A stretch of 64,000 nucleotides of DNA, taken from NCBI RefSeq assembly GCF_031180885.1, contig NZ_JAPSLK010000039.1, positions 1 to 64,000 of the forward strand. The letters are read 5' to 3'. Under the pieces are notes generated by a model. That model was not told where the DNA came from and did not search any database. It saw only the letters and a program-made list of their open reading frames with translations. Below are positions 1-64,000 of this stretch, piece after piece. The stretch's first letter is position 1. Each line of letters opens with the position of its first letter. A program made the translations under genes and the position numbers. The stretch is from Saccharothrix sp. Lineage in GTDB: Bacteria > Actinomycetota > Actinomycetes > Mycobacteriales > Pseudonocardiaceae.

Positions 1-120
1 GCGCCGCAGGCGCTGCTTTTGCGCCGCAGGCGCTGCTTTTGCGCCGCAGGCGCTGCTTTTGCGCCGCAGGCGCTGCTTTTGCGCCGCAGGCGCTGCTTTT
101 GCGCCGCAGGCGCTGCTTTT
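1..120. repeat. Tandem 20-nt GC-palindrome repeat, six copies
   Basis: Six exact copies of a 20-nt unit (gcgccgcaggcgctgctttt) run from the first base of the window, so the array may continue upstream. Each unit is a short GC palindrome followed by a T-run. A related unit with core gcgcgcagcgcctgctttt recurs at 36066-36150, again beside a long palindrome, so short palindromic arrays and long palindromes travel together here. No gene is visible in it; open frames across it are translations of the repeat. Confidence 0.9.
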
Positions 121-420
121 GCGCCGCGGGCGCTCCTGGGCTTGCCAAGCCACAGCGGGGCCTCGGTTCGTCCCCCGTACGGCCTGGGCGCAGCCCAACC
201 GTGCTTCGCCCTTCTTGGCAACCAGCTTTTCCGGTTGCCAAGAAGGGCGAAGGGTGGTTGCCTCCGGCAGGCCGTACGGGGGACGAACCGACGCCCTTCC
301 ACCCCCCGGGGGCCTGCCGCGCGGCGAGCGCCGCTTTTGATCTTGAGAGCGCGCAGCGCGTTCATCTTGAGAGCGCGCAGCGCGTCCGTCTTGAGAGCGC
401 GCAGCGCACCCCAAAGCGCC
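121..420. repeat. Large palindromic element, copy 1, with 3 x 24-nt tail repeat
   Basis: A nested palindrome. Outer arms at 164-186 and 268-290 are perfect 23-bp complements; inner arms at 204-223 and 233-252 are perfect 20-bp complements around a 9-nt loop. The element continues with a ccccccgggggcctgccgcg stretch and ends in three 24-nt-spaced copies of tcttgagagcgcgcagcgc (341, 365, 389). The same architecture occurs at 36560-36790 (opposite orientation) and 62005-62280. No protein is credible here. Confidence 0.85.
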
Positions 421-574
421 AGCGCGGCATCCGTCCGAAAAGCGGACACTGACGCCCGGCTGTCAACGGTCAACGGGTTGTTACCGGCCGAACGGATGTA
501 GTGATCATCCGGCCACCCTCCCTAGTTTCCGATCCGTGTCCCGGCATCCCTGCGCCGGGCGCGGAGAGGAAATG

Positions 575-1342
575 ATGAAGGTTCGTACCCTGTTCACCGC
601 GTTCGCGGTTGCGATCGGGGCGGCGTTCGCGGCGGCGGGTGGGGCGGCGGCGGCCCCGTCCGACGAAGGCGAGCTGACCCCGTACATCGTCGGCGGTGGG
701 AACGCCACGCAGGTCTACTCGTTCATGGTGTCCCTGCAGAGCACCTCGGGCAGCCACTTCTGCGGTGGTTCGCTCATCAAGGCGAACTGGGTCGTGACGG
801 CCAAGCACTGCGTCCAGGGCCGGTCCGCCTCGTCCATCCGGGCCCGCATCGGCTCGACGAACCGCACCAGTGGCGGCTCGGTCGCGTCGGGCGCCCAGAT
901 CGTCAACCACCCGAGCTACGACATCGCGCTCGTCCGGCTGGCCACCAGCGTCAGCCAGGCGCCGATCACCGTGGCGTCCACCTCGGGCCCGGTCGGCACC
1001 GCCACCCGGATCATCGGCTGGGGCCAGACCTGCGCCCCGCGTGGTTGCGGCGGCGCGCCGATCACGCTGCAGGAGCTGAACACCTCGATCGTGTCCGACA
1101 GCAGCTGCTACGGCATCTACGGCACCTACGAGATCTGCACGAACAACCCGAACGGCAACTCGGGCGCCTGCTACGGCGACTCGGGCGGCCCGCAGATCAA
1201 GTCGGTGAACGGCACGTGGCAGCTCATCGGCGCCACCAGCCGCGCGGGCAACAACAGCTCCACCTGCGCGACCGGTCCGTCGATCTACATGGACGTCCCG
1301 GCGTTCCGCTCCTGGATCAGCCAGTACGCGGGCGCCGTGTAG
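575..1342 (+). CDS. Secreted trypsin-like serine protease (S1A)
   Basis: Extracellular endopeptidase of the chymotrypsin/trypsin fold, 255 residues from the ATG at 575, chosen because a GGAGAGG ribosome site ends 5 nt upstream (572 is an alternative ATG). An N-terminal signal peptide (about residues 1-29) is followed by a short propeptide and IVGG, the usual mature N-terminus. The catalytic triad is visible: His78 in TAKHC, Asp116 in DIALV, Ser203 in GDSGGP. Several cysteines fit the family disulfides. It stands alone and is followed by a strong terminator. Substrate preference cannot be read safely, but the length and motifs match actinomycete trypsins. Confidence 0.93.
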
Positions 1343-1359
1343 TCCGCAAGGCACACACC

Positions 1360-1397
1360 GGAAGGGCCGTCCCGCCACCGCGCGGGACGGCCCTTCC
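1360..1397 (+). terminator. Rho-independent terminator after the protease
   Basis: A perfect GC-rich stem (ggaagggccgtcccg and its complement) with an 8-nt loop, followed by tttcgtt, 18 nt after the protease stop. Confidence 0.8.
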
Positions 1398-1480
1398 CGT
1401 TTCGTTACAACCGCGCGGCAACCAACGCCGGTCGGGTGGCGTCTCCAGGGCAGATACCGCAACAACCCCGGGGGTGCGCG

Positions 1481-2059
1481 ATGCGCAAGACCGCACTGGT
1501 GGCAATCGCTTTCCTGGCAACCGTGACAGCGTGCGGAACAGGTCAACCGTCCGCCACGTCCACATCGGACCAGTCCTCGACGCCGCCGTCGTCCTCGACC
1601 CACTCCTCCACCACCTCCTCCTCGGCACCGACTCCCACCTCGTCCCCGGTCTCCGAGACGCCGACCCCGCAGCCCGCTCCCCCGCCCCCTCCGGTCACCG
1701 TCGAGGGCACCCCCTGCGACATCACCGATGGCGCGTGCATCCGCCTGTCCACCAACGAGTCCTGGCTGATCAGCGGCGGCAAGGTGGAGTACGGCCCGGT
1801 CCCGATCACCTCCGGCCGCCCCGGCTACGAGACCCCGGTCGGCTACTTCCCCGTTCTGCACAAGGTGAAGAACGAGGTCAGCCGCGTCTACAACAACGCA
1901 CCCATGCCGTACTCGGTCTACTTCACCGACTACGGCATCGCGTTCCACGAGGGCAGCTTGACCGAGGAGTCGCACGGCTGCATCCACCTGTCCATGGAGG
2001 CCGCCATCAAGTACTTCAACAGCCTCCACTCGGGCGAACAGGTGCAGGTCGTCGCCTGA
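1481..2059 (+). CDS. L,D-transpeptidase lipoprotein (YkuD domain)
   Basis: Predicted cell-wall enzyme forming 3-3 peptidoglycan cross-links or attaching proteins, 192 residues from ATG 1481. The N-terminus is a lipoprotein signal with lipobox TVTACG, then a Ser/Thr/Pro-rich linker (about residues 25-75), then a compact YkuD domain with the SHGCIHLS active-site motif (Cys167). The domain is shorter than in mycobacterial Ldt proteins and lacks their Ig-like domain. The next gene is a paralog without the lipobox and linker, so the pair looks like a tandem duplication with one lipid-anchored and one secreted form. Donor and acceptor substrates are not deducible. Confidence 0.85.
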   Translation: MRKTALVAIAFLATVTACGTGQPSATSTSDQSSTPPSSSTHSSTTSSSAPTPTSSPVSETPTPQPAPPPPPVTVEGTPCDITDGACIRLSTNESWLISGGKVEYGPVPITSGRPGYETPVGYFPVLHKVKNEVSRVYNNAPMPYSVYFTDYGIAFHEGSLTEESHGCIHLSMEAAIKYFNSLHSGEQVQVVA

Positions 2060-2143
2060 CGGGCTGTACCCAGCCACGACCTCCGACCGAGGTTGGACCG
2101 GCCCTCACCCGGGGTAGCCGAGTGGGTGAGGGAGTGATTCGCG

Positions 2144-2575
2144 ATGAGGAAGCTCGGCACCTTGGCTGCCGCGCTGGCCCTGACGTTCACGGCAGGCCTC
2201 GCGGCACCCGCCAGCGCTTCGACCGGCACGCCTTGCGACATCCCGGACGGTGCGTGCCTGAAGCTGTCCACCAACCAGGCGTGGCTGATCTACCGGGGCA
2301 ACCTGAGCTACGGACCCGTTCCGGTGACGCACGGGCGCCCCGGCCACGAGACGCCCACCGGCACGTTCCCGGTGCTGCGCAAGGTGAAGGACGACTGGAG
2401 CGTCCCGTACAACGCGCCGATGCCGTACTCGGTCTACTTCACCCATTCGGGTATCGCGTTCCACGAGGGCAGCCTGACGGAACTGTCCCACGGCTGCGTG
2501 CGCCTCTCGCACGAGGCCGCGGTGACCTTCTTCGACAACCTGTTCGTCGGTGAGCAGGTCCAAGTAGTGCCCTGA
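2144..2575 (+). CDS. Secreted L,D-transpeptidase (YkuD domain)
   Basis: 143 residues from ATG 2144, preceded by GAGGGAG. A Sec signal peptide (about residues 1-26, ending near PASAS) leads into a minimal YkuD domain with SHGCVRLS (Cys118). It resembles the preceding lipoprotein along its whole domain (shared segments TPCDI, DGAC, STN, APMPYSVYFT, GIAFHEGSLTE), so it is a tandem paralog released or held non-covalently at the wall. A role in peptidoglycan remodelling is inferred from family knowledge. Confidence 0.85.
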   Translation: MRKLGTLAAALALTFTAGLAAPASASTGTPCDIPDGACLKLSTNQAWLIYRGNLSYGPVPVTHGRPGHETPTGTFPVLRKVKDDWSVPYNAPMPYSVYFTHSGIAFHEGSLTELSHGCVRLSHEAAVTFFDNLFVGEQVQVVP

Positions 2576-2613
2576 ACGTCAGCCCGCAACGTCAGCCCGC
2601 AACGTCAGCCCGC
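2574..2613. repeat. Three tandem copies of a 13-nt repeat
   Basis: The unit aacgtcagcccgc is repeated three times between the convergent transpeptidase and reductase genes; it overlaps the last codons of the reductase on the minus strand. Probably slippage-derived. Confidence 0.7.
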
Positions 2614-3576
2614 GTTGCTCGAGTGCCCCGGGAACAGGTGGGCGGCGGGGTTGAGCACGACGGCGATGTTGTTGACCGCCGTGGCCGCCTCGCCGAAGCC
2701 GGTGGCGATGAGCTTCACCTTCCCCGGGTACTGCGCGACGTCGCCCGCCGCGTAGACCCGGTCCCGCGCGGTGCGCATGGTGGTGTCCACGACGATCGCC
2801 CGGTGGTCCAGCTCGACGCCCCACGACTCGATCGGGCCGAGGTCGGCGGTGAAGCCGAGCGCGGCCACGACGGTCTGCGCGGGCAGCACCTTGCGGTCGC
2901 CGCCCTTCAACCCCAGCTCCACCTCCGCCACGGATTCATCACCCCGCAGCTCCAACACCTCGGCGTCCGTGATGATCTCGATCCCCAGATCGCGGACCTG
3001 CCGCACGGTCGGCGGGTGGGCGCGGAACGTCGACCGCCGGTGCACCAGCGTCACGCTCTTCGCGATCGGGTGCAGCGCCAACGCCCAGTCGAACGCCGAA
3101 TCCCCACCACCGACCACCACCACGTCCTGTCCGGTGTGGACGTTCAACGTCGGCACGAAGTGCACCACCCCGCGGCCCATCCACCCGTCACCAGCCGGCA
3201 ACGGCCGCGGCTTGAACTCGCCGATACCCGCCGTGATCAGCACCGCCCCAGCGCGCACCACCGCACCGTCGGCCAGCCCGACCTCCAACCGATCGTCCAC
3301 ACTGGACAAGGTCCGGGCCTGCCGGCCGAGCAGGTAGGTGGGGCTCCACTGGTCGGCCTGCGCGACCAGGGCGGTGACCAGTTCGCGCCCGCGCACGGCG
3401 GGGAACCCGGCCACGTCGAAGATCATCTTCTCGGGGTACATCGCGGTGATCTGCCCGCCCGCCTCCGGCAGCGAGTCGACCAGCGCGACGGACAGGTCTC
3501 GGAAACCCGCGTAGTAGGCCGCGAACAGTCCGGTGGGGCCGGCTCCGACGATGAGCAGGTCGACCTCTAGGTCCAT
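2605..3576 (-). CDS. NAD(P)/FAD oxidoreductase, ferredoxin-NADP reductase (TrxR-like) type
   Basis: 323 residues from ATG 3576. An N-terminal FAD-binding Rossmann motif (IVGAGPTGLFAAYYAG, residues about 9-24) and a second nucleotide site (VVVVGGGDSAFDWAL) are present, with the C-terminal FAD segment YAAGDVAQYPGKVKLIATGFGE. The CxxC of thioredoxin reductases is absent, which points to the YumC-type ferredoxin/flavodoxin-NADP reductases. Redox partner unknown; no ferredoxin gene is adjacent. It is divergent from fumC with 64 nt between the starts. Confidence 0.85.
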   Translation of the reverse strand: MDLEVDLLIVGAGPTGLFAAYYAGFRDLSVALVDSLPEAGGQITAMYPEKMIFDVAGFPAVRGRELVTALVAQADQWSPTYLLGRQARTLSSVDDRLEVGLADGAVVRAGAVLITAGIGEFKPRPLPAGDGWMGRGVVHFVPTLNVHTGQDVVVVGGGDSAFDWALALHPIAKSVTLVHRRSTFRAHPPTVRQVRDLGIEIITDAEVLELRGDESVAEVELGLKGGDRKVLPAQTVVAALGFTADLGPIESWGVELDHRAIVVDTTMRTARDRVYAAGDVAQYPGKVKLIATGFGEAATAVNNIAVVLNPAAHLFPGHSSNAG

Positions 3577-3640
3577 ACCTCGACCATAGGTGTTCCAGGC
3601 CACTGTGCCCAGTAAGGAGAGGCAGTCCAAACTCGGTGGT

Positions 3641-5032
3641 ATGGCTGAACAGGAGTACCGCGTCGAGCACGACACGATGGGCGAGGTCCGGGTGCCGGCG
3701 GACGCGCTGTGGCGGGCGCAGACGCAGCGCGCGGTGGAGAACTTCCCGATCTCCGGCCGGGGTCTGGAACGGGCGCAGATCCGGGCGCTGGGCCTGCTCA
3801 AGGCCGCCGCGGCGCGGGTGAACGAGCGGCTGGGCGTGCTGCCCGCCGACGTGGCGCGGGCGATCGCGTCGGCCGCCGACGAGGTCGCCGAGGGTGCGCA
3901 CGACGCCCACTTCCCGGTCGACGTCTTCCAGACCGGCTCCGGGACGTCGTCGAACATGAACGCCAACGAGGTCATCGCGACCCTCGCGACCCGGGCACTG
4001 GGCCGGGACGTGCACCCGAACGACCACGTCAACGCCTCGCAGTCGTCCAACGACACCTTCCCGACGACCCTGCGCGTGGCCGCGACCGAGGCGGTGGCCA
4101 AGGACGTGATCCCGGCCCTGGAGCACCTCGCGCAGACCCTGGAGGCCAAGGCGGCGGAGTGGTCCGGCCTGGTGAAGTCGGGCCGCACGCACCTCATGGA
4201 CGCCGTGCCGGTGACCCTGGGCCAGGAGGCCGGCGCGTGGGCCGCGCAGGTCCGCTACGGCGTCGAACGGCTCACCGCGAGCCTGCCCCGACTGGCGGAG
4301 CTGCCCATCGGCGGCACGGCCGTCGGCAGTGGCCTGAACGCCCCCGAGGGCTTCGGCGCGGCCGTCTCGGCGGAACTCGCCGCCGTGACCGGTCTGCCCC
4401 TGACCGAGGCCCGCGACCACTTCGAGGCGCAGGCCACCCAGGACGGCGTCGTGGAGGCCTCGGGCCAGCTGCGCGCGACCGCGGTGAGCCTGTTCAAGAT
4501 CGCCAACGACCTGCGGTGGCTGGGTTCGGGACCCCGAACCGGACTGGGCGAACTGGCCCTGCCGGACCTCCAGCCGGGCTCGTCGATCATGCCCGGCAAG
4601 GTCAACCCGGTGATCCCGGAGGCGACGATGATGGTCGTCGCCCAGGTCATCGGCAACGACGCGGCGGTGGCCTTCGCGGGTTCCCAGGGCAACTTCCAGC
4701 TCAACGTGATGCTCCCGGTCATCGCCCGCAACGTCCTGGAGTCGGCCCGCCTCCTGGCCGCCGTGGCACGTCTCCTGGCCGACAAGGTGTTGGTGGGGAC
4801 GGAACCGCAGACCGACCGGATGCGCGAGTACGCCGAGTCGTCCCCGTCCATCGTGACCCCGCTCAACCGCTACCTGGGGTACGAGGAGGCGGCGTCGATC
4901 GCCAAGCAGTCGCTGAAGGAGCGCAAGACCATCCGCGAGGTGGTCCTGGAGCGTGGCCACGTGCCGGCCAAGCTCACCGAGGCCCAGCTGGACGAGGCCC
5001 TCGACGTCCTCCGCATGGCCAACGGCGGCTGA
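3641..5032 (+). CDS. fumC: Fumarate hydratase class II
   Basis: Catalyses reversible hydration of fumarate to malate in the TCA cycle; cytoplasmic. 463 residues from ATG 3641, normal for the class II family. The superfamily signature [11 protein letters not shown] is intact, and [10 protein letters not shown] and [14 protein letters not shown] cover the substrate-binding loops. A strong stem-loop follows the stop. The nearest purine-rich stretch (3613-3622) is further upstream than usual, so initiation may rely on a weaker site. Single gene, divergent from the reductase. Confidence 0.95.
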
Positions 5033-5041
5033 TCCAACCCC

Positions 5042-5070
5042 GGGAGGGCGGCCCTCAACCCCGCCCTCCC
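5042..5070 (+). terminator. Stem-loop terminator after fumC
   Basis: gggagggcgg and ccgccctccc form a perfect 10-bp stem 9 nt after the fumC stop; it also lies at the 3' side of the convergent transporter gene. Confidence 0.65.
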
Positions 5071-5122
5071 CCGCCACGCCGCCGCCCCCGCCCCTCCCGC
5101 GCCTCCTCTTCTCAACGCTTCC

Positions 5123-6226
5123 TCAGCGCCGCACGGCTGGAATGTCGGTGCCCTCTGGCAGGCTTGCAGTCGGGGGCTCGTCAGTCGGCCCCGCCCCGGT
5201 CGAGGGCTGCCCAGCCGACCCCACCCCGGCCCCCGCCGCCCCCGTCTGCCCCGCCCCAGCCCGCTCCGCGGCAGCCTGCTCCGCGCCGGCCCGCCCCGCC
5301 CCAGCCCGCTCCGCGCCAGCCCGCCCCGCGCCAGCCCGCCCCGCGCCGGCCCGCTCGGCCCCAGCCGGGCTCGCCCCACTCCGCCGCAGCCCGATCACGC
5401 ACCCGGCCGCCACCGCCACCGCCCCCACGACCCCCACCACGGTCAACCCCTGCGCCCCCAACACCACCGCCGCCCCCAACCCGGCCACCGGCATCAGCCC
5501 GATCAACACCCCCGCCCGGTCCGCCCCCAACCGCCCCACCGCGAAGTACCACAGCCCGAACGCCACCGCCGTCACCACGACCGCCAGCACCACCAGCGCC
5601 ACCCCCTCGCGCACCGTCGGCACCTGCCACCCGCCCACGAACGTCCCCAGCACCCCGCCCGCGCCGGCCGCCAGGAAGCAGCACCACGTGGCCACCGCGA
5701 CCCCGCCCATCCGCCGCACCACCCCCACCGCGAACAGCGTGAACGACGCCTCCCCCAGCATCGTCAACACCGCCAGCACCAGCCCGGGCCCCCGCCACGA
5801 CCCACCACCGGACAGCACCACCACACCACCCACCACGAACACCGCGCCCACGACCGCCCCCAGAGCCGGCCGCCGCCCCGCCACCAACGGCGCCACCAGC
5901 GCCAGCACCAGCGGACTCGCCCCCAGCACCGCCGCCACGAACCCCGGCTCGGCGTACCGCTGCGCGTAGAGCACGCACGCGTTGAACCCGAGCATCCCCA
6001 GCCCCACCAACGCGCTCAGCGCCACCCAGTCCCGCCCCCGCGGCACCGGCAGCCGCCCGCCCCGCGCCAGGACCCACCCCAGCAGCACGACACCACCCAA
6101 GCCGTACCGCAACGCCTGCCCGGACAGCAGCGGATACCCCTGGAGCATGCCGGTCACCGGCACCGACGCCCCCACGATCAGCGATCCCAACGCCCCGGAC
6201 GCCACGCCGACTCTCACACGGTTCAT
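5123..6226 (-). CDS. EamA/DMT-family transporter with repetitive C-terminal tail
   Basis: 367 residues from ATG 6226. About ten hydrophobic segments in two related EamA halves occupy residues 1-285, as in drug/metabolite exporters. After the last helix comes a roughly 75-residue cytoplasmic tail of AGAERAGAGRAG-type repeats, encoded by a near-tandem GC-rich array (about 5200-5380), absent from ordinary EamA proteins. It is divergent from a MocR regulator with 47 nt between the starts; MocR regulators often control neighbouring transporters, so co-regulation is likely. Substrate unknown; an amino-acid or vitamin B6-related compound is only a guess from the neighbour. Confidence 0.85.
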   Translation of the reverse strand: MNRVRVGVASGALGSLIVGASVPVTGMLQGYPLLSGQALRYGLGGVVLLGWVLARGGRLPVPRGRDWVALSALVGLGMLGFNACVLYAQRYAEPGFVAAVLGASPLVLALVAPLVAGRRPALGAVVGAVFVVGGVVVLSGGGSWRGPGLVLAVLTMLGEASFTLFAVGVVRRMGGVAVATWCCFLAAGAGGVLGTFVGGWQVPTVREGVALVVLAVVVTAVAFGLWYFAVGRLGADRAGVLIGLMPVAGLGAAVVLGAQGLTVVGVVGAVAVAAGCVIGLRRSGASPAGAERAGAGRAGAGRAGAERAGAGRAGAEQAAAERAGAGQTGAAGAGVGSAGQPSTGAGPTDEPPTASLPEGTDIPAVRR

Positions 6227-6246
6227 GCCGGCAACCTTCACCGACG

Positions 6247-6294
6247 AGTGGTCCACGTTTAAGCTCCAATTCAATGGCCGCCAACTGGACCACT
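6247..6294. promoter_or_regulatory. Inverted repeat in the DMT/MocR divergent promoter
   Basis: Perfect 9-bp inverted repeat AGTGGTCCA (6247-6255) / TGGACCACT (6286-6294), 30 nt apart. One arm is just upstream of the transporter start and the other overlaps the first codons of the MocR gene. It is a natural candidate operator for MocR autoregulation and transporter control. Confidence 0.5.
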
Positions 6295-7647
6295 TTCCGC
6301 GAGCTGCTGCTCCCCGGCGGGCTCACCGGCCGCCGCGCCGTGGAGTCCGAGCTGCGGCGCGCCGTGCGCGAGGGCCGGCTCAAGCCGGGCACCCGGCTGC
6401 CGTCCAGCCGCGACCTGGCCGACCAGCTCGGCGTCGCCCGCGGCACGGTCACCTCCGCCTACACCCAGCTCATCGGCGAGGGCTACCTGGAGGCCAAGCG
6501 CGGCTCGGGCACCACCGTCACCGCCGCCTGCGACTGGCCCAACACCTTCCCCGCCGCCCCCGAGCACCCGCCGCCGTGGCGCTTCGACCTCCGCCCCGGC
6601 GTGCCGGCGCTCAGCGCGTTCCCGCGCGACGAGTGGCTCCAGGCCAACCGCACCGCGCTGAACGCCCTCACCGCCGACGACCTCGGCTACCCCGACCCGG
6701 CCGGCTTCGCCCCACTGCGCAAGGAACTCGCCGACTACCTCGGCCGGGTCCGCGCCGTCGCCGCGCACCCGTCGGACGTGGTGGTCGTCAACGGCGCCGC
6801 CCAGGGCATCTCGCTGCTCGGCCGCGTCCTGCGCGCCGCCGGGCACACCAGCATCGCCATCGAGGAGCCCAGCCACTTCGGCGCGGCCGACATGCTCCGC
6901 TCGCACGGCCTCGACCTGCACCCGATCCCCGTGGACGACAAGGGACTCCGCGTTTCCGATTTGTCCACAGTGGACACGCGTGCGGTCCTCGTCACGGCCG
7001 CGCACCAGTTCCCGCTCGGCGTGGTCCTGCACCCCGACCGCCGCCGCGCCCTGCTCGACTGGGCACGCGAGCGCGACGCCGTCGTCATCGAGGACGACTA
7101 CGACGCCGAACACCGCTACGACCGCCCGGCGACCGGCGCGATGCAGGCGCTCGACCCGGCGCACGTCGCCTACCAGGGCAGTTCCAGCAAGGTCCTGGCC
7201 CCGGCGCTGCGCCTGGGCTGGCTGGTCCTGCCGCCGCCGCTGCGCGCGGCCGTCGTCGAGCGCAAGCGCCTCGACGACCTGGGCAGCGGCACCCTCCACC
7301 AGGCCGCGTTCGCCCAGCTCCTGCGCACCGGCGGCTACGACCGCCACCTCCGCCGCACCCGCCAGCTCTACCGGGCCCGCCGCGACGCCCTGCTCGACGA
7401 ACTCGCCCGCGTCCGCCCCGACTGGACCCCCATCGGCGTCGCAGCCGGCCTGCACGTCGTCCTGCGCCTACCCGACAACACCGACGACACCGCACTCTCC
7501 CGACGCCTGGCCCAAGCCGGCATCAACGCACCACCACTGTCGGACTACACCCGCGTGCCCACGTTCCCCGGCCTGGTCCTCGGCTACGCCGCCCTCACTC
7601 CCGACCGGCTACGGCGAGCGGTCCAGGAGATGCATTCGCTCTGCTAG
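6274..7647 (+). CDS. MocR/PdxR-family regulator (GntR wHTH + aminotransferase fold)
   Basis: 457 residues. An N-terminal GntR-type winged helix (about residues 15-85, RLPSSRDLADQLGVARGTV) is fused to a fold-type I aminotransferase-like domain (about 110-455) with the PLP-binding region around YQGSSSKVLAPALRLGW (Lys). These proteins use PLP or a PLP-amino acid adduct as effector and control vitamin B6 synthesis, GABA use or transporters. The divergent EamA transporter and the inverted repeat between them make that gene the likely target. Complete, with no sign of decay. Confidence 0.9.
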   Translation: MAANWTTFRELLLPGGLTGRRAVESELRRAVREGRLKPGTRLPSSRDLADQLGVARGTVTSAYTQLIGEGYLEAKRGSGTTVTAACDWPNTFPAAPEHPPPWRFDLRPGVPALSAFPRDEWLQANRTALNALTADDLGYPDPAGFAPLRKELADYLGRVRAVAAHPSDVVVVNGAAQGISLLGRVLRAAGHTSIAIEEPSHFGAADMLRSHGLDLHPIPVDDKGLRVSDLSTVDTRAVLVTAAHQFPLGVVLHPDRRRALLDWARERDAVVIEDDYDAEHRYDRPATGAMQALDPAHVAYQGSSSKVLAPALRLGWLVLPPPLRAAVVERKRLDDLGSGTLHQAAFAQLLRTGGYDRHLRRTRQLYRARRDALLDELARVRPDWTPIGVAAGLHVVLRLPDNTDDTALSRRLAQAGINAPPLSDYTRVPTFPGLVLGYAALTPDRLRRAVQEMHSLC

Positions 7648-7718
7648 ACGCTCGCACAATTCCGCCCCCTCGTTTTGCGCGATCGTCCAACCGGCTTTTG
7701 TCGTACCCCCGGTGCACC

Positions 7719-9245
7719 ATGGTCATCGTGCTGTTCAGTGAGGTGGTCGAGACGTCCGCCGCGGTGGCGGCCACGCGGTCGCGCCTGGCCAAGGTCGCCG
7801 CGCTGGCCGAACTGGTGCGGCGGATGACGACGCCCGCGGTCGTGTCGTTCCTGATCGGCGTGCCCAGCCAGGGGCGCATCGGGGCGGGCTACCGCACGGT
7901 TTTCGACGTGACCCCGCAGCCCGCGCCGGCACCGACGCTGACGGTCGACGAGGTGGACCAGGCGCTTGGGGAGTACGCGGCGATCTCGGGCAAGGGGTCG
8001 GCGCAGCGCCGGGTGGCGGCGTTGACCTCGCTGTTCGGGCGTGCGACGGCCGCCGAGCAGGACTTCCTGCGCCGGCTGCTGACCGGTGAGCTGCGGCAGG
8101 GCGCGCTGGAGGGCGTGATGCTCGACGCGATCGCCCGGGCGGCCGACGCGCCGGGCGAGGACGTGCGGCGGGCGTTCATGCTGTCGGGGAGCATGCCGGA
8201 CACGGCCGTGGCGGCGCTGGCCGGGAACCTGGGGTCGTTCCGGCTGGAACTGGGCCGTCCGGTGCGGCCGATGCTGGCGTCACCGGCGGAATCGCTGGAC
8301 GCCGCGTTGGCGGAGCTGGGCGCGTGCGTGGTGGAGCACAAGCTCGACGGGGCGCGGATCCAGGTCCACCGGTCGGGTGAGAGCGTGCGGATTTTCACCC
8401 GGACGTTGCGCGAGATCACCCGAACGGTGCCGGAGCTGGTGGAGCTGGTCCAGGGGCTGCCGTGCACGTCGGTGGTGCTGGACGGCGAGACGCTGGCGTT
8501 GAACGACGACGGCAAGCCGCGGCCGTTCCAGGAGACGATGAGCCGCTTCGGCGCGCAGGACGCGCGGGAGTTGCTGCTGAGCCCGTTCTTCTTCGACTGC
8601 CTGCACCTGGACGGCGTGGACCTGCTGGACGCGCCGCTGTCCGAGCGGCTGGAGGCGTTGCGGCGGGTGGCGGGGGCGCACGTGATCCCCGGTGTGGTGT
8701 CGCCCTCCGCGGAGCAGGCGGAGGCGGTGCTGTCGAACGCGCTGTCCGCCGGGCACGAGGGGGTGATGGTCAAGGCGCTGGAGTCGGTGTACGCGGCGGG
8801 TCGGCGGGGCCGGTCGTGGCAGAAGGTGAAGCCGGTGCACACCCTCGACCTGGTGGTGCTCGGCGTCGAGTGGGGCAGCGGCCGGCGGCGGGGCCTGCTG
8901 TCGAACCTGCACCTGGGCGCGCGGGACCCGGACGGCGGGCCGCCGATCATGGTCGGGAAGACGTTCAAGGGGCTGACCGACGAGCTGCTGGCGTGGCAGA
9001 CGCGCGAGCTGATGGCGCTGGCGACGGAGAAGACCGACTGGGTGGTCACCGTGCGGCCGGAACTGGTGATCGAGATCGAACTGGACGGCGTCCAGGTCAG
9101 CCCCCGCTACCCGGGCGGCGTGGCCCTCCGCTTCGCCCGAGTCCTGCGGTACCGCCCGGACAAGGACGCGTCGGAGGCCGACACCATCGATTCGGTCCGA
9201 GCCCTCCTCCCCAAACCCCCGACCCCACCCGACCTACCGACCTGA
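7719..9245 (+). CDS. ligB: ATP-dependent DNA ligase (LigB type)
   Basis: 508 residues from ATG 7719, matching the roughly 507-residue mycobacterial LigB. An N-terminal DNA-binding domain (about 1-195) precedes the nucleotidyltransferase core; the adenylated lysine is Lys208 in EHKLDGARI. Downstream motifs are recognisable (GETLALND; FFFDCLHLDG; HEGVMVKAL; SWQKVKP), followed by an OB domain to about residue 490 and a proline-rich end. It acts in DNA nick sealing and repair as a back-up to NAD-dependent LigA. Monocistronic in appearance. Confidence 0.92.
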   Translation: MVIVLFSEVVETSAAVAATRSRLAKVAALAELVRRMTTPAVVSFLIGVPSQGRIGAGYRTVFDVTPQPAPAPTLTVDEVDQALGEYAAISGKGSAQRRVAALTSLFGRATAAEQDFLRRLLTGELRQGALEGVMLDAIARAADAPGEDVRRAFMLSGSMPDTAVAALAGNLGSFRLELGRPVRPMLASPAESLDAALAELGACVVEHKLDGARIQVHRSGESVRIFTRTLREITRTVPELVELVQGLPCTSVVLDGETLALNDDGKPRPFQETMSRFGAQDARELLLSPFFFDCLHLDGVDLLDAPLSERLEALRRVAGAHVIPGVVSPSAEQAEAVLSNALSAGHEGVMVKALESVYAAGRRGRSWQKVKPVHTLDLVVLGVEWGSGRRRGLLSNLHLGARDPDGGPPIMVGKTFKGLTDELLAWQTRELMALATEKTDWVVTVRPELVIEIELDGVQVSPRYPGGVALRFARVLRYRPDKDASEADTIDSVRALLPKPPTPPDLPT

Positions 9246-9465
9246 CCTTGGCCACCCCGCACCCGGCTCCGCAGCCCGTCCGGTACGGCGAGCCCGGCCG
9301 CGGCAACCGCCAACTCGACCAGCGCCCAGTGCCGATCGGTCCCCGTCGGGTACGCCACACGAGCGGGTAGCCGGGCGGGCTTGGAGGATCGCACAACCGA
9401 AGGGCCTTGACGGACCGTGTGATTGGGGCTCATGACCAAGGGCGGGACGCCGTTCCAGCGGGTAG

Positions 9466-10917
<1,452 letters not shown>

Positions 10918-10964
10918 CCGCGGGCGGGTGATCGCCGGCCACCGCCCGCGGGCGCCGGCGATCG

Positions 10965-11054
10965 CCGATCACCGGCTGCGGGCCGATCACCGGCTGCGGG
11001 CCGATCACCGGCTGCGGGCCGATCACCGGCTGCGGGCCGATCACCGGCTGCGGG
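10965..11054. repeat. Five tandem copies of an 18-nt repeat
   Basis: ccgatcaccggctgcggg is repeated five times exactly, followed by a degenerate sixth unit (ccggtcaccgtcgcggg), in the 214-nt gap between guaB1 and the ABC transporter. Each unit contains GATCACCGGC. It sits just upstream of the putative -10 box of the transporter and could be slippage-derived filler or an array of binding sites. Confidence 0.9.
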
Positions 11055-11118
11055 CCGGTCACCGTCGCGGGCTGGTCACCGGAGGGTCGGTCGCCGCCTG
11101 CGGGTGGGTGATCCGGCC

Positions 11119-11124
11119 TACGCT
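11119..11124 (+). promoter_or_regulatory. Putative -10 box for a leaderless ABC-ATPase transcript
   Basis: TACGCT lies exactly 7 nt upstream of the GTG at 11132 and no Shine-Dalgarno sequence is visible. This geometry fits leaderless initiation, common in actinomycetes. Similar spacing precedes 19237 and 59698. Confidence 0.45.
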
Positions 11125-11131
11125 GGCCCTT

Positions 11132-12091
11132 GTGGACGTTGCCGTGGCGGTGTCGGACCTGGTGAAGGTCTACAAGCCGGGCCGGAGTCCCGCCGTGGAC
11201 GGGCTGAGCTTCACGGTCCGCCGCGGCGAGGTCTTCGGCCTGCTCGGGCCCAACGGCGCGGGCAAGACGACCACCGTGGGCGTCCTGACCACCAGGGTGC
11301 GGCCGACGTCGGGCGTCGCCCTGGTGGAGGGCGTCGACGTCGTCCGCGACCCGCGGCGGGCGCGGCAGCTGCTGGCCGTGGTGCCGCAGCGCAACAACCT
11401 GGACCGGGCGCTGAACGTCCGGCAGAACCTGCTGTTCCACGCCGCCTACCACGGCGTGGGACGCGCCGAGCGGCACCGGTTGGCCGACGAGGTGCTGGCC
11501 CGCATGGGTCTCCAGGACCACGCGAAGGCGCTGGTGGACACGTTGTCCGGCGGCCAGGCGCAGCGGCTGATGATCGCCCGCGCCCTGATGCACCGGCCCC
11601 GCGTGCTGTTCCTCGACGAGCCGTCGACCGGTCTCGACCCGCAGGCGAGGCTGTTCGTGCACGACCGGGTGGCGGCGCTGCACGCGGAGGGCGTGACGGT
11701 CGTGCTGACGACGCACGACATGGACGAGGCGCACAAGCTGTGCGACCGCGTCGGCATCGTCGACCACGGCAAGCTGCTCACCCTGGACACCCCGGACGCG
11801 CTCACCGCGACCCTGCCCGGCAGCACCACGCTCAGCGTCACGGTGAGCCTGAACGGCACCGGCCCCGAACCCGTCCAGCAGGCCCTGCTCGCCCTGCCCG
11901 GGGTCCAGCGGGTCGAGCACGTGGCCGACGCGAGCCTGTTCCGGCTGTTCACCGACGTCGCGCCGGCCGCCGCGCTGCCCGAGGTGCTGCGGACGCTGGA
12001 ACGCCTGGACTGCGCGGTCACCGACCTGGCGATCGGCACGCCGAGCCTGGAGGACGTGTTCATCCACCTCACCGGCCGGGAGCTGCGATGA
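11132..12091 (+). CDS. ABC transporter ATP-binding protein (DrrA-like)
   Basis: 319 residues from GTG 11132. Walker A GPNGAGKTT, Q-loop VVPQRNNLD, signature LSGGQAQR, Walker B VLFLDEPSTGLDPQ and the H-loop (LTTHDMDEAHKLCD) are all present, so it is an active ATPase. The C-terminal domain (about 215-319) is typical of DrrA/ABC-2 exporters. It overlaps the permease by four bases (ATGA), so the two are translationally coupled and form one exporter. Drug or lipid export is suggested by the family; the substrate is not readable. Confidence 0.9.
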   Translation: MDVAVAVSDLVKVYKPGRSPAVDGLSFTVRRGEVFGLLGPNGAGKTTTVGVLTTRVRPTSGVALVEGVDVVRDPRRARQLLAVVPQRNNLDRALNVRQNLLFHAAYHGVGRAERHRLADEVLARMGLQDHAKALVDTLSGGQAQRLMIARALMHRPRVLFLDEPSTGLDPQARLFVHDRVAALHAEGVTVVLTTHDMDEAHKLCDRVGIVDHGKLLTLDTPDALTATLPGSTTLSVTVSLNGTGPEPVQQALLALPGVQRVEHVADASLFRLFTDVAPAAALPEVLRTLERLDCAVTDLAIGTPSLEDVFIHLTGRELR

Positions 12092-12864
12092 CCACCACCA
12101 CCGCCACCCGGACGTTCGCGGCCCTGATGTGGCGGGACGTCTTCGTCACCGGCCGGGAGCTGCCGAGCTTCCTCGCGCAGGTGATCATCCAGCCGTTCTT
12201 CATCCTGTTCATCTTCGCCAAGGTGCTCGGCGACATCGGCTTCGTGCACGGCGACTTCGCGGCCGTGCTGCTGCCCGGGATCGTCGCGATGAACGGCTTC
12301 CTGGGCGCCCTCCAGAACACCACCCTGCCCCTGGTGCTGGACTTCTCGTGGACCCGCGAGATCGAGGACCGGCTGCTCGCGCCCATCCCGATCCCGTTGG
12401 TGGCGGTGGAGAAGATGGTGTTCGGGGCGCTGCGCGGGCTGCTGGCGGCGGTGCTGATGGTGCCGATCGGGTTCCTGATGCTGGACGTGACGTGGCCGCT
12501 GTCCGGGCTGCCGGTGGCGCTGGTGGTGATCGTGCTCGGCTCGCTGGCGGGCGCGGCGGTGGGGATGGTGATCGGCACGTCGGTGTCGCCGCGGCACATC
12601 ACGGTGATGTTCGCGGTCATTTTGACCCCGTTGCTGTTCACCGGTTCCGCGCAGTTCCCGTGGACGGAGCTGGACGGCCTGCGCTGGTTCCAGGTCGTCT
12701 GCGCCTTGAACCCGCTCACTTACGTCAGCGAGGGAACGCGCGCTGTGCTGGCCCCGGACGTCCCCCACATCCCCCTGTGGATCTGCCTGGTGGTGCTGGT
12801 CGTGTCGATCGCCGGCTTCGGCGCGTTGGGCATCCGCGGCTTCCTCCGCCGCGCCCTGGACTGA
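12088..12864 (+). CDS. ABC-2 type transporter permease (DrrB-like)
   Basis: 258 residues, ATG overlapping the stop of the ATPase. Six predicted membrane helices with the ABC-2 arrangement, including the conserved late region SPRHITVMFAVILTPLLFTGSAQFPW and PLTYVSEGTRAVL. Together with the upstream ATPase it forms a two-gene exporter of the daunorubicin-resistance type. A bidirectional terminator follows. Substrate unknown. Confidence 0.9.
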   Translation: MTTTTATRTFAALMWRDVFVTGRELPSFLAQVIIQPFFILFIFAKVLGDIGFVHGDFAAVLLPGIVAMNGFLGALQNTTLPLVLDFSWTREIEDRLLAPIPIPLVAVEKMVFGALRGLLAAVLMVPIGFLMLDVTWPLSGLPVALVVIVLGSLAGAAVGMVIGTSVSPRHITVMFAVILTPLLFTGSAQFPWTELDGLRWFQVVCALNPLTYVSEGTRAVLAPDVPHIPLWICLVVLVVSIAGFGALGIRGFLRRALD

Positions 12865-12933
12865 CCCGATTTCCTCCGCCACCCGCGCGTCACCCTCGAA
12901 CGGCTCGGCTCCGAACACGCGCGAGCAGGAGCA

Positions 12934-12967
12934 AAGGGGGCTCCCCGCCGTGGCGAGGAGCCCCCTT
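12934..12967. terminator. Bidirectional terminator between ABC permease and phoH2
   Basis: aagggggctccccgc pairs with gcgaggagccccctt (one mismatch) around a short loop, between two convergent genes, so it can serve both. Confidence 0.75.
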
Positions 12968-12977
12968 CAGCACGGCA

Positions 12978-14354
12978 TCAGGAGTGGTAGTCCTCCAGCA
13001 TCTCCGTCACCAGGGCCGCGATCGGCGAGCGCTCCGACCGCGTCAACGTCACGTGCGCGAACAACGGGTGCCCCTTGAGCTTCTCGATCACCGCCGCCAC
13101 GCCGTCGTGCCGCCCGACCCTCAAGTTGTCGCGCTGCGCCACGTCGTGCGTCAGCACCACCCGCGAGTTCGCGCCCAACCGCGACAGCACCGTCAGCAAG
13201 ACATTGCGCTCCAGCGACTGCGCCTCGTCCACGATCACGAACGAGTCGTGCAGCGACCGGCCGCGGATGTGGGTCAAGGGCAGGACCTCCAGCATCCCCC
13301 GGTCCATGACCTCCTCGACCACGTCCTGGCTGACCAGGGCGCCGAGGGTGTCGAACACCGCCTGCGCCCACGGCTGCATCTTCTCGCTCTCGGAACCCGG
13401 CAGGTACCCGAGTTCCTGCCCGCCCACCGCGTACAGCGGCCGGAACACGACGACCTTGCGGTGCTGGCGGCGTTCCATGACCGCCTCCAGGCCCGCGCAC
13501 AGCGCGAGCGCGGACTTCCCGGTGCCGGCCCGTCCGCCCAGCGAGACGATGCCGACCTCGGTGTCCAGCAACAGGTCCAGGGCCACGCGCTGCTCGGCGG
13601 ACCGGCCGTGCAGCCCGAACGCCTCCCGGTCGCCGCGCACCAGCCGGACCCGCTTGTCCGGGGTCACCCGGCCCAGCGCGCTGGAGGTGCCCGCGAGCAT
13701 CCGCAACCCGCTGTGGCACGGCAGTTCGGCGACGTGCGCGATGTCGTGCTCGGCCGGGTCGATCGTGCCGTCCCGGTAGAGCGCGTCGACCACCGACTGG
13801 TCCACGTCCACATCGGACATTCCGGTGTAACCGGACAAAGTGACGTCGTGGGCGCGGTACTCCTCGGCCGCCAGGCCCACCGCGCCGGCCTTGACCCGCA
13901 GTGGCATGTCCTTGGTGACGAGGATGACGTGCTCGCCCTCGGCCGCGAGGTTGAGCGCGCAGGCCAGGATCCGGGCGTCGTTGGAGTCCGTGCGGAAACC
14001 CGCGGGCAACACCTCCGGGTCGGAGTGGTTCAGCTCGACGCGCAGCGTGCCGCCCACGTCACCGATCGGGACCGGGTGGTCCAGCCGGCCGTGCGCCAGG
14101 CGCAGGTCGTCGAGCAGGCGCAGCGCTTCCCGGGCGAACCAGCCCAGCTCCGGGTGGTGCCGCTTGCCCTCCAACTCGCTGATGACCACCAGCGGCAGCA
14201 CCACCTGGTGCTCGGCGAAGCGGGTCGTGGCCAGCGGGTCGGACAGCAGGACGGACGTATCCACCACGTAGGTATGGGAGGTCGGCGCACCTCGGCGCCG
14301 GGACGTGCTGCGCGATGAGCCTGAGGAACGGCTCGCGGGTCGTCGTGCGTTCAC
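12978..14354 (-). CDS. phoH2: PhoH2: PIN-domain RNase fused to PhoH helicase/ATPase
   Basis: 458 residues from GTG 14354, chosen for the AAGGAG site 6 nt upstream. After a basic Ser/Arg-rich leader (residues 1-27), a PIN nuclease domain starts at [13 protein letters not shown] and holds the acidic positions of the family ([20 protein letters not shown]). A PhoH ATPase domain follows with Walker [15 protein letters not shown] and Walker [12 protein letters not shown]. Mycobacterial PhoH2 is a sequence-specific RNA helicase and ribonuclease. The PIN-PhoH fusion is normally toxin-antitoxin-like but constitutively present; no separate antitoxin ORF is evident upstream. Confidence 0.9.
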
Positions 14355-14723
14355 GGCAACTCCTTCACGAACGCGGCACCCGCGTCCGCTCCTCGCTGGG
14401 CCAGGCACCACCCCGATCGAACGGCACGCCGTCAGGCGCACCGCCCACGAGGGCCGGGTGCCGGCCCCCTCGCGCACACAGCCACGATCGGAGCCTCCCT
14501 GCGCGGTCCGCAGTGGACGCGGCCCGCCAATTCGGAAGTTACCTGCGGAAGTACCCATCCTGCAGGCAGCCACACAGGTGATTCGCCAATTCGTCACGTA
14601 GCCGCCAAACGGCGTAAAGATTGCGGGACAACCGGCCCGATTGCGACAACCGGCCGTCACACACTGGCAACGCGGCGTCGTCCGCGCAGCTCAGCGCGGG
14701 TGCGCCACTCCGCGCAGCGACCG
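14355..14723. other. Intergenic region, phoH2 upstream region
   Basis: 369 bases between phoH2 and the DUF885 gene, both minus strand. The segment 14525-14640 is less GC-rich than its surroundings and is the likely phoH2 promoter area. Two copies of a short element (gacaaccggcc) lie at about 14626-14655. No convincing small gene was seen on either strand. Confidence 0.5.
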
Positions 14724-15962
14724 TCACCCTGCGTCGAGCGGCAACCACGGGACCGCGTCGCGCAAGTCGCGGCGCAGCGTCGCGGGCACCATCGGCTCGT
14801 CCAGAAGTCTCAGGTAGCGCTCAGGCAGCGTCTCAGTGGCTGGACGCAGGTCCAACCACGCGCGCACCAGCTTGGCACCTTCGACGTAGGTGGTGGTGTA
14901 GGCGCGCCACAGCGGGTCGGCCAGGAACCGGACCATGTGCCGCGCCCGCCGTTCGGGCACCAGCAGCCAGCGGCGCAGGTAGGCCACGACGTCGTCCTGG
15001 GACGCGCGCCGGTCGTGCAGCATCAGCGCCGCGTCCTGCCGCACGGTGAGCAGCCCGGCGACCGCCGCCTCGACCCGTTCGGCCTGGTCACCGTCCATGC
15101 GCAGGCCCAGGTCGCGCAGGATGGCGGCGGTCCAGCGGCCCCAGCCCGGCCCGACCACGGCGTGCAGGCCCAGTTCGGCCATGCCCTCCGCCATCAGGCA
15201 CTGCGGCGTGTTGATCAGGAAGATGCCCTGCTCCAGGTGGCCGCGCTTGCCGACCAGGCCGACCTCCTTGCGGCAGTGCTCGGTGTGGTGGCCGGGGTAG
15301 GACTCGTGCGCCACCAGGTGCGGCAGGTTGGACATGCGGTGGCCGAGGTCGGCGTTGATCGCGACCCTGGACCGGAAGCCACCCAGGTAGTAGTTGAACC
15401 CGCTCCACGGCTTGTCGCCGACGATCTCGTACTCCACGACCTCCTCCGGCGGCAGCGCGAACCGGTCGCGGACGAGGTCGCGCAGGGCGCTGGACAGGGC
15501 GTGCACGGCGCCCTTGAGCCGGCGCGACGGGATCTCGTCGGCGGCGCGGTGGTCGGCCAGCCGCTCGCCCAGCGACCCGCCGCCGGGCAGGGCCTCGTCC
15601 AGCAGGGCGTGGGCGCGGCGGTAGGCGTCCTCGTCACCGGGCCGGACGTCGACCTGGAAGTAGGCGCGGACCTCCTCGACGAACGGGACCCGCACGCCGG
15701 CGAGCTTGCGCGCGGTGCACTCGACGGCGGTCAGGTGGGCGTCCAGAAAGCGTTTGCGGTCCGGTGCGAGGTCCGTGCCGGGCAGTTCGCGGCGCAGCAG
15801 CGCGGCGCGTTCGGCGAGCGTGGCGGGATGCGGGCGGGGCTCGTCGGCCACGGCCCGCCGCAGGGCGCGGTCGCCCGTGTAGGAGTCGACCAGACCGGGG
15901 TGCAGCCGGTCGAGGCGCAACCCGAGCAGGAGGTACTCCCGCACCAGCTCTCCGGCGTCCAT
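14724..15962 (-). CDS. DUF885-family protein, probable metallopeptidase
   Basis: 412 residues from ATG 15962. Mostly alpha-helical DUF885 fold with the zinc-site motif HESYPGHH at residues 219-226, the family equivalent of HExxH, and a downstream acidic helix (AEGMAELGLHAV) expected to supply the third ligand. No signal peptide, so probably cytoplasmic. A second DUF885 protein lies at 47779-49410, with HEAVPGHH. Peptidase activity is inferred from the motif; substrate unknown. Confidence 0.8.
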   Translation of the reverse strand: MDAGELVREYLLLGLRLDRLHPGLVDSYTGDRALRRAVADEPRPHPATLAERAALLRRELPGTDLAPDRKRFLDAHLTAVECTARKLAGVRVPFVEEVRAYFQVDVRPGDEDAYRRAHALLDEALPGGGSLGERLADHRAADEIPSRRLKGAVHALSSALRDLVRDRFALPPEEVVEYEIVGDKPWSGFNYYLGGFRSRVAINADLGHRMSNLPHLVAHESYPGHHTEHCRKEVGLVGKRGHLEQGIFLINTPQCLMAEGMAELGLHAVVGPGWGRWTAAILRDLGLRMDGDQAERVEAAVAGLLTVRQDAALMLHDRRASQDDVVAYLRRWLLVPERRARHMVRFLADPLWRAYTTTYVEGAKLVRAWLDLRPATETLPERYLRLLDEPMVPATLRRDLRDAVPWLPLDAG

Positions 15963-16194
15963 AGGTGGGGGAGCCTACGTCAACCAGGAACAACGCCCGC
16001 GAACCGGCTCAAACCATTGATTTGCGAAAAATTCCACCGATAGAGCGAAACAGCTCCGGAAATTCGCTCAATAGTATGGCGTCGGTAGCTGCGGGGAGAC
16101 ACCCGTGGGTATGGTCCACACCCGGAAGCCGCACCACAACATCTCGCGCGTGCTTCCGAACTCTTCGGACGTTACACCTCAAGGAGACATTCGC

Positions 16195-16449
16195 GTGTTC
16201 AAGAAGGCAGCTGCGGCGACCGCGATCACCGCGGCCCTGATGGCAATCGGCTCCCCCGCGTTCGCTGAAGACGACATCGACGTGACCGAGCAGGTCGGCC
16301 TGGTCAACCTCGAAGAGACCGACATCGTCGAGCAGCTGAACGTCTGCAACATCGAGGTCATCCAGCTCGTCAACGTCGAACTGCCGATCGTGCCGATCGA
16401 CAGCTACAACTGCGAGAACACCGAGGTCGAGGTCGAGGTCGAGGACTGA
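16195..16449 (+). CDS. Small secreted two-cysteine protein 1
   Basis: 84 residues from GTG 16195, with AAGGAG 11 nt upstream. A signal peptide (about 1-24, ending SPAFA) is followed by an acidic, valine/isoleucine-rich mature peptide of about 60 residues with two cysteines (VCNIEVIQLVN and YNCEN) and an acidic EVEVEVED tail. It is closely related to the next gene (shared CNIEVIQLVNVE and PIVPI.SYNCENTE). Alternating hydrophobic residues and paired cysteines recall chaplin- or rodlin-like surface proteins, but similarity is not strong enough to name it. First of four tandem genes. Confidence 0.8.
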   Translation: MFKKAAAATAITAALMAIGSPAFAEDDIDVTEQVGLVNLEETDIVEQLNVCNIEVIQLVNVELPIVPIDSYNCENTEVEVEVED

Positions 16450-16485
16450 CCTCCGCACCGCGGGTCGCAACGTAGCGCCGTGCGC

Positions 16486-16530
16486 GCGGAAAGGGCGGCG
16501 GCGGCGAGCTTCGTGTCCCGCCCTTTCCGC
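16486..16530 (+). terminator. Terminator after small secreted protein 1
   Basis: gcggaaagggcgg pairs perfectly with ccgccctttccgc over a 19-nt loop, 36 nt after the stop. Confidence 0.6.
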
Positions 16531-16609
16531 CCGGTACGACCAACCGCGCACCACCACCGTCCACGACGCGCATGTCGTCGGAACGATAAAACACCTAGGG
16601 AGTAGTTGC

Positions 16610-16942
16610 ATGCTGAAGAAGGTTGGCGCTCTCGCCGCGATCACCGCCGGAATGCTGCTCATGGCTTCCCCCGCCTTCGCGGGTGAGCCGGGTTCCGACG
16701 ACATCGACCGCGTGGTCGGCAGCGCCCGTGACATCGACGACATCGACCACACCGACCAGGTGGGTCTGGTGAACGTCGACGACTCGGAGATCCTCGACCA
16801 GGTCAACGTCTGCAACATCGAGGTCATCCAGCTCGTCAACGTCGAGATCCCGATCGTGCCGATCAGCAGCTACAACTGCGAGAACACGGAAGCCGAGATC
16901 GAGGTCGAGGACGACCACCACCACCACTGGCACCACGACTGA
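16610..16942 (+). CDS. Small secreted two-cysteine protein 2, His-rich tail
   Basis: 110 residues from ATG 16610. Signal peptide (about 1-24, ending SPAFA), then an acidic spacer (DDIDRVVGSARDIDDIDH), then the same core as protein 1 (two cysteines, CNIEVIQLVNVEIPIVPI). It ends with EVEDDHHHHWHHD, a natural histidine-rich tail that could bind metal ions; this is absent from the sister protein. Own upstream region and ribosome site (AGGGAGTAG). Paralog of 16195-16449; function unknown, probably cell-surface. Confidence 0.8.
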   Translation: MLKKVGALAAITAGMLLMASPAFAGEPGSDDIDRVVGSARDIDDIDHTDQVGLVNVDDSEILDQVNVCNIEVIQLVNVEIPIVPISSYNCENTEAEIEVEDDHHHHWHHD

Positions 16943-17030
16943 TCGTCGCCGGTTTTACCACGACCGGCCGTCAGGGACGGATCGGAAGTGCCGGAATTAA
17001 CCGGAACAGGCGATAGATCACGAAGCCGCG

Positions 17031-17044
17031 TCACACGATGGTGT
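17031..17044. promoter_or_regulatory. Conserved box upstream of secreted protein 3
   Basis: TCACACGATGGTGT, with ACAC-N4-GTGT symmetry, 132 nt upstream of the GTG. An almost identical box (13 of 14 bases) lies upstream of protein 4 at 17549. Shared operator or promoter element is inferred. Confidence 0.4.
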
Positions 17045-17162
17045 CGTGGGCGCTCGGCCAGACGGTTGTTCGCGTAACTTTTCACCTTGAGGACCCCAGC
17101 GTCCGGAGATCCCCGAAGACTCCGGAAGGTACGGGGGAATTCCCGACACGAAGGAGATTCAA

Positions 17163-17450
17163 GTGCTGAAGAAGGCAGGCGCTGCCATCGGCGTCGCGGC
17201 GGGCCTCTTGATGCTCGGTTCCCCCGCGTTCGCCGCCGGCGAAGGTTTCCAGTGGAACCAGGGCCCACTGCTGAGCGCGATCAACGGCAACAACGTCAAC
17301 GCGGTCGTGGGTGCGTGCGGTAACAACGTGGGCGCCGGCTTGATCGCCGCCGCGATCCCGATCAACTCGCCGGTGTTCGTCGACAACTGCGCCGCGGGCG
17401 GCATCGTCGACGGCGACGACGTGAACTTCTACGGCGAGAACGACGGCTGA
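17163..17450 (+). CDS. Small secreted two-cysteine protein 3 (chaplin-like)
   Basis: 95 residues from GTG 17163, with AAGGAG upstream. Signal peptide to about residue 24 (SPAFA), then a hydrophobic, asparagine/glycine-rich mature chain with INGNNVNAVVGACGNNVGAG and a second cysteine in FVDNCAAGG, ending YGENDG. Two cysteines about 25 residues apart with a hydrophobic, valine-rich stretch between resemble chaplin domains of streptomycete aerial hyphae, though lengths and motifs differ. Near-identical to protein 4. Role at the hydrophobic cell surface is a hypothesis. Confidence 0.8.
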   Translation: MLKKAGAAIGVAAGLLMLGSPAFAAGEGFQWNQGPLLSAINGNNVNAVVGACGNNVGAGLIAAAIPINSPVFVDNCAAGGIVDGDDVNFYGENDG

Positions 17451-17471
17451 CCGTCGTCACGGCATTCCCGT

Positions 17472-17516
17472 CAGGGGCGCTGCCCGGTTTCCGGACCGGT
17501 GGCGCCCCTGGCTTTT
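17472..17516 (+). terminator. Terminator after small secreted protein 3
   Basis: caggggcgc / gcgcccctg stem with an internal ccggtttccgg hairpin, followed by gcttttc. Confidence 0.7.
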
Positions 17517-17548
17517 CTCCACTGGCGGTGAGGCGCGGTGACCACACT

Positions 17549-17562
17549 TCACACAATGGTGT
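17549..17562. promoter_or_regulatory. Conserved box upstream of secreted protein 4
   Basis: TCACACAATGGTGT, 86 nt upstream of the GTG at 17635; matches the box at 17031 at 13 of 14 positions while the flanks differ. Confidence 0.4.
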
Positions 17563-17634
17563 TAGTGGACGCGCCGCAGCACGCGATCTTCGATAGTTTT
17601 CGCCCGTTCGGACCATTACGTAAGGAGAACTGAC

Positions 17635-17955
17635 GTGCTGAAGAAGGCAGGCGCCATCGCCGGCATCGCGGCCGGCCTCATGATGCTCGGTTCGCCCGCG
17701 TTCGCCGCCACCGGTGTCCCCGGCGGCTGGGAGGAGGACGGTGGCAACAGCGGTCCGCAGTTCAACTCCGGTGGCTTGCTGTCCGCTGTCAACGGCAACA
17801 ACGTGAACGCCGTCGTCGGCGTCTGCGGCAACAACGTCGGCGCCGGCGTGATCGCGTTCGCGATCCCGGTCAACTCGCCGATCTTCGTCGACAACTGCGC
17901 CGCGGGCGGCGTGGTGGACGGCGACGACGCGAACTTCTACGGCGAGAACGGCTGA
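17635..17955 (+). CDS. Small secreted two-cysteine protein 4 (chaplin-like)
   Basis: 106 residues from GTG 17635, with AAGGAG upstream. Same plan as protein 3: signal peptide, then a slightly longer Gly/Asn-rich spacer (TGVPGGWEEDGGNSGPQF), VNGNNVNAVVGVCGNNVGAG, second cysteine in FVDNCAAGG, and end YGENG. Tandem duplicate of 17163-17450. Together the four genes form two sub-pairs, suggesting stepwise duplication. Likely secreted surface-active or amyloid-forming protein; unproven. Confidence 0.8.
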   Translation: MLKKAGAIAGIAAGLMMLGSPAFAATGVPGGWEEDGGNSGPQFNSGGLLSAVNGNNVNAVVGVCGNNVGAGVIAFAIPVNSPIFVDNCAAGGVVDGDDANFYGENG

Positions 17956-18374
17956 TCCAGGCCACATGCGGAAGGGGCGTCCCACCCGGGGCGTCCCTTC
18001 CCGTCTTCCAGACGCACGCGCCGCTCACCGTTCCGGCACATGCCCCGCTCGGCGTTCCGTGCCCATACCCGCCGGCGTTCCGTGCCCATACCCGCCGGCG
18101 TTCCGGGCACATGCCCCGCTCAGCCGCACGCACACCGATGTCGTACCCGCGTGAGACGATCGAGACGGGGGCCGGAGGCCAAGCCCAGGCCACCACCAGC
18201 CACACCAACCCGGCCGCTTCCCCACACCACCCGGCCGCTTCCCCACACCACCCGGCCGCTTCCCCACACCACCGGGCCGCTTCCCCGCGCCGCCGCCCGC
18301 CGGCTGACACGCAAGCCGCCCGCCGCCCGCCAACCGCCGTGTCGAAAGGCAAGGCAGGCCCCGGCGGGCGCGGG
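17956..18374. other. Intergenic region with terminator and two tandem-repeat arrays
   Basis: A terminator-like stem (ggaaggggcgtccc with gggcgtcccttcc, about 17970-18002) follows secreted protein 4. Then come four 23-24-nt repeats (cgttccg.gc.cat.cccgc type, about 18029-18122) and three and a half exact 21-nt repeats (cccggccgcttccccacacca, 18209-18285). The uppS gene ends at 18375 on the other strand. No gene is supported; open frames through the arrays are repeat translations. Confidence 0.75.
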
Positions 18375-19154
18375 TCAGCCGCCGAAGCGGCGGTGGCGGA
18401 GGGCGTAGTCGCGCAGGGCCCGCAGGAAGTCCGTCCGGCGGAACTCCGGCCAGTACGCCTCGCAGAACCAGAACTCCGAGTGCGCCGACTGCCACAGCAT
18501 GAACCCCGACAGCCGCTGCTCCCCCGACGTGCGGATCAGCAGGTCCGGATCCGGTTGACCGGACGTGTACAGGTGCTCGGCGATGTGGTCGACGTCCAGG
18601 ACCTCCGCCAGCTCCTCGATCGTCCCGCCCGACTCGGCGTGCTTCTGGAGCAGTTTGCGCACCGCGTCCGCGATCTCCTGACGCCCGCCATAACCAACGG
18701 CGACGTTGACCTCCAAGCCGGTCCGATCACGCGTCCGGAGGGAGGCGGCGGAGAGGCGGGCGGCGGTTTCGGTGGGGAGCAGGTCCAGGGCGCCCACGTG
18801 GCGGACGCGCCAGGGGTTACCGGGCTCCGCGATCTCGTCGACGATGTCGCCGATGATGTCCAGCAGCGGACCGAGTTCCTCGATCGGGCGGTTGAGGTTG
18901 TCCGTGGAGAGCATCCACAGGGTCACGACCTCGACCTCGGCCTCGCGGCACCAGTTCAGCAGTTCGAGGATCTTGCGCGCGCCGACGCGGTGGCCGTGGA
19001 CGACGTCGGTGAAGCCCGCCTCCTTGGCCCAGCGCCGGTTCCCGTCGAGCACGACGCCGACGTGCCGAGGCCGTTGCTTCCCGTCCAGCCACCGGTTGAG
19101 CCGGTACTCGTAACCCCTGAGGAGGACGTTCTTGACCCGTTCGCGAAGACCCAC
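18375..19154 (-). CDS. uppS: Isoprenyl transferase (cis-prenyl diphosphate synthase)
   Basis: 259 residues from GTG 19154. Conserved cis-prenyltransferase motifs: VVLDGNRRWAK (catalytic Asp), GHRVGARK, TLWMLSTDNLNRP, and the C-terminal PDLLIRTSGEQRLSGFMLWQSAHSEFWF. It condenses isopentenyl diphosphate with a short allylic substrate for polyprenyl carrier lipids of cell-wall synthesis. Its neighbour, a hemolysin III gene, is as in M. tuberculosis (Rv1086/Rv1085c), where the homolog makes Z,E-farnesyl diphosphate; short-chain product is therefore possible. A TACGCT box 8 nt before the start suggests leaderless transcription. Confidence 0.9.
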   Translation of the reverse strand: MGLRERVKNVLLRGYEYRLNRWLDGKQRPRHVGVVLDGNRRWAKEAGFTDVVHGHRVGARKILELLNWCREAEVEVVTLWMLSTDNLNRPIEELGPLLDIIGDIVDEIAEPGNPWRVRHVGALDLLPTETAARLSAASLRTRDRTGLEVNVAVGYGGRQEIADAVRKLLQKHAESGGTIEELAEVLDVDHIAEHLYTSGQPDPDLLIRTSGEQRLSGFMLWQSAHSEFWFCEAYWPEFRRTDFLRALRDYALRHRRFGG

Positions 19155-19223
19155 GCTGGAAGAGCGTACGCCGGGTGGGGGCAGTCACGCCGTCGCGTGC
19201 TGACCTGCCTCCCTACGGTCCCG

Positions 19224-19229
19224 TAACCT
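19224..19229 (+). promoter_or_regulatory. Putative -10 box for leaderless hemolysin III transcript
   Basis: TAACCT ends 7 nt before the GTG at 19237, with no ribosome site between. Same geometry as the boxes before 11132 and 59698. Confidence 0.4.
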
Positions 19230-19236
19230 CGGGCTG

Positions 19237-19914
19237 GTGACGACGTCGACGATCCCCGAGCCGCCGGCACCGGCACTGCGCCCCCGCCTGCGCGGCTGGC
19301 TGCACTTCTGGTCCTTCGTGGTGTCCGTCGCGACGGGCGCGACCCTGATCACCCTCGCCGCCGCCACCGTGTCCGGGAAAGCGGCCCTGGCCACCTCCGT
19401 CTACGGCGCTACCGTCGTCGGCCTGTTCGGCGTGAGCGCGCTGTACCACCGGGTGAACTGGGTGAGCGTGAAGGCGCGCACGTGGATGAAGCGCCTGGAC
19501 CACTCGATGATCTTCGTCTTCATCGCGGGCACCTACACGCCGTTCGCGCTGCTGGCGATGGAACCGGCGACGGGCAACGTCGTGCTGGCCGTCGTCTGGC
19601 TGGGCGCGCTGGGCGGCGTGACGCTGAAGCTGGCCTGGCCGCACGCGCCCCGGTGGCTGGGCGTCCCGATCTACATCGCCCTGGGCTGGGTGGCGGTCTT
19701 CGTCCTGCCGGACCTGCTGCACCACGTGGGTGTGGGCGCGCTGGTCCTGCTGCTGGTCGGCGGCCTGCTGTACACGGTCGGCGCGATCTTCTACGCCTCC
19801 CGCTGGCCCAACCCGTGGCCGCACGTCTTCGGCTACCACGAGTTCTTCCACGCGGCCACGGTGCTGGCGGCGCTCTGCCACTACATCGCCATCTGGTTCG
19901 CGATCTACTCGTGA
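19237..19914 (+). CDS. Hemolysin III / PAQR-family membrane protein
   Basis: 225 residues from GTG 19237, seven predicted helices. PAQR metal-site motifs are present: SALYHRVNW (His), LDHSMIFVFIAGTYTPF (Asp, His region) and the C-terminal FGYHEFFHAATVLAALCHY (two His). Bacterial members are integral membrane proteins, probably metal-dependent hydrolases, sometimes cytolytic. Divergent from uppS with 82 nt between. The gene order matches the M. tuberculosis neighbourhood. Confidence 0.88.
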   Translation: MTTSTIPEPPAPALRPRLRGWLHFWSFVVSVATGATLITLAAATVSGKAALATSVYGATVVGLFGVSALYHRVNWVSVKARTWMKRLDHSMIFVFIAGTYTPFALLAMEPATGNVVLAVVWLGALGGVTLKLAWPHAPRWLGVPIYIALGWVAVFVLPDLLHHVGVGALVLLLVGGLLYTVGAIFYASRWPNPWPHVFGYHEFFHAATVLAALCHYIAIWFAIYS

Positions 19915-20190
19915 CGGCACTGCGCGCTCGGGCCGCCCGCCGCGTGGACGACGACTTCCCGCCGGTGGTCGAAGTGCGGTTCACCGACGTGCACGGGTCG
20001 ACCCGGAGCCTTCAGCACGCCGTCTCCATGAAGAACCAGACGGGCGCCGTCCCACGGCACGTCGTGGCCGTTCAGGCGGGCGTGGCGCACGTCGGTCGCC
20101 TCCAGCAACGCGTGCGGTCGCGGCCCGTTGAACGTCACGCGGGTGGCGCGCGGAACGACGTCTCATCCAGGTCCCACGCGATGGCGTAAT
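19905..20190 (-). pseudogene. Remnant of an M1 aminopeptidase N amino-terminal region
   Basis: Reading the minus strand, VDYAIAWDLDETSFRA continues after a one-base frame change as RVTFNGPRPHALLEATDVRH, then ARLNGHDVPWDGARL. This is the order of the N-terminal beta-domain of PepN-type aminopeptidases (strands Y.v.ldl..ETsF, vtf..., tLNG, DGARi). Only about 85 residues are left, in two frames, with no catalytic HExxH region. It overlaps the end of the hemolysin III gene. Family assignment is by eye. Confidence 0.5.
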
Positions 20191-20215
20191 CGACCACTCC
20201 TCCACGACTACCGGA

Positions 20216-20767
20216 TCACGCCAGGTCCGGCCCCTGCGCGCGCAGGTCGTCCACGCGGGACATCGCGTCGCGCAGGTCGGTCAGCCACGTGTCCGCGTGC
20301 TGCCCCACCAGGCGGACCGCCCACGCCAGGGCCTCCGAGCGGGAACGGGCGACGCCGGCGGCCACCAGGGTGTCCAGGACCTGGCGTTCCGGCTGCCGCA
20401 GCCGGGTCATCACGGGCACCGACAGGGTGGTGAACAGCTCCTCCGTGCCACCCAACCGGGCACCCCACGCGACCTTGCGGCGGTAGCGGTGTTCGGCCTG
20501 GCGGGCGATCTCGATGCGCTCCTCGCGGGTCTGCTCGCGGAACCGGCTGATCCGGCCGGACTCCGCCGCCGCCTGCTCCGCCTCGTCCGCGAACTCGCCG
20601 GTCAGCGGCGGGAGGGTGCCCACCACCAGGATCTCCTCGCGGTCCACGGTCACCGTCGGCGCCTCGGTGAACCAACCGTCCGGCAGCCGGCCCGCGAACC
20701 AGGCCGCCGCGTCGTCCGCGGGCGGCTGTTCGGCCTGCTGCCAGCGCGATCCCCAACCTCGTCTCAT
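20216..20767 (-). CDS. Conserved-looking hypothetical protein, possible RHH-like segment
   Basis: 183 residues from ATG 20767. Soluble, charged; an N-terminal half rich in Asp/Glu/Pro (VTVDREEILVVGTLPPLTGE) and a central basic helix (TREERIEIARQAEHRYRRKV). The C-terminal part (RQVLDTLVAAGVARSRSEALAWAVRLV) resembles the second half of ribbon-helix-helix regulators, where a helix-turn-helix is set up by an S-R-S-E-A motif. No family is recognised with confidence. It is separated from the DUF255 gene by about 107 nt and may be transcribed with it. Confidence 0.6.
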   Translation of the reverse strand: MRRGWGSRWQQAEQPPADDAAAWFAGRLPDGWFTEAPTVTVDREEILVVGTLPPLTGEFADEAEQAAAESGRISRFREQTREERIEIARQAEHRYRRKVAWGARLGGTEELFTTLSVPVMTRLRQPERQVLDTLVAAGVARSRSEALAWAVRLVGQHADTWLTDLRDAMSRVDDLRAQGPDLA

Positions 20768-20874
20768 GACGCACCCACCTCGTTGATTACACGATTACAG
20801 TGCAAACGACGCTACGCCGGTAACGCCGGAAGACAACCGCGGTTCGCTACCGGTGAAGACGCCGGTGAAGGGCG

Positions 20875-22842
<1,968 letters not shown>

Positions 22843-22897
22843 GGGTCCACAGTAATTCCCACGCGGCGCGCGGACCGGTTCGATCACACTGGGACCC

Positions 22898-23650
22898 GTG
22901 GAGATCACCGAGCGCCTGCCCCACGACCTGCGGCACCTGACCGGTCCGTTCGACGTGGTGGGGGACGTCCACGGCTGCCGGGTCGAGCTGGTCCACCTGC
23001 TGCGCGAGCTGGGCTACGAGGTGGCCGACGACGGTGCTCGGCACCCCGACGGGCGGACTGCGGTGTTCGTCGGCGACCTGGTGGACCGGGGGCCCGACAC
23101 GCCCGGCGTGCTGCGCCTGGTGATGGGCATGGTGCGTGCGGGCACGGCCCTGTGCGTGCGCGGGAACCACGACGACAAGCCGGCGCGGGCGCTGAAGGGC
23201 CGGGACGTGACGGTCGTGCACGGCCTGGAGAAGTCGCTGGCGCAGCTCGCGCACGAGACTGGGGCCTTCCGGGCGGAGGTTCTGGAGTTCCTGGACTCGC
23301 TCGTGCCGCACTACGTGCTCGACGGCGGTGACCTGGTCGTGGCGCACGCGGGCCTGCCCGAGCGGTACCACGGGGTCGAGTCGTCGCGGGCGCGGGCGCC
23401 GGCCGTGTGGGGGCAGAGCACGGGCGAGGTCGACGCGCGCGGTTTCCCGGTCCGGCACCCGTGGTTCGAGGAGTACAGCGGGTCCGCAACCGTCCTGTAT
23501 GGACACACGCCGGTCGAGGAACCGGTGTGGGTCAACGGAACGCTGTGCCTGGACACCGGTTGCGCGTTCGGCGGCGCGTTGACGGCGGTGCGCTGGCCGG
23601 AGCGCGAACCGGTCTCCGTGCCGGCTCGCCGGGTGTGGTACCCGCGCTGA
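22898..23650 (+). CDS. Calcineurin-like metallophosphatase (PrpE/PNKP-phosphatase type)
   Basis: 250 residues from GTG 22898. All metallophosphoesterase motifs are present: [37 protein letters not shown] and YGHTPVEEP. Close in plan to bis(5'-nucleosyl)-tetraphosphatase/PrpE and to the phosphatase domain of bacterial PNKP, but here a stand-alone domain without kinase or ligase. Substrate may be a dinucleoside polyphosphate, RNA end or phosphoprotein. A CACACT box 7 nt before the start could serve leaderless transcription. Confidence 0.87.
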
Positions 23651-24050
23651 GGCTGCGACCACGCTCCGCACGACCTGGCCGGCTACCTCTACGGTGCCGG
23701 GACGGGCGGGTCGGGACCCGGGTCGGCGCGCGAGGCTCCGGTTCGAACCTCCTGCCAGCCCGTCTGGGCAACGCCGTGGTCCTGGACCTCGACCCCCGGC
23801 CTAACTGGACTCCGCCGATGCCCCGCGCTGGGAGCCCAGCGACGTCGCCACCGCGTTCCCGGAGGAGGACCGGGCGTTGGTCGCCGTAGGGGACGTCGAC
23901 GGGTAGCCGACCGTGTGGACGTGCCGGGAAGGCGGGTCGGCGATCGAGGTCGCCGGCGTCGACCTGGGTCTGTGCCGCGCGCGCTGATCTGGACCGGCGA
24001 CGGCAGGCTCGTCGTGATCTGCGACGCCGGGGTGGTGCGGTTCTCCGGGT
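23651..24050. other. Gene-poor stretch, probably decayed coding sequence
   Basis: 400 bases after the phosphatase. Three plus-strand frames each hold short protein-like pieces (AGYLYGAGTGG; SDVATAFPEEDRALVAVGDVDG then a stop; LIWTGDGRLVVICDAGVVRF), in an order that could be one frameshifted gene. No family is recognisable, so it is recorded as a likely remnant, not a gene. Confidence 0.35.
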
Positions 24051-24284
24051 TTAGTCGTCCTTCTTCGGCTTGTCCTCGGGTTGGTCGAAGGACGCCGGGA
24101 GTTTGCGCAGGTGTTTGTTCATCGAACGGACCAGGAAGAACACCGCGATGAAGAACAGCACCAGGATCAGCAGGCCCAGCGGGGAGGACTTGCCGAAGTC
24201 CTCCTGCTGACCGCCGGGGTCCTTGGTGGTCGAGGGCTGCACCAGCACCATCGCCGTCGTCTGGTCCCAGGGGACCGGGTTCAC
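24051..24284 (-). CDS. Small single-pass membrane protein next to mca
   Basis: 77 residues from GTG 24284. One hydrophobic helix (about 35-52, [18 protein letters not shown]) and a basic/acidic cytoplasmic tail ending KPKKDD. Its GTG overlaps the TGA of mca by three bases (GTGA), so it is translationally coupled to it. A small membrane protein in this position also follows mca in M. tuberculosis (Rv1083). Function unknown; a role tied to mycothiol detoxification is only suggested by coupling. Confidence 0.78.
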
Positions 24285-25165
24285 GCCGTCACCTTTTCCC
24301 TCACGCCCGCGAACAGGTCGTCCTCGGGCAACGTGCTGTCGACCAGCGAGCGCGCCAGTTCGTACTCCTCAGTGGGCCACACCGTCCGCTGCATCTCCAG
24401 CGGCACGGCGAACCAGCGGCTGTCGGGGTCGATCTGGGTCGCGTGGGCCTTCAGGGCCTCGTCGCGGACCGGGAAGTAGTCGGCGCACTCGACGCGGGTG
24501 GTGACGCGCTCGATCACGTCGGGCTTGTCCGCCGCCCAGCCGGCCAGCCACTCCGCGTACGGGGACTCCTGGCCCTGCGCGGTCATGGCCTCGTGGAACG
24601 CGAGCAGCTTGGCGCGCGAGAAGCCGTGCGAGTAGTACAGCTTCAGCGGCTGCCATGGAACGCCTGCCTCCGGGTACATGTCCGGGTCGCCGGCCGCGTC
24701 CCAGGCCGCCACGGACACCTCGTGGCAGCGGATGTGGTCGGGGTGCGGGTAGCCGCCGTTCTCGTCGTACGTGACGATCACGTGCGGGCGGAACTCGCGG
24801 ATCACGGCCACCAGCGGCGGGACGGACTCCTCCAGCGGCGTCAGGGCGAAGCAGCCCTCCGGCAGCGGCGGCAGCGGGTCGCCCTCGGGCAGGCCCGAGT
24901 CGACGAAGCCCAGCCAGCGGTGCTGGATGCCCAGGATCTCGGCGGCGCGCGCCATCTCCGCGCGGCGGATCTCGCCGATGTTCTCCAGCACGTCCTGCCG
25001 GTCGGCGAGCTTGGGGTTGAGGATGCTGCCCGCCTCGCCACCCGTGCAGGTCACCACCATGACCTCGTGCCCCTCGGCGACGTAGCGCGCCATCGTCGCG
25101 GCACCCTTGCTCGACTCGTCGTCCGGGTGCGCGTGCACCGCCATCAGGCGCAGCTTCTCAACCAT
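24281..25165 (-). CDS. mca: Mycothiol S-conjugate amidase
   Basis: 294 residues from ATG 25165, preceded by AGGGAGG. Zn-dependent LmbE/MshB-fold amidase that cleaves mycothiol S-conjugates to a mercapturic acid, which is exported, and GlcN-Ins, which is recycled. Metal motif [14 protein letters not shown] and later HPDH ([11 protein letters not shown]) are present; TCTGGEAG follows the first strand. Length and the full-length identity pattern favour Mca over MshB. The next gene is coupled. Marks the organism as a mycothiol producer. Confidence 0.93.
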
Positions 25166-25277
25166 GACGGTGGTGGTCCTCCCTCGGGCCCTGCTGGACG
25201 GGGCCGCCGCGGCCCCTGCGACACTCAACGCGGTGGTCGCGGACCATTGTTCCCCACGGGCAGGAAGGCGTTGGCAA

Positions 25278-25688
25278 GTGGCACTGCCGGAAGGCCGGTA
25301 CGGCAAACCCCGCCGTGCCCTGCCGAAGTGGGCCCGGTGGTCACTGCCCGTAATCGCCGTGCTGGTCGGGTCGCTCGTGGCGTGGGTCGGCTGGCAGAAC
25401 CTGGGGACCGCGCCCGTCGAGGCGAAGCAGACCGCGTTCCGGGTGCTGGACCCGGGGTCGGTGGAGATCACCTTCGAGGTCGTCCGGGAGACACCGGACA
25501 AGCCCGTCGTGTGCATCGTGCGGGCCCGGTCCGACGACGGCGACGAGGCCGGCCGGCGTGAAGTGCTGGTGCCGCCCGGGGCCACCCGGGTTTATCCCAA
25601 GACCGTGCTCCGGACGTCGAAAGAGGCGACGACCGGAGAGGTGTTCGGCTGCTCTTACCAGGTTCCGCCCTACCTGTCCACGAGGTAG
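25278..25688 (+). CDS. DUF4307 membrane protein
   Basis: 136 residues from GTG 25278 (AGGAAGG upstream). A basic N-terminus ([19 protein letters not shown]), one membrane helix (about 25-45), then an extracytoplasmic beta-rich domain of about 90 residues with [20 protein letters not shown] and a late cysteine in VFGCSYQ. This matches DUF4307 proteins encoded between mca and greA in actinobacteria (Rv1081c). Function unknown. Divergent from mca. Confidence 0.8.
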
Positions 25689-25879
25689 CGGCCAAGCGGG
25701 TGATCTGCGGGTTTAACGGCCCCGTTCGGAACAAAACACCGTCGCTGAACGTTGTAGGCGTGTTACTCTGGCCTTTCAGCACGGCCCCGACGCGGGCCGT
25801 GTTTTTCCGTTCCGGGCGCGTGCGCCCGGGAACTGCCAGCCCACGCCGTGGGCCGGAGCAAGACGAGGAGTTGGTGACC

Positions 25880-26368
25880 GTGAGCGACACTGAGGTGACC
25901 TGGCTGACCCAGGAGGCCTACGACCGGCTCAAGGCTGAGCTGGACGAGATGATCGAGAATCGCCCGGTCATTGCTGCGGAGATCAACGCCCGCCGCGAGG
26001 AGGGCGACCTCCGCGAGAACGGCGGCTACCACGCGGCCCGCGAGGAGCAGGGCAAGCAGGAGGCCCGCATCCGGCAGCTGCAGGAACTGCTGCGCGTCGC
26101 CAAGGTCGGCGAGGCGCCCACCGTCTCCGGTGTGGCCGCCCCCGGCATGGTGCTCACCGTCCGTTACGAGGGCGACGACGAGACCGAGGACTTCTTGCTG
26201 GCCACCCGCGAGGAAGGCGCCCACGGTTCGCTGGAGGTCTACTCCCCGTCGTCCCCGCTGGGCAAGGCGCTGAACGGCGCCAAGGAGGGTGAGACGCGGG
26301 AGTACGAGCTGCCCAACGGCAGCACGATGAAGGTGACACTCATCAAGGCGGTGCCCTACGCGGCCTGA
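25880..26368 (+). CDS. greA: Transcription elongation factor GreA
   Basis: 162 residues from GTG 25880, chosen over the GTG at 25874 because of spacing from GAGGAG. An N-terminal antiparallel coiled coil (about 10-80, with the acidic tip [18 protein letters not shown]) inserts in the RNA polymerase secondary channel and stimulates transcript cleavage in backtracked complexes. A C-terminal FKBP-like domain follows, with [23 protein letters not shown]. Next to DUF4307 and mca as in mycobacteria. A perfect terminator lies 16 nt after the stop. Confidence 0.94.
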
Positions 26369-26383
26369 CCCACGGACTTGAGC

Positions 26384-26414
26384 GGGGCGGCCACCAAGGC
26401 GAGGTGGCCGCCCC
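26384..26414 (+). terminator. Terminator after greA
   Basis: ggggcggccacc / ggtggccgcccc, a perfect 12-bp stem with a 7-nt loop, followed by ctcttg. Confidence 0.75.
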
Positions 26415-26436
26415 TCTTGCCGTGTGGAGACCGGTT

Positions 26437-26532
26437 GCTGTGTGGAGGCCGGCGAGTGGGCCGCTCGGGTGTGGAGGCCGGCGAGTAGGGCCTGCTCGGG
26501 GTGGAGACCGACAAGTCGGGCTACTCGGGTGC
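26437..26532. repeat. Three degenerate tandem repeats of about 30 nt
   Basis: Units beginning gtgtggaggccggcgagt (or ggtggagaccgacaagtc) and ending ctcgg are repeated three times between greA and the large palindrome. Divergence between units is about 20-25 percent by eye. Confidence 0.6.
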
Positions 26533-26567
26533 GCGTGTTGGGCGTGTGCGTGGGTGAGTGGGTGGGT

Positions 26568-26908
26568 GCGTTCAGCCTGTCGGGTTGCGTTGGGTATCCC
26601 ACCCGCCACCCCCCAGGCCACCCTGGCACAAGCCAGGCGCTGCCCCGCCCCGCCCCGCCCCGCGCCGCCCCGCCCCGCGCCGCCCCGCGCTGCGCCGCCC
26701 CGCGCTGCGCCGCCCCGCGCTGCGCCGCCCCGCGCTGCGCGCGTAGGCCCGGGCGCTGCGCGCTCGGGCCGCACGGCCCCGGCGCAGCCGGGCCGTGCCG
26801 GCCGCCGGAGGCGGCCCCGCCGCAGGCGGGTGCTCTTGGTGGCTTTGCTGGGTGGCTTGGCCGGGGTGGTGGGTGGGGATACCCAGCGCAACCCGACACG
26901 CTCAACGC
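26568..26908. repeat. 340-bp element with 43-bp inverted terminal repeats
   Basis: The left end (26568-26610) and right end (26865-26908) are imperfect inverted repeats; the best-matched part is tcgggttgcg.tgggtatcc. The interior holds four to five copies of a 15-nt GC unit (cgccccgcgctgcgc) and a second inverted region (gccgccggaggcgg). There is no transposase ORF. It occupies the whole gap up to the stop of the Lrp gene. It has the shape of a miniature inverted-repeat element or a large convergent terminator. Confidence 0.65.
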
Positions 26909-26916
26909 AACACCCC

Positions 26917-27411
26917 CTAAAGCACCTGCTCCAGCAACGGCCGCACCCGCGGCGGCACCGGCGTCGACAGCGCGATCGACGTCGACAGCCGCCGCACCCC
27001 CGGCACGTCCACGATCTCGTCGATCACCCGCTGCAAATCCGCGTTCGACCGCGCCACCATCCGCACGAACAAGTCCCCCTGCCCGGTCGTCGCGTGCACC
27101 TCGCACACCTCGTTGATCGCCGCCAACCCCCGGGACACCTCCCGCCGCTGCCCCTGCGCGATCTCCACCACCGCGAACGCCGTCAGCCCGTACCCCATCG
27201 CCGCCAGGTCCAGCGCCGGCGGGAACCCCGTCAGCACGCCCCGCGCCACCAACCGGTCCAACCGCGCCTGGACGGTGCCGCGCGCCACGCCCAGCCGCCG
27301 CGAGCACTCCAGCACCCCCAGTCGCGGCTCGTCGGTGAGCAGGAGCAACAGCCGGGCGTCCAGCGCGTCCAGGACCTGGTCAGAGTGTTCAGCTTGCCCG
27401 TCGGAAACCAT
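26917..27411 (-). CDS. Lrp/AsnC-family regulator, probable hpd regulator
   Basis: 164 residues from ATG 27411. An N-terminal wHTH (VLECSRRLGVARGTVQARLDRL) is followed by a RAM/AsnC ligand-binding domain (about 65-150) with HATTGQGDLFVRMVARSNADLQ. It is divergent from hpd with 75 nt between the starts, the arrangement seen for Lrp-type regulators of 4-hydroxyphenylpyruvate dioxygenase in actinomycetes. Likely senses tyrosine or a degradation product and represses or activates hpd; that role is inferred from position. Confidence 0.88.
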   Translation of the reverse strand: MVSDGQAEHSDQVLDALDARLLLLLTDEPRLGVLECSRRLGVARGTVQARLDRLVARGVLTGFPPALDLAAMGYGLTAFAVVEIAQGQRREVSRGLAAINEVCEVHATTGQGDLFVRMVARSNADLQRVIDEIVDVPGVRRLSTSIALSTPVPPRVRPLLEQVL

Positions 27412-27483
27412 AGATCACTGTACAACCTGCCCAGCGAAAGACGACACTGTTGCTCACCCTGCCCAACGCCGCACATGCTGTGA

Positions 27484-28668
<1,185 letters not shown>

Positions 28669-28681
28669 CGAACGCGTGCAC

Positions 28682-28714
28682 AAGGGCCGGTCCGCCACCC
28701 GCGGGCCGGCCCTT
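28682..28714 (+). terminator. Terminator after hpd
   Basis: aagggccggtccgc pairs with gcgggccggccctt (one G-U) around a short loop, then tcctgt. Confidence 0.75.
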
Positions 28715-28806
28715 TCCTGTGGGAACCCTGAGAGGCACCCTCCGGGCACGTCCGGACCGGTACCCTCGGTGCGGGGGTTTGCACGGATTTCACCTGGGGA
28801 GGTGGC

Positions 28807-29037
28807 ATGGCACTCGCGGGACGCGTCACCGCGGTGCTGCCGCTCGTCGGTGCGGTGGCCACGGCCGCGGCGCTGACCGGTGCGGCGTTCTTCACCGTGG
28901 CGCACGCGGGCTGCGCCGAGACGGGCCGGTTCGTGGAGCACGACGGTGTCGTCAAGTTCGAGGGTGGCTGCATCAACGGGCACGACCTGCCCGCAGTGCC
29001 GAAGGTGGAAAACGCCCGGTACGACGTCAAGCCCTGA
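28807..29037 (+). CDS. Small exported or membrane-anchored protein
   Basis: 76 residues from ATG 28807, with GGGGAGG upstream. One N-terminal hydrophobic segment (about 7-33) that may be a signal peptide or anchor, then a short domain with two cysteines (HAGCAETGRF and EGGCINGHDLP) likely forming a disulfide outside the cell, ending ENARYDVKP. No family recognised. It is convergent with a frameshifted gene. Confidence 0.72.
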   Translation: MALAGRVTAVLPLVGAVATAAALTGAAFFTVAHAGCAETGRFVEHDGVVKFEGGCINGHDLPAVPKVENARYDVKP

Positions 29038-29442
29038 TCTCGTTCACCAGCGACCGCAGCCACGGCTCGCGGATCGTCGGTTCCTCGCACAGCACGGCCA
29101 CCAGTTGCGCTCGACGCTGCCGTCCGGCCTTGGCGCGCAGTGGGGCAGGTCGTCGCCGGAAACCCGGTAGGAGCCGAACACCGACAGCGGCACCTGGTGC
29201 AGGCGGTCGCGCCAGGTCGTGTGCTCCAACGCCCCGCTGAGCAGGTCGAACACGCTGTCCGCGGACCGGCCGACGAGGTACAGGTCGCTGTCGGCGCACC
29301 GCGCGAGCACCTGACCGGCGCATTCGACCAGGTCGTCGACGTACCAGAGGTCGGGCGGGTCGGCCGGGAGCGTCCCCAGGTGGTCCGGGCGCACCGGGTC
29401 CCAGCGGAACGGGCGGTTGGGCTCGGGCACGTGCTCAGACAA
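29027..29442 (-). pseudogene. Frameshifted gene of unknown function
   Basis: From ATG 29442 the frame reads MSEHVPEPNRPFRWDPVRPD through LYLVGRSADSVFDLLSGAL to about SYRVSGDDLPHC. Protein-like sequence then continues in another frame as AQLVAVLCEEPTIREPWLR and SLVNEIRA to a stop at 29027. One base change near 29140-29150 would join the two parts into a protein of about 138 residues. The DLYLVGRSADSVFDLL segment resembles the start of actinobacterial phosphoribosyltransferase-like proteins, but the family is not certain. Sequencing error or real decay cannot be told apart here. Confidence 0.5.
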
Positions 29443-29480
29443 CCATGCGAGGCCAAGCGGATTTCGGCGATAGTGGACGC

Positions 29481-29750
29481 ATGTGTCGGAACATCCGGGT
29501 GCTGCACAACTTCGAGCCGCCCGCCACCGAGGACGAGATCCGCGCCGCCGCCGTCCAGTACGTGCGCAAGGTCAGCGGGTCGACCCACCCCTCGGCGGCG
29601 AACCGGGAGGCGTTCGACATCGCGGTCGAGGCGGTGGCCGAGGCGACCAGGGTCCTGCTGGAGTCCCTGGTCACCAAGGCCCCGCCGCGCGATCGCGAAG
29701 TCGAAGCCGCCAAGGCGAAGGAACGCGCCGCCGCCCGTTACGGGACCTGA
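29481..29750 (+). CDS. DUF2277 family protein
   Basis: 89 residues from ATG 29481. Begins MCRNIRVLHNFEPPATEDEI, the DUF2277 signature (Cys-Arg-Asn-Ile start), followed by AAAVQYVRKVSGSTHPSAAN and a basic C-terminal helix. The family is widespread in bacteria with no known activity. Its stop codon directly abuts the metB stop on the other strand with no spacer. Confidence 0.82.
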   Translation: MCRNIRVLHNFEPPATEDEIRAAAVQYVRKVSGSTHPSAANREAFDIAVEAVAEATRVLLESLVTKAPPRDREVEAAKAKERAAARYGT

Positions 29751-30908
29751 TCAGGCCTGGTCGAGAGCGGCGACGAGGTCGGCGACCAGGTCGTCGCCGG
29801 ACTCGATGCCCACCGAGACGCGGACCAGGTCGGCGGGGACCTCCAGCATCGAGCCCGCCGTGCTGGCGTGGGTCATCTTGCCGGGGTGCTCGATCAGCGA
29901 CTCGACGCCGCCCAGCGACTCGGCCAGGGTGAACAGCTTGGTGCGGGAGCAGACCTCCAGCGCCGCCGCCTCGCCGCCCTCGACGGTGAACGAGATCATG
30001 CCGCCGAAGCGCTTCATCTGCTTCGCCGCGACCTCGTGGCCGGGGTGCTCGGGCAGGCCCGGGTAGAGCACCGAGGTCACCCGCGGGTGGCGCAGGAGGG
30101 CCTGGACGACCAGTTCGGCGTTGTCCGAGTGCTTCTCCATGCGCACTTCGAGGGTCTTGATGCCGCGCAGGGTCAGCCACGCGTCGAACGGGCCGGGGAC
30201 CGCGCCCGCGCTGTTCTGGAGGAAGCCGAACGCGCTGTCCAGCTCGTCGTCCGAGGTCACGAGGATGCCGCCGACGACGTCGGAGTGGCCGCCCACGTAC
30301 TTGGTGGTCGAGTGCAGCACCACGTCCGCGCCCAGCGCGAGCGGGCTCTGCAGGTAGGGCGAGGCGAAGGTGTTGTCCACCACCAGGCGCGCGCCCGCCG
30401 AGTGCGCGACCTGCGCGAGCAGGGCGATGTCGGCGATGTTGAGCAGCGGGTTGGTGGGCGTCTCGACCCAGATGACCTTGGTGTTCGGCCGCACCGCCGC
30501 GCGCACCGCGTCCACGTCGGACAGCGGGACCGGGGTGTGCTCGACGCCCCACTGGCTGAGGACCTTGTCGATCAGGCGGAACGTGCCGCCGTAGGCGTCG
30601 TTCGGGATGACGACGTGGTCGCCCGGCCGGCACATCGCGCGCAGCGCCGTGTCGGTGGCGGCCATGCCGGACGCGAACGCGCGGCCGTGCCGACCGCCTT
30701 CGAGCGCCGCCATGCACTCCTCGAGCGCCGCGCGGGTGGGGTTGCCGGTCCGCGAGTACTCGAAGCCGCCGCGCAGGCCGCCGACGCCGTCCTGGGCGTA
30801 GGTGGAGGTGGCGTGGATCGGGACGATGACCGAGCCGGTCGTCGGATCCGGTTCCTGGCCCGCGTGGATTGCCCTGGTCGCGAAACCGTAGGGGGCGAAG
30901 TCCGTCAT
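29751..30908 (-). CDS. metB: Cystathionine gamma-synthase
   Basis: 385 residues from ATG 30908 (a GTG two codons upstream is possible). PLP-dependent Cys/Met-metabolism family; the Schiff-base lysine lies in DVVLHSTTKYVGGHSDVV. SRTGNPTRAALEECMAALE, FASGMAATDTALRAM and WVETPTNPLLNIADI are typical. In actinobacteria it makes cystathionine from an acylhomoserine and cysteine (methionine synthesis) and may also act as a gamma-lyase. cbs lies two genes upstream, so both transsulfuration directions are encoded together, in the order of Rv1079-Rv1077. Confidence 0.92.
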   Translation of the reverse strand: MTDFAPYGFATRAIHAGQEPDPTTGSVIVPIHATSTYAQDGVGGLRGGFEYSRTGNPTRAALEECMAALEGGRHGRAFASGMAATDTALRAMCRPGDHVVIPNDAYGGTFRLIDKVLSQWGVEHTPVPLSDVDAVRAAVRPNTKVIWVETPTNPLLNIADIALLAQVAHSAGARLVVDNTFASPYLQSPLALGADVVLHSTTKYVGGHSDVVGGILVTSDDELDSAFGFLQNSAGAVPGPFDAWLTLRGIKTLEVRMEKHSDNAELVVQALLRHPRVTSVLYPGLPEHPGHEVAAKQMKRFGGMISFTVEGGEAAALEVCSRTKLFTLAESLGGVESLIEHPGKMTHASTAGSMLEVPADLVRVSVGIESGDDLVADLVAALDQA

Positions 30909-30939
30909 GAGCACAAGAGTACGACCGGGTGAAACAACG

Positions 30940-30970
30940 CCGCCCGCTGGCCTAATGAGCCAACGGGCGG
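30940..30970 (-). terminator. Terminator after the RDD gene
   Basis: ccgcccgctggc / gccaacgggcgg stem (one mismatch) 20 nt past the RDD protein stop, read on the minus strand. Confidence 0.55.
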
Positions 30971-30989
30971 TGTCCGAAGGGGTGCCAAC

Positions 30990-32111
30990 TCACCACTGCT
31001 GCGGCGGCTGCTGGCCGTACGGGTTCTGCTGCGGCTGACCGTAGGGGTTGGCCTGCGGCTGGCCGTACGGGTTCTGGGGCTGGCCGTACTGCTGCCGGCC
31101 GGGGTACCCGCCGCCGGGCATCCCGGTGTCCGGCGCGTTCACGACGATGGTGCCGAGGATCTTGTCGGCCCACGTCTGCTTCTTGACCTCCCACAGCGGC
31201 GCGAAGAAGCCCGCGTAGCACGGAAGGGCGTCGACGAAGTGGCACAGGTGGCGGACGAACGCGTTGCCGAAGCCGATCGGCTGCATCGTCTCTTCCTTGA
31301 GCAGCTTGATCTTCGCGACCTTCTTGCCCAGCGACTGGCCGGTGGTGCCCGCCAGGTACCAGGAGTTGTAGATCATGAAGCCGAGCATCGCCAGGTAACC
31401 CACGCCGGCCAGCAGGAACGCCAGCGTCGGGTCGCCGGTGGCGGAGCCGATGCCGACCAGGATGCCGACCACCACGCCGGGAGCGCCGTAGTCGATCAGG
31501 GCGCCGACGGCGCGGGAGCCCCACTCGGCGTAGCCGGTGGGCGGGGCGCCGTACGCGGCGGCCTGGCCGTAGCCGGGCTGCGCGCCCCACGCCTGCTGCT
31601 GGGGCTGGCCGTACGGGTTGGCCTGCTGCGGCTGGCCGTACGGGTTCGCCTGCGGCTGGCCGTAGGGGTTGGGCTGCGGCTGCGGCTGGCCGTAGGGGTT
31701 CGGCTGCTGCGGCTGGCCGTACGGGTTGGACTGCGGCTGGCCGTAGGCCGGCGGCTGCGGGGGCTGGCCGTACTGGCCCGGCTGCGGCTGGGGCTGGCCG
31801 TACGGGTTGGGCTGCTGGGCCGGGAACCCGCCGGAGGACGGCGGCTGCTGCGCCGGGAAACCACCCGACGCCGACGGCGGCTGCTGGGTCGCGCTCGGCG
31901 GCACGACCTGCGTGGCGTCCGGGTTCACCGCCTGCTGCGGGCCGGACGAGGGCACCACCTGGGTGGCCTCCGGGGGTGGGAACGCAGGGGACGATCCGCC
32001 GCTCGGCACGACCTGGGTCGCGTCGGCGTTCGGGGGCTGGGCACCCTGCCCCTGCTCCTGCTGGTTTTGACCGCCGAATTGCTGGTTCCCTGGCGGCTGA
32101 GGAGCGTTCAT
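30990..32111 (-). CDS. RDD-family membrane protein with Pro/Gln/Tyr-rich repeats
   Basis: 373 residues from ATG 32111. The first 185 or so residues are disordered and repetitive, mainly NPYGQPQ-type heptads plus three ATQVVP boxes; an RDD domain (about 195-320) follows with EWGSRAVGALIDYGAPGV and four hydrophobic stretches, then more PYGQPQ repeats. This resembles the proline-rich antigen of mycobacteria (Pra, Rv1078), also next to cbs and metB. The ATQVVP boxes are possible phosphothreonine (FHA-binding) sites. Transport or scaffold function unproven. Confidence 0.85.
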   Translation of the reverse strand: MNAPQPPGNQQFGGQNQQEQGQGAQPPNADATQVVPSGGSSPAFPPPEATQVVPSSGPQQAVNPDATQVVPPSATQQPPSASGGFPAQQPPSSGGFPAQQPNPYGQPQPQPGQYGQPPQPPAYGQPQSNPYGQPQQPNPYGQPQPQPNPYGQPQANPYGQPQQANPYGQPQQQAWGAQPGYGQAAAYGAPPTGYAEWGSRAVGALIDYGAPGVVVGILVGIGSATGDPTLAFLLAGVGYLAMLGFMIYNSWYLAGTTGQSLGKKVAKIKLLKEETMQPIGFGNAFVRHLCHFVDALPCYAGFFAPLWEVKKQTWADKILGTIVVNAPDTGMPGGGYPGRQQYGQPQNPYGQPQANPYGQPQQNPYGQQPPQQW

Positions 32112-32216
32112 CGGAGTTTCCAACCCCCTTGGCATGGGCCGTAGGCGTATAAGTCGGTGGCCAACGCTAGCGGATGCACCCGCGTCGGCCACCGGCAACC
32201 GGTGAACGTGTCGTCA

Positions 32217-33587
32217 TCAGCGTCCGGCGAGGAAGCCCAGGATGTCCTGCCGGGTCACCACGCCGACGGGCTTGCCGTCGTCGAGCACCAGGGCGCCGTC
32301 GGCCGCCGACAGCGCCTGCATGGCCGCGCTGATCGACTCGCCGGACCCGATGGTGGGCAGCTTCACCGACATGTGCGCGTCGAGGCGGTCGGTGAGCTGG
32401 GCCTTCCCGGTGAACAGGGCGTCGAGCAGGTCGCGCTCGTTGACCGCGCCCGCCACCTCGGCGGCCATGACCGGCGGCTCGGCGTTGACCACGGGCATCT
32501 GGGACACGCCGTACTCGCGCATGATCGCCACGGCCTCGGCGACCGTCTCGTTGGGGTGGCCGTGGACCAGGTCGGGCATGGTGCCGTCCTTGCGCCGCAG
32601 CACGTCGCCGACGGTCGCGCCGGACGTGTCCGGCGACATGAAACCGTACTGCGCCATCCACTTGTCGTTGAACACGCTGGACAGGTAGCCGCGACCGCCG
32701 TCGGGCAGCAGCACGACGACCACGTCGTCCTCGGTCAGGCTCTCCGCGACGCGCAGCGCCGCCGCGACGGCCATGCCGCACGAGCCGCCGACCAGCAGGC
32801 CCTCCTCGCGGGCCAGGCGGCGGGTCAGCTCGAAGGAGTCCTTGTCGGAGACGGCCACGATCTCGTCGCACACGGTGCGGTCGTAGGCGTCCGGCCAGAA
32901 GTCCTCGCCGACGCCCTCGACCAGGTACGGGCGGCCGGTGCCGCCGGAGTAGACCGAGCCCTCCGGGTCCGCGCCGACGACCTTGACCCGGCCCTCGGAG
33001 ATCTCCTTGAGGTAGCGGCCGGTGCCGGAGATGGTGCCGCCGGTGCCGACGCCCGCGACGAAGTGGGTGATCCTGCCTTCGGTCTGGCGCCACAGCTCGG
33101 GGCCGGTGCCGTGGTAGTGGCTCGCCGGGTTCTCCGGGTTGGCGTACTGGTTGGGCTTCCACGCGCCGGGGATCTCGCGGACCAGGCGGTCGGACACGTT
33201 GTAGTAGGAGTCCGGGTGCTCCGGCGCGACCGCGGTCGGGCACACCACGACCTCGGCGCCGTAGGCCTTGAGCACGTTGCGCTTGTCCACGCTGACCTTG
33301 TCCGGGCAGACGAAGACGCACTTGTAGCCCTTCCGCTGGGCCACCAGGGCGAGGCCGACGCCGGTGTTGCCCGACGTGGGCTCGACGATCGTGCCGCCCG
33401 GCTTCAGCGCGCCGGAGCGTTCGGCGGCCTCCACCATGCGCAGGGCGATCCGGTCCTTCACGCTGCCGCCGGGGTTCAGGTACTCGACCTTGGCCAGGAC
33501 GAGCGGCTTGAGCCCCTCGGCGACCTTGTTCAGCTTCACGAGCGGCGTGTTGCCGACCAGGTCCACGACGCTCTCGACGTACTCCAC
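32217..33587 (-). CDS. cbs: Cystathionine beta-synthase
   Basis: 456 residues from ATG 33587. Fold-type II PLP enzyme: Lys in NPGGSVKDRIALRM, TSGNTGVGLAL phosphate/substrate loop, and VAGVGTGGTISGTGRYLKE. Two CBS regulatory domains occupy about 335-456. Makes cystathionine from serine and homocysteine (reverse transsulfuration), cytoplasmic. It has no N-terminal heme domain, as usual for bacteria. It precedes the RDD gene in the same orientation, as Rv1077 precedes Rv1078. Confidence 0.93.
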   Translation of the reverse strand: MEYVESVVDLVGNTPLVKLNKVAEGLKPLVLAKVEYLNPGGSVKDRIALRMVEAAERSGALKPGGTIVEPTSGNTGVGLALVAQRKGYKCVFVCPDKVSVDKRNVLKAYGAEVVVCPTAVAPEHPDSYYNVSDRLVREIPGAWKPNQYANPENPASHYHGTGPELWRQTEGRITHFVAGVGTGGTISGTGRYLKEISEGRVKVVGADPEGSVYSGGTGRPYLVEGVGEDFWPDAYDRTVCDEIVAVSDKDSFELTRRLAREEGLLVGGSCGMAVAAALRVAESLTEDDVVVVLLPDGGRGYLSSVFNDKWMAQYGFMSPDTSGATVGDVLRRKDGTMPDLVHGHPNETVAEAVAIMREYGVSQMPVVNAEPPVMAAEVAGAVNERDLLDALFTGKAQLTDRLDAHMSVKLPTIGSGESISAAMQALSAADGALVLDDGKPVGVVTRQDILGFLAGR

Positions 33588-33715
33588 CGCTAGTCCCTTC
33601 CCACAACGCGAGATGACTTGCGAAGCGTAACCGCTGCCGGGTGACCCGCGAGCCGCGGCGGTTTGGCGGGTAATCCGCGCGGCTTTGTGGACGATTGGTC
33701 AAGGGGGTGGTGCCC

Positions 33716-34486
33716 GTGCGGTGGTGGCGGTTCCTGGCGGTGGTGCTGGGTGCGGTGGGTGGCGTGACAGGACTCGCGTACGGCCTGTTCACGCGGCAGT
33801 CGCGGCGGGCGCGGGTGGTCATCGGCGTGCCGGACGCGCCGCCGCCGCGCGCCGACGGCGTGTACGGGACCGGCGACGCGAAGCCGGTGCGGTTCGCCGT
33901 AGTGGGTGACTCGATGGCGGCCGGGTTGGGCGTGGACGACCCGGCCGAGCTGCCCGGGGCGTTGCTGGCGACCGGGCTGGCGGAGGAACTGGACCGGCCG
34001 GTGCGGCTGGAGACCTACGCGATCAGCGGGTCGACCACGCGCGACCTGCCGGCGCAGGTGGACCGGGTGGTGGCCGACCCGCCGGAGCTGTGCCTGGTGG
34101 TCATCGGGGCGAACGACGTGACGACCCGGATGCCGGTCGCGGTGTCCGCCGCCCTCCTGGGCGTCCAGGTGCGGCGGTTGCGCGAGGCCGGGGTGGGCGT
34201 GGTCGTCGGGACGTGCCCGGACCTGGGCTCGATCCAGCCGATCGCGCAGCCGCTGCGGTCGCTGGCGCGGGAGTGGAGCCTGCGGTTGGCGCGGGCGCAG
34301 CGGCGCGAGGTGCTGGCCGCGGGCGGGGTGCCGGTGGCGCTGGGCGACCTGCTGGCGCGCGAGTTCGTGGCGCGGCGGGGCGACTTCTTCAGCCGGGACC
34401 AGTTCCACCCGAGCGCGGCCGGGTACGAGGCGGCTGCATCGATCCTGCTGGCCCCACTGGTCGGCGTCCTGCGTCACGAGTGGTAG
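33716..34486 (+). CDS. SGNH/GDSL hydrolase, membrane-anchored
   Basis: 256 residues from GTG 33716 (AAGGGGG at 33701-33707; GTGs at 33707 and 33710 are alternatives). An N-terminal helix (about 3-22) anchors or exports it. The SGNH blocks are clear: block I VVGDSMAAGLG (Ser), block III IGANDVT (Asn) and block V DQFHPSAAGYE (Asp, His). Probably an esterase acting on wall or lipid substrates. Lies between cbs and a thiolase as does Rv1075c. Confidence 0.88.
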   Translation: MRWWRFLAVVLGAVGGVTGLAYGLFTRQSRRARVVIGVPDAPPPRADGVYGTGDAKPVRFAVVGDSMAAGLGVDDPAELPGALLATGLAEELDRPVRLETYAISGSTTRDLPAQVDRVVADPPELCLVVIGANDVTTRMPVAVSAALLGVQVRRLREAGVGVVVGTCPDLGSIQPIAQPLRSLAREWSLRLARAQRREVLAAGGVPVALGDLLAREFVARRGDFFSRDQFHPSAAGYEAAASILLAPLVGVLRHEW

Positions 34487-34551
34487 CCCGGCTGAACAGG
34501 CGTTAACTAGGGTGTTGGGCACCCTCTGCGGCGAAACAAAGGAGTTCCGTA

Positions 34552-35772
34552 ATGCCTGAGGCCGTGATCGTCTCCGCAGCCCGGTCGCCCATCGGGCGTG
34601 CGGGCAAGGGTTCGCTCAAGGACGTCCGGGCGGACGACCTGACCGTGCAGGTCCTCAAGGCGGCGCTGGCCAAGGTGCCGCAGCTCGACCCGAACGACAT
34701 CGACGACCTGATGCTCGGCTGCGGCCTCCCCGGCGGCGAGCAGGGCTTCAACATGGGCCGGGTCGTGTCCGTGCTGGCGGGCTTCGACCAGCTGCCCGGC
34801 ACCACCGTGACCCGGTACTGCGCGTCGAGCGTGCAGACCACCCGCATGGCGCTGCACGCCATCAAGGCGGGCGAGGGTGACGTGTTCATCAGCGCCGGCG
34901 TGGAGACCGTGTCGAGCTTCGCGCGCGGCTCCTCGGACAGCTGGCCGGGCACCCACAACCCGGTGTTCGCCGACGCCGAGGCCCGGACCAAGTCGGTCGC
35001 GGAGAGCGGCGCGTCGGAGTGGGTCGACCCGCGCACGCGCGGCGAGCTTCCCGACATCTACATCGCGATGGGCCAGACGGCGGAGAACCTGGCCCTGGCC
35101 AAGGGCATCTCCCGCGAGGAGATGGACCACTTCGGCGTCCGGTCGCAGAACCTGGCGGAGAAGGCCATCGCCAACGGCTTCTGGGCCCGCGAGATCACCC
35201 CGATCACCCTTCCGGACGGCACGGTCGTGTCCACGGACGACGGCCCCCGTCCGGGTGTCACCTACGAGGGTGTTTCGGGCCTGAAGCCGGTCTTCCGCCC
35301 CGACGGCCGCGTGACGGCGGGCAACTGCTGCCCCTTGAACGACGGCGCGGCGGCCCTGGTGATCATGAGCGACACCAAGGCGAAGGAACTGGGCATCACC
35401 CCGCTGGCGCGGATCGTGTCGACGGGCGTGTCGGGCCTGTCCCCCGAGATCATGGGCCTGGGCCCGGTCGAGGCGTCCAAGCGCGCCCTGGCCCTGGCCG
35501 GGATGTCGATCAACGACATCGACCTGGTCGAGATCAACGAGGCGTTCGCGGCGCAGGTCATCCCGTCGTACCAGGACCTGGGCATCGACCTGGAGAAGCT
35601 CAACGTCAACGGCGGTGCGATCGCCGTCGGTCACCCGTTCGGCATGACCGGCGCCCGGATCACCACGACCCTGATCAACTCGCTCCAGTTCCACGACAAG
35701 CAGTTCGGCCTGGAGACGATGTGCGTGGGCGGCGGGCAGGGCATGGCGATGGTCATCGAGCGTTTGAGCTGA
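34552..35772 (+). CDS. Acetyl-CoA C-acyltransferase (thiolase)
   Basis: 406 residues from ATG 34552 with AAAGGAG upstream. Thiolase signature residues: nucleophilic Cys in VTRYCASSVQTTRMAL, His in GGAIAVGHPFGMTGAR and the second Cys in ETMCVGGGQGMAMV. INEAFAAQVIP is also typical. Function in fatty-acid beta-oxidation or acetoacetyl-CoA formation; chain-length preference not deducible. Corresponds in position to FadA3 (Rv1074c). Confidence 0.93.
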   Translation: MPEAVIVSAARSPIGRAGKGSLKDVRADDLTVQVLKAALAKVPQLDPNDIDDLMLGCGLPGGEQGFNMGRVVSVLAGFDQLPGTTVTRYCASSVQTTRMALHAIKAGEGDVFISAGVETVSSFARGSSDSWPGTHNPVFADAEARTKSVAESGASEWVDPRTRGELPDIYIAMGQTAENLALAKGISREEMDHFGVRSQNLAEKAIANGFWAREITPITLPDGTVVSTDDGPRPGVTYEGVSGLKPVFRPDGRVTAGNCCPLNDGAAALVIMSDTKAKELGITPLARIVSTGVSGLSPEIMGLGPVEASKRALALAGMSINDIDLVEINEAFAAQVIPSYQDLGIDLEKLNVNGGAIAVGHPFGMTGARITTTLINSLQFHDKQFGLETMCVGGGQGMAMVIERLS

Positions 35773-35829
35773 CGCGCGTCACACTTACGGCCCCGACTCG
35801 TCCTACGGAGTAGTAGGGAGGTCGGGGCC

Positions 35830-36048
35830 ATGACGTACGTGTGGTGGCACAGCGGGTACGACTCGCTGTGCCACGCCTTCTCGCCGCACCAGGCATCGGA
35901 TGCCTACTTCGAGGCCGCCTGCACCCACTCGGTGCCCCCGGACAAGCTGGTCCGGGAGCCGGAGGGTGCTCTGTGCGTGTCCTGCCTGATCAAGGTCGGC
36001 TCGGAGATGCCCACGGAGGACCGCAGAACCTCGACCTGGATCGACTGA
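35830..36048 (+). CDS. Small Cys/His-rich protein
   Basis: 72 residues from ATG 35830, with TAGGGAGG upstream. Contains a spaced set of cysteines and histidines (GYDSLCHAFSPH; AACTHSV; ALCVSCLIKVG) that could bind one zinc ion; CVSC is a typical knuckle. No signal peptide. It follows the thiolase by 57 nt. No family recognised; small zinc-ribbon-like proteins of this sort are frequent in Pseudonocardiaceae. Confidence 0.7.
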   Translation: MTYVWWHSGYDSLCHAFSPHQASDAYFEAACTHSVPPDKLVREPEGALCVSCLIKVGSEMPTEDRRTSTWID

Positions 36049-36065
36049 CATCCGCCCGAATTCTT

Positions 36066-36150
36066 CGGCGCGCAGCGCCTTGCTCTTCGGCGCGCAGCGC
36101 CTGCTTTGGGCGCGCAGCGCCTGCTTTTCGGCGCGCAGCGCCGTCGGGCA
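36066..36150. repeat. Tandem short palindromes, four copies
   Basis: Units of about 20-22 nt with core ggcgcgcagcgcctgcttt, related to but not identical with the six-copy array at 1-120. Confidence 0.75.
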
Positions 36151-36180
36151 GTGCCGCCGGGGCACACACCCCAACCCGGG

Positions 36181-36343
36181 CTTCTTGCTTGTGTCATCCC
36201 CGTATGGCCCGCCCGAAGGGCTACCACAGATTTCCCGGGTGCCGCTGAAAAGTTTTGCGAGGAACGAGCAAAAGTTTTCAGCGGCACCCGGGAAATCTGT
36301 GGTCGGCTTTGCCGGGTCATGCGGGGATGACACAAGCAAGAAG
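36181..36343. repeat. Nested long palindrome
   Basis: Outer arms 36181-36202 / 36322-36343 (22 bp, perfect) and inner arms 36224-36251 / 36275-36302 (28 bp, perfect) with a central ttttgc...gcaaaa mini-stem. The outer arm reads cttcttgcttgtgtcatccc. Same nested architecture as the three-copy element but unrelated arm sequence. Single copy in this window. Confidence 0.85.
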
Positions 36344-36559
36344 CCCCCGCTCTTGTAGTTGTGTCCATCCTTGGCGGCTCGCCCGCCGGCGAGGCGCTTT
36401 TAATCTTTGAACCGGCGCTCACCTGCTCAAATCCACGCTTCGCGCGCGGTCACGCAACGCGCTCCACGCTCGCAAGCTCGAACGCGCTTCGCGCTCTTGA
36501 ACGCGCTGGCGCGCTCTCAGGACGAACGCGCTGCGCGCTCTTGAACCGCGCTGACGCGC

Positions 36560-36790
36560 CCTCAACCGAACGCGCTGCGCGCTCTCAAGATCAAAAGCGG
36601 CGCTCGCCGCGCGGCAGGCCCCCGGGGGAGGAAGGGCGTCGGTTCGTCCCCCGTACGACCTGCCGGAGGCAACCACACTTCGGTCCTTTCCGCAACCGGT
36701 AAAGCGTGGTTGCGGAAAGGACCGAAGCGCGGTTGGGCTGCGCCCAGGCCGTACGGGGGACGAACCGAGGCCCTTCCTGTGGCTGATAGC
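36560..36790. repeat. Large palindromic element, copy 2
   Basis: Opposite orientation to copies 1 and 3. Outer arms 36640-36662 / 36745-36767 (23 bp, one mismatch) and perfect 20-bp inner arms 36678-36697 / 36708-36727. The inner-arm sequence differs from copies 1 and 3 but remains self-complementary. Flanked on the low side by tandem gcgctgcgcgctctcaaga-type units, as in copy 1. Confidence 0.85.
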
Positions 36791-36894
36791 CCATAGGGGA
36801 GCGCCTGCGGCGCGAAAAGCAGCCGCTGCGCGGCCAAACGCGATTCATGCCCTGGGCGGGAAAGCCGAGCGTGGTGCGTTGGTGGCGGAAAGGC

Positions 36895-36926
36895 GAAGGG
36901 CGCCCGGCCGGAGCCGGGCGCCCTTC
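36895..36926 (-). terminator. Terminator after the BI-1 gene
   Basis: gaagggcgcccgg / ccgggcgcccttc, perfect 13-bp stem with a short loop, 15 nt past the stop on the minus strand. Confidence 0.75.
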
Positions 36927-36941
36927 GTTTGGAGCTGGTTG

Positions 36942-37742
36942 CTAGTCGCGCTGCAAGTAGGACAGCAGGCGGAGGATTTCCAGGTACAGCCAGACCAGCG
37001 TGGTCATCAGGCCGAACGCCGCCCACCAGGCCCACTTGGCCGGAACGCCGGAGCGGATCATCTCGTTCGCCGCCTCGAAGTCGAGGAGGAAGTTGAACGC
37101 CGCGATGCCGATCACCACGAGGCTGAAGATGATCGCCAGGGTGCCGCCGTCGCGCAGGCCCGAGTTCACGCCGAACAGGCTGAGGAGCAGGTTGCCGAGC
37201 ATGAGCACGACCACGCCGACCGTGGCGCCGATGATCCACTTGGTCAGGCGCGGGGTGACGCGGATCGCGCCGGTCTTGTAGACCACGAGCATCGCGCCGA
37301 ACACGCCGAACGTGCCGAGGATGGCCTGCCAGGCGATGCCGGGGAAGAACGCCTCGAACACGCCGGTGATGGCGCCGAGGAACACACCCTCCGCGACCGC
37401 GTAGGTCATCACCAGCGGTGCGCTCGGGGTGCGCTTGAAGATGATCACCAGGGACACCACGAGGCCCACGAGCAGGCCCGGGATGACCAGCGCCATGGGC
37501 GCGATCTGGCGGGAGAGCACGAGCCACGCGGCGACCAGGCCGACGACCAGGGTCGTGCCCAGGGTGATCGCGGTCTTGGTGACCACGTCGTCGATGGTGA
37601 TGGGGCGCTCGCCGGTGGTCGGCGGCGCCTGGTAGCCGTACGGCTCGGTGCCGTAGGGCTGTTGCTGGCCGAAGCCTGCGTAGCTCCCGTAACCGCCGCC
37701 GGTCGGCAGGTTGCGGAACGCGGGGTTGCTGGTGGTACGCAC
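36942..37742 (-). CDS. Bax inhibitor-1/YccA-family membrane protein
   Basis: 266 residues from GTG 37742, with GGAGG upstream; the N-terminus RTTSNPAFRNLPTGGG is typical of actinobacterial members. A disordered Gly/Tyr/Gln-rich region (about 15-55) precedes seven membrane helices. FEAANEMIRSGVPAKWAWWAAFGLMTTLVWLYLEILRLL at the end carries the family's conserved aspartate region just before it. BI-1 proteins are pH-gated Ca2+ leak channels in characterised bacteria; the role in actinomycetes is not established. Confidence 0.9.
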   Translation of the reverse strand: MRTTSNPAFRNLPTGGGYGSYAGFGQQQPYGTEPYGYQAPPTTGERPITIDDVVTKTAITLGTTLVVGLVAAWLVLSRQIAPMALVIPGLLVGLVVSLVIIFKRTPSAPLVMTYAVAEGVFLGAITGVFEAFFPGIAWQAILGTFGVFGAMLVVYKTGAIRVTPRLTKWIIGATVGVVVLMLGNLLLSLFGVNSGLRDGGTLAIIFSLVVIGIAAFNFLLDFEAANEMIRSGVPAKWAWWAAFGLMTTLVWLYLEILRLLSYLQRD

Positions 37743-37980
37743 CTCGTCCTCCTGTGGCGTTTCGACGCCGTCACGGGGTTCAACGACCACACGAGTCGAT
37801 CGGTTCCCGTCGGTAAAAGCGACTTTACCCGGGCTGTCGATCTCAAATCCACAGCCCACGCTGCGGAGCGTAGTCGCCATCCCACCCCGCTGGAGGCTTG
37901 TCCGTCCAACCAACGACCCGTAAGGCTCACCCACGCCACTGTTCGCCCGGACGACGCGCCCGGAGGGGTCAGGTTCAGAC

Positions 37981-39390
37981 ATGGGTTGGAGACGACTCGC
38001 CGGCGCGGTGCTCGCGGCCGGTGTGGCACTGCTGGCGGTGCCCGCCACGTCGAACGCGCAGGTGCAGGAGGGCATCGGCCACAACACACCGGCGCAGGGG
38101 TACCGGGGCAAGCCGGGCACCACCGACTGGCTGGGCTCCTACATCTGGCAGGGCAAGCAGGTGTGGTGCGTCTCCTACTCCTACCTCGCGCCGGACAGCA
38201 GCGTGGAGTACCAGGAGGGTGACGAGCTGCGGACGAAGGCGGGCGTGCCGCTCGCTCCCGACATCGCCGCCAACATCTCCTACCTGCTGCTGCGCTACTC
38301 GACCACCAACTCCGCGGACGAGTCGGCGGCGCTGGCCCACCTGCTGCACTCGTGGACGTCGTTCGAGCACGGCGGCCTGTCGCTGAGCCCGGAGAGCGAC
38401 TACCGCACGATCGCGTACAACGAGCAGTTCCACTACGACCACCTGCCGCCGAGCGCCCGCGACGCCGTGGACCGGATGCGCAAGGACGCCGAGACCAACC
38501 GCGGCCCGTGGACGGCCAAGGTCACCGCCCCCACCGAGGAGCAGGTGATCGGGTCGCCGGACGCGTGGAAGGTCGACGTCGCCAAGTCCGACGGCAGCCT
38601 GGTCGGCGGCGTGCCGGTGACGGTCGAGCTGACCGACGCCACGCTGGAGAGCGGGCAGACCACCGGCGAGCTGAAGACCTCGCTGGACGGCGGCCCGCTC
38701 AACGTCAACGTCGTGCCGACCGGCCCGAACCCGACCGTGGTGGTCAAGCTGGACAGCCCGGCGGACAAGCCGAAGGTGCACGTCCCGGCCGGCCGGGAGA
38801 ACATGCAGCGCATCGTCACCACGGGTGGCGAGAAGAAGCTGACCGCCCACGCGTCGACCACGGCCAAGACCGCGCCCGGTGTGGTGAAGGTGGCCAAGAC
38901 CGACACCGAGACCGGCAAGGGCATCGCGGGTGTGGCCCTGCGGATCACCGCGGCCGACGGCACGACCCCGGCGCTCAAGCAGGACGACGGCAAGCTCACC
39001 GGCCCGGACGGCAAGCCGCTGGTCCTCCAGACCGGCGACGACGGCACCGCGACCGTGCCCGACCTGCGCACGCCGCAGGAGATCTGCGTGGTCGAGGTGG
39101 CCGCGGCCAAGGGCTACGAGGAGTACTTCGACCCGAACGCGCCACCCAAGGCGTGCGGGAACGTCGAGCCGGGGCAAACGCTTGCGCTCGCGTTGGCGAA
39201 CAAGCCGAACAAGCCGGTCGTGCCGATCACCATCCACGCCGGCTCCGAGGGCGCGGGCGTGACGGCGAAGGCCGCGTACACCACCGAGCTGAACACGGGC
39301 GCGCTGGTCGCGTTCGGCGGTGGCGTGCTGCTGGTGGGCGGGCTGCTCGGCTGGTTCGTGCGTCGCCGCCTGGTGGCCACCCGATCGTGA
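37981..39390 (+). CDS. Surface protein with prealbumin/SpaA-like domain and C-terminal anchor
   Basis: 469 residues from ATG 37981. Signal peptide (about 1-26), an N-terminal domain (30-170) with YIWQGKQVWCVSYSYLAP that recalls thioester-type adhesin domains, an unstructured-to-beta middle region, and a SpaA-like prealbumin domain (about 300-390, VVKVAKTDTETGKGIAGVAL). The C-terminus has a membrane helix (about 440-460) and RRR, but I see no LPxTG-type motif before it. The class F sortase gene starts 29 nt downstream, so a sortase-substrate relation is tempting but lacks the motif. Confidence 0.78.
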   Translation: MGWRRLAGAVLAAGVALLAVPATSNAQVQEGIGHNTPAQGYRGKPGTTDWLGSYIWQGKQVWCVSYSYLAPDSSVEYQEGDELRTKAGVPLAPDIAANISYLLLRYSTTNSADESAALAHLLHSWTSFEHGGLSLSPESDYRTIAYNEQFHYDHLPPSARDAVDRMRKDAETNRGPWTAKVTAPTEEQVIGSPDAWKVDVAKSDGSLVGGVPVTVELTDATLESGQTTGELKTSLDGGPLNVNVVPTGPNPTVVVKLDSPADKPKVHVPAGRENMQRIVTTGGEKKLTAHASTTAKTAPGVVKVAKTDTETGKGIAGVALRITAADGTTPALKQDDGKLTGPDGKPLVLQTGDDGTATVPDLRTPQEICVVEVAAAKGYEEYFDPNAPPKACGNVEPGQTLALALANKPNKPVVPITIHAGSEGAGVTAKAAYTTELNTGALVAFGGGVLLVGGLLGWFVRRRLVATRS

Positions 39391-39418
39391 GAGGCCCGGT
39401 CGCGAAAGGCCCGATCGT

Positions 39419-40120
39419 GTGAAACACGACAGAGTGAAGGTGTTGGTGACCGGCGCGGTGGTGGCGGGTGTCCTCGCCGGGGCCGCGCTGGTGTTCTCGC
39501 CGGCTCCGGAGGTGGTGGCCGGGGTCGCCGAGCCGGGTGACCCCGTGGTGCCACACCCGCTCGGGGACAGCTTGAACGGTGGGCGGGGCGTGGACCTGGC
39601 GGGGCTGCCGGGTGGGGCCAATCCGCCGGCGTCGCCGACCACACCCCCGCCGTCGAGCGAACCACCGCCGCCACCCACGCAGGCACCGGGCACCGTCCGG
39701 CTGCCCGAGGGCGGGTTGGCCACGTTGGTGCGCAAGGAGGTCACCGCCAACGGTGAGCTGCCCGTCCCGGAAGGCGTCGGCGAGGCGACCTGGTGGGGCG
39801 TGGACCTGGGTGCCGCCGAAGGGGCGACGGTGCTCGCCGGGCACGTGAACTGGAAGGGCGTCACCGGGCCGTTCGACGAGCTGTGGCGGTCCGCGCCGGG
39901 CCGGGAGGTGTCGGTCGTCGACACCGCGGGCAAGGTGTTCAAGTACACCGTCAGCGAGGTGCACACGGTTCGGAAGGACGAACTGCCGACGCGGGCCGTC
40001 GAGCTGTTCGGGCCGCGTGGCGCGCACCGGCTGGTGCTGGTGACCTGCGGCGGGCGGTGGGTCGGCGGCGAGCAGGGGTACGAGGAGAACCAGGTGGTCG
40101 TGGCCACGCCGGTCACGTAG
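39419..40120 (+). CDS. Class F sortase
   Basis: 233 residues from GTG 39419. An N-terminal membrane helix (about 5-25), a Pro/Ser-rich linker, then the sortase beta-barrel (about 100-233) with catalytic His in VLAGHVNWKG, Cys in LVTCGGRW and a basic residue in the following segment. Class F enzymes are the common actinobacterial sortases with ill-defined substrates. Located directly after the surface protein and before a secreted deacetylase; the three likely form a cell-envelope unit. Confidence 0.87.
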   Translation: MKHDRVKVLVTGAVVAGVLAGAALVFSPAPEVVAGVAEPGDPVVPHPLGDSLNGGRGVDLAGLPGGANPPASPTTPPPSSEPPPPPTQAPGTVRLPEGGLATLVRKEVTANGELPVPEGVGEATWWGVDLGAAEGATVLAGHVNWKGVTGPFDELWRSAPGREVSVVDTAGKVFKYTVSEVHTVRKDELPTRAVELFGPRGAHRLVLVTCGGRWVGGEQGYEENQVVVATPVT

Positions 40121-40156
40121 AAGCAACCACCGGCTACCCGCAGTCGTCTTGATGGT

Positions 40157-41314
40157 GTGAAACGCAGGGGTTTCGTCACGACGGCGGTGGCGCTCGCGCT
40201 GACCTTGTCCGTGCTCGCCGTGCTTGGCGCGCGGGAGGAGGCGCCGACCCACGACACCGGGGAACTGGCCGCTCCCCTGCCGATCGCCCCGCGCCAGCCG
40301 TCGACCTCGTCGAGCGGGCCGACGCCGACCGTGCCCGCGCCCGCGGCACCGCCGAAGTGGATGCGGAAGGTGCAGCCGGGTGAGAAGCCGCCGCAGTTCG
40401 TGCTGTTCTCGTTCGACGGGGCCGCGTCCAAGGCGCACTGGGACCGCGTGATGCCGCTCGCGCAGCGGGTGAACGCGCACGTGACCGGTCTGCTGTCGGG
40501 CGTGTACCTGATCCCGGACGCGGAAGGCGCGTCCTACACCGGTCCCGGCCACCGCCCGGGGTATTCCTCGATCGGGTTCGGCGGGTCGCGCGAGGACGTG
40601 GCCGCGCGGATCAGGTACCTCAACGACGCCATCGACGCCGGGCACGAGATCGGGACGCACTACAACGGCCACTACTGCCAGGGCGACGAGCCCAGCGTGG
40701 GCAAGTGGACCACGGACGAGTGGAACCGCGAGCTGGACCAGTTCTTCGCGGTCGTGGAGAAGGCGCGGGCGCAGGGGTTCAAGCTCGACCCGGCGGCGGT
40801 GCGGGGCGGGCGGACGCCGTGCCTGGAGGGCGACTGGGGGCAGGCGTTCCCGGCGATGCGCGGGCACGGGCTGGTGTACGACACGAGCCACGTGAGCCTC
40901 GGCGTGGTGTGGCCGTCGGTGCAGAACGGGATGTGGGAGTTCCCGATGCCGGAGGTCCGGGTGCCCGCGCTGGGCAAGCAGGTCGTGATGATGGACTTCA
41001 ACCTCTGGTACGCGCTGAACGGGGCGAAGGACGACCCGGGGCCGCCGGGCGAGTTCACCCAGGTCGTGCTGGACACGTACCGGTCGGTGTACCAGGCGGC
41101 GTTCAACGGCAACCGGGCGCCGATGGTGGTGGGCAACCACTTCAACGACTGGGCCGGCGGGGCGTTCAGCGCGGCGGTGGAGAAGTTCATGGAGGAGGTC
41201 TGCGTGCGGGAGGACACCGTGTGCGCCACGTACACCGAGGTCGTCCAGTGGATGCAGTTGCAGGACCCCGTTGTGCTGGAACAACTCCGGCGCATGCCTC
41301 CCGCACGCAACTAG
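40157..41314 (+). CDS. Secreted polysaccharide deacetylase-like protein
   Basis: 385 residues from GTG 40157. Signal/anchor helix (about 5-25), Pro/Ser/Thr-rich linker (35-70), then a NodB-like barrel starting FVLFSFDGAASKAHW, where the usual TFDDG is FSFDGA, and GHEIGTHYNGHYC with metal-binding histidines. VVGNHFNDWAGG lies near the expected last motif. Only one of the two first-motif aspartates is present, so activity is uncertain. Likely acts on wall or extracellular glycans. Same strand as, and 36 nt after, the sortase. Confidence 0.78.
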   Translation: MKRRGFVTTAVALALTLSVLAVLGAREEAPTHDTGELAAPLPIAPRQPSTSSSGPTPTVPAPAAPPKWMRKVQPGEKPPQFVLFSFDGAASKAHWDRVMPLAQRVNAHVTGLLSGVYLIPDAEGASYTGPGHRPGYSSIGFGGSREDVAARIRYLNDAIDAGHEIGTHYNGHYCQGDEPSVGKWTTDEWNRELDQFFAVVEKARAQGFKLDPAAVRGGRTPCLEGDWGQAFPAMRGHGLVYDTSHVSLGVVWPSVQNGMWEFPMPEVRVPALGKQVVMMDFNLWYALNGAKDDPGPPGEFTQVVLDTYRSVYQAAFNGNRAPMVVGNHFNDWAGGAFSAAVEKFMEEVCVREDTVCATYTEVVQWMQLQDPVVLEQLRRMPPARN

Positions 41315-41358
41315 GTGATCAGCCCTCCGTGCTCATGGTCAGCCGTGCGTGTTGATGG

Positions 41359-42372
41359 TCAGCCGTCCGTGCTGAGGATGCGGTCGTCCGTGGCGGCAGG
41401 GGTGCCGCGGCCGTCCCGGTTCGAGGTGCCGATCCACAGGGTGCCGTCCGGTGCGGGCGCCACCGCGCGGATGCGGCCGTAGCCGGTGAACAGCGAGACC
41501 GGCGTGCCCAGGGTGGTGCCGGAGACCGGGACCTTCCAGACCCGACGGCCGGTGACCGCCCCGATGTAGAGGGCGTCCTTGTAGAAGCCGATGCCGGTGG
41601 GGCCGGCCTGGGAGGTGGGCCAGGTCTTCACCGGGTTGACGAACCGGCTGTCCGAGCACGTGCCTTCGCACGTGGGCCACCCGTAGTTCTTCCCGGCCTC
41701 GATCCAGTTCAGCTCGTCGGTGGTGTTCTGGCCGAACTCGGTCGCGTACGCCCGGCCGTTGGCCCACGTGATGCCTTGCGGGTTGCGGTGGCCGAGGGTG
41801 TAGACGCGGCTGTTGAAGGGGTTGCCGGGCGCGGCCGCGCCCGTGGTGGTGAAGCGCAGGACCTTGCCGCCCAACGAGTTCACGTTCTGGGCGTTGCCGG
41901 TCACGCCCGCGTCCCCGGTGGTGGCCCACAGGTAGCCGTCGGGCCCGAACTCCAGCCCGCCGCCGTTGTGGACGCGGGCCTTGGGGATGCCGGTGACGAT
42001 CGGTTCGACCGCACCGCCCAGGCGCACCCGGGCGATCCGGTTGTCCGAAGCGGCGGTGTAGTAGACGTAGACGGTGTTGTCGGTGGCGAACGTCGGCGAC
42101 ACGGCCAGGCCCAGCAGGCCGCCCTCGCCGCCGGGGACGGCCGCGTCCACCGTGTGCACGGTGGTCACCGTCGTCCCGGTGATCTTCTTGATCCTCTTGG
42201 TGTCGCGTTCGGTGAAGATGCCGCTGCCGTCGGGCAGGAACTCGATGTCCCACGGGACGGCCTGACCGGTCGCGACGGTCCGCACGGCGGCGGCCGTCGG
42301 CTCGGCGTGCGCGGGTCCGACCGCTGCGACGAGAGCGGCGACCGAAAGCACCGCACCTAGACGAGCACGCAT
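41359..42372 (-). CDS. Secreted PQQ-dependent sugar dehydrogenase (glucose/sorbosone type)
   Basis: 337 residues from ATG 42372. Signal peptide (about 1-24, ending PAHAE) and a six-bladed beta-propeller of the soluble glucose dehydrogenase/sorbosone dehydrogenase family (PWDIEFLPDGSGIFTERD; GGEGGLLGLAVSP; ARVHNGGGLEFGPDGYLW; GHRNPQGITW). The His-Asn-Gly-Gly-Gly segment holds the catalytic histidine of the family. Exported aldose oxidation using PQQ. It is divergent from pqqA with 213 nt between, which is the strongest hint that PQQ made by the neighbouring operon serves this enzyme. Confidence 0.87.
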   Translation of the reverse strand: MRARLGAVLSVAALVAAVGPAHAEPTAAAVRTVATGQAVPWDIEFLPDGSGIFTERDTKRIKKITGTTVTTVHTVDAAVPGGEGGLLGLAVSPTFATDNTVYVYYTAASDNRIARVRLGGAVEPIVTGIPKARVHNGGGLEFGPDGYLWATTGDAGVTGNAQNVNSLGGKVLRFTTTGAAAPGNPFNSRVYTLGHRNPQGITWANGRAYATEFGQNTTDELNWIEAGKNYGWPTCEGTCSDSRFVNPVKTWPTSQAGPTGIGFYKDALYIGAVTGRRVWKVPVSGTTLGTPVSLFTGYGRIRAVAPAPDGTLWIGTSNRDGRGTPAATDDRILSTDG

Positions 42373-42585
42373 GTGCGCTCCTCCGTAGTCCGCACTGGCT
42401 CGGCGGCGGAACTCGGCGGTCGCTTCCGATGCAACCACAGCCAACCGAGACCGGCAACGATCACGCCAGGACTGATCCACTTGCGGGTTGGGCAACCCTC
42501 CTTACGATCTAGCGCGAGGCGCTCCGGACGCTCTACCGTGGGACTCCGCCGCCGCGTCCTCACGACGACTGCGAGGAGACGCGCC

Positions 42586-42678
42586 ATGCAGACCGAACCG
42601 AAGCGCACGTGGGTCAAGCCCGACTTCGTCGACGTCGACACCCCGATGGAAGTCACCGCGTACGCGGCCAGGAGCTGA
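42586..42678 (+). CDS. pqqA: PQQ precursor peptide PqqA
   Basis: 30 residues from ATG 42586, with GAGGAG 6 nt upstream. The peptide contains Glu22 and Tyr26 in EVTAY, the E-x3-Y pair that PqqE cross-links to form the PQQ skeleton. N-terminal KRTWVKPDF is the likely recognition leader; the C-terminal AARS is typical of the family. First gene of pqqA-C-D-E-B. A perfect 92-nt palindrome separates it from pqqC and may stop most transcripts, giving excess pqqA message. Confidence 0.88.
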   Translation: MQTEPKRTWVKPDFVDVDTPMEVTAYAARS

Positions 42679-42691
42679 CTCTGCCCGTGGC

Positions 42692-42810
42692 GCCGCCTCC
42701 GGCGTCGCGGGCGAGGCCGCGTCGGCCCATCGCGCTGCTTTTCCCGCCGATCGAAGGACGTGATCGGCGGGAAAGCGGCGCGACAGGCCGACGCGGCCTC
42801 GCCGGTCGTG
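42692..42810. repeat. Small palindromic element, copy in the pqq operon
   Basis: Outer arms gcgaggccgcgtcggcc (42711-42727) and its complement (42786-42802); inner arms tttcccgccgatc (42740-42752) and gatcggcgggaaa (42762-42774), both perfect. The 5' flank cgcctccggc-tcgcgg and the whole inner hairpin recur at 55255-55375 inside the DUF58 gene. It lies in the pqqA-pqqC gap of the transcript. Confidence 0.85.
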
Positions 42811-42835
42811 TCTCACCAACTCTGGAGTCAGAAGC

Positions 42836-43531
42836 ATGACCGAGCCGTGGTCGGCTGAGGAATTCACTGCCCGCTTGCGCGCGCTTTCCAGCCGCTACTG
42901 GGACACACATCCGTTCCACCTGCGCCTGCACGCCGGCACCCTCACCAAGGAAGAACTCCGGTCCTGGGCGGCGAACCGGTGGTACTACCAGCGCAGCATC
43001 CCCCGCAAGGACGCCGCGATCCTCGCCAACTGCCCCGACCCCGACGTCCGGCGGCTGTGGCGGGAGCGGATCGTCTGGCACGACGGCACGAAGCCCGGCG
43101 AAGGCGGTGCGGAGGACTGGCTGCGCATGGCCGAAGCGTTGGGGCTGTCCCGGGACGAGGTGCTCGACGAGCGGCACGTGCTGCCGGGAGTGCGGTTCGC
43201 GGTGGACGCTTACGTGACTTTCGCCCGCACCAGGCACTGGGTGGAGGCGGTGGCGTCGGGGCTGACCGAGATGTTCTCCCGCGGCCTGATGACCCGGCGG
43301 TTGGCGGACATGCGGGCGCGGTACCCCTGGATCGCCGAAGAGGGGTTCGCCTACTTCACCGCGCGGCTCAAGGTGATCTCGGGAGAAGGGAAGTCCACTT
43401 TGGACTTGGTCGTGCGCAACTGCGCGACCCGCGAGCGGCAGGAGGCGGCGGTGGCCGCCTTGGCCTTCAAGTGCGACGTGCTGCGGGCGATCCTCGACAC
43501 CGTCGACTACTACTCGGGGACGAGACCATGA
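42836..43531 (+). CDS. pqqC: Pyrroloquinoline-quinone synthase PqqC
   Basis: 231 residues from ATG 42836. Cofactor-free oxidase that closes the ring and performs the eight-electron oxidation in the last PQQ step. Typical helical bundle sequence: YWDTHPFHLRLHAG, SWAANRWYYQRSIPRKDAAILANC, RIVWHDG and FARTRHWVEAVASGLTEMFS carry the His/Tyr/Arg residues lining the active site. Overlaps pqqD by four bases (ATGA). Full length for the family. Confidence 0.94.
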   Translation: MTEPWSAEEFTARLRALSSRYWDTHPFHLRLHAGTLTKEELRSWAANRWYYQRSIPRKDAAILANCPDPDVRRLWRERIVWHDGTKPGEGGAEDWLRMAEALGLSRDEVLDERHVLPGVRFAVDAYVTFARTRHWVEAVASGLTEMFSRGLMTRRLADMRARYPWIAEEGFAYFTARLKVISGEGKSTLDLVVRNCATRERQEAAVAALAFKCDVLRAILDTVDYYSGTRP

Positions 43532-43797
43532 GCGACCTGTTCACCACGCCCAGGCTGGGCAAGGGCGTGAAGACCGCGTACGACCAGACCCGGGACAGCC
43601 ACGTCGTGCTGTTCCCGGAGGGCGTGCTGGTGCTCAACGAGACCGCCGCCGCCGTCGTGGGCATGTGCGACGGCCGCACCACCATCGCGCAGATGGCGGA
43701 GAAGCTGGCCGAGGACTTCGACGGCGTCCGCGTCGACGACGTGGCCGAGCTGGTCACCCGGCTGATCGCGCGCAGAGTGGTGGTGACCGATGGCTGA
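43528..43797 (+). CDS. pqqD: PQQ peptide chaperone PqqD
   Basis: 89 residues from ATG 43528. RiPP recognition element that binds PqqA and presents it to PqqE. RDSHVVLFPEGVLVLNETAAAVV and the winged-helix C-terminus (IAQMAEKLAEDFDGV, VAELVTRLIARRVV) match stand-alone PqqD. Overlaps pqqC by 4 nt and pqqE by 8 nt, so the three are translationally coupled. Confidence 0.92.
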   Translation: MSDLFTTPRLGKGVKTAYDQTRDSHVVLFPEGVLVLNETAAAVVGMCDGRTTIAQMAEKLAEDFDGVRVDDVAELVTRLIARRVVVTDG

Positions 43798-44845
43798 ACC
43801 GCCGTTCGGGCTGCTCGCCGAGCTGACCCACCGCTGCCCGCTGCGCTGCGGCTACTGCTCCAACCCGCTGGAACTGGTGCGCCGGGACGCCGAGCTGTCC
43901 ACCGCCGAGTGGTGGGACGTCTTCGACCAGGCGCGCGAGCTGGGCGTGCTCCAGTTCCACCTGTCCGGCGGGGAACCGTTGGCCCGCAAGGACTTGCCCG
44001 AGCTGGTCGGGCACGCGAGCGGGCTCGGGGCGTACGTCAACCTGGTGACCAGCGGGCTCGGGCTGACCGCCGGGCGGCTGGCCGAGCTGGCCGTGGACCA
44101 CGTGCAGCTCTCCGTCCAGGACGCCGACCCGGCCAACGCCGACCGCATCGCGGGCGTGAAGGGCTTCGCGCACAAGCCCGCAGCGGCGCGGGTGGTGAAG
44201 GAAGCCGGTCTGCCGCTGACGGTGAACGTGGTGCTGCACCGGCAGAACCTGGACCACCTGGCCGACATCGTCGCGCTGGCCGAGGACATGGGCGCGGACC
44301 GGTTGGAGCTGGCCAACACGCAGTACTACGGGTGGGCGTTGCGCAACCAGGCGGCGCTGCTGCCGACGAGGACCCAGTTGAGACAAGCGGAAGACGTCGT
44401 GCGGGAGGCGAAAAGCCGGTCCCGCATGGAGATCGTGTACGTGATCGCCGATTACCACGAGGCGCACCCCAAGCCGTGCATGCACGGGTGGGGCGCGCGG
44501 CAGCTCACCGTGGCGCCGAACGGCGACGTCCTGCCGTGCCCGGCGGCGACGGTCATCGAGGGCTTGGGCATCGAGAACGTGAAGTCCCGTCCGCTGCGGG
44601 AGATCTGGCACGACTCGGTGTCCTTCAACGCCTTCCGCGGGTTCGACTGGATGGGCGAGCCGTGCCGGGGCTGCCCGCGCCGGGAGGTGGACTTCGGCGG
44701 CTGCCGCTGCCAGGCTTTCCAGCTGACCGGGAACGCCGCGAACACCGACCCGGTGTGCTCGCTGTCCCCGCACCGCGGCCTGGTGGACCTGGTGCTGCGG
44801 CGACCCGCGGCGGACGCCCTGGCGCCCAGGGAGGTGGCGCGGTGA
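43790..44845 (+). CDS. pqqE: Radical SAM/SPASM enzyme PqqE
   Basis: 351 residues from ATG 43790. Radical SAM cluster Cys16-Cys20-Cys23 (THRCPLRCGYC) and a C-terminal SPASM domain with cysteines in GDVLPCPAA and EPCRGCPRREVDFGGCRC. Forms the C-C bond between Glu22 and Tyr26 of PqqA. LSGGEPLARKDL is the GGE motif. The end of the gene lies in a 35-bp tandem repeat that also contains the pqqB start; its TGA overlaps a GTG (GTGA). Confidence 0.94.
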   Translation: MAEPPFGLLAELTHRCPLRCGYCSNPLELVRRDAELSTAEWWDVFDQARELGVLQFHLSGGEPLARKDLPELVGHASGLGAYVNLVTSGLGLTAGRLAELAVDHVQLSVQDADPANADRIAGVKGFAHKPAAARVVKEAGLPLTVNVVLHRQNLDHLADIVALAEDMGADRLELANTQYYGWALRNQAALLPTRTQLRQAEDVVREAKSRSRMEIVYVIADYHEAHPKPCMHGWGARQLTVAPNGDVLPCPAATVIEGLGIENVKSRPLREIWHDSVSFNAFRGFDWMGEPCRGCPRREVDFGGCRCQAFQLTGNAANTDPVCSLSPHRGLVDLVLRRPAADALAPREVAR

Positions 44846-44925
44846 AGGTGGTCCTGGCGCCGGGGGAGGTGGCGCGGTGAAGGTGGTCCTGGCGCCGGGG
44901 GAGGTGGCGCGGTGAAGGTGGTCCT
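44831..44925. repeat. 35-bp tandem repeat triplicating the pqqB start
   Basis: Two full 35-bp units (start gaggtggcgcggtgaaggtg) and a third that continues into pqqB. Each unit has GAGGTGG, a GTGA overlap and the codons for V-K-V-V-L. As a result, two 12-codon mini-ORFs (GTG 44842 to TGA 44880; GTG 44877 to TGA 44915) lie between pqqE and the true pqqB start at 44912, chained by overlapping stop-start codons. Confidence 0.9.
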
Positions 44926-45787
44926 GCTCGGCACGGCCGCGGGTGGCGGTGTGCCGCAGTGGAACTGCGCGTGCGGGCCGTGCGCGGCGGTCCGGCGCGG
45001 CGAGTTGTCCCCGCGCCTCCAGGACGGCCTGGCGGTCAGCGGCGACGGCGTCTCGTGGTGGCTGCTCAACGCCTCCCCCGACCTGCGCCTCCAGCTCGCG
45101 GCCACGCCGGCCCTGCACCCCGGCCCCGGTCCGCGGGACACCCCGGTGCGCGGCGTGCTGCTCACCGACGCCGAACTCGACCACACCCTGGGCCTGCTCA
45201 CCCTGCGCGGCGCGCCCGGCCTGCGCGTCCACGCGCCCGCGACCGTGCTGCACGCGCTGGGCGAGACCCGGGCGGTGCTGGAGTCCTACGCCGAGTGGCG
45301 GTGGCGGCAGGTCGAACCGGAGCAGACCTTCGCGCTCGACGGCGGGCTGGAGGTGACGGCGTTCCCGGTGAGCGGCAAGCGGCCCCGGTACGCGGGCGAG
45401 TCCACTGTGGAGGGTCACTGGGTGGTGGCCTACCGGCTGCACGACCCGCGCACCGGCGGCATCGTGCTGTACGCGCCGTGCCTGGCCGGCTGGCCGCTGG
45501 GGTTCGACGACCTGGTGGCCGAGGCGGACGTGGCCCTGCTGGACGGCACGTTCTACGCGCCGTCGGAGATGGGCACGGCCACCGGCCGGACCGGCGGCCA
45601 GTCCGCGATGGGCCACCTGCCGATCACGCACACCCTGCCCGAGCTGCGCCGCCACCCGCACGTCCGGCGGGTGTACACGCACCTGAACAACACCAACCCG
45701 GTGCTCGACCCGGCATCGGCCGAGCACGCCAAGATCCGCGAGGCCGGCGTGGAGGTGCTGCCGGACGGGGCCGTGGTCGAGGTCTGA
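44912..45787 (+). CDS. pqqB: PQQ biosynthesis metallo-hydroxylase PqqB
   Basis: 291 residues from GTG 44912. Metallo-beta-lactamase fold; the family start VLLGTAAGGGVPQWNCACG with its structural cysteines is intact, and metal ligands lie in LLTDAELDHTLGLL, GHLPITHT and YTHLNNTNP. PqqB hydroxylates the tyrosine ring of the crosslinked Glu-Tyr intermediate. Last gene of the operon; pqqF-like protease is not present in the window, so peptide trimming must use another enzyme. Confidence 0.93.
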   Translation: MKVVLLGTAAGGGVPQWNCACGPCAAVRRGELSPRLQDGLAVSGDGVSWWLLNASPDLRLQLAATPALHPGPGPRDTPVRGVLLTDAELDHTLGLLTLRGAPGLRVHAPATVLHALGETRAVLESYAEWRWRQVEPEQTFALDGGLEVTAFPVSGKRPRYAGESTVEGHWVVAYRLHDPRTGGIVLYAPCLAGWPLGFDDLVAEADVALLDGTFYAPSEMGTATGRTGGQSAMGHLPITHTLPELRRHPHVRRVYTHLNNTNPVLDPASAEHAKIREAGVEVLPDGAVVEV

Positions 45788-45840
45788 TCGGGGGGTTAAA
45801 CCCACCGCTTTCGCCGCGGCCGGCCGGAAGAATCGACGGC

Positions 45841-47121
45841 ATGACGGACCACGACCTCGTGCGCGGAGCGGCCTCGCGGCTGAGGACCGCGGGGCTCGCC
45901 CTGGCGCGGGTGCCGCTGTGCCTGATCGGCCTGCCGCTGATCCCGCTCCAGCTCTACACCTACCCGCTGATCCTGGTGACGGTGGGCGTGCCGCTGCTGC
46001 TGCTGTTCACCGCGTTGGCGCGCAAGTACACGACGCTGCACCGGTGGTGGGCCGGGAAGGTGCTGGGGGAGCCGATCCCGCTGCCCTACCGCAAGCCCGC
46101 CAACCGGGGGCCGATGACCCGGGTCCGCACCATCGCGACCGACCCGGCGACCTGGCGGGACCTGGGTTTCCTGCCGCTCAACGCGGTCCTGGGCGTGCTG
46201 TTCGGCGTGCTTCCGGCGGCGTTGTGGCTGGGCGGGGTCCTGGGTCTGCTCACGCCGTTCATCTGGCTGGCGGGCGGCACCGACCTCCGGCCCAACGGCC
46301 TGGGCCCGGAGGACCCCGGCGGTTGGTTCCTCGCGCCGCTGCTGGGCGGCCTCTACCTGCTGCTCGCCTGGTGGGGCACGGAGCGGATCGTGCGGGTGCA
46401 CGCGTCGTTCGTGCGGTGGATGCTCGCGCCCAGCGCCACCGAGGCGCTGACGAACCGGGTGCAGGAGCTGGCCGACTCGCGGGCCGACACGGTGGACGCG
46501 CAGGCCGCCGAGCTGCGCCGGATCGAGCGGGACCTGCACGACGGCGCGCAGGCCCGGCTGGTGGCGCTGGGCATGAGCCTGGGCATGGCCGAGGAACTGA
46601 TGGCCCGGGACCCGCAGGCGGCGCGGGACCTGCTGGCCGAGGCCCGCCAGTCGTCCTCGCAGGCCCTGGCGGAGCTGCGGGACCTGGTGCGCGGCATCCA
46701 CCCGCCGGTGCTGGCCGACCGGGGCCTGGAGGGCGCGTTGAAGGCGCTGGCGCTGGCGCACCCGCTGCCGGTCGAGGTGGACGTGGTGCTGCCCGGCCGG
46801 CCCGAGGCGCCGGTGGAGTCGGCGGCGTACTTCGCGGTCGCCGAGACGCTGACCAACGTGGCCAAGCACAGCGGCGCGACCAGCGCGTGGGTGCGGGTGC
46901 GGCACGAGAACGGCCGGCTGGGGCTGATGATCGGGGACAACGGTCGCGGCGGCGCGGAACCGACCGACGGCGGCGGACTGCGCGGAATCGAGCGCAGGCT
47001 GGGGGCTTTTGACGGCACACTCGGCATCGCGAGCCCGATGGGCGGGCCCACGATCGTCACCATGGAGCTGCCGTGCGCGTTGTCCTCGGAGAAGACCTCG
47101 TCCTCCTCAGGGACGGCCTGA
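45841..47121 (+). CDS. Two-component sensor histidine kinase (HisKA_3)
   Basis: 426 residues from ATG 45841. Four membrane segments in two pairs (residues about 25-60 and 110-195) with the actinobacterial sensor-domain pattern, a coiled linker, dimerisation/phosphoacceptor helix with His233 in RIERDLHDGAQARL, and a HATPase domain (AETLTNVAKHSG; IGDNGRGGAEPTDGGGLRGIERRL). The C-terminal tail overlaps the response regulator gene by 49 nt, so they are coupled. Signal unknown; DUF885 and pqq genes are neighbours without obvious link. Confidence 0.9.
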   Translation: MTDHDLVRGAASRLRTAGLALARVPLCLIGLPLIPLQLYTYPLILVTVGVPLLLLFTALARKYTTLHRWWAGKVLGEPIPLPYRKPANRGPMTRVRTIATDPATWRDLGFLPLNAVLGVLFGVLPAALWLGGVLGLLTPFIWLAGGTDLRPNGLGPEDPGGWFLAPLLGGLYLLLAWWGTERIVRVHASFVRWMLAPSATEALTNRVQELADSRADTVDAQAAELRRIERDLHDGAQARLVALGMSLGMAEELMARDPQAARDLLAEARQSSSQALAELRDLVRGIHPPVLADRGLEGALKALALAHPLPVEVDVVLPGRPEAPVESAAYFAVAETLTNVAKHSGATSAWVRVRHENGRLGLMIGDNGRGGAEPTDGGGLRGIERRLGAFDGTLGIASPMGGPTIVTMELPCALSSEKTSSSSGTA

Positions 47122-47720
47122 TCCGGCTGCTCCAGGCCTACGACTTCGACGTCGTGGAGGCGGTCGACTCCGGTCCCGCCCTCCTCAAGGCCCTCGTCGA
47201 CCACCGTCCGGACGTGGCGGTGGTCGACGTGCGCCTGCCGCCGACGTTCACCGACGAGGGGCTGCGGGCGGCGATCGAGGCGCGCAAGCGGGTGCCGGGG
47301 CTGCCGGTGCTCGTGCTGTCCCAGTACGTCGAGCAGCTCTACGCGCGCGAACTGCTGTCCGACCGGGCGGGCGGGGTCGGCTACCTGCTCAAGGACCGGG
47401 TGTCGGACGTCAAGCAGTTCGTGGACGCGATCCGGCGGGTGGCCGCCGGCGGCACCGCGATGGACCCGGAGGTCATCTCCCAACTGCTCACCCGCGGCGA
47501 CCGCGACCGCCCGCTGACCACGTTGACCCCGCGCGAACGGGAAGTGCTCGGGCTGATGGCGGAAGGCCGGTCCAACGCGGCGATCGCCGCGCGGCTGTTC
47601 GTCACGGAGAAAGCGGTCGGCAAACACATCGCCAACATCTTCGGCAAGCTGGACCTGCCGTTGTCCGAGGACGACAACCGGCGGGTGCTGGCCGTGCTCG
47701 CCTATTTGGACCGGCTCTAG
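47073..47720 (+). CDS. NarL/LuxR-family response regulator
   Basis: 215 residues from GTG 47073, inside the kinase 3' end. Receiver domain with phosphoacceptor Asp52 (VAVVDVRLPP) and Lys in GYLLKDRV; LuxR-type HTH at about 145-205 (LTPREREVLGLMAEGRSNAAIAARL, TEKAVGKHIANIFGKLDL). Cognate to the kinase just upstream. Targets not deducible; the next gene (DUF885) starts 58 nt later and may be one. Confidence 0.92.
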   Translation: MRVVLGEDLVLLRDGLIRLLQAYDFDVVEAVDSGPALLKALVDHRPDVAVVDVRLPPTFTDEGLRAAIEARKRVPGLPVLVLSQYVEQLYARELLSDRAGGVGYLLKDRVSDVKQFVDAIRRVAAGGTAMDPEVISQLLTRGDRDRPLTTLTPREREVLGLMAEGRSNAAIAARLFVTEKAVGKHIANIFGKLDLPLSEDDNRRVLAVLAYLDRL

Positions 47721-47778
47721 TCGTTATTTAGGCTAAGTAGCAAGTTGCTTTCCCATCGATGCCCGGGGGGCTCTCACC

Positions 47779-49410
47779 GTGGACACGACCGCAAGTCTCG
47801 CCGAAGAACTGCTCGACCTGATGTCCCGCCTGTCTCCGCTGGGCGCGACCGTGTTCGGGCTGCCCGGCTACGACCACCTGCTCACCGACCACACGCCGGA
47901 CGCCGAGGCCGCCGCCCGGGTCAAGGCCGTCGACATCGCCGCCCGCGCGCGGGCCCTGCCCGACTCCGACGACCCGGTGACCCGGGCCGTGGTGGTCCAG
48001 CAGGCGGAGGCGACGGTCGACCTGCTCGACGCGCGGTCGGTCGAGTACACGATCAGCCCCTCGTTCTTCTCGGCGGCGGGCGAGGTCCTCAACGTCATGC
48101 CGATGACCGTGGTGAAGACGCCCGAGCAGGAGCAGGACTACCTGCGCCGGCTGGCCGCGATCCCGGCGTTCCTGCGGGTGGTCGGCGAGCGGCACGCCGA
48201 GGGCGCGGCGGCCGGGCGCCTGCCCGTCGCGCACCTGCGGGACGCCGCGGTGGACTACCTGGACCGGTACCTGTCCGCGCCGGAGGACCCGTTCGCCCGG
48301 GTCGGCGGGAGCGACGAGTTCAACGCGGCGCGCGACGAGCTGATCGAGGCCGAGGTGCGGCCCGCCTTCGCGGCCTACCGAAACCTGGTGGCGGGCCTGG
48401 AGGGCCGTCCGCTGGACAAGGTGGGCCTGTGCTGGCTGCCCGAGGGCGAGGCCGTGTACGCCGGTCTGGCGCGGGTGCAGACCAGCACCCAGCGCACGCC
48501 CAAGGAGCTGCACCAGACCGGCCTGGAGCTGATGGCGGCGCTGGCGGAGGAGTACGCCGAGGTCGGGTCGCGGGTGTTCGGGACGCGGGACGTGGCCGAG
48601 ATCTTCGAGCGGATGCGCAACGACCCGGCGCTGCGGTGGGGTTCCGAGGAGGAGCTGATCGAGGCGGCGCGCGCGGCCGTGACGCGGGCGGAGGAGGCCG
48701 CGCCGGCGTGGTTCGGTCGGATCCCGTCCAAGCGGTGCCTGGTCGAGCCGGTGCCCGAGGTGGACGCCCCCGGCGCGCCCACGGCCTTCTACGCGCCGCC
48801 GTCGATGGACGGCACCCGGCCCGGCACGTACTACGCCAACACGCACCGGGTGGAGGAGCGGTTCCGGTACCAGGCCGAGGCGATCGCGTTCCACGAGGCC
48901 GTTCCGGGGCACCACTTCCAGATCGTGCTGGCCCAGGAGCTGACCGACCTGCCCATGCTGCGCCGGGTCGCCACGGTGACCGGGTACCTGGAGGGCTGGG
49001 GCCTGTACTGCGAGCGGCTGGCCGACGAGATGGGGCTGTACTCCGACGACGTGGCCCGGCTCGGGATGCTGGCGATGGACTCCATGCGCGCCGGGCGGCT
49101 GGTCGTGGACACCGGGCTGCACGCGCACGGGTGGAGCCGGGAGCAGGCGATCGCGTACCTGGCCGAGAACACGCCGCTGGCGACCGTGGAGATCGAGTCC
49201 GAGGTGGACCGGTACATCGCGGCACCCGGGCAGGCCCTGTCGTACATGGTGGGGCGGTTGGAGATCCAGCGGATCCGGGCGGCGGCGGAGGCGGCGCTGG
49301 GCGACCGGTTCGACATCCGCGCGTTCCACGACCTGGTGCTGGGCGGCGGGCCGCTCCCGCTGGCCGTGCTGGACGAGGTCGTCCGCGACTGGGTGACCAC
49401 GCAAGGCTGA
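47779..49410 (+). CDS. DUF885-family protein, probable metallopeptidase
   Basis: 543 residues from GTG 47779. Full-length DUF885 with HEAVPGHHFQ at about residues 372-381 and the later helix GWGLYCERLADEMG, expected to supply zinc ligands as in thermolysin-like HExxH enzymes. No signal peptide. Longer and more typical than the first DUF885 gene at 14724. Located after the two-component system. Peptidase activity is an inference. Confidence 0.85.
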   Translation: MDTTASLAEELLDLMSRLSPLGATVFGLPGYDHLLTDHTPDAEAAARVKAVDIAARARALPDSDDPVTRAVVVQQAEATVDLLDARSVEYTISPSFFSAAGEVLNVMPMTVVKTPEQEQDYLRRLAAIPAFLRVVGERHAEGAAAGRLPVAHLRDAAVDYLDRYLSAPEDPFARVGGSDEFNAARDELIEAEVRPAFAAYRNLVAGLEGRPLDKVGLCWLPEGEAVYAGLARVQTSTQRTPKELHQTGLELMAALAEEYAEVGSRVFGTRDVAEIFERMRNDPALRWGSEEELIEAARAAVTRAEEAAPAWFGRIPSKRCLVEPVPEVDAPGAPTAFYAPPSMDGTRPGTYYANTHRVEERFRYQAEAIAFHEAVPGHHFQIVLAQELTDLPMLRRVATVTGYLEGWGLYCERLADEMGLYSDDVARLGMLAMDSMRAGRLVVDTGLHAHGWSREQAIAYLAENTPLATVEIESEVDRYIAAPGQALSYMVGRLEIQRIRAAAEAALGDRFDIRAFHDLVLGGGPLPLAVLDEVVRDWVTTQG

Positions 49411-49421
49411 TCCGACGTGGT

Positions 49422-49450
49422 GGCGGGGTGGGCGGATCACCCACCCCGCC
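49422..49450. terminator. Terminator between DUF885 and the tRNA
   Basis: ggcggggtggg / cccaccccgcc, perfect 11-bp stem with a 7-nt loop, between convergent DUF885 and tRNA transcripts. Confidence 0.65.
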
Positions 49451-49502
49451 GGACGATCTTGATCACCCGATGGTCGGGTGACGACGAAGGTCGCAGCAGT
49501 CG

Positions 49503-49575
49503 TGCCCCCGACGGGATTCGAACCCGTACTGTGACTCTTTTAAGGAGCCTGCCTCTTCCTTTGGGCTACGGGGGC
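49503..49575 (-). tRNA. tRNA with UAA anticodon and class I (short) variable loop
   Basis: 73 nt, perfect cloverleaf: 7-bp acceptor GCCCCCG/CGGGGGC with A73, D arm with one C-A mismatch and GG in the loop, anticodon stem GGCTC/GAGTC with loop CTTAAAA, 5-nt variable loop ACAGT, T arm ACGGG-TTCGAAT-CCCGT. CCA is not encoded. The anticodon is U-A-A, reading UUA (Leu). Bacterial tRNA-Leu normally has a long class II variable arm, so this is not an ordinary tRNA-Leu(UAA); its amino acid cannot be assigned from sequence. It lies 88 nt after the SagB-type gene on the same strand. Confidence 0.9.
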
Positions 49576-49662
49576 AGCGGCGAGCCTAAGCGGTTACGCA
49601 GCGTTCGTGGGGCTGGTTCGTCACAAGTCCCCCGCACGGCTCAATGCCAACCGCTATTGCGC

Positions 49663-50733
49663 TCATTCGGGTAATGGACCGAGCGCACTCATCCCGAGTA
49701 CTGCTTCGTGATAAGCGTCACACCCCAGTGCTTGTTCGACGAGTTCATCCCGCAATGCTGCGGTGAAGCCGATACCAAATCCCATTGCGGTAGCCACCAA
49801 ATACGCGGTTTGCGAGAGGTGACCCACATCCATTTGAACCACCCGGTACGCGCGAGATGTGTCATACCGCCACCGGGTCCGCTCCAACACCGCGGTGTAG
49901 GCGAGCACCACCGGAGCTTCACCCACCCAGCCCTGATCCCCCGCCGCCTCGGCCATCTCGGCCGGCGTCCAGCACACGCCCAGGGGCTCCAGCGCGTGCG
50001 CCAGGCCGTCGTAGTGGTGCCAGCCGGGGGCCAGGCCGTCCACGCCGCGCACGTGCGCGTAGATCTCCACCGGGTGCCGGCCGCCGCCGGACGGGCTGGT
50101 CTTGAACACCGTCCCGGTCCGCCCGATCCGCGACCGCACCGGCGACGGCGCGCCCAGCACCGCCAGCAGCTCGCCCAGCCGTTCCAGCGGCACCCGCCCC
50201 GGGCCGAAGTCGCGTGACGTGCGCCGGGACAGCAGCACGTCCATCAGCCCTTTCGATCCCCACGACGGGTCCCGCGGCAACCCGGGCAGCGGCACCACCG
50301 GGCCGCCGGTGCTGCGGAACGGCGCGGGCGGCGGGTCGCCCGCCATCTTCTCGTCCAGCAGGGCGTCGTGCTCGTCCGAAGCCTGGTAGGGGGCGTCGGC
50401 GAGGGTCCGGCTGGCGAAGTGGAAGTGCCGCGCCGACGCGCCCCACGCCCGCCACCCGGACAGCATCCGGCGCTCGGCCTCGTGCTCCGGCGACCCCTCC
50501 ACGACCAGCACGCCCGACTCGACCAGCTCGTCCAGCACCTTGCGCAGCGCGGTCCGGTCGGCCTCGCCGAGGGGCGCGAGCAGCTCGTCCACGTCGGTGA
50601 ACGCGGTGAACTTGCGGCACAGCAGCTCGGCGGTCTCGCTGATCGCGAACTGCCGGTGGTGGAGGTAGTCGTCCCACACCACGGTGCCGTCCTGGTAGAA
50701 CAGCGCCGCGTGCTCAGCGACCTTTACCCGCAC
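49663..50733 (-). CDS. SagB-type nitroreductase-fold flavin oxidoreductase
   Basis: 356 residues from GTG 50733. An N-terminal region (about 1-90) resembles the HTH/presentation part of SagB/ThcOx proteins; the FMN-binding domain (about 150-356) starts with SRRTSRDFGPGRVPLERLGE and has SPSGGGRHPVEIYAHV. SagB enzymes usually oxidise azolines made by a YcaO protein, but none is here. The gene overlaps the ATP-grasp gene by 20 nt. A TTA leucine codon lies three sense codons from the end (49672-49674). Its last 200 bases are less GC-rich than the rest. Followed by the UAA tRNA. Confidence 0.85.
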   Translation of the reverse strand: MRVKVAEHAALFYQDGTVVWDDYLHHRQFAISETAELLCRKFTAFTDVDELLAPLGEADRTALRKVLDELVESGVLVVEGSPEHEAERRMLSGWRAWGASARHFHFASRTLADAPYQASDEHDALLDEKMAGDPPPAPFRSTGGPVVPLPGLPRDPSWGSKGLMDVLLSRRTSRDFGPGRVPLERLGELLAVLGAPSPVRSRIGRTGTVFKTSPSGGGRHPVEIYAHVRGVDGLAPGWHHYDGLAHALEPLGVCWTPAEMAEAAGDQGWVGEAPVVLAYTAVLERTRWRYDTSRAYRVVQMDVGHLSQTAYLVATAMGFGIGFTAALRDELVEQALGCDAYHEAVLGMSALGPLPE

Positions 50734-51832
50734 CCATCAACTCCTTGAAACGCGCCGCCACCCACTCGTGCACGGCCTCGGACACCCGCTCGTCCTGCGC
50801 GCGGTGCTCGAACCACCGCCAGTCGCAGTTGACGTTGACCTCCAGGAACACGTGGTCGCCACCGGAGACGAGGAGGTCGAAGGCGGCGACCTGCAAGCGC
50901 CAGTGCCGCGCTAAGGCCAGCAGGCGGTCCGACAGGCGCGCCGGCACGTCCACCGGGGTCACGCGGACCGCTTCGGGGTCGACCCACAGCTGCGCCGGGT
51001 CCAGCTTGTCGACCTGGAACGCGAGGGTCTGCTCGCCCACGACGAACACGCGCAGCTCGGTCTCGGACGGCACGTACTCCTGCACGATGACCGGCGCGGA
51101 CTCGGGGACGTCGCCCGCGCGACTGGTCTCCAGCGGGCGCGGGAACAGGCCGTGCTGCATGCCCGGGCGGGGTTCGAGCAGGTGGCGGCCGGTGGTCTTG
51201 ACGATGCACCGCCCGCCGCCGGGCCGGGTGCGGCCGGGTCGGGTGGTCACCGCGGTGCGCGGGACGGTCAGGCCGAACGACGCCGCGTCGGACAGCTGGG
51301 TGAGCCGGTCCAGGTGGGCGGTGGCGCGGGCCGGGTTGACGTGCGCCCAGTCGCCGCGGGTGGCCAGCCAGTTGGCGACCGCGCCCCACTGGTCCACGGC
51401 GTAGGCGCCGGCCAGCGTGCCGGGTTCGACCTGGAGCGCGGAGAGTTCGAAGTGCCGGCGCCACACCAGCAGGGGCCGCAGCAGCCAGCGGTCCAGCTCC
51501 ACCAGGGGGGCGTCGGTGTAGACGGTGAACGGGAGGTCGACGCAGCGGTCGGCGTCGACGCGGGCCATGCGGATGCCGCGTTCGGCCAGCGCGATGGAGA
51601 GGGCGTTCATCTCCATGTCGGCGGCGCGGGCGAGGACCAGGACGCACGGCACGGGGCTGCCGTCGCCCTCGTCGACCATGCCGAGGCGGTGCACCTGCTC
51701 CTGGAAGTCCAGGTTCTTGGCGGGTGACCGGAAGATGTAGTCCTGACCCTGCAACAGCAGTGGGGTGGGCTTCACGGGCCGGACGGCCTCGGGTGGGGGA
51801 ACCAGGTCGCTCCCCCACCCGGAAGCGGACAT
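50714..51832 (-). CDS. ATP-grasp ligase, graspetide (MvdD/TgmB-like) type
   Basis: 372 residues from ATG 51832. The middle and C-terminal regions have the pattern of graspetide ligases: WAHVNPARATAHLDRLTQLS then GLTVPRTAVTT, CIVKTTGRHL, VIVQEYVPSETELRVFVVG and the Mg/ATP end VFLEVNVNCDWRWFE. Such enzymes activate side-chain carboxylates as acyl-phosphates to make ester or amide crosslinks in a peptide; ligation of an amino acid to a peptide end is an alternative. The peptide gene lies 3 nt upstream. One TTA codon (50912-50914, in LLALAR). Confidence 0.82.
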   Translation of the reverse strand: MSASGWGSDLVPPPEAVRPVKPTPLLLQGQDYIFRSPAKNLDFQEQVHRLGMVDEGDGSPVPCVLVLARAADMEMNALSIALAERGIRMARVDADRCVDLPFTVYTDAPLVELDRWLLRPLLVWRRHFELSALQVEPGTLAGAYAVDQWGAVANWLATRGDWAHVNPARATAHLDRLTQLSDAASFGLTVPRTAVTTRPGRTRPGGGRCIVKTTGRHLLEPRPGMQHGLFPRPLETSRAGDVPESAPVIVQEYVPSETELRVFVVGEQTLAFQVDKLDPAQLWVDPEAVRVTPVDVPARLSDRLLALARHWRLQVAAFDLLVSGGDHVFLEVNVNCDWRWFEHRAQDERVSEAVHEWVAARFKELMGAGKGR

Positions 51833-51835
51833 GAC

Positions 51836-51958
51836 TCAGTCGTCTTTCTTGCTGCGAAAAACCTTTCCGGCGGTGGCGTACTCGGCGGCGTACTCCGCCA
51901 GCGCACGGTCCTCGATCTCACCGCGGCGAAGCTGTGCGGCCAGCTCCTCAAGCGACAT
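51836..51958 (-). CDS. Putative ribosomal precursor peptide, 40 residues
   Basis: Start ATG 51958 is chosen because GAGAGG lies 9 nt upstream; longer starts give an implausible leader. The N-terminal half is amphipathic (MSLEELAAQLRRGEIEDRAL), suited to recognition by the enzymes; then a doubled AEYA motif (residues 21-28); then TAGKVFRSKKDD, which mixes Thr/Ser/Lys with terminal Asp residues, the residue types linked by ATP-grasp ligases. No cysteine, so SagB azoline chemistry is unlikely. Substrate status is inferred from gene order (3 nt before the ligase). Confidence 0.65.
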   Translation of the reverse strand: MSLEELAAQLRRGEIEDRALAEYAAEYATAGKVFRSKKDD

Positions 51959-51977
51959 CGCGGTCACCTCTCTCCCC

Positions 51978-52010
51978 ACTGGTGCGTCACACTTTTGGTG
52001 GCGCACCAGT
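51978..52010. promoter_or_regulatory. Inverted repeat upstream of the peptide gene
   Basis: ACTGGTGCG (51978-51986) and CGCACCAGT (52002-52010), perfect 9-bp arms separated by 15 nt, between the putative -35 and the start codon. It may be an operator or a 5'-UTR hairpin. Confidence 0.5.
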
Positions 52011-52036
52011 CGTAGTCTCGGGTTCACGTTACGCAA

Positions 52037-52042
52037 TGTCAA
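52037..52042 (-). promoter_or_regulatory. Putative -35 element of the peptide operon
   Basis: TTGACA on the minus strand at 52037-52042, in an unusually AT-rich stretch. A matching -10 is weak (GAGACT at 17-nt spacing, or TACGAC at 22). Confidence 0.35.
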
Positions 52043-52143
52043 GGTGACGCGCTGCCCATTACTCCTATTGGGGGCTTAAGTTACGAAGCTGGGCCAGACG
52101 GATGCTTGCCCACCACCACCAAACGGCGCAGTGGGCACCACAC

Positions 52144-53469
52144 TCAGCTCTTCGTGGCCCGGTCGAACTCCGCCTTCGGCTCGTGGATCTGCCCCAGTGC
52201 GACGACCTCACGACCCGAGAACAACGCCTGCGTCCAGTCGACGAACACTCGGAACTTGCGGTTCACCGTAGGCATGAACATGACGTGGTAGCTGCGGTGC
52301 ATGAACCAGGCGACAACACCCTTGAAACGCAGCCCGAACACGTCCGCAACACCCTTGTACAGGCCCAGGCCCGCGACGCTGCCGAGGTACTTGTGGAAGT
52401 AGTCCTTCGGCTTGCGGCCGCGCAGGGTGGCCACGATGTTCTTGGCCAGCAGCTTCGACTGCCGGATCGCGTGCTGCGCGTTGGGCACGCAGGTCGCGGT
52501 CGGGTCCTCCTCGGTGCGCGACAGGTCCGGCACCGCCGAGCAGTCGCCCGCCGCCCACACGCCGGGCAGGCCGACGACCTGCATGGCCGCGGTGCACTGC
52601 ACGCGACCGCGCGCGTCCAGCGGCAGGTCGGTGTTGCGCAGCATCGGGTTGGCCTTCATGCCGGCCGTCCAGATGATCGTGTCCGAGTCGAACTCGGTGC
52701 CGTCGTCGAGGACGACGTGGCCGTTCTCCATCGACTTGACCCGCGTGTCGAGGTAGCACTTGATGCCGCGCTTCTCCAGCTGCTGCACCGTGTAGACGCC
52801 GAGCTTGGCGCTCACCTCGGGCATGATCCGGTTGGTCGCCTCGACCAGGACCCAGTGCATGTCCTCCTGGCGCAGGCCCTCGTAGTAGCGCAGCGCGTAG
52901 CGGGCCATGTCCTCCAGCTCCGCCAGCGTCTCGATGCCCGCGAAGCCGCCGCCGATGACCACGAAGCTCAGCAGCCGCTTGCGCAGCTCCGGGTCGTTGG
53001 TGCTGGCGGCCTGGTCCAGCCGCGACAGCACGTGGTTGCGCAGGTAGATCGCCTCGCCGATGGTCTTCATGCCGATGCCGACCTCGGGCAGGCCCGGGAT
53101 GGGCAGGGTGCGCGAGATGGCGCCCAGCGCCGACACGAGGACGTCGTACTCGTACTCCTCGACGTGGCCGTCGGCCAGCTCGACCGTCACGGCCTTGCGG
53201 GCGTGCTCGATCTTGGTGGCGCGGCCGGTGACCACGTGGCAGCGCTTGAGGACCTTGCGCAGGGGCACGACGACGTGGCGCGGCTCGATCGAGCCCGCCG
53301 CCGCCTCGGGCAGGAACGGCTGGTAGGTCATGTGGGGCTGTGGGTCGATGACCGTGACCGACGCCTCACCGGAACGCAGCTTCTTCTGCAATCCCAGCGC
53401 GGTGTACATGCCGACGTACCCACCGCCGACAATCACGATCCGTGTGGGTTGCGACTTCACAGCAGCCAT
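52144..53469 (-). CDS. ndh: Type II NADH dehydrogenase
   Basis: 441 residues from ATG 53469. Single-subunit, non-proton-pumping NADH:menaquinone oxidoreductase on the membrane face. FAD motif IVIVGGGYVGMYTALGLQK at the N-terminus, second Rossmann motif FVVIGGGFAGIETLAELED, and TAGMKANPML / VWAAGDCSAVPDL for the FAD C-terminal site. C-terminal segments (GVVAWFMHRSYHVMFMPTVNRKFRVF) form the amphipathic membrane-binding part. The CxxC of two-domain relatives is absent. Matches Ndh of mycobacteria in size and motifs. Confidence 0.92.
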   Translation of the reverse strand: MAAVKSQPTRIVIVGGGYVGMYTALGLQKKLRSGEASVTVIDPQPHMTYQPFLPEAAAGSIEPRHVVVPLRKVLKRCHVVTGRATKIEHARKAVTVELADGHVEEYEYDVLVSALGAISRTLPIPGLPEVGIGMKTIGEAIYLRNHVLSRLDQAASTNDPELRKRLLSFVVIGGGFAGIETLAELEDMARYALRYYEGLRQEDMHWVLVEATNRIMPEVSAKLGVYTVQQLEKRGIKCYLDTRVKSMENGHVVLDDGTEFDSDTIIWTAGMKANPMLRNTDLPLDARGRVQCTAAMQVVGLPGVWAAGDCSAVPDLSRTEEDPTATCVPNAQHAIRQSKLLAKNIVATLRGRKPKDYFHKYLGSVAGLGLYKGVADVFGLRFKGVVAWFMHRSYHVMFMPTVNRKFRVFVDWTQALFSGREVVALGQIHEPKAEFDRATKS

Positions 53470-53651
53470 ACGCCTATGGTCGCACCGGAGGGTCGTTTCC
53501 GACGGGTCGTCAGGCCCCGTTGTGACCACGGTCGCCGGGTGATGAGCGACACTTGGCGCGCTGACCAGCGGCGGTGCCCCCGCCAAGGGCGAACCTGCTG
53601 AGAGGAACGATCCAGAAGCTCAGCTTCCGCTGAGTGGTCGAGACGCTTCTC

Positions 53652-54167
53652 TCAGCTCCGCCGGCGCATCAGGACCACCGCGCCGAGCACCAGACCGGCC
53701 GCGCACGCCAGTCCGATCACCTCAACGGCGGCGTCCGTCCGGCCGCCCGGCAAAAGGAGCACGACACCCGCCAAAGCGAGTACACCGGCCTGCACCGCGA
53801 CGTACCGCAGTGCCGCCGGGCGCAGTGCGGACGGGTGAATTCGGCTCCGGGTGGGTACGAGCGCTGCGTAAGCGCACAGCACGTGCAGCAAATGGACCAG
53901 CGCGACGAGCACGAGCACGCCGGGCCGCACCGGTTCGCCGCCGAGCACCACCAACGCGACCGGTGGATAGGCGACGAGGAGCGCGGCGGCGGCCGACGCG
54001 GGAATGGCGGCGGCCACGGCGGTCAGGCCGACGTACAACACCAGTGGAGTAATCGTCACCCCTTCGGCGTAAAGCACGCCGGCGGCGGCCAGGCCGACCA
54101 CTCCGACGGCCGCGCGGAACAGCCATCCGGGCCAGCCGCGGCGCAATTCGACCGTTCCCGGATTCAC
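53652..54167 (-). CDS. Polytopic membrane protein, last gene of the MoxR/DUF58 operon
   Basis: 171 residues from GTG 54167, overlapping the DUF58 stop (GTGA). About five hydrophobic segments (AAVGVVGLAAAGVLYAEG; LVLYVGLTAVAAAIPASAAA; PPVALVVLGGE; VLVLVALVHLLHVLCAYAAL; LALAGVVLLLPGG), ending in RRRS. No family is recognised. The neighbours imply a role in the same cell-envelope system. Confidence 0.75.
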   Translation of the reverse strand: MNPGTVELRRGWPGWLFRAAVGVVGLAAAGVLYAEGVTITPLVLYVGLTAVAAAIPASAAAALLVAYPPVALVVLGGEPVRPGVLVLVALVHLLHVLCAYAALVPTRSRIHPSALRPAALRYVAVQAGVLALAGVVLLLPGGRTDAAVEVIGLACAAGLVLGAVVLMRRRS

Positions 54168-55608
54168 CGCCGCACCCCCGGTCGAGCCGCTTCCCGCAGG
54201 ACCGTCGAGATCGCGGCGCCACGCGGGTCCCAGGTCACCACCGCCACCCCGTGCCGGCGCATGGCCTCCATCCGAACCTCGTGCTCCAGTTGCAGCACGC
54301 GCAGCGCGGCGGCCCCCCAGGGCGTCTCGCGGTCCGGTTTCAGGTCCGACGGCAGCACGTCCACCGCCAGCACCACGTGACCGCGCCGCGCCGCGTGCAC
54401 CGACAGCTCCGCGACGTCCGCGTCCAGGAAGGGCGACAACACGACCACCAGCGCCCCGTGCGGCAACTGCTCGCGCCGCAGCACGGGCCGTTGCGCCCAC
54501 CCCGCCGACCGCGCGCACACCACGAGCTGGTTGCGCAGCCGCAACAACTGCCGCCGACCGGCGCCCGGCCGCACCGACAACTCGGGTCGCCCCAGGTCCA
54601 CCAGGCCCACCCGGTCGCCCTGCCGCAGGTACCCGGCCGCCAGCGACGCCGCCGCCCGCACCGCCAGGTCGAGGCTCCCGCCGTCCCGGGTGGTCGCGTC
54701 TTGAGTCGCCACCGACCACGAGCCGACGTCCTGGTCGACGTCGAACCGGGTGTCCAGGGCCAGCACGACGTCCGCGTCCGCCTCCGCGTGGTGCTCCCGG
54801 ACGTGCAGCGCGCCCGCCCGCAGCGACACCCGCCAGTCGACGCGGCGCAGCCGATCACCCGGCTGGAAGGCGCGGATGTCCCGCAGTTCCACCGAATCCC
54901 CCGGCCGCCGCGCCCGGTGCGCGCCGACCAGACCGCGGGCGCGGGCGGGCAGCAGCCCGGCGGGCAGCCGGTGGACCGGCGGCAGGATCACCCGGCCCCG
55001 TTCGGCGGCGGTCACCGGACCGAACACCAGCAGCCCGTCCGGACCGGCCACCAGGTGGTCCGGGCGCAGGTCCACGCCCTCACCCCAGGAGTCGCGGCGC
55101 AGCACCACCTCGACCGACCGGGTGGTGGCGGGCAGCAGGTGCACCGGACCGGGCCCGGGCTCGTCCACCGGCAGCCGGATCGCGATCACCTCGGCCCCGT
55201 CGCCCGCGTCCACCTCGACCAGCGACTTCGCCGCCCCGACCGTGTTGGACGGCTCGCCTCCGGCTCGCGGCTCGGCCGCCCGAAAGTCGGCTCGTCGCGC
55301 CGCGTTTCCCGCCGATCGAAAAGCGTGATCGTCGGGAAAGGCGACGCGACGAGCCGACGGTGGCCTCGCACCCGTCCGGGACAGTCCGCGCACCGTCACG
55401 ACCGGTTTCCCGCCGACCTTGGTGACCAGCGCGATCAACGTGGACACCAGCAGCGGCGCGCCGAACAGCACCAGCTCGACCCGGTGGATCAACCCGCCGA
55501 CGACGACCAGCCCGACCCCGAGGGCCGCGCCGCGCACCAGGGCGTCCGTGGGGTGCCAGTGCGACCCGCGCCCGCCGGACAGGGCTTCCTTGATGCGCTG
55601 CCCGCGGT

Positions 55609-55612
<4 letters not shown>
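54164..55612 (-). CDS. DUF58-domain protein, with an in-frame palindromic insertion
   Basis: 482 residues from ATG 55612. Two N-terminal membrane helices (about 25-60), a beta-rich middle, the DUF58 core with FQPGDRLRRVDWRVSLRAG and REHHAEADADVVLALDT, and a vWA-like C-terminus. MoxR-DUF58 pairs act as chaperone-type systems for protein maturation or cell-wall processes. Residues about 85-120 (RTGARPPSARRVAFPDDHAF to NTVG) are encoded by the small palindromic element and interrupt the family alignment. The reading frame stays open through it. Confidence 0.85.
55255..55375. repeat. Small palindromic element, copy inside the DUF58 gene
   Basis: Outer arms gtcggctcgtcgcg (55286-55299) / cgcgacgagccgac (55345-55358), perfect; inner arms tttcccgccgatc (55305-55317) / gatcgtcgggaaa (55327-55339), one mismatch. 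Same inner hairpin and 5' flank (cgcctccggctcgcgg) as the element at 42692-42810, but different outer arms. It lies wholly within coding sequence. Confidence 0.85.
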
Positions 55613-56564
<952 letters not shown>

Positions 56565-56568
<4 letters not shown>

Positions 56569-57053
56569 AGGTTCTCCAACAGCTCGGCGAGCCTGGTGGG
56601 CTCGGGGAGGGTGGCCGCCGGGTCGGTCACCAGGCGGTGCAGTTCGGGGCCGAGCAGCGCGCGGGCGCGCGGGTCGGCGAGGTCGTGGACGCCGTGCCGC
56701 CGGCGGAGGCGTGCCTCGACCAGGCGGCGGAGGCGGGGTTGGACGCGCACGGTGAACCGGTCGTGGTCGATGGCGGCCTCGGCGAGCCGGCTCGCCAGGG
56801 TGCTGGCGTGCCCGGAGGTCGCGGTGGAGAACAGGGAGGGCGGCGCGGCCCACACGATGTCGGTGGCGCGGGGCAGTCGGGCGGCCAGCACCCCGAGCGC
56901 GACCACGGGGACGGCGACCACCACCGTCCAGTGCAGCGGCGCGCCCACGCGGACGAGCGTGAACGCCGTCGCCACCCCGACCACGACCCCGATGCCGACG
57001 GCCGCGCCCATGCCCAGCAGCGGGCGCATCGGTTCGGGGTCTTCGGCGGTCAC
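56565..57053 (-). CDS. Membrane protein of the MoxR/DUF58 operon
   Basis: 162 residues from GTG 57053. Two membrane helices (GMGAAVGIGVVVGVATAFTLV; WTVVVAVPVVALGVLAARL) and a C-terminal helical cytoplasmic region (LASRLAEAAIDHDRFTVRVQ and beyond, Arg-rich). Overlaps both the DUF4129 gene upstream and moxR downstream by 4 nt. The family is not recognised. Confidence 0.78.
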
Positions 57054-57709
57054 GCCCGGCTCCCGTCGAGGTCGCGCACGATGTGCTCCAACGCTTCCCG
57101 CGCGGTCCGGGCGTCGTCCTCGGTGACCTCGGCGGTGCCGAACCGCGCCCTCTGGTAGACCCGCCGCAGCTTTCCGGTGGCCGCTTCGTCCACGGCGTAC
57201 CGGGCGAGGAGGGAGCCGGTGAACTCGGTCGGCGTCTGGTGCGCCAACCGCCCCACCCCGCTGTCCGCCGCCGCCTGCTCCAACCGCAACCAGGCGACCA
57301 CCACCGCGTCGCGCGGCGGCCCTCCGGCCCGCCGAGCCAGGTCCTCCAACGCCTCCCGCGCTCCGCGCACCAACAGCTCCGGCGCCTTCACGTACCCGTC
57401 GTCGCCTGTCTCGCCCGTCGGTGTGCCCCCTCGCCGCCGCCGTTTGCGCGGCAGCCGGACCATGGTGAGAAGTCCGGCGAGGACGATCAACACCATCAGG
57501 ACCAGCACGAGCACGACAAGCGCCAACGACCCACCGGCCACCGAGCCGGGGTCGACGTCGGCAACGTCCTCGGCAGGCGGCTTGGTGATCACCGGCCCGT
57601 CCTGCTCGCCGCGCTCGGCGTACGGCACCGGCGACGCTCCGCGCGCGGCGAGCGCGACGACAACCAGCGCCAACCCCACGAGGAGCGCAAGGACGACCCG
57701 GGGTCTCAT
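57050..57709 (-). CDS. DUF4129-domain membrane protein
   Basis: 219 residues from ATG 57709. One N-terminal helix and a second (about 60-90, LALVVLVLVLMVLIVLAGLL) flank a short extracellular loop; the C-terminal cytoplasmic DUF4129 region (about 125-215) has AWLRLEQAAADSGVGRLAHQTPTEF and TEDDARTAREALEHI. First gene of the five-gene operon 57709-53652. DUF4129 often travels with MoxR and DUF58 and with transglutaminase-like proteins; none of the latter is here. Confidence 0.83.
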   Translation of the reverse strand: MRPRVVLALLVGLALVVVALAARGASPVPYAERGEQDGPVITKPPAEDVADVDPGSVAGGSLALVVLVLVLMVLIVLAGLLTMVRLPRKRRRRGGTPTGETGDDGYVKAPELLVRGAREALEDLARRAGGPPRDAVVVAWLRLEQAAADSGVGRLAHQTPTEFTGSLLARYAVDEAATGKLRRVYQRARFGTAEVTEDDARTAREALEHIVRDLDGSRA

Positions 57710-57749
57710 GACACGAGGATGCCCGCCGAACTGCCCGAACGCCCGTCCT

Positions 57750-58589
57750 TTAGGCCAAGATCCCGACGAACCGGTCGTCCCCCGACCCGTCGAGGCCCAG
57801 GCCGTCCAGCACTTCCTCCACCAGCGCGACCGTGGACGCCTTGATCACCTCGGGATCTTCGAAGCCCGCTTCGGCCGTCGCGGCGAGCGAGGGAAGGAGT
57901 CCGTCGGGGTTGGTGCCGTGCGCGCGCAAGGCGTCCACGGCGATCCGTGTCGCATCGGCGGACAACTCGTTGGCGAGCAGCCGGTCCAAGGTCACCGCGA
58001 GAGCGATCGGGTCGGCCACCCGGAGCAGGCGCAGGATGTCCAAGCCGTCCTTGGGTTTGAGCCGCTTCGGGTTCGGCAGCCGTTCGCTGATCTTGACCAT
58101 CTTCGAGACGATCAGCGCCGCCGGGCCTGCCACCCGGACGTCGAACGACCTCGTGTCGTCCTGGGCCAGGGCGTCGATCCGGCGGGTGTCGTTGTCCACG
58201 ATCGCCGCCTCGAGGCCTTGCGTCCGGCGGAAGAACCGGCCGTGCCCCGGCACTTCGGTCGATCGGCGGCCGTGTCCCGTGCTGAGGGCTTCGGGCACCA
58301 TCAGGTCGACCGCGACCTGCCCGCGCCCCAGCCAGGTGCCCGGCTGCCCGCCCGGCACGAACCCGGCGCTCTCCATGGCCGAGGCGATGAGCGGTTCGTC
58401 CGCCACCAGGCCGGGCGCGACCACCAGGTCGGCGTCCGTGGTCGTCGGCGCGGTCGCGAGGTCGGCGCTCCCGCTGTGGAGGTAGACGGCTTGTGCGCCC
58501 ACCAGCACCACGGCCTGGAGGTGGGGCCCGAGGGCCTGCAAGGCGTCCAGCAGGACCGCTCGCGCTGCCACGTACTCGGGTGGGGTCAT
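57750..58589 (-). CDS. Nucleotidyltransferase, AbiEii-like toxin candidate
   Basis: 279 residues from ATG 58589, overlapping the upstream stop by 4 nt. Nucleotidyltransferase core: VVLVGAQAVYLHSGS, then TTDADLVVAP with the paired acidic residues, and VAVDLMVPEAL for the third. Looks like AbiEii/minimal NTases that modify tRNA or other targets with nucleotides. Paired with an HTH/nuclease-fold protein in a two-gene operon, the arrangement of AbiE-type toxin-antitoxin systems. Activity unproven; could also be a drug-modifying-like NTase. Confidence 0.75.
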   Translation of the reverse strand: MTPPEYVAARAVLLDALQALGPHLQAVVLVGAQAVYLHSGSADLATAPTTTDADLVVAPGLVADEPLIASAMESAGFVPGGQPGTWLGRGQVAVDLMVPEALSTGHGRRSTEVPGHGRFFRRTQGLEAAIVDNDTRRIDALAQDDTRSFDVRVAGPAALIVSKMVKISERLPNPKRLKPKDGLDILRLLRVADPIALAVTLDRLLANELSADATRIAVDALRAHGTNPDGLLPSLAATAEAGFEDPEVIKASTVALVEEVLDGLGLDGSGDDRFVGILA

Positions 58590-59698
58590 GCGGCCCAACC
58601 CTCTTCAGCAGCAGCGAGTACACCCATCAACTGCTCCGCCTCCTCCGTCGACCTCCCTGATCCGGTCAGCAGATCCGCCACCACCTGTGCGGGAGGAGCA
58701 CACCGCCGGCCGTTAACCGTTCGGGCGCGTTCTGCCACGACGTCGTCGTAGGGCCGGATGACGAACACGTTGGCCCCGCGCTCCACTCGCTTGAGCCGGA
58801 GCCGATCCATCAGGCCGATCGGGTCGGCTGTGTAGACGCTCAACGAAACCAGCGGGGACACCGGCGTCACCCCTGCGGGCAAGTACGCCCGTGCGGCGGC
58901 CGACCCGGTGAGCACGGCCGGCACATCGACATCGGGAAGTGCCTTCAAGGCGTGGTCGATCCCACGGGGATCGATCGCCGCGATGACCTCGTTGGATTTC
59001 ATCACCTGGTAGTCGGCGGCCCATCGGGTCACCAGCGCCCGCTTGCGCACCGCGACGACCGCTCCGTCCGCGCCGCGCCGGATCGTGGCCTCCCGGTCGA
59101 GCAGGTCGAGCACCCGTGAACTGCTCGACGCGCTCACGCCCGCCAGCGTCGCCACTTCGCGCACGCCCACCGGTGTCCGCGACTCGCAGAGGGCCAGCAC
59201 GACTCGCGCTGCCGCGGCGCCTCGCAGCGTCTTGAGGAGTCGTTCTTCCGGATCTCTCAGGGCACTCCGGTTCGCACCGACGCGGTCGATGAACACCGCA
59301 GGTCGTTCCACGGCGAGCCGGAGGTTGCCGGTGGGGTCGAACCACCCCATGCCGTGTCTCTCCAACTCCGCACGGACCGTGGGCGACACGAACGGCGCCA
59401 CCAGCACCGCACCTCGCGCGTCACCGCCTTGGAACGCGGCCACTTGGGCGGCGACCCGTGCCACGTCCTTCGGCAAGATCTGCCGCTTCGACTCGACCAG
59501 CACCGTCGCCGAGGAACCGCTCGGGTCGCGGAGGGTCAGTTCCGCATCAGCCTCGATGGCGCGCCCACCCACGTCGCGGCGGGGTTCGAGCCGGACCTCG
59601 ACCCCCCAACTCGGCGGGAGAACGGCCCGGACGGCCTCCGTGGCGGAAGCGATCAGCTCCACCTCGGTTGTTCCACCTTTTAGGGGGTTCCGCGACAC
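58586..59698 (-). CDS. PD-(D/E)xK-like and wHTH protein, AbiEi-like partner
   Basis: 370 residues from GTG 59698 (GTG 59662, with AAAAGGTGG upstream, is an alternative). The first 120 or so residues have a restriction-nuclease-like pattern: Asp51 in EADAELTL and VLVESKRQ (Glu69-x-Lys71). A central winged helix follows (TPVGVREVATLAGVSASSSSRVLDLL), and a C-terminal region with VPAVLTGSAAARAYLP. AbiEi antitoxins have wHTH plus C-terminal domain, not the nuclease-like part. Repeats of TGGAACA upstream suggest autoregulation. Confidence 0.7.
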   Translation of the reverse strand: MSRNPLKGGTTEVELIASATEAVRAVLPPSWGVEVRLEPRRDVGGRAIEADAELTLRDPSGSSATVLVESKRQILPKDVARVAAQVAAFQGGDARGAVLVAPFVSPTVRAELERHGMGWFDPTGNLRLAVERPAVFIDRVGANRSALRDPEERLLKTLRGAAAARVVLALCESRTPVGVREVATLAGVSASSSSRVLDLLDREATIRRGADGAVVAVRKRALVTRWAADYQVMKSNEVIAAIDPRGIDHALKALPDVDVPAVLTGSAAARAYLPAGVTPVSPLVSLSVYTADPIGLMDRLRLKRVERGANVFVIRPYDDVVAERARTVNGRRCAPPAQVVADLLTGSGRSTEEAEQLMGVLAAAEEGWAA

Positions 59699-59723
59699 GT
59701 GGAACAGTATGTTTTCTGGAACA
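59669..59723. promoter_or_regulatory. Leaderless-type promoter and TGGAACA repeats of the AbiE-like operon
   Basis: On the minus strand CATACT (59706-59711) ends 7 nt before GTG 59698. TGGAACA occurs at 59700-59706 and 59717-59723, with the inverse TGTTCCA at 59669-59675. These could bind the wHTH protein. Confidence 0.4.
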
Positions 59724-59763
59724 CCCCCTGTCCACCTGCAAAGACCACTCGATCAAGCGATCT

Positions 59764-60462
59764 TCACAGTCCCGCCGCGTGGGCCGCTCGGCGCAAGACG
59801 TCCTCCAGCATCGACGGGGTCAGGCGGCCGGTGAAGGTGTTGTGGGGGCTCACGTGGTAGCTGCCGAAAAGCTCCAAATCCGGCCCGTCGTCCTGCGCCG
59901 GCAGGGTCACCTGGACGCCGTGACCGAAGACCGGCCGCGGCCGGGGGACCTGCCAGCAGGACGCCAGCACGGGGAGCAACGCCTGCCAGCCGAAGCCGCC
60001 CAGGACCACCACCGCGCGCAGGGTCGGCCGCAGCAACTCCAACTCCGCGATCAGCCACGGCCGGCAGTTGTCGCGTTCCTCGGCGGTCGGCTTGTTCTCC
60101 GGTGGGGCGCACTTCACCGGGGCGGTGATGCGGGTGCCGTACAGCTCCAGGCCGTCGCCGCGCCGCACGGACGTCGGCTGGGACGCCAACCCCACCGCGT
60201 GCAGGGCCGCGTACAGGAAGTCACCCGACGGGTCGCCGGTGAACATCCGCCCGGTCCGGTTGCCGCCGTGCGCGGCCGGCGCCAGCCCCACCAGCGCCAA
60301 CCGGGCGTTCGGAGGACCGAACCCGGGCACCGGCCGCGCCCAGTACTCCTCGTCGGCGAACGCGGCCCGCTTGACCCGCCCCACTTCCTCGCGCCACGCC
60401 ACCAGCCGGGGACACGCGCGGCACGTGACCACCCGCTCGTCCAGCTCGGAAAGGCTGCGCAT
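59764..60462 (-). CDS. Family 5 uracil-DNA glycosylase (UdgB type)
   Basis: 232 residues from ATG 60462. Iron-sulfur cysteines C14-x2-C17 (VTCRACPRL), then APVKCAPPENKP and DNCRPW; motif 1 GLAPAAHGGNRTGRMFTGDPSG, typical of family 5 which lacks the polar residue of other UDGs; C-terminal HVSPHNTFTGRL. Removes uracil and other deaminated bases from DNA. High-GC genomes have extra UDGs of this type. Divergent from the peptidase with 30 nt between. Confidence 0.88.
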   Translation of the reverse strand: MRSLSELDERVVTCRACPRLVAWREEVGRVKRAAFADEEYWARPVPGFGPPNARLALVGLAPAAHGGNRTGRMFTGDPSGDFLYAALHAVGLASQPTSVRRGDGLELYGTRITAPVKCAPPENKPTAEERDNCRPWLIAELELLRPTLRAVVVLGGFGWQALLPVLASCWQVPRPRPVFGHGVQVTLPAQDDGPDLELFGSYHVSPHNTFTGRLTPSMLEDVLRRAAHAAGL

Positions 60463-60492
60463 CGACCCGTGCCCCAACCGTAGAGTTCGACC

Positions 60493-61983
60493 ATGACCGA
60501 CAAGGACACCGAGGACGGCAAGCCCCCGGTGACGGGGAACGGCGACGCGGGGAAGGACACCCCGACCGACGACCTCGTCACCACCCAGCACAGCATCACC
60601 GTCAAGCGGCGCAAGTTGAACTACACCGCGACCACCGGTCGGGTGGTGCTGCGCCAGGAGGTGCACACCGACGGCAAGTTCGACGGCCACGTGGCCAAGG
60701 CCGAGGTCTTCCTCACCGCCTACACCCTCGACGGCGCCGACCCGGCCAAGCGCCCGGTGACGTTCGCGTTCAACGGCGGCCCCGGCTCCTCCAGCGTGTG
60801 GCTGCACCTGGGCCTGCTCGGACCGCGCCGCGTGGTGTCCGGCGACGTGGGCGAGCTGGTGCCCCCGCCGTACGAGTTGGTCGACAACCCGGAGACCCTG
60901 CTCGCGCACAGCGACCTGGTCTTCATCGACCCGGTCTCCACGGGCTACTCGCGCGCGGTGAAGGGCGAGAAGCCGGGCGACTTCCACGGGTTCCAGGGCG
61001 ACGTGGAGTCGGTGGGCGAGGTGATCCGGCTGTGGACCTCGCGCCACGGCCGCTGGCTGTCCCCGAAGTTCCTGGCCGGCGAGTCCTACGGCACGACCCG
61101 CGCGGCGGCCCTCGCCGACCACCTCCAGACCCGCTACGGCATGTACCTCAACGGCCTGGTCCTCATCTCGTCGGTGCTGGACTTCGCCACCCTGGACTTC
61201 AGCGAGGGCAACGACCTGCCCCACACGCTGTTCATGCCGACCTACGCCGCCATCGCCCACTACCACGGCCTGCACGGCGACCGCCCGCTCGACGAAGTCC
61301 TGGCCGAGGCCGAAGACTTCGCCTCCCGCGACTACCCGTGGGCCTTGGCCCGGGGCCACCGCCTGACCGACGAGGAACGAGCCGCGGCCGTCGCCAAACT
61401 CGCCTCCCTCACCGGTCTCTCCGAGGACTACGTGGACCGCGTGGACCTGCGCCTGGAACACGTCCGCTTCTTCACCGAACTCCTGCGCTCCCAACGCCGC
61501 GTCGTGGGCCGCCTGGACTCCCGCTTCTCCGGCCCGGACACCGACTACGGCCGCGAACTGTTCAGCGAGGACCCGTCCTACTCGGCGATCCTCGGCCCGT
61601 ACACCGCCGCCCTGAACCACTACCTGCGCGCGGACCTGAACTACGAGAACGACCTGCCGTACGAGATCATCTCCCGGACCGTGCACCCGTGGTCCTTCAA
61701 GGAGTTCGAGGCGAGGCACGTCACGGTCGCGGACAAACTGGCCTCAGCCATGCGCGCCAACCCGGACCTGAAGGTGCACATCGCCTACGGCCACTACGAC
61801 GGCGCAACCCCCTACTACGCTTCAGAACACGTGGTGGCACACCTGAAGGTCCCGCGCGAACTCCTGGACAACATCGAGCACGCCTACTACCCGGCGGGCC
61901 ACATGATGTACGTCCACGAGCCGAGCCGCATCCAGCAGTCCAAGGACCTGGCGACCTTCGTCCAAACCGCCTCCAACCGCTAA
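60493..61983 (+). CDS. Peptidase S10-like serine carboxypeptidase
   Basis: 496 residues from ATG 60493. Alpha/beta-hydrolase with oxyanion motif FNGGPGSSSVWLHLG, nucleophile GESYGTTRAAALAD, late acid region HYDGATPY and His in PAGHMMYVHEPSR. No signal peptide, in contrast to most S10 enzymes, so cytoplasmic. The first 35 residues are charged and disordered. Bacterial homologs are peptidases of unknown substrate. Followed directly by palindromic element copy 3. Confidence 0.88.
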   Translation: MTDKDTEDGKPPVTGNGDAGKDTPTDDLVTTQHSITVKRRKLNYTATTGRVVLRQEVHTDGKFDGHVAKAEVFLTAYTLDGADPAKRPVTFAFNGGPGSSSVWLHLGLLGPRRVVSGDVGELVPPPYELVDNPETLLAHSDLVFIDPVSTGYSRAVKGEKPGDFHGFQGDVESVGEVIRLWTSRHGRWLSPKFLAGESYGTTRAAALADHLQTRYGMYLNGLVLISSVLDFATLDFSEGNDLPHTLFMPTYAAIAHYHGLHGDRPLDEVLAEAEDFASRDYPWALARGHRLTDEERAAAVAKLASLTGLSEDYVDRVDLRLEHVRFFTELLRSQRRVVGRLDSRFSGPDTDYGRELFSEDPSYSAILGPYTAALNHYLRADLNYENDLPYEIISRTVHPWSFKEFEARHVTVADKLASAMRANPDLKVHIAYGHYDGATPYYASEHVVAHLKVPRELLDNIEHAYYPAGHMMYVHEPSRIQQSKDLATFVQTASNR

Positions 61984-62004
61984 CCCAAGCCGCACCCACC
62001 ACCT

Positions 62005-62280
62005 CCGCGCCGCAGGCGCAGCTGTTGCTCGGGCTTGCCAAGCCACAGGAAGGGCCTCGGTTCGTCCCTCGTACGGCCTGGGCGCAGCCCAACCGCGCTT
62101 CGCTCCTCTTCGCAACCACGCTTCACCGGTTGCGAAGAGGAGCGAAGGGTGGTTGCCTCCGGCAGGCCGTACGGGTGACGAACCGACGCCCTTCCACCCC
62201 CCGGGGGCCTGCCGCGCGGCGAGCGCCGCTTGTAGCTTTTGATTCTTCAAGCTTTTGATCTTGAGAGCGCGCCGGCGCGT
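62005..62280. repeat. Large palindromic element, copy 3
   Basis: Same orientation as copy 1. Outer arms 62058-62080 / 62163-62185 (23 bp, two mismatches); inner arms 62098-62117 / 62128-62147 (20 bp, perfect, different sequence from copies 1 and 2). The shared tail ccccccgggggcctgccgcg is present, ending in ttgagagcgcgccggcgcg, which runs to the stop codon of the oligopeptide ATPase at 62280. It fills the whole gap between two convergent genes. Confidence 0.85.
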
Positions 62281-63272
62281 TACGGCACCACAGAACGTTC
62301 CTCCGCGAAGTGGCAAGCGCTCGGATGCCCGCCCCGCTCAACCAACGCAGGCTCCTCCGTCGCACACACGTCCTGCGCCTTCCAGCACCGCGTCCGGAAC
62401 CGGCACCCCGAAGGCGGGTCGATCGGCGAAGGCACGTCGCCGGTCAACCGGATCACGTCCCGCCGCCCCCGCAACGCCGGGTCCGCCACCGGCACCGCCG
62501 ACAACAACGCCTGCGTGTACGGATGAGTGGGATGGTTGTAGATCTCCTCCTCCGTGCCGATCTCCACGATCTTCCCCAGGTACATCACCGCCACCCGGTC
62601 CGACAGGTGCCGCACCACCGAAAGATCATGCGCGATGAACACGTACGCCAGCCCGAACTCGGACTGCAGCTCCCCCAACAGGTTCATCACCTGCGCTTGA
62701 ATCGAAACGTCCAAAGCGGACACCGGCTCGTCGCACACGATCACCTTGGGCCGCAACGCCAACGCCCGCGCGATCCCGATCCGCTGCCGCTGACCGCCCG
62801 AGAACTGGTGCGGGTACCGGTTGATGTGCTCCGGGTTCAACCCCACCACGTCCAGCAGCTCCCGCACCCGCCCCGCCCACGACCCCTTCGGCGCGACCTC
62901 CGGGTGGATCTCGAACGGCTCACCGACGATGTCCCCCACGGTCATGCGGGGGTTCAGCGAGGTGTACGGGTCCTGCAACACGATCTGCATGTCCCGCCGC
63001 AGCCGCTTCAACTCCGCGCCCCGCAACGAGAACATCGGCCGCCCCTCGAAAAACGCCTCCCCCGACGTGGGCGGCTCCAGCAGCATCAGCACCTGGGCCA
63101 GCGTCGACTTGCCGCACCCGGATTCGCCGACCACCCCCAACGTCTCGCCCGCTCCCAGCGTGAACGAGACCCCGTCCACCGCCCGAACCCAGCCGATGGT
63201 CTGCTTGAACAGCACACCGCGCTTCACCGGGAAGTGCTTGACCAGGTCCCGGACCTCCAGCAGGTCAGCCAC
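62280..63272 (-). CDS. Oligopeptide ABC transporter ATP-binding protein (OppF/DppF type)
   Basis: 330 residues from GTG 63272, overlapping the upstream gene by 8 nt. Walker [19 protein letters not shown]-loop [16 protein letters not shown], signature [18 protein letters not shown], Walker [20 protein letters not shown] and HDLSVV. The C-terminal oligopeptide extension (about 270-325) has the cysteines [15 protein letters not shown] and [10 protein letters not shown]. Pairs with the next gene (OppD type) for peptide import. Permeases must lie beyond the window edge. Confidence 0.92.
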
Positions 63273-64000
63273 GGACGACCTCCTCCGCGAAGTGGCACGC
63301 GCTGGTCCGCCCCAACCCCAACCTGACCTGGTCCGGAACAAGGTCCGCGCACACGTCCTCCGCCCGCGGACACCGCGGGTGGAACGGACACCCCGCCGGA
63401 ATCCGCAACAAGCTCGGCGGCAACCCCTTGATCGTCTCCAACGCCGTACCCTTCGAATCGATCCGGGGCAACGACCGCATCAACGCCGCCGTGTACGGGT
63501 GCCCGGGCGAGCGGAACAACGACAGCGCGTCGGCGTGCTCCACGATCCGCCCCGCGTACATGACGACGATCCGGTCCGCGACCTCCGCCACCACGCCCAG
63601 GTCGTGCGTGATCAGGATCAGCCCCATGTGCCGCTCGCGCTGGATCTCCGCCAACAGGTCCATGATCTGGGCCTGCACAGTGACGTCCAAAGCAGTAGTG
63701 GGTTCGTCCGCGATCAGCACTTCCGGGTCCAGCGCCAACGACATCGCGATCATCGCGCGCTGCCGCATCCCGCCGGAGAACTGGTGCGGGTACTCGCGAA
63801 CCCGTTGCTTCGCATGGGGAATCCGCACCAGATCAAGCAATTCGATCGCCCGCGCCCGCGCGTCGGCCCGGCTCATCCCGCGCCGCAACCTCAGCTGCTC
63901 CTCGATCTGGAACCCGACCGTGAACACCGGGTTCAGCGCGGACAGGGCGTCCTGGAAGATCATCGCGATGCCCTCGGCCCGCACCTCCCGCCGCCGCTCC
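63265..64000 (-). CDS. Oligopeptide ABC transporter ATP-binding protein (OppD/DppD type), partial
   Basis: The start lies beyond the window's right end; 245 or so C-terminal residues are present. Visible are Q-loop [16 protein letters not shown], signature [20 protein letters not shown], Walker [20 protein letters not shown]-loop [15 protein letters not shown] and the oligopeptide C-terminal domain ([25 protein letters not shown]). Walker A is outside. Forms a heterodimer with the downstream protein. No sign of decay. Confidence 0.92.

Follow-up and report, generated by a model that had tools for sequence, protein, structure and literature searches.

A peptide and graspetide-type ATP-grasp ligase unit, joined in some genera by a SagB-type enzyme, beside a bystander tRNA-Leu(UAA) in Pseudonocardiaceae

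The window analysed here, a stretch of 64,000 nucleotides of Saccharothrix sp. DNA, carries on its minus strand a very small open reading frame, genes for an ATP-grasp ligase and a SagB-type enzyme, and a tRNA. An earlier note on this DNA had read the four as one compact operon ended by an odd tRNA. The question raised by this locus is which of these features belong together and what they would make. We found that the peptide, the graspetide-type ligase and, in some genera only, the SagB-type enzyme form a real unit, and that the tRNA lies outside it. The features are as follows:

51836..51958, minus strand: candidate precursor peptide of 40 aa with an ATG start, MSLEELAAQLRRGEIEDRALAEYAAEYATAGKVFRSKKDD, with a conserved C-terminal KDD
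50714..51832, minus strand: ATP-grasp ligase of 372 aa, graspetide-type by TIGR04187, profile and predicted fold, starting 3 nt after the peptide
49663..50733, minus strand: SagB/ThcOx-type FMN dehydrogenase (TIGR03605), accessory, with a GTG start and a 20-nt overlap with the ligase
49503..49575, minus strand: tRNA-Leu(UAA) with a short variable loop (ARAGORN and Rfam), a bystander, 87 nt after sagB
52144..53586, minus strand: ndh, type II NADH dehydrogenase-like flavoprotein (Pfam PF07992), a conserved upstream neighbour outside the unit

All four features of the proposed operon were recovered where they had been placed, with the spacing between sagB and the tRNA corrected from 88 to 87 nt. 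The claim that the cluster has no YcaO was confirmed, as none is encoded on the window contig and the peptide/ligase/SagB unit stands without one; three YcaO are encoded on other contigs of the same genome. In the window, neither a protease or exporter gene nor a transporter or immunity gene was found beside the genes.

A strong ribosome-binding site lies upstream of the peptide ORF, and the pooled pN/pS of 0.25 (35 distinct 40-codon sequences; sample of 48 forty-codon peptides out of 65) indicates purifying selection; on this sequence evidence the 40-residue ORF is real. The peptide was present in 66 of the 67 loci from named genomes, the exception (L097) being interrupted by a contig end. 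By BLAST, 94 of 97 loci showed it ahead of the ligase and in the same orientation, and it was later found so in L070 and L082 as well; these 97 loci include the same genomes twice, with 76 distinct loci overall and 67 distinct ones from L031 to L097. KDD forms the C-terminus in 66/67 Pseudonocardiaceae loci, and K38 and D39 are identical across 36 distinct peptides. One peptide pattern search required the KDD end, and the BLAST-found set, obtained with no such requirement, agrees with it. Two distant relatives from another class, both with SagB, have peptides ending in KKDN and KKDS, and the pattern [DE]Y-x(8-11)-[KR]KD[DNS] matched all 12 peptides of a hand-picked set (for L195 and L196, an inner Met was picked by hand as the peptide start). 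Inspection of the peptides by eye revealed neither the Phhx(1,2)h leader motif nor a GG-type cleavage site, which are typical of graspetides but not universal among them. As in graspetide systems, the peptide is adjacent to the ligase and has conserved Lys and Asp in its core. It is a plausible substrate of the ligase and presumably the actual one.

The ligase matched TIGR04187 with an E value of 4e-26, yet under the cut-off of this model, and it also scored under the cut-offs of the NCBIfam graspetide models. In a profile comparison, it matched AMdnB (4e-36) as well as MdnB, CdnC, PruB, MdnC and PsnB, whereas the matches of the same profile to RimK and LysX were far weaker (E 9e-6 and 8e-3). 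The predicted structure (pLDDT 89) had MdnC bound to MdnA as its top PDB match, and the best 31 PDB fold matches were all chains of MdnC, PsnB, CdnC, AMdnB, PruB or MdnB; RimK and ArgX ranked lower, ArgX bound to LysW being among the matches. E259, R261, K212, D319, E331 and N333 are invariant in 32 aligned, hand-picked relatives, and E259-L-R261 is aligned to the ELR of AMdnB, MdnB, CdnC and MdnC and to the DIR of PruB. Profile, fold and invariant active-site residues point to the macrocyclase family of ATP-grasp enzymes, at scores under the NCBIfam subfamily cut-offs, and the ligase is graspetide-type by family and predicted fold.

The SagB-type enzyme scored over the cut-off of TIGR03605, and its model (pLDDT 81) had ThcOx as top PDB match; judged by eye, the strands and helices at its N-terminus resemble a peptide-binding (RRE-like) domain. 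Conservation beside the ligase, on which the earlier note had staked its proposal, was observed for the peptide but not for SagB, which is encoded in 22/67 loci and missing from 45/67. The gene is decayed in one Saccharothrix, and it has been lost in many genera that retain the rest of the unit. A search for SagB elsewhere covered 19 chosen genomes, namely G359 and 18 that have the ligase, and gave no match at 1e-10 in 15 of them; the remaining four (three from g23, one from g13) gave distant matches only, all away from the ligase locus. Across 20 loci, the distances of ligase and SagB are correlated (r 0.97). Ser, Thr and Cys are absent from the last 14 residues in 7 of the 36 distinct peptides. 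Since three of these seven come from SagB loci (four loci: L068-L070 and L072), the SagB product cannot always be the usual azoline. The window peptide itself carries Ser36 and Thr29, and in two distant loci that encode ligase and SagB the cores contain Cys instead. On the favoured reading, SagB, where it is retained, would oxidise something other than a Cys/Ser/Thr azoline.

We consider it rather likely that these genes make up a graspetide-like RiPP unit that is passed on vertically. In this unit the Lys/Asp-rich C-terminus would be cross-linked by the ligase, with an oxidation by SagB wherever that gene is kept; the gene set probably makes a cross-linked peptide. The peptide would carry a helical leader (MSLEELAAQLR...) when synthesised, the ligase would turn a side-chain carboxylate into an acyl phosphate, and the activated carboxylate would be joined to a Lys amine within [DE]Y-x(8-11)-[KR]KD[DNS], which would yield an amide (lactam) cross-link. 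In genomes with sagB, the FMN domain of the encoded enzyme may then oxidise the product, and release could proceed via housekeeping proteases. K38 and D39 are adjacent and hard to join together; the cross-link would therefore need a partner further away, or an amine from outside. Also speaking against this reading are the missing GG site, the lack of a protease or exporter gene next to the unit in the window, the NCBIfam scores under the cut-offs and the Cys-containing cores of the two distant loci. If this reading is true, graspetide-like maturation gains a SagB-type oxidation that is not always azoline chemistry, and a defined test would be feasible with two or three small genes.

An alternative is a scaffold-peptide pathway, in which the ligase would add an external amino acid or amine at the C-terminal Asp region, following LysX/ArgX-LysW or PEARL logic, SagB would oxidise the residue so added, and the end product would be a released small molecule. 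The most conserved residues do lie at the extreme C-terminus, as an extension site would predict, and the missing leader-cleaving protease beside the genes, the MFS exporter that follows SagB in two distant loci and the presence of LysW-bound ArgX among the ligase fold matches are in line with it. PEARLs are also proposed to be ATP-grasp derivatives in the excerpt of PMC10979984. However, the nearest solved relatives of the ligase, by sequence and by fold, are intramolecular macrocyclases, which weakens any amino-acid-adding alternative. In addition, all 32 aligned ligases share N333 of FLEVN, whereas the equivalent position in PEARLs holds a conserved His (same excerpt), and the last peptide residue, D in Pseudonocardiaceae, is N or S in the two other-class loci. 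We regard this pathway as unlikely.

Within Pseudonocardiaceae, whether a genome has the orthologous peptide and ligase depends on its genus: they were observed in 110 of 111 genomes from 19 genera versus none of 279 genomes from 27 others. The cluster is placed inside the gap between ndh and the tRNA, with ndh upstream in 66/67 cluster loci. Ligase and ndh distances correlated in a mirror-tree analysis (r 0.95; 57/66 loci, only those with stop-free ligase and ndh hits both present), i.e., peptide and ligase are inherited along with ndh. Outside the family, a wider ligase search at E 1e-30 retrieved at least 4 of 396 phylum genomes (own genome counted), 9 of 199 genomes in g53, which we take to be Streptomyces, and 2 of the 39 genomes in the class to which G415 belongs. 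Five candidates per genome were scored in the family (390) and phylum (396) searches, which makes the numbers of distant copies minimum values. SagB was not found at 1e-5 in any of the nine g53 loci, two of which lie on contigs shorter than 5 kb, and none of their small ORFs has a KKD end; L205 alone has a leader-like small ORF (28 codons, ...EFEDFMRQYEAS...).

A unit that is genus-fixed and vertical, with a nearly invariant peptide and neither transporter nor immunity gene beside it in the window, could also, by PQQ or mycofactocin logic, make a small molecule of ribosomal origin with a cofactor-like or housekeeping role, and not a secreted peptide. Against this, many genera have lost SagB but kept the rest, 27 of the 46 family genera manage without an orthologous ligase, the ligase is patchy elsewhere (2/39; 9/199), and the two distant loci encode an MFS exporter; this explanation is quite improbable. 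We hold as similarly doubtful the broader idea that a core-genome peptide with an invariant Lys-Asp C-terminus, the ligase and an optional non-azoline flavoenzyme together provide Pseudonocardiaceae with a small molecule that resembles a cofactor or a signal. If the graspetide-like reading is true, a RiPP-like unit is retained by whole genera instead of being scattered.

The tRNA was called by ARAGORN and by Rfam (RF00005, 53.9 bits), and it is the sole Leu(UAA) among the 59 tRNAs found in the genome. Its supposed oddness was rejected: Leu(CAA) and Leu(UAG) of the same genome likewise have short variable loops, and of 296 genomes sampled from the phylum, 40 have the short Leu(UAA) pattern. A long bldA-type pattern, the only one tried, was detected in 4/4 g53 genomes and 0/7 family genomes, so the short tRNA-Leu(UAA), judged by this one pattern, is probably the only UUA reader. 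In 66/67 loci it follows the ligase at a distance of approximately 0.1-1.3 kb, the exception (L054) stopping at a contig end. Nevertheless, 362 of the 390 Pseudonocardiaceae genomes carry the pattern, just 110 of these 362 have the ligase, and ndh precedes the tRNA by 85-1832 nt in 26 of 35 distinct ligase-less genomes examined (the first ones in the tRNA-pattern listing, not a random draw). Some results do not fit a simple ndh-tRNA picture. In three g10 genomes this gap is 621-1832 nt, and therefore holds other sequence; in genus g5 the tRNA is present, and ndh was found beside it in 0/9 genomes (1.5-kb flanks for seven, 8-kb for two). A -10-like box precedes the tRNA in 49/66 cluster loci and in 24/26 ndh-linked ligase-less loci, compared with 0/2904 background windows. 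The 17 cluster loci without it are all Saccharopolyspora, and it is also absent from 2/2 g7 and 7/9 g5 genomes. In L184 and L185, two distant loci with ligase and SagB, the 13-16 kb examined hold no tRNA of this kind. On the co-occurrence counts and the ndh-tRNA neighbourhood in ligase-less loci, the tRNA was rejected as a pathway part: rather than ending the unit, it is a housekeeping gene alongside it, conserved next to ndh and found also where the cluster is absent. A working unit of peptide, ligase and tRNA, with the latter as dedicated aminoacyl-tRNA donor, could draw on the constant proximity to the ligase, yet it is largely refuted by these same counts, by the -10-like box, by L184 and L185 and by the tRNA being the only Leu(UAA) found, and is extremely improbable. 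A conserved neighbouring tRNA can thus mimic a pathway component, which is a warning.

Of the four-part make-up for which no described cluster was known, the peptide, graspetide-type ligase and SagB without YcaO stand, and the tRNA does not. The claim of novelty holds for the four-part version only, as the combination of ATP-grasp, SagB and precursor had already been reported in silico (Makarova et al., 2022; PMC8939145). In the excerpt of that report, ATP-grasp branch 6 loci have small precursors and mostly a SagB-like enzyme, and the precursors lack GG and the Phhx(1,2)h motif. Branch 6, with precursor clusters 367 and 1115, resembles the present unit, by description only, in its small precursor, graspetide-class ATP-grasp and, mostly, SagB-like nitroreductase, and the present peptide shares the lack of GG and Phhx(1,2)h. 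The main text of PMC8939145 mentions neither tRNA nor Saccharothrix, Pseudonocardia or Saccharopolyspora; among the matches listed, it alone describes the ATP-grasp and SagB pair. The excerpt of PMC13097080 describes 19 new graspetide groups, and its main text mentions neither "SagB" nor "nitroreductase".

With MdnB/MdnC, AMdnB, PsnB, CdnC and PruB, the ligase has in common the ATP-grasp fold and the ExR/DxR site, at approximately 20 percent identity to characterised graspetide ligases; unlike those systems, the precursor here is without a GG site and SagB is a partner in some genera. The SagB-type enzyme shares the FMN nitroreductase fold and an N-terminal extension with ThcOx, McbC and other SagB-type azoline oxidases. 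In contrast to SagB-type azoline systems, no YcaO is encoded on the contig here, and four SagB loci have a peptide free of Ser/Thr/Cys over its last 14 residues. Finally, compared with PEARL pathways of the ammosamide type (excerpt of PMC10979984), the ligase here is a graspetide-type ATP-grasp in place of a LanB-like PEARL, and the tRNA is a bystander; both have a small peptide with a conserved C-terminus, and the ATP-driven acyl phosphate of PEARL pathways is likewise proposed here.

The earlier note had placed a peptide, an ATP-grasp gene, a SagB-type gene and a tRNA on the minus strand, and all four were confirmed on the sequence at the claimed positions. Upstream of the peptide ORF lies ndh, encoding a type II NADH dehydrogenase-like flavoprotein:

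49503-49575, minus strand: tRNA
49663-50733, minus strand: sagB, the SagB-type gene
50714-51832, minus strand: ATP-grasp ligase gene
51836-51958, minus strand: peptide ORF, 40 codons
52144-53586, minus strand: ndh

The claimed 3-nt gap between peptide and ligase genes and the 20-nt ligase/sagB overlap also stood, while the sagB-tRNA gap measured 87 nt, not 88 nt. As claimed, no YcaO accompanies the cluster, since none was found on the window's contig.

The peptide ORF is genuine, because it has a strong ribosome-binding site, a pooled pN/pS of 0.25 (35 distinct sequences) and is present at 66 of the 67 named-genome loci, the sole miss being truncated at a contig end. Its C-terminus was KKDD at 95 loci and RKDD at one, that is 96/97 loci including duplicates (36 distinct peptides). 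The peptide ended in KKDN and KKDS at two loci from a different class, which have both ligase and SagB; a contig end truncates SagB in one of them. The pattern [DE]Y-x(8-11)-[KR]KD[DNS] matched 12/12 peptides of a test set that we picked by hand.

A ligase profile built from 32 relatives matched the solved graspetide macrocyclases AMdnB, MdnB, CdnC, PruB, MdnC and PsnB at 4e-36 to 5e-16, RimK at 9e-6 and LysX at 8e-3. The 31 best PDB matches of the AlphaFold model (pLDDT 89) were graspetide-ligase chains, headed by precursor-bound MdnC and followed by RimK and ArgX. Residues K212, E259, R261, D319, E331 and N333 were unchanged in 32/32 aligned relatives, and E259-L-R261 aligned to ELR or DIR in five of the six solved enzymes. 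At 1e-10, 134/390 Pseudonocardiaceae genomes had a ligase match; by our count among the matches listed, 110 genomes from 19 genera reached E 1.2e-60 or better. The unit is passed down with the chromosome, its presence being set at genus level, because 110 of 111 sampled genomes of these 19 genera were positive (the exception being genome G359) against 0/279 in the other 27 (genus sizes from the genome list of the tRNA-pattern search), and ligase and ndh protein distances correlated at r 0.95 over 57 loci, a value reached in 0/2000 permutations.

The SagB enzyme scored above the TIGR03605 cut-off, and its model (pLDDT 81) was nearest to ThcOx; residues 1-95, strands and then helices, are read from this model as a putative RRE-like peptide-binding domain. 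The sagB gene was present at 22/67 named-genome loci (Saccharothrix, Umezawaea, Actinosynnema, Solihabitans, Streptoalloteichus, Actinoalloteichus and Longimycelium), and loci without it came from Lentzea (plus one record labelled Nocardia), Kutzneria and Saccharopolyspora. The core is thus peptide and ligase, with SagB optional, as indicated by its absence at 45/67 loci, the remnant in Saccharothrix G058 (only both ends recognisable) and the lack of a relative at 1e-10 in 15 of 19 chosen genomes, a set including G359. Within the proposed three-gene unit, the constancy of the peptide held and that of SagB did not. Seven of the 36 distinct peptides had no Ser, Thr or Cys among the last 14 residues, three of them at the SagB loci of Streptoalloteichus, Longimycelium and Actinoalloteichus; judging from these peptide sequences, SagB there cannot use a Cys/Ser/Thr azoline of that segment. 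Codon 354 of sagB, near the gene end, was TTA in 16/22 loci (window 49663-49674), just upstream of the UUA-reading tRNA. Since the 3' flanking DNA is likewise conserved, the explanation may lie in a DNA element and not in control of the bldA type.

The tRNA was rejected as a cluster component, although the earlier note had it ending the unit as a fourth part. The short Leu(UAA) pattern occurred in 362/390 family genomes (and in 40/296 drawn from the phylum), and ndh preceded the tRNA, in the same orientation, in 26/35 distinct ligase-less genomes fetched (genera g4 16/16, g10 6/6, g6 2/2, g7 2/2 and g5 0/9), with gaps of 85-1832 nt at 12 loci measured. The cluster simply sits within an ndh-tRNA pair. 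A -10-like box (TAGGCT or a near form) stood directly 5' of the tRNA in 49/66 cluster loci, in 24 of the 26 ligase-less loci with this order and in 0/2904 background windows; it was absent at Saccharopolyspora cluster loci. Nor is the tRNA odd, as had been thought: the fold is standard, the anticodon is UAA and the variable loop is five bases long, and its own genome also has a short Leu(CAA) and a short Leu(UAG). It is the sole Leu(UAA), and the only UUA-reading tRNA, among the 59 tRNAs found there, whereas genomes of g53, which we take to be a Streptomyces-like genus, carry a long-arm bldA-type tRNA. Its D-loop is one base shorter than in other copies compared, and equally short in a few further genomes (G002, G074). 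Elsewhere in the same genome (L106, C123:54586-55060), tRNA genes of unusual kinds are densely packed, a short Leu(CAG) among them, much as in the tRNA arrays of mobile elements.

From gene content, conservation and family membership, we propose that the leader would guide binding of the peptide by the ligase, which would phosphorylate a side-chain carboxylate; attack by a Lys amine would then give an amide cross-link. Because K38 and D39, both invariant, are direct neighbours, the link is placed no finer than the C-terminal 15 residues. Where sagB is present, SagB would oxidise the product via its flavin.

Distant ligase homologues occurred in two g30 genomes, at 41 and 36 percent identity; a g25 genome had, besides its first ligase gene, a distant copy at 34 percent. 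At two g30 loci where the ligase occurs together with SagB (L184, L185), the peptide ends contain Cys (CKSCHGG and CGKGCH), and these loci represent another branch of this system; an MFS transporter follows one of them and the KKDN locus. A separate SagB relative (44 percent; L213, G220 C2:98891-99913), preceded by a small ORF ending VDPWGAPVEFDAA, had no ligase match within the fetched 14 kb.

The literature searched yielded no experimental work on an ATP-grasp and SagB pair. In the portions consulted of Makarova et al. (2022; PMC8939145), branch 6 ATP-grasps have precursor clusters 367 and 1115, which lie mostly beside a SagB-like nitroreductase and are described as without the GG and Phhx(1,2)h motifs. 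Compared by description only, the present locus fits this branch and these clusters closely (PMC8939145). Its most fitting place is among uncharacterised graspetide-like systems, with SagB as an optional partner; it should not be classed as one that contains a tRNA.
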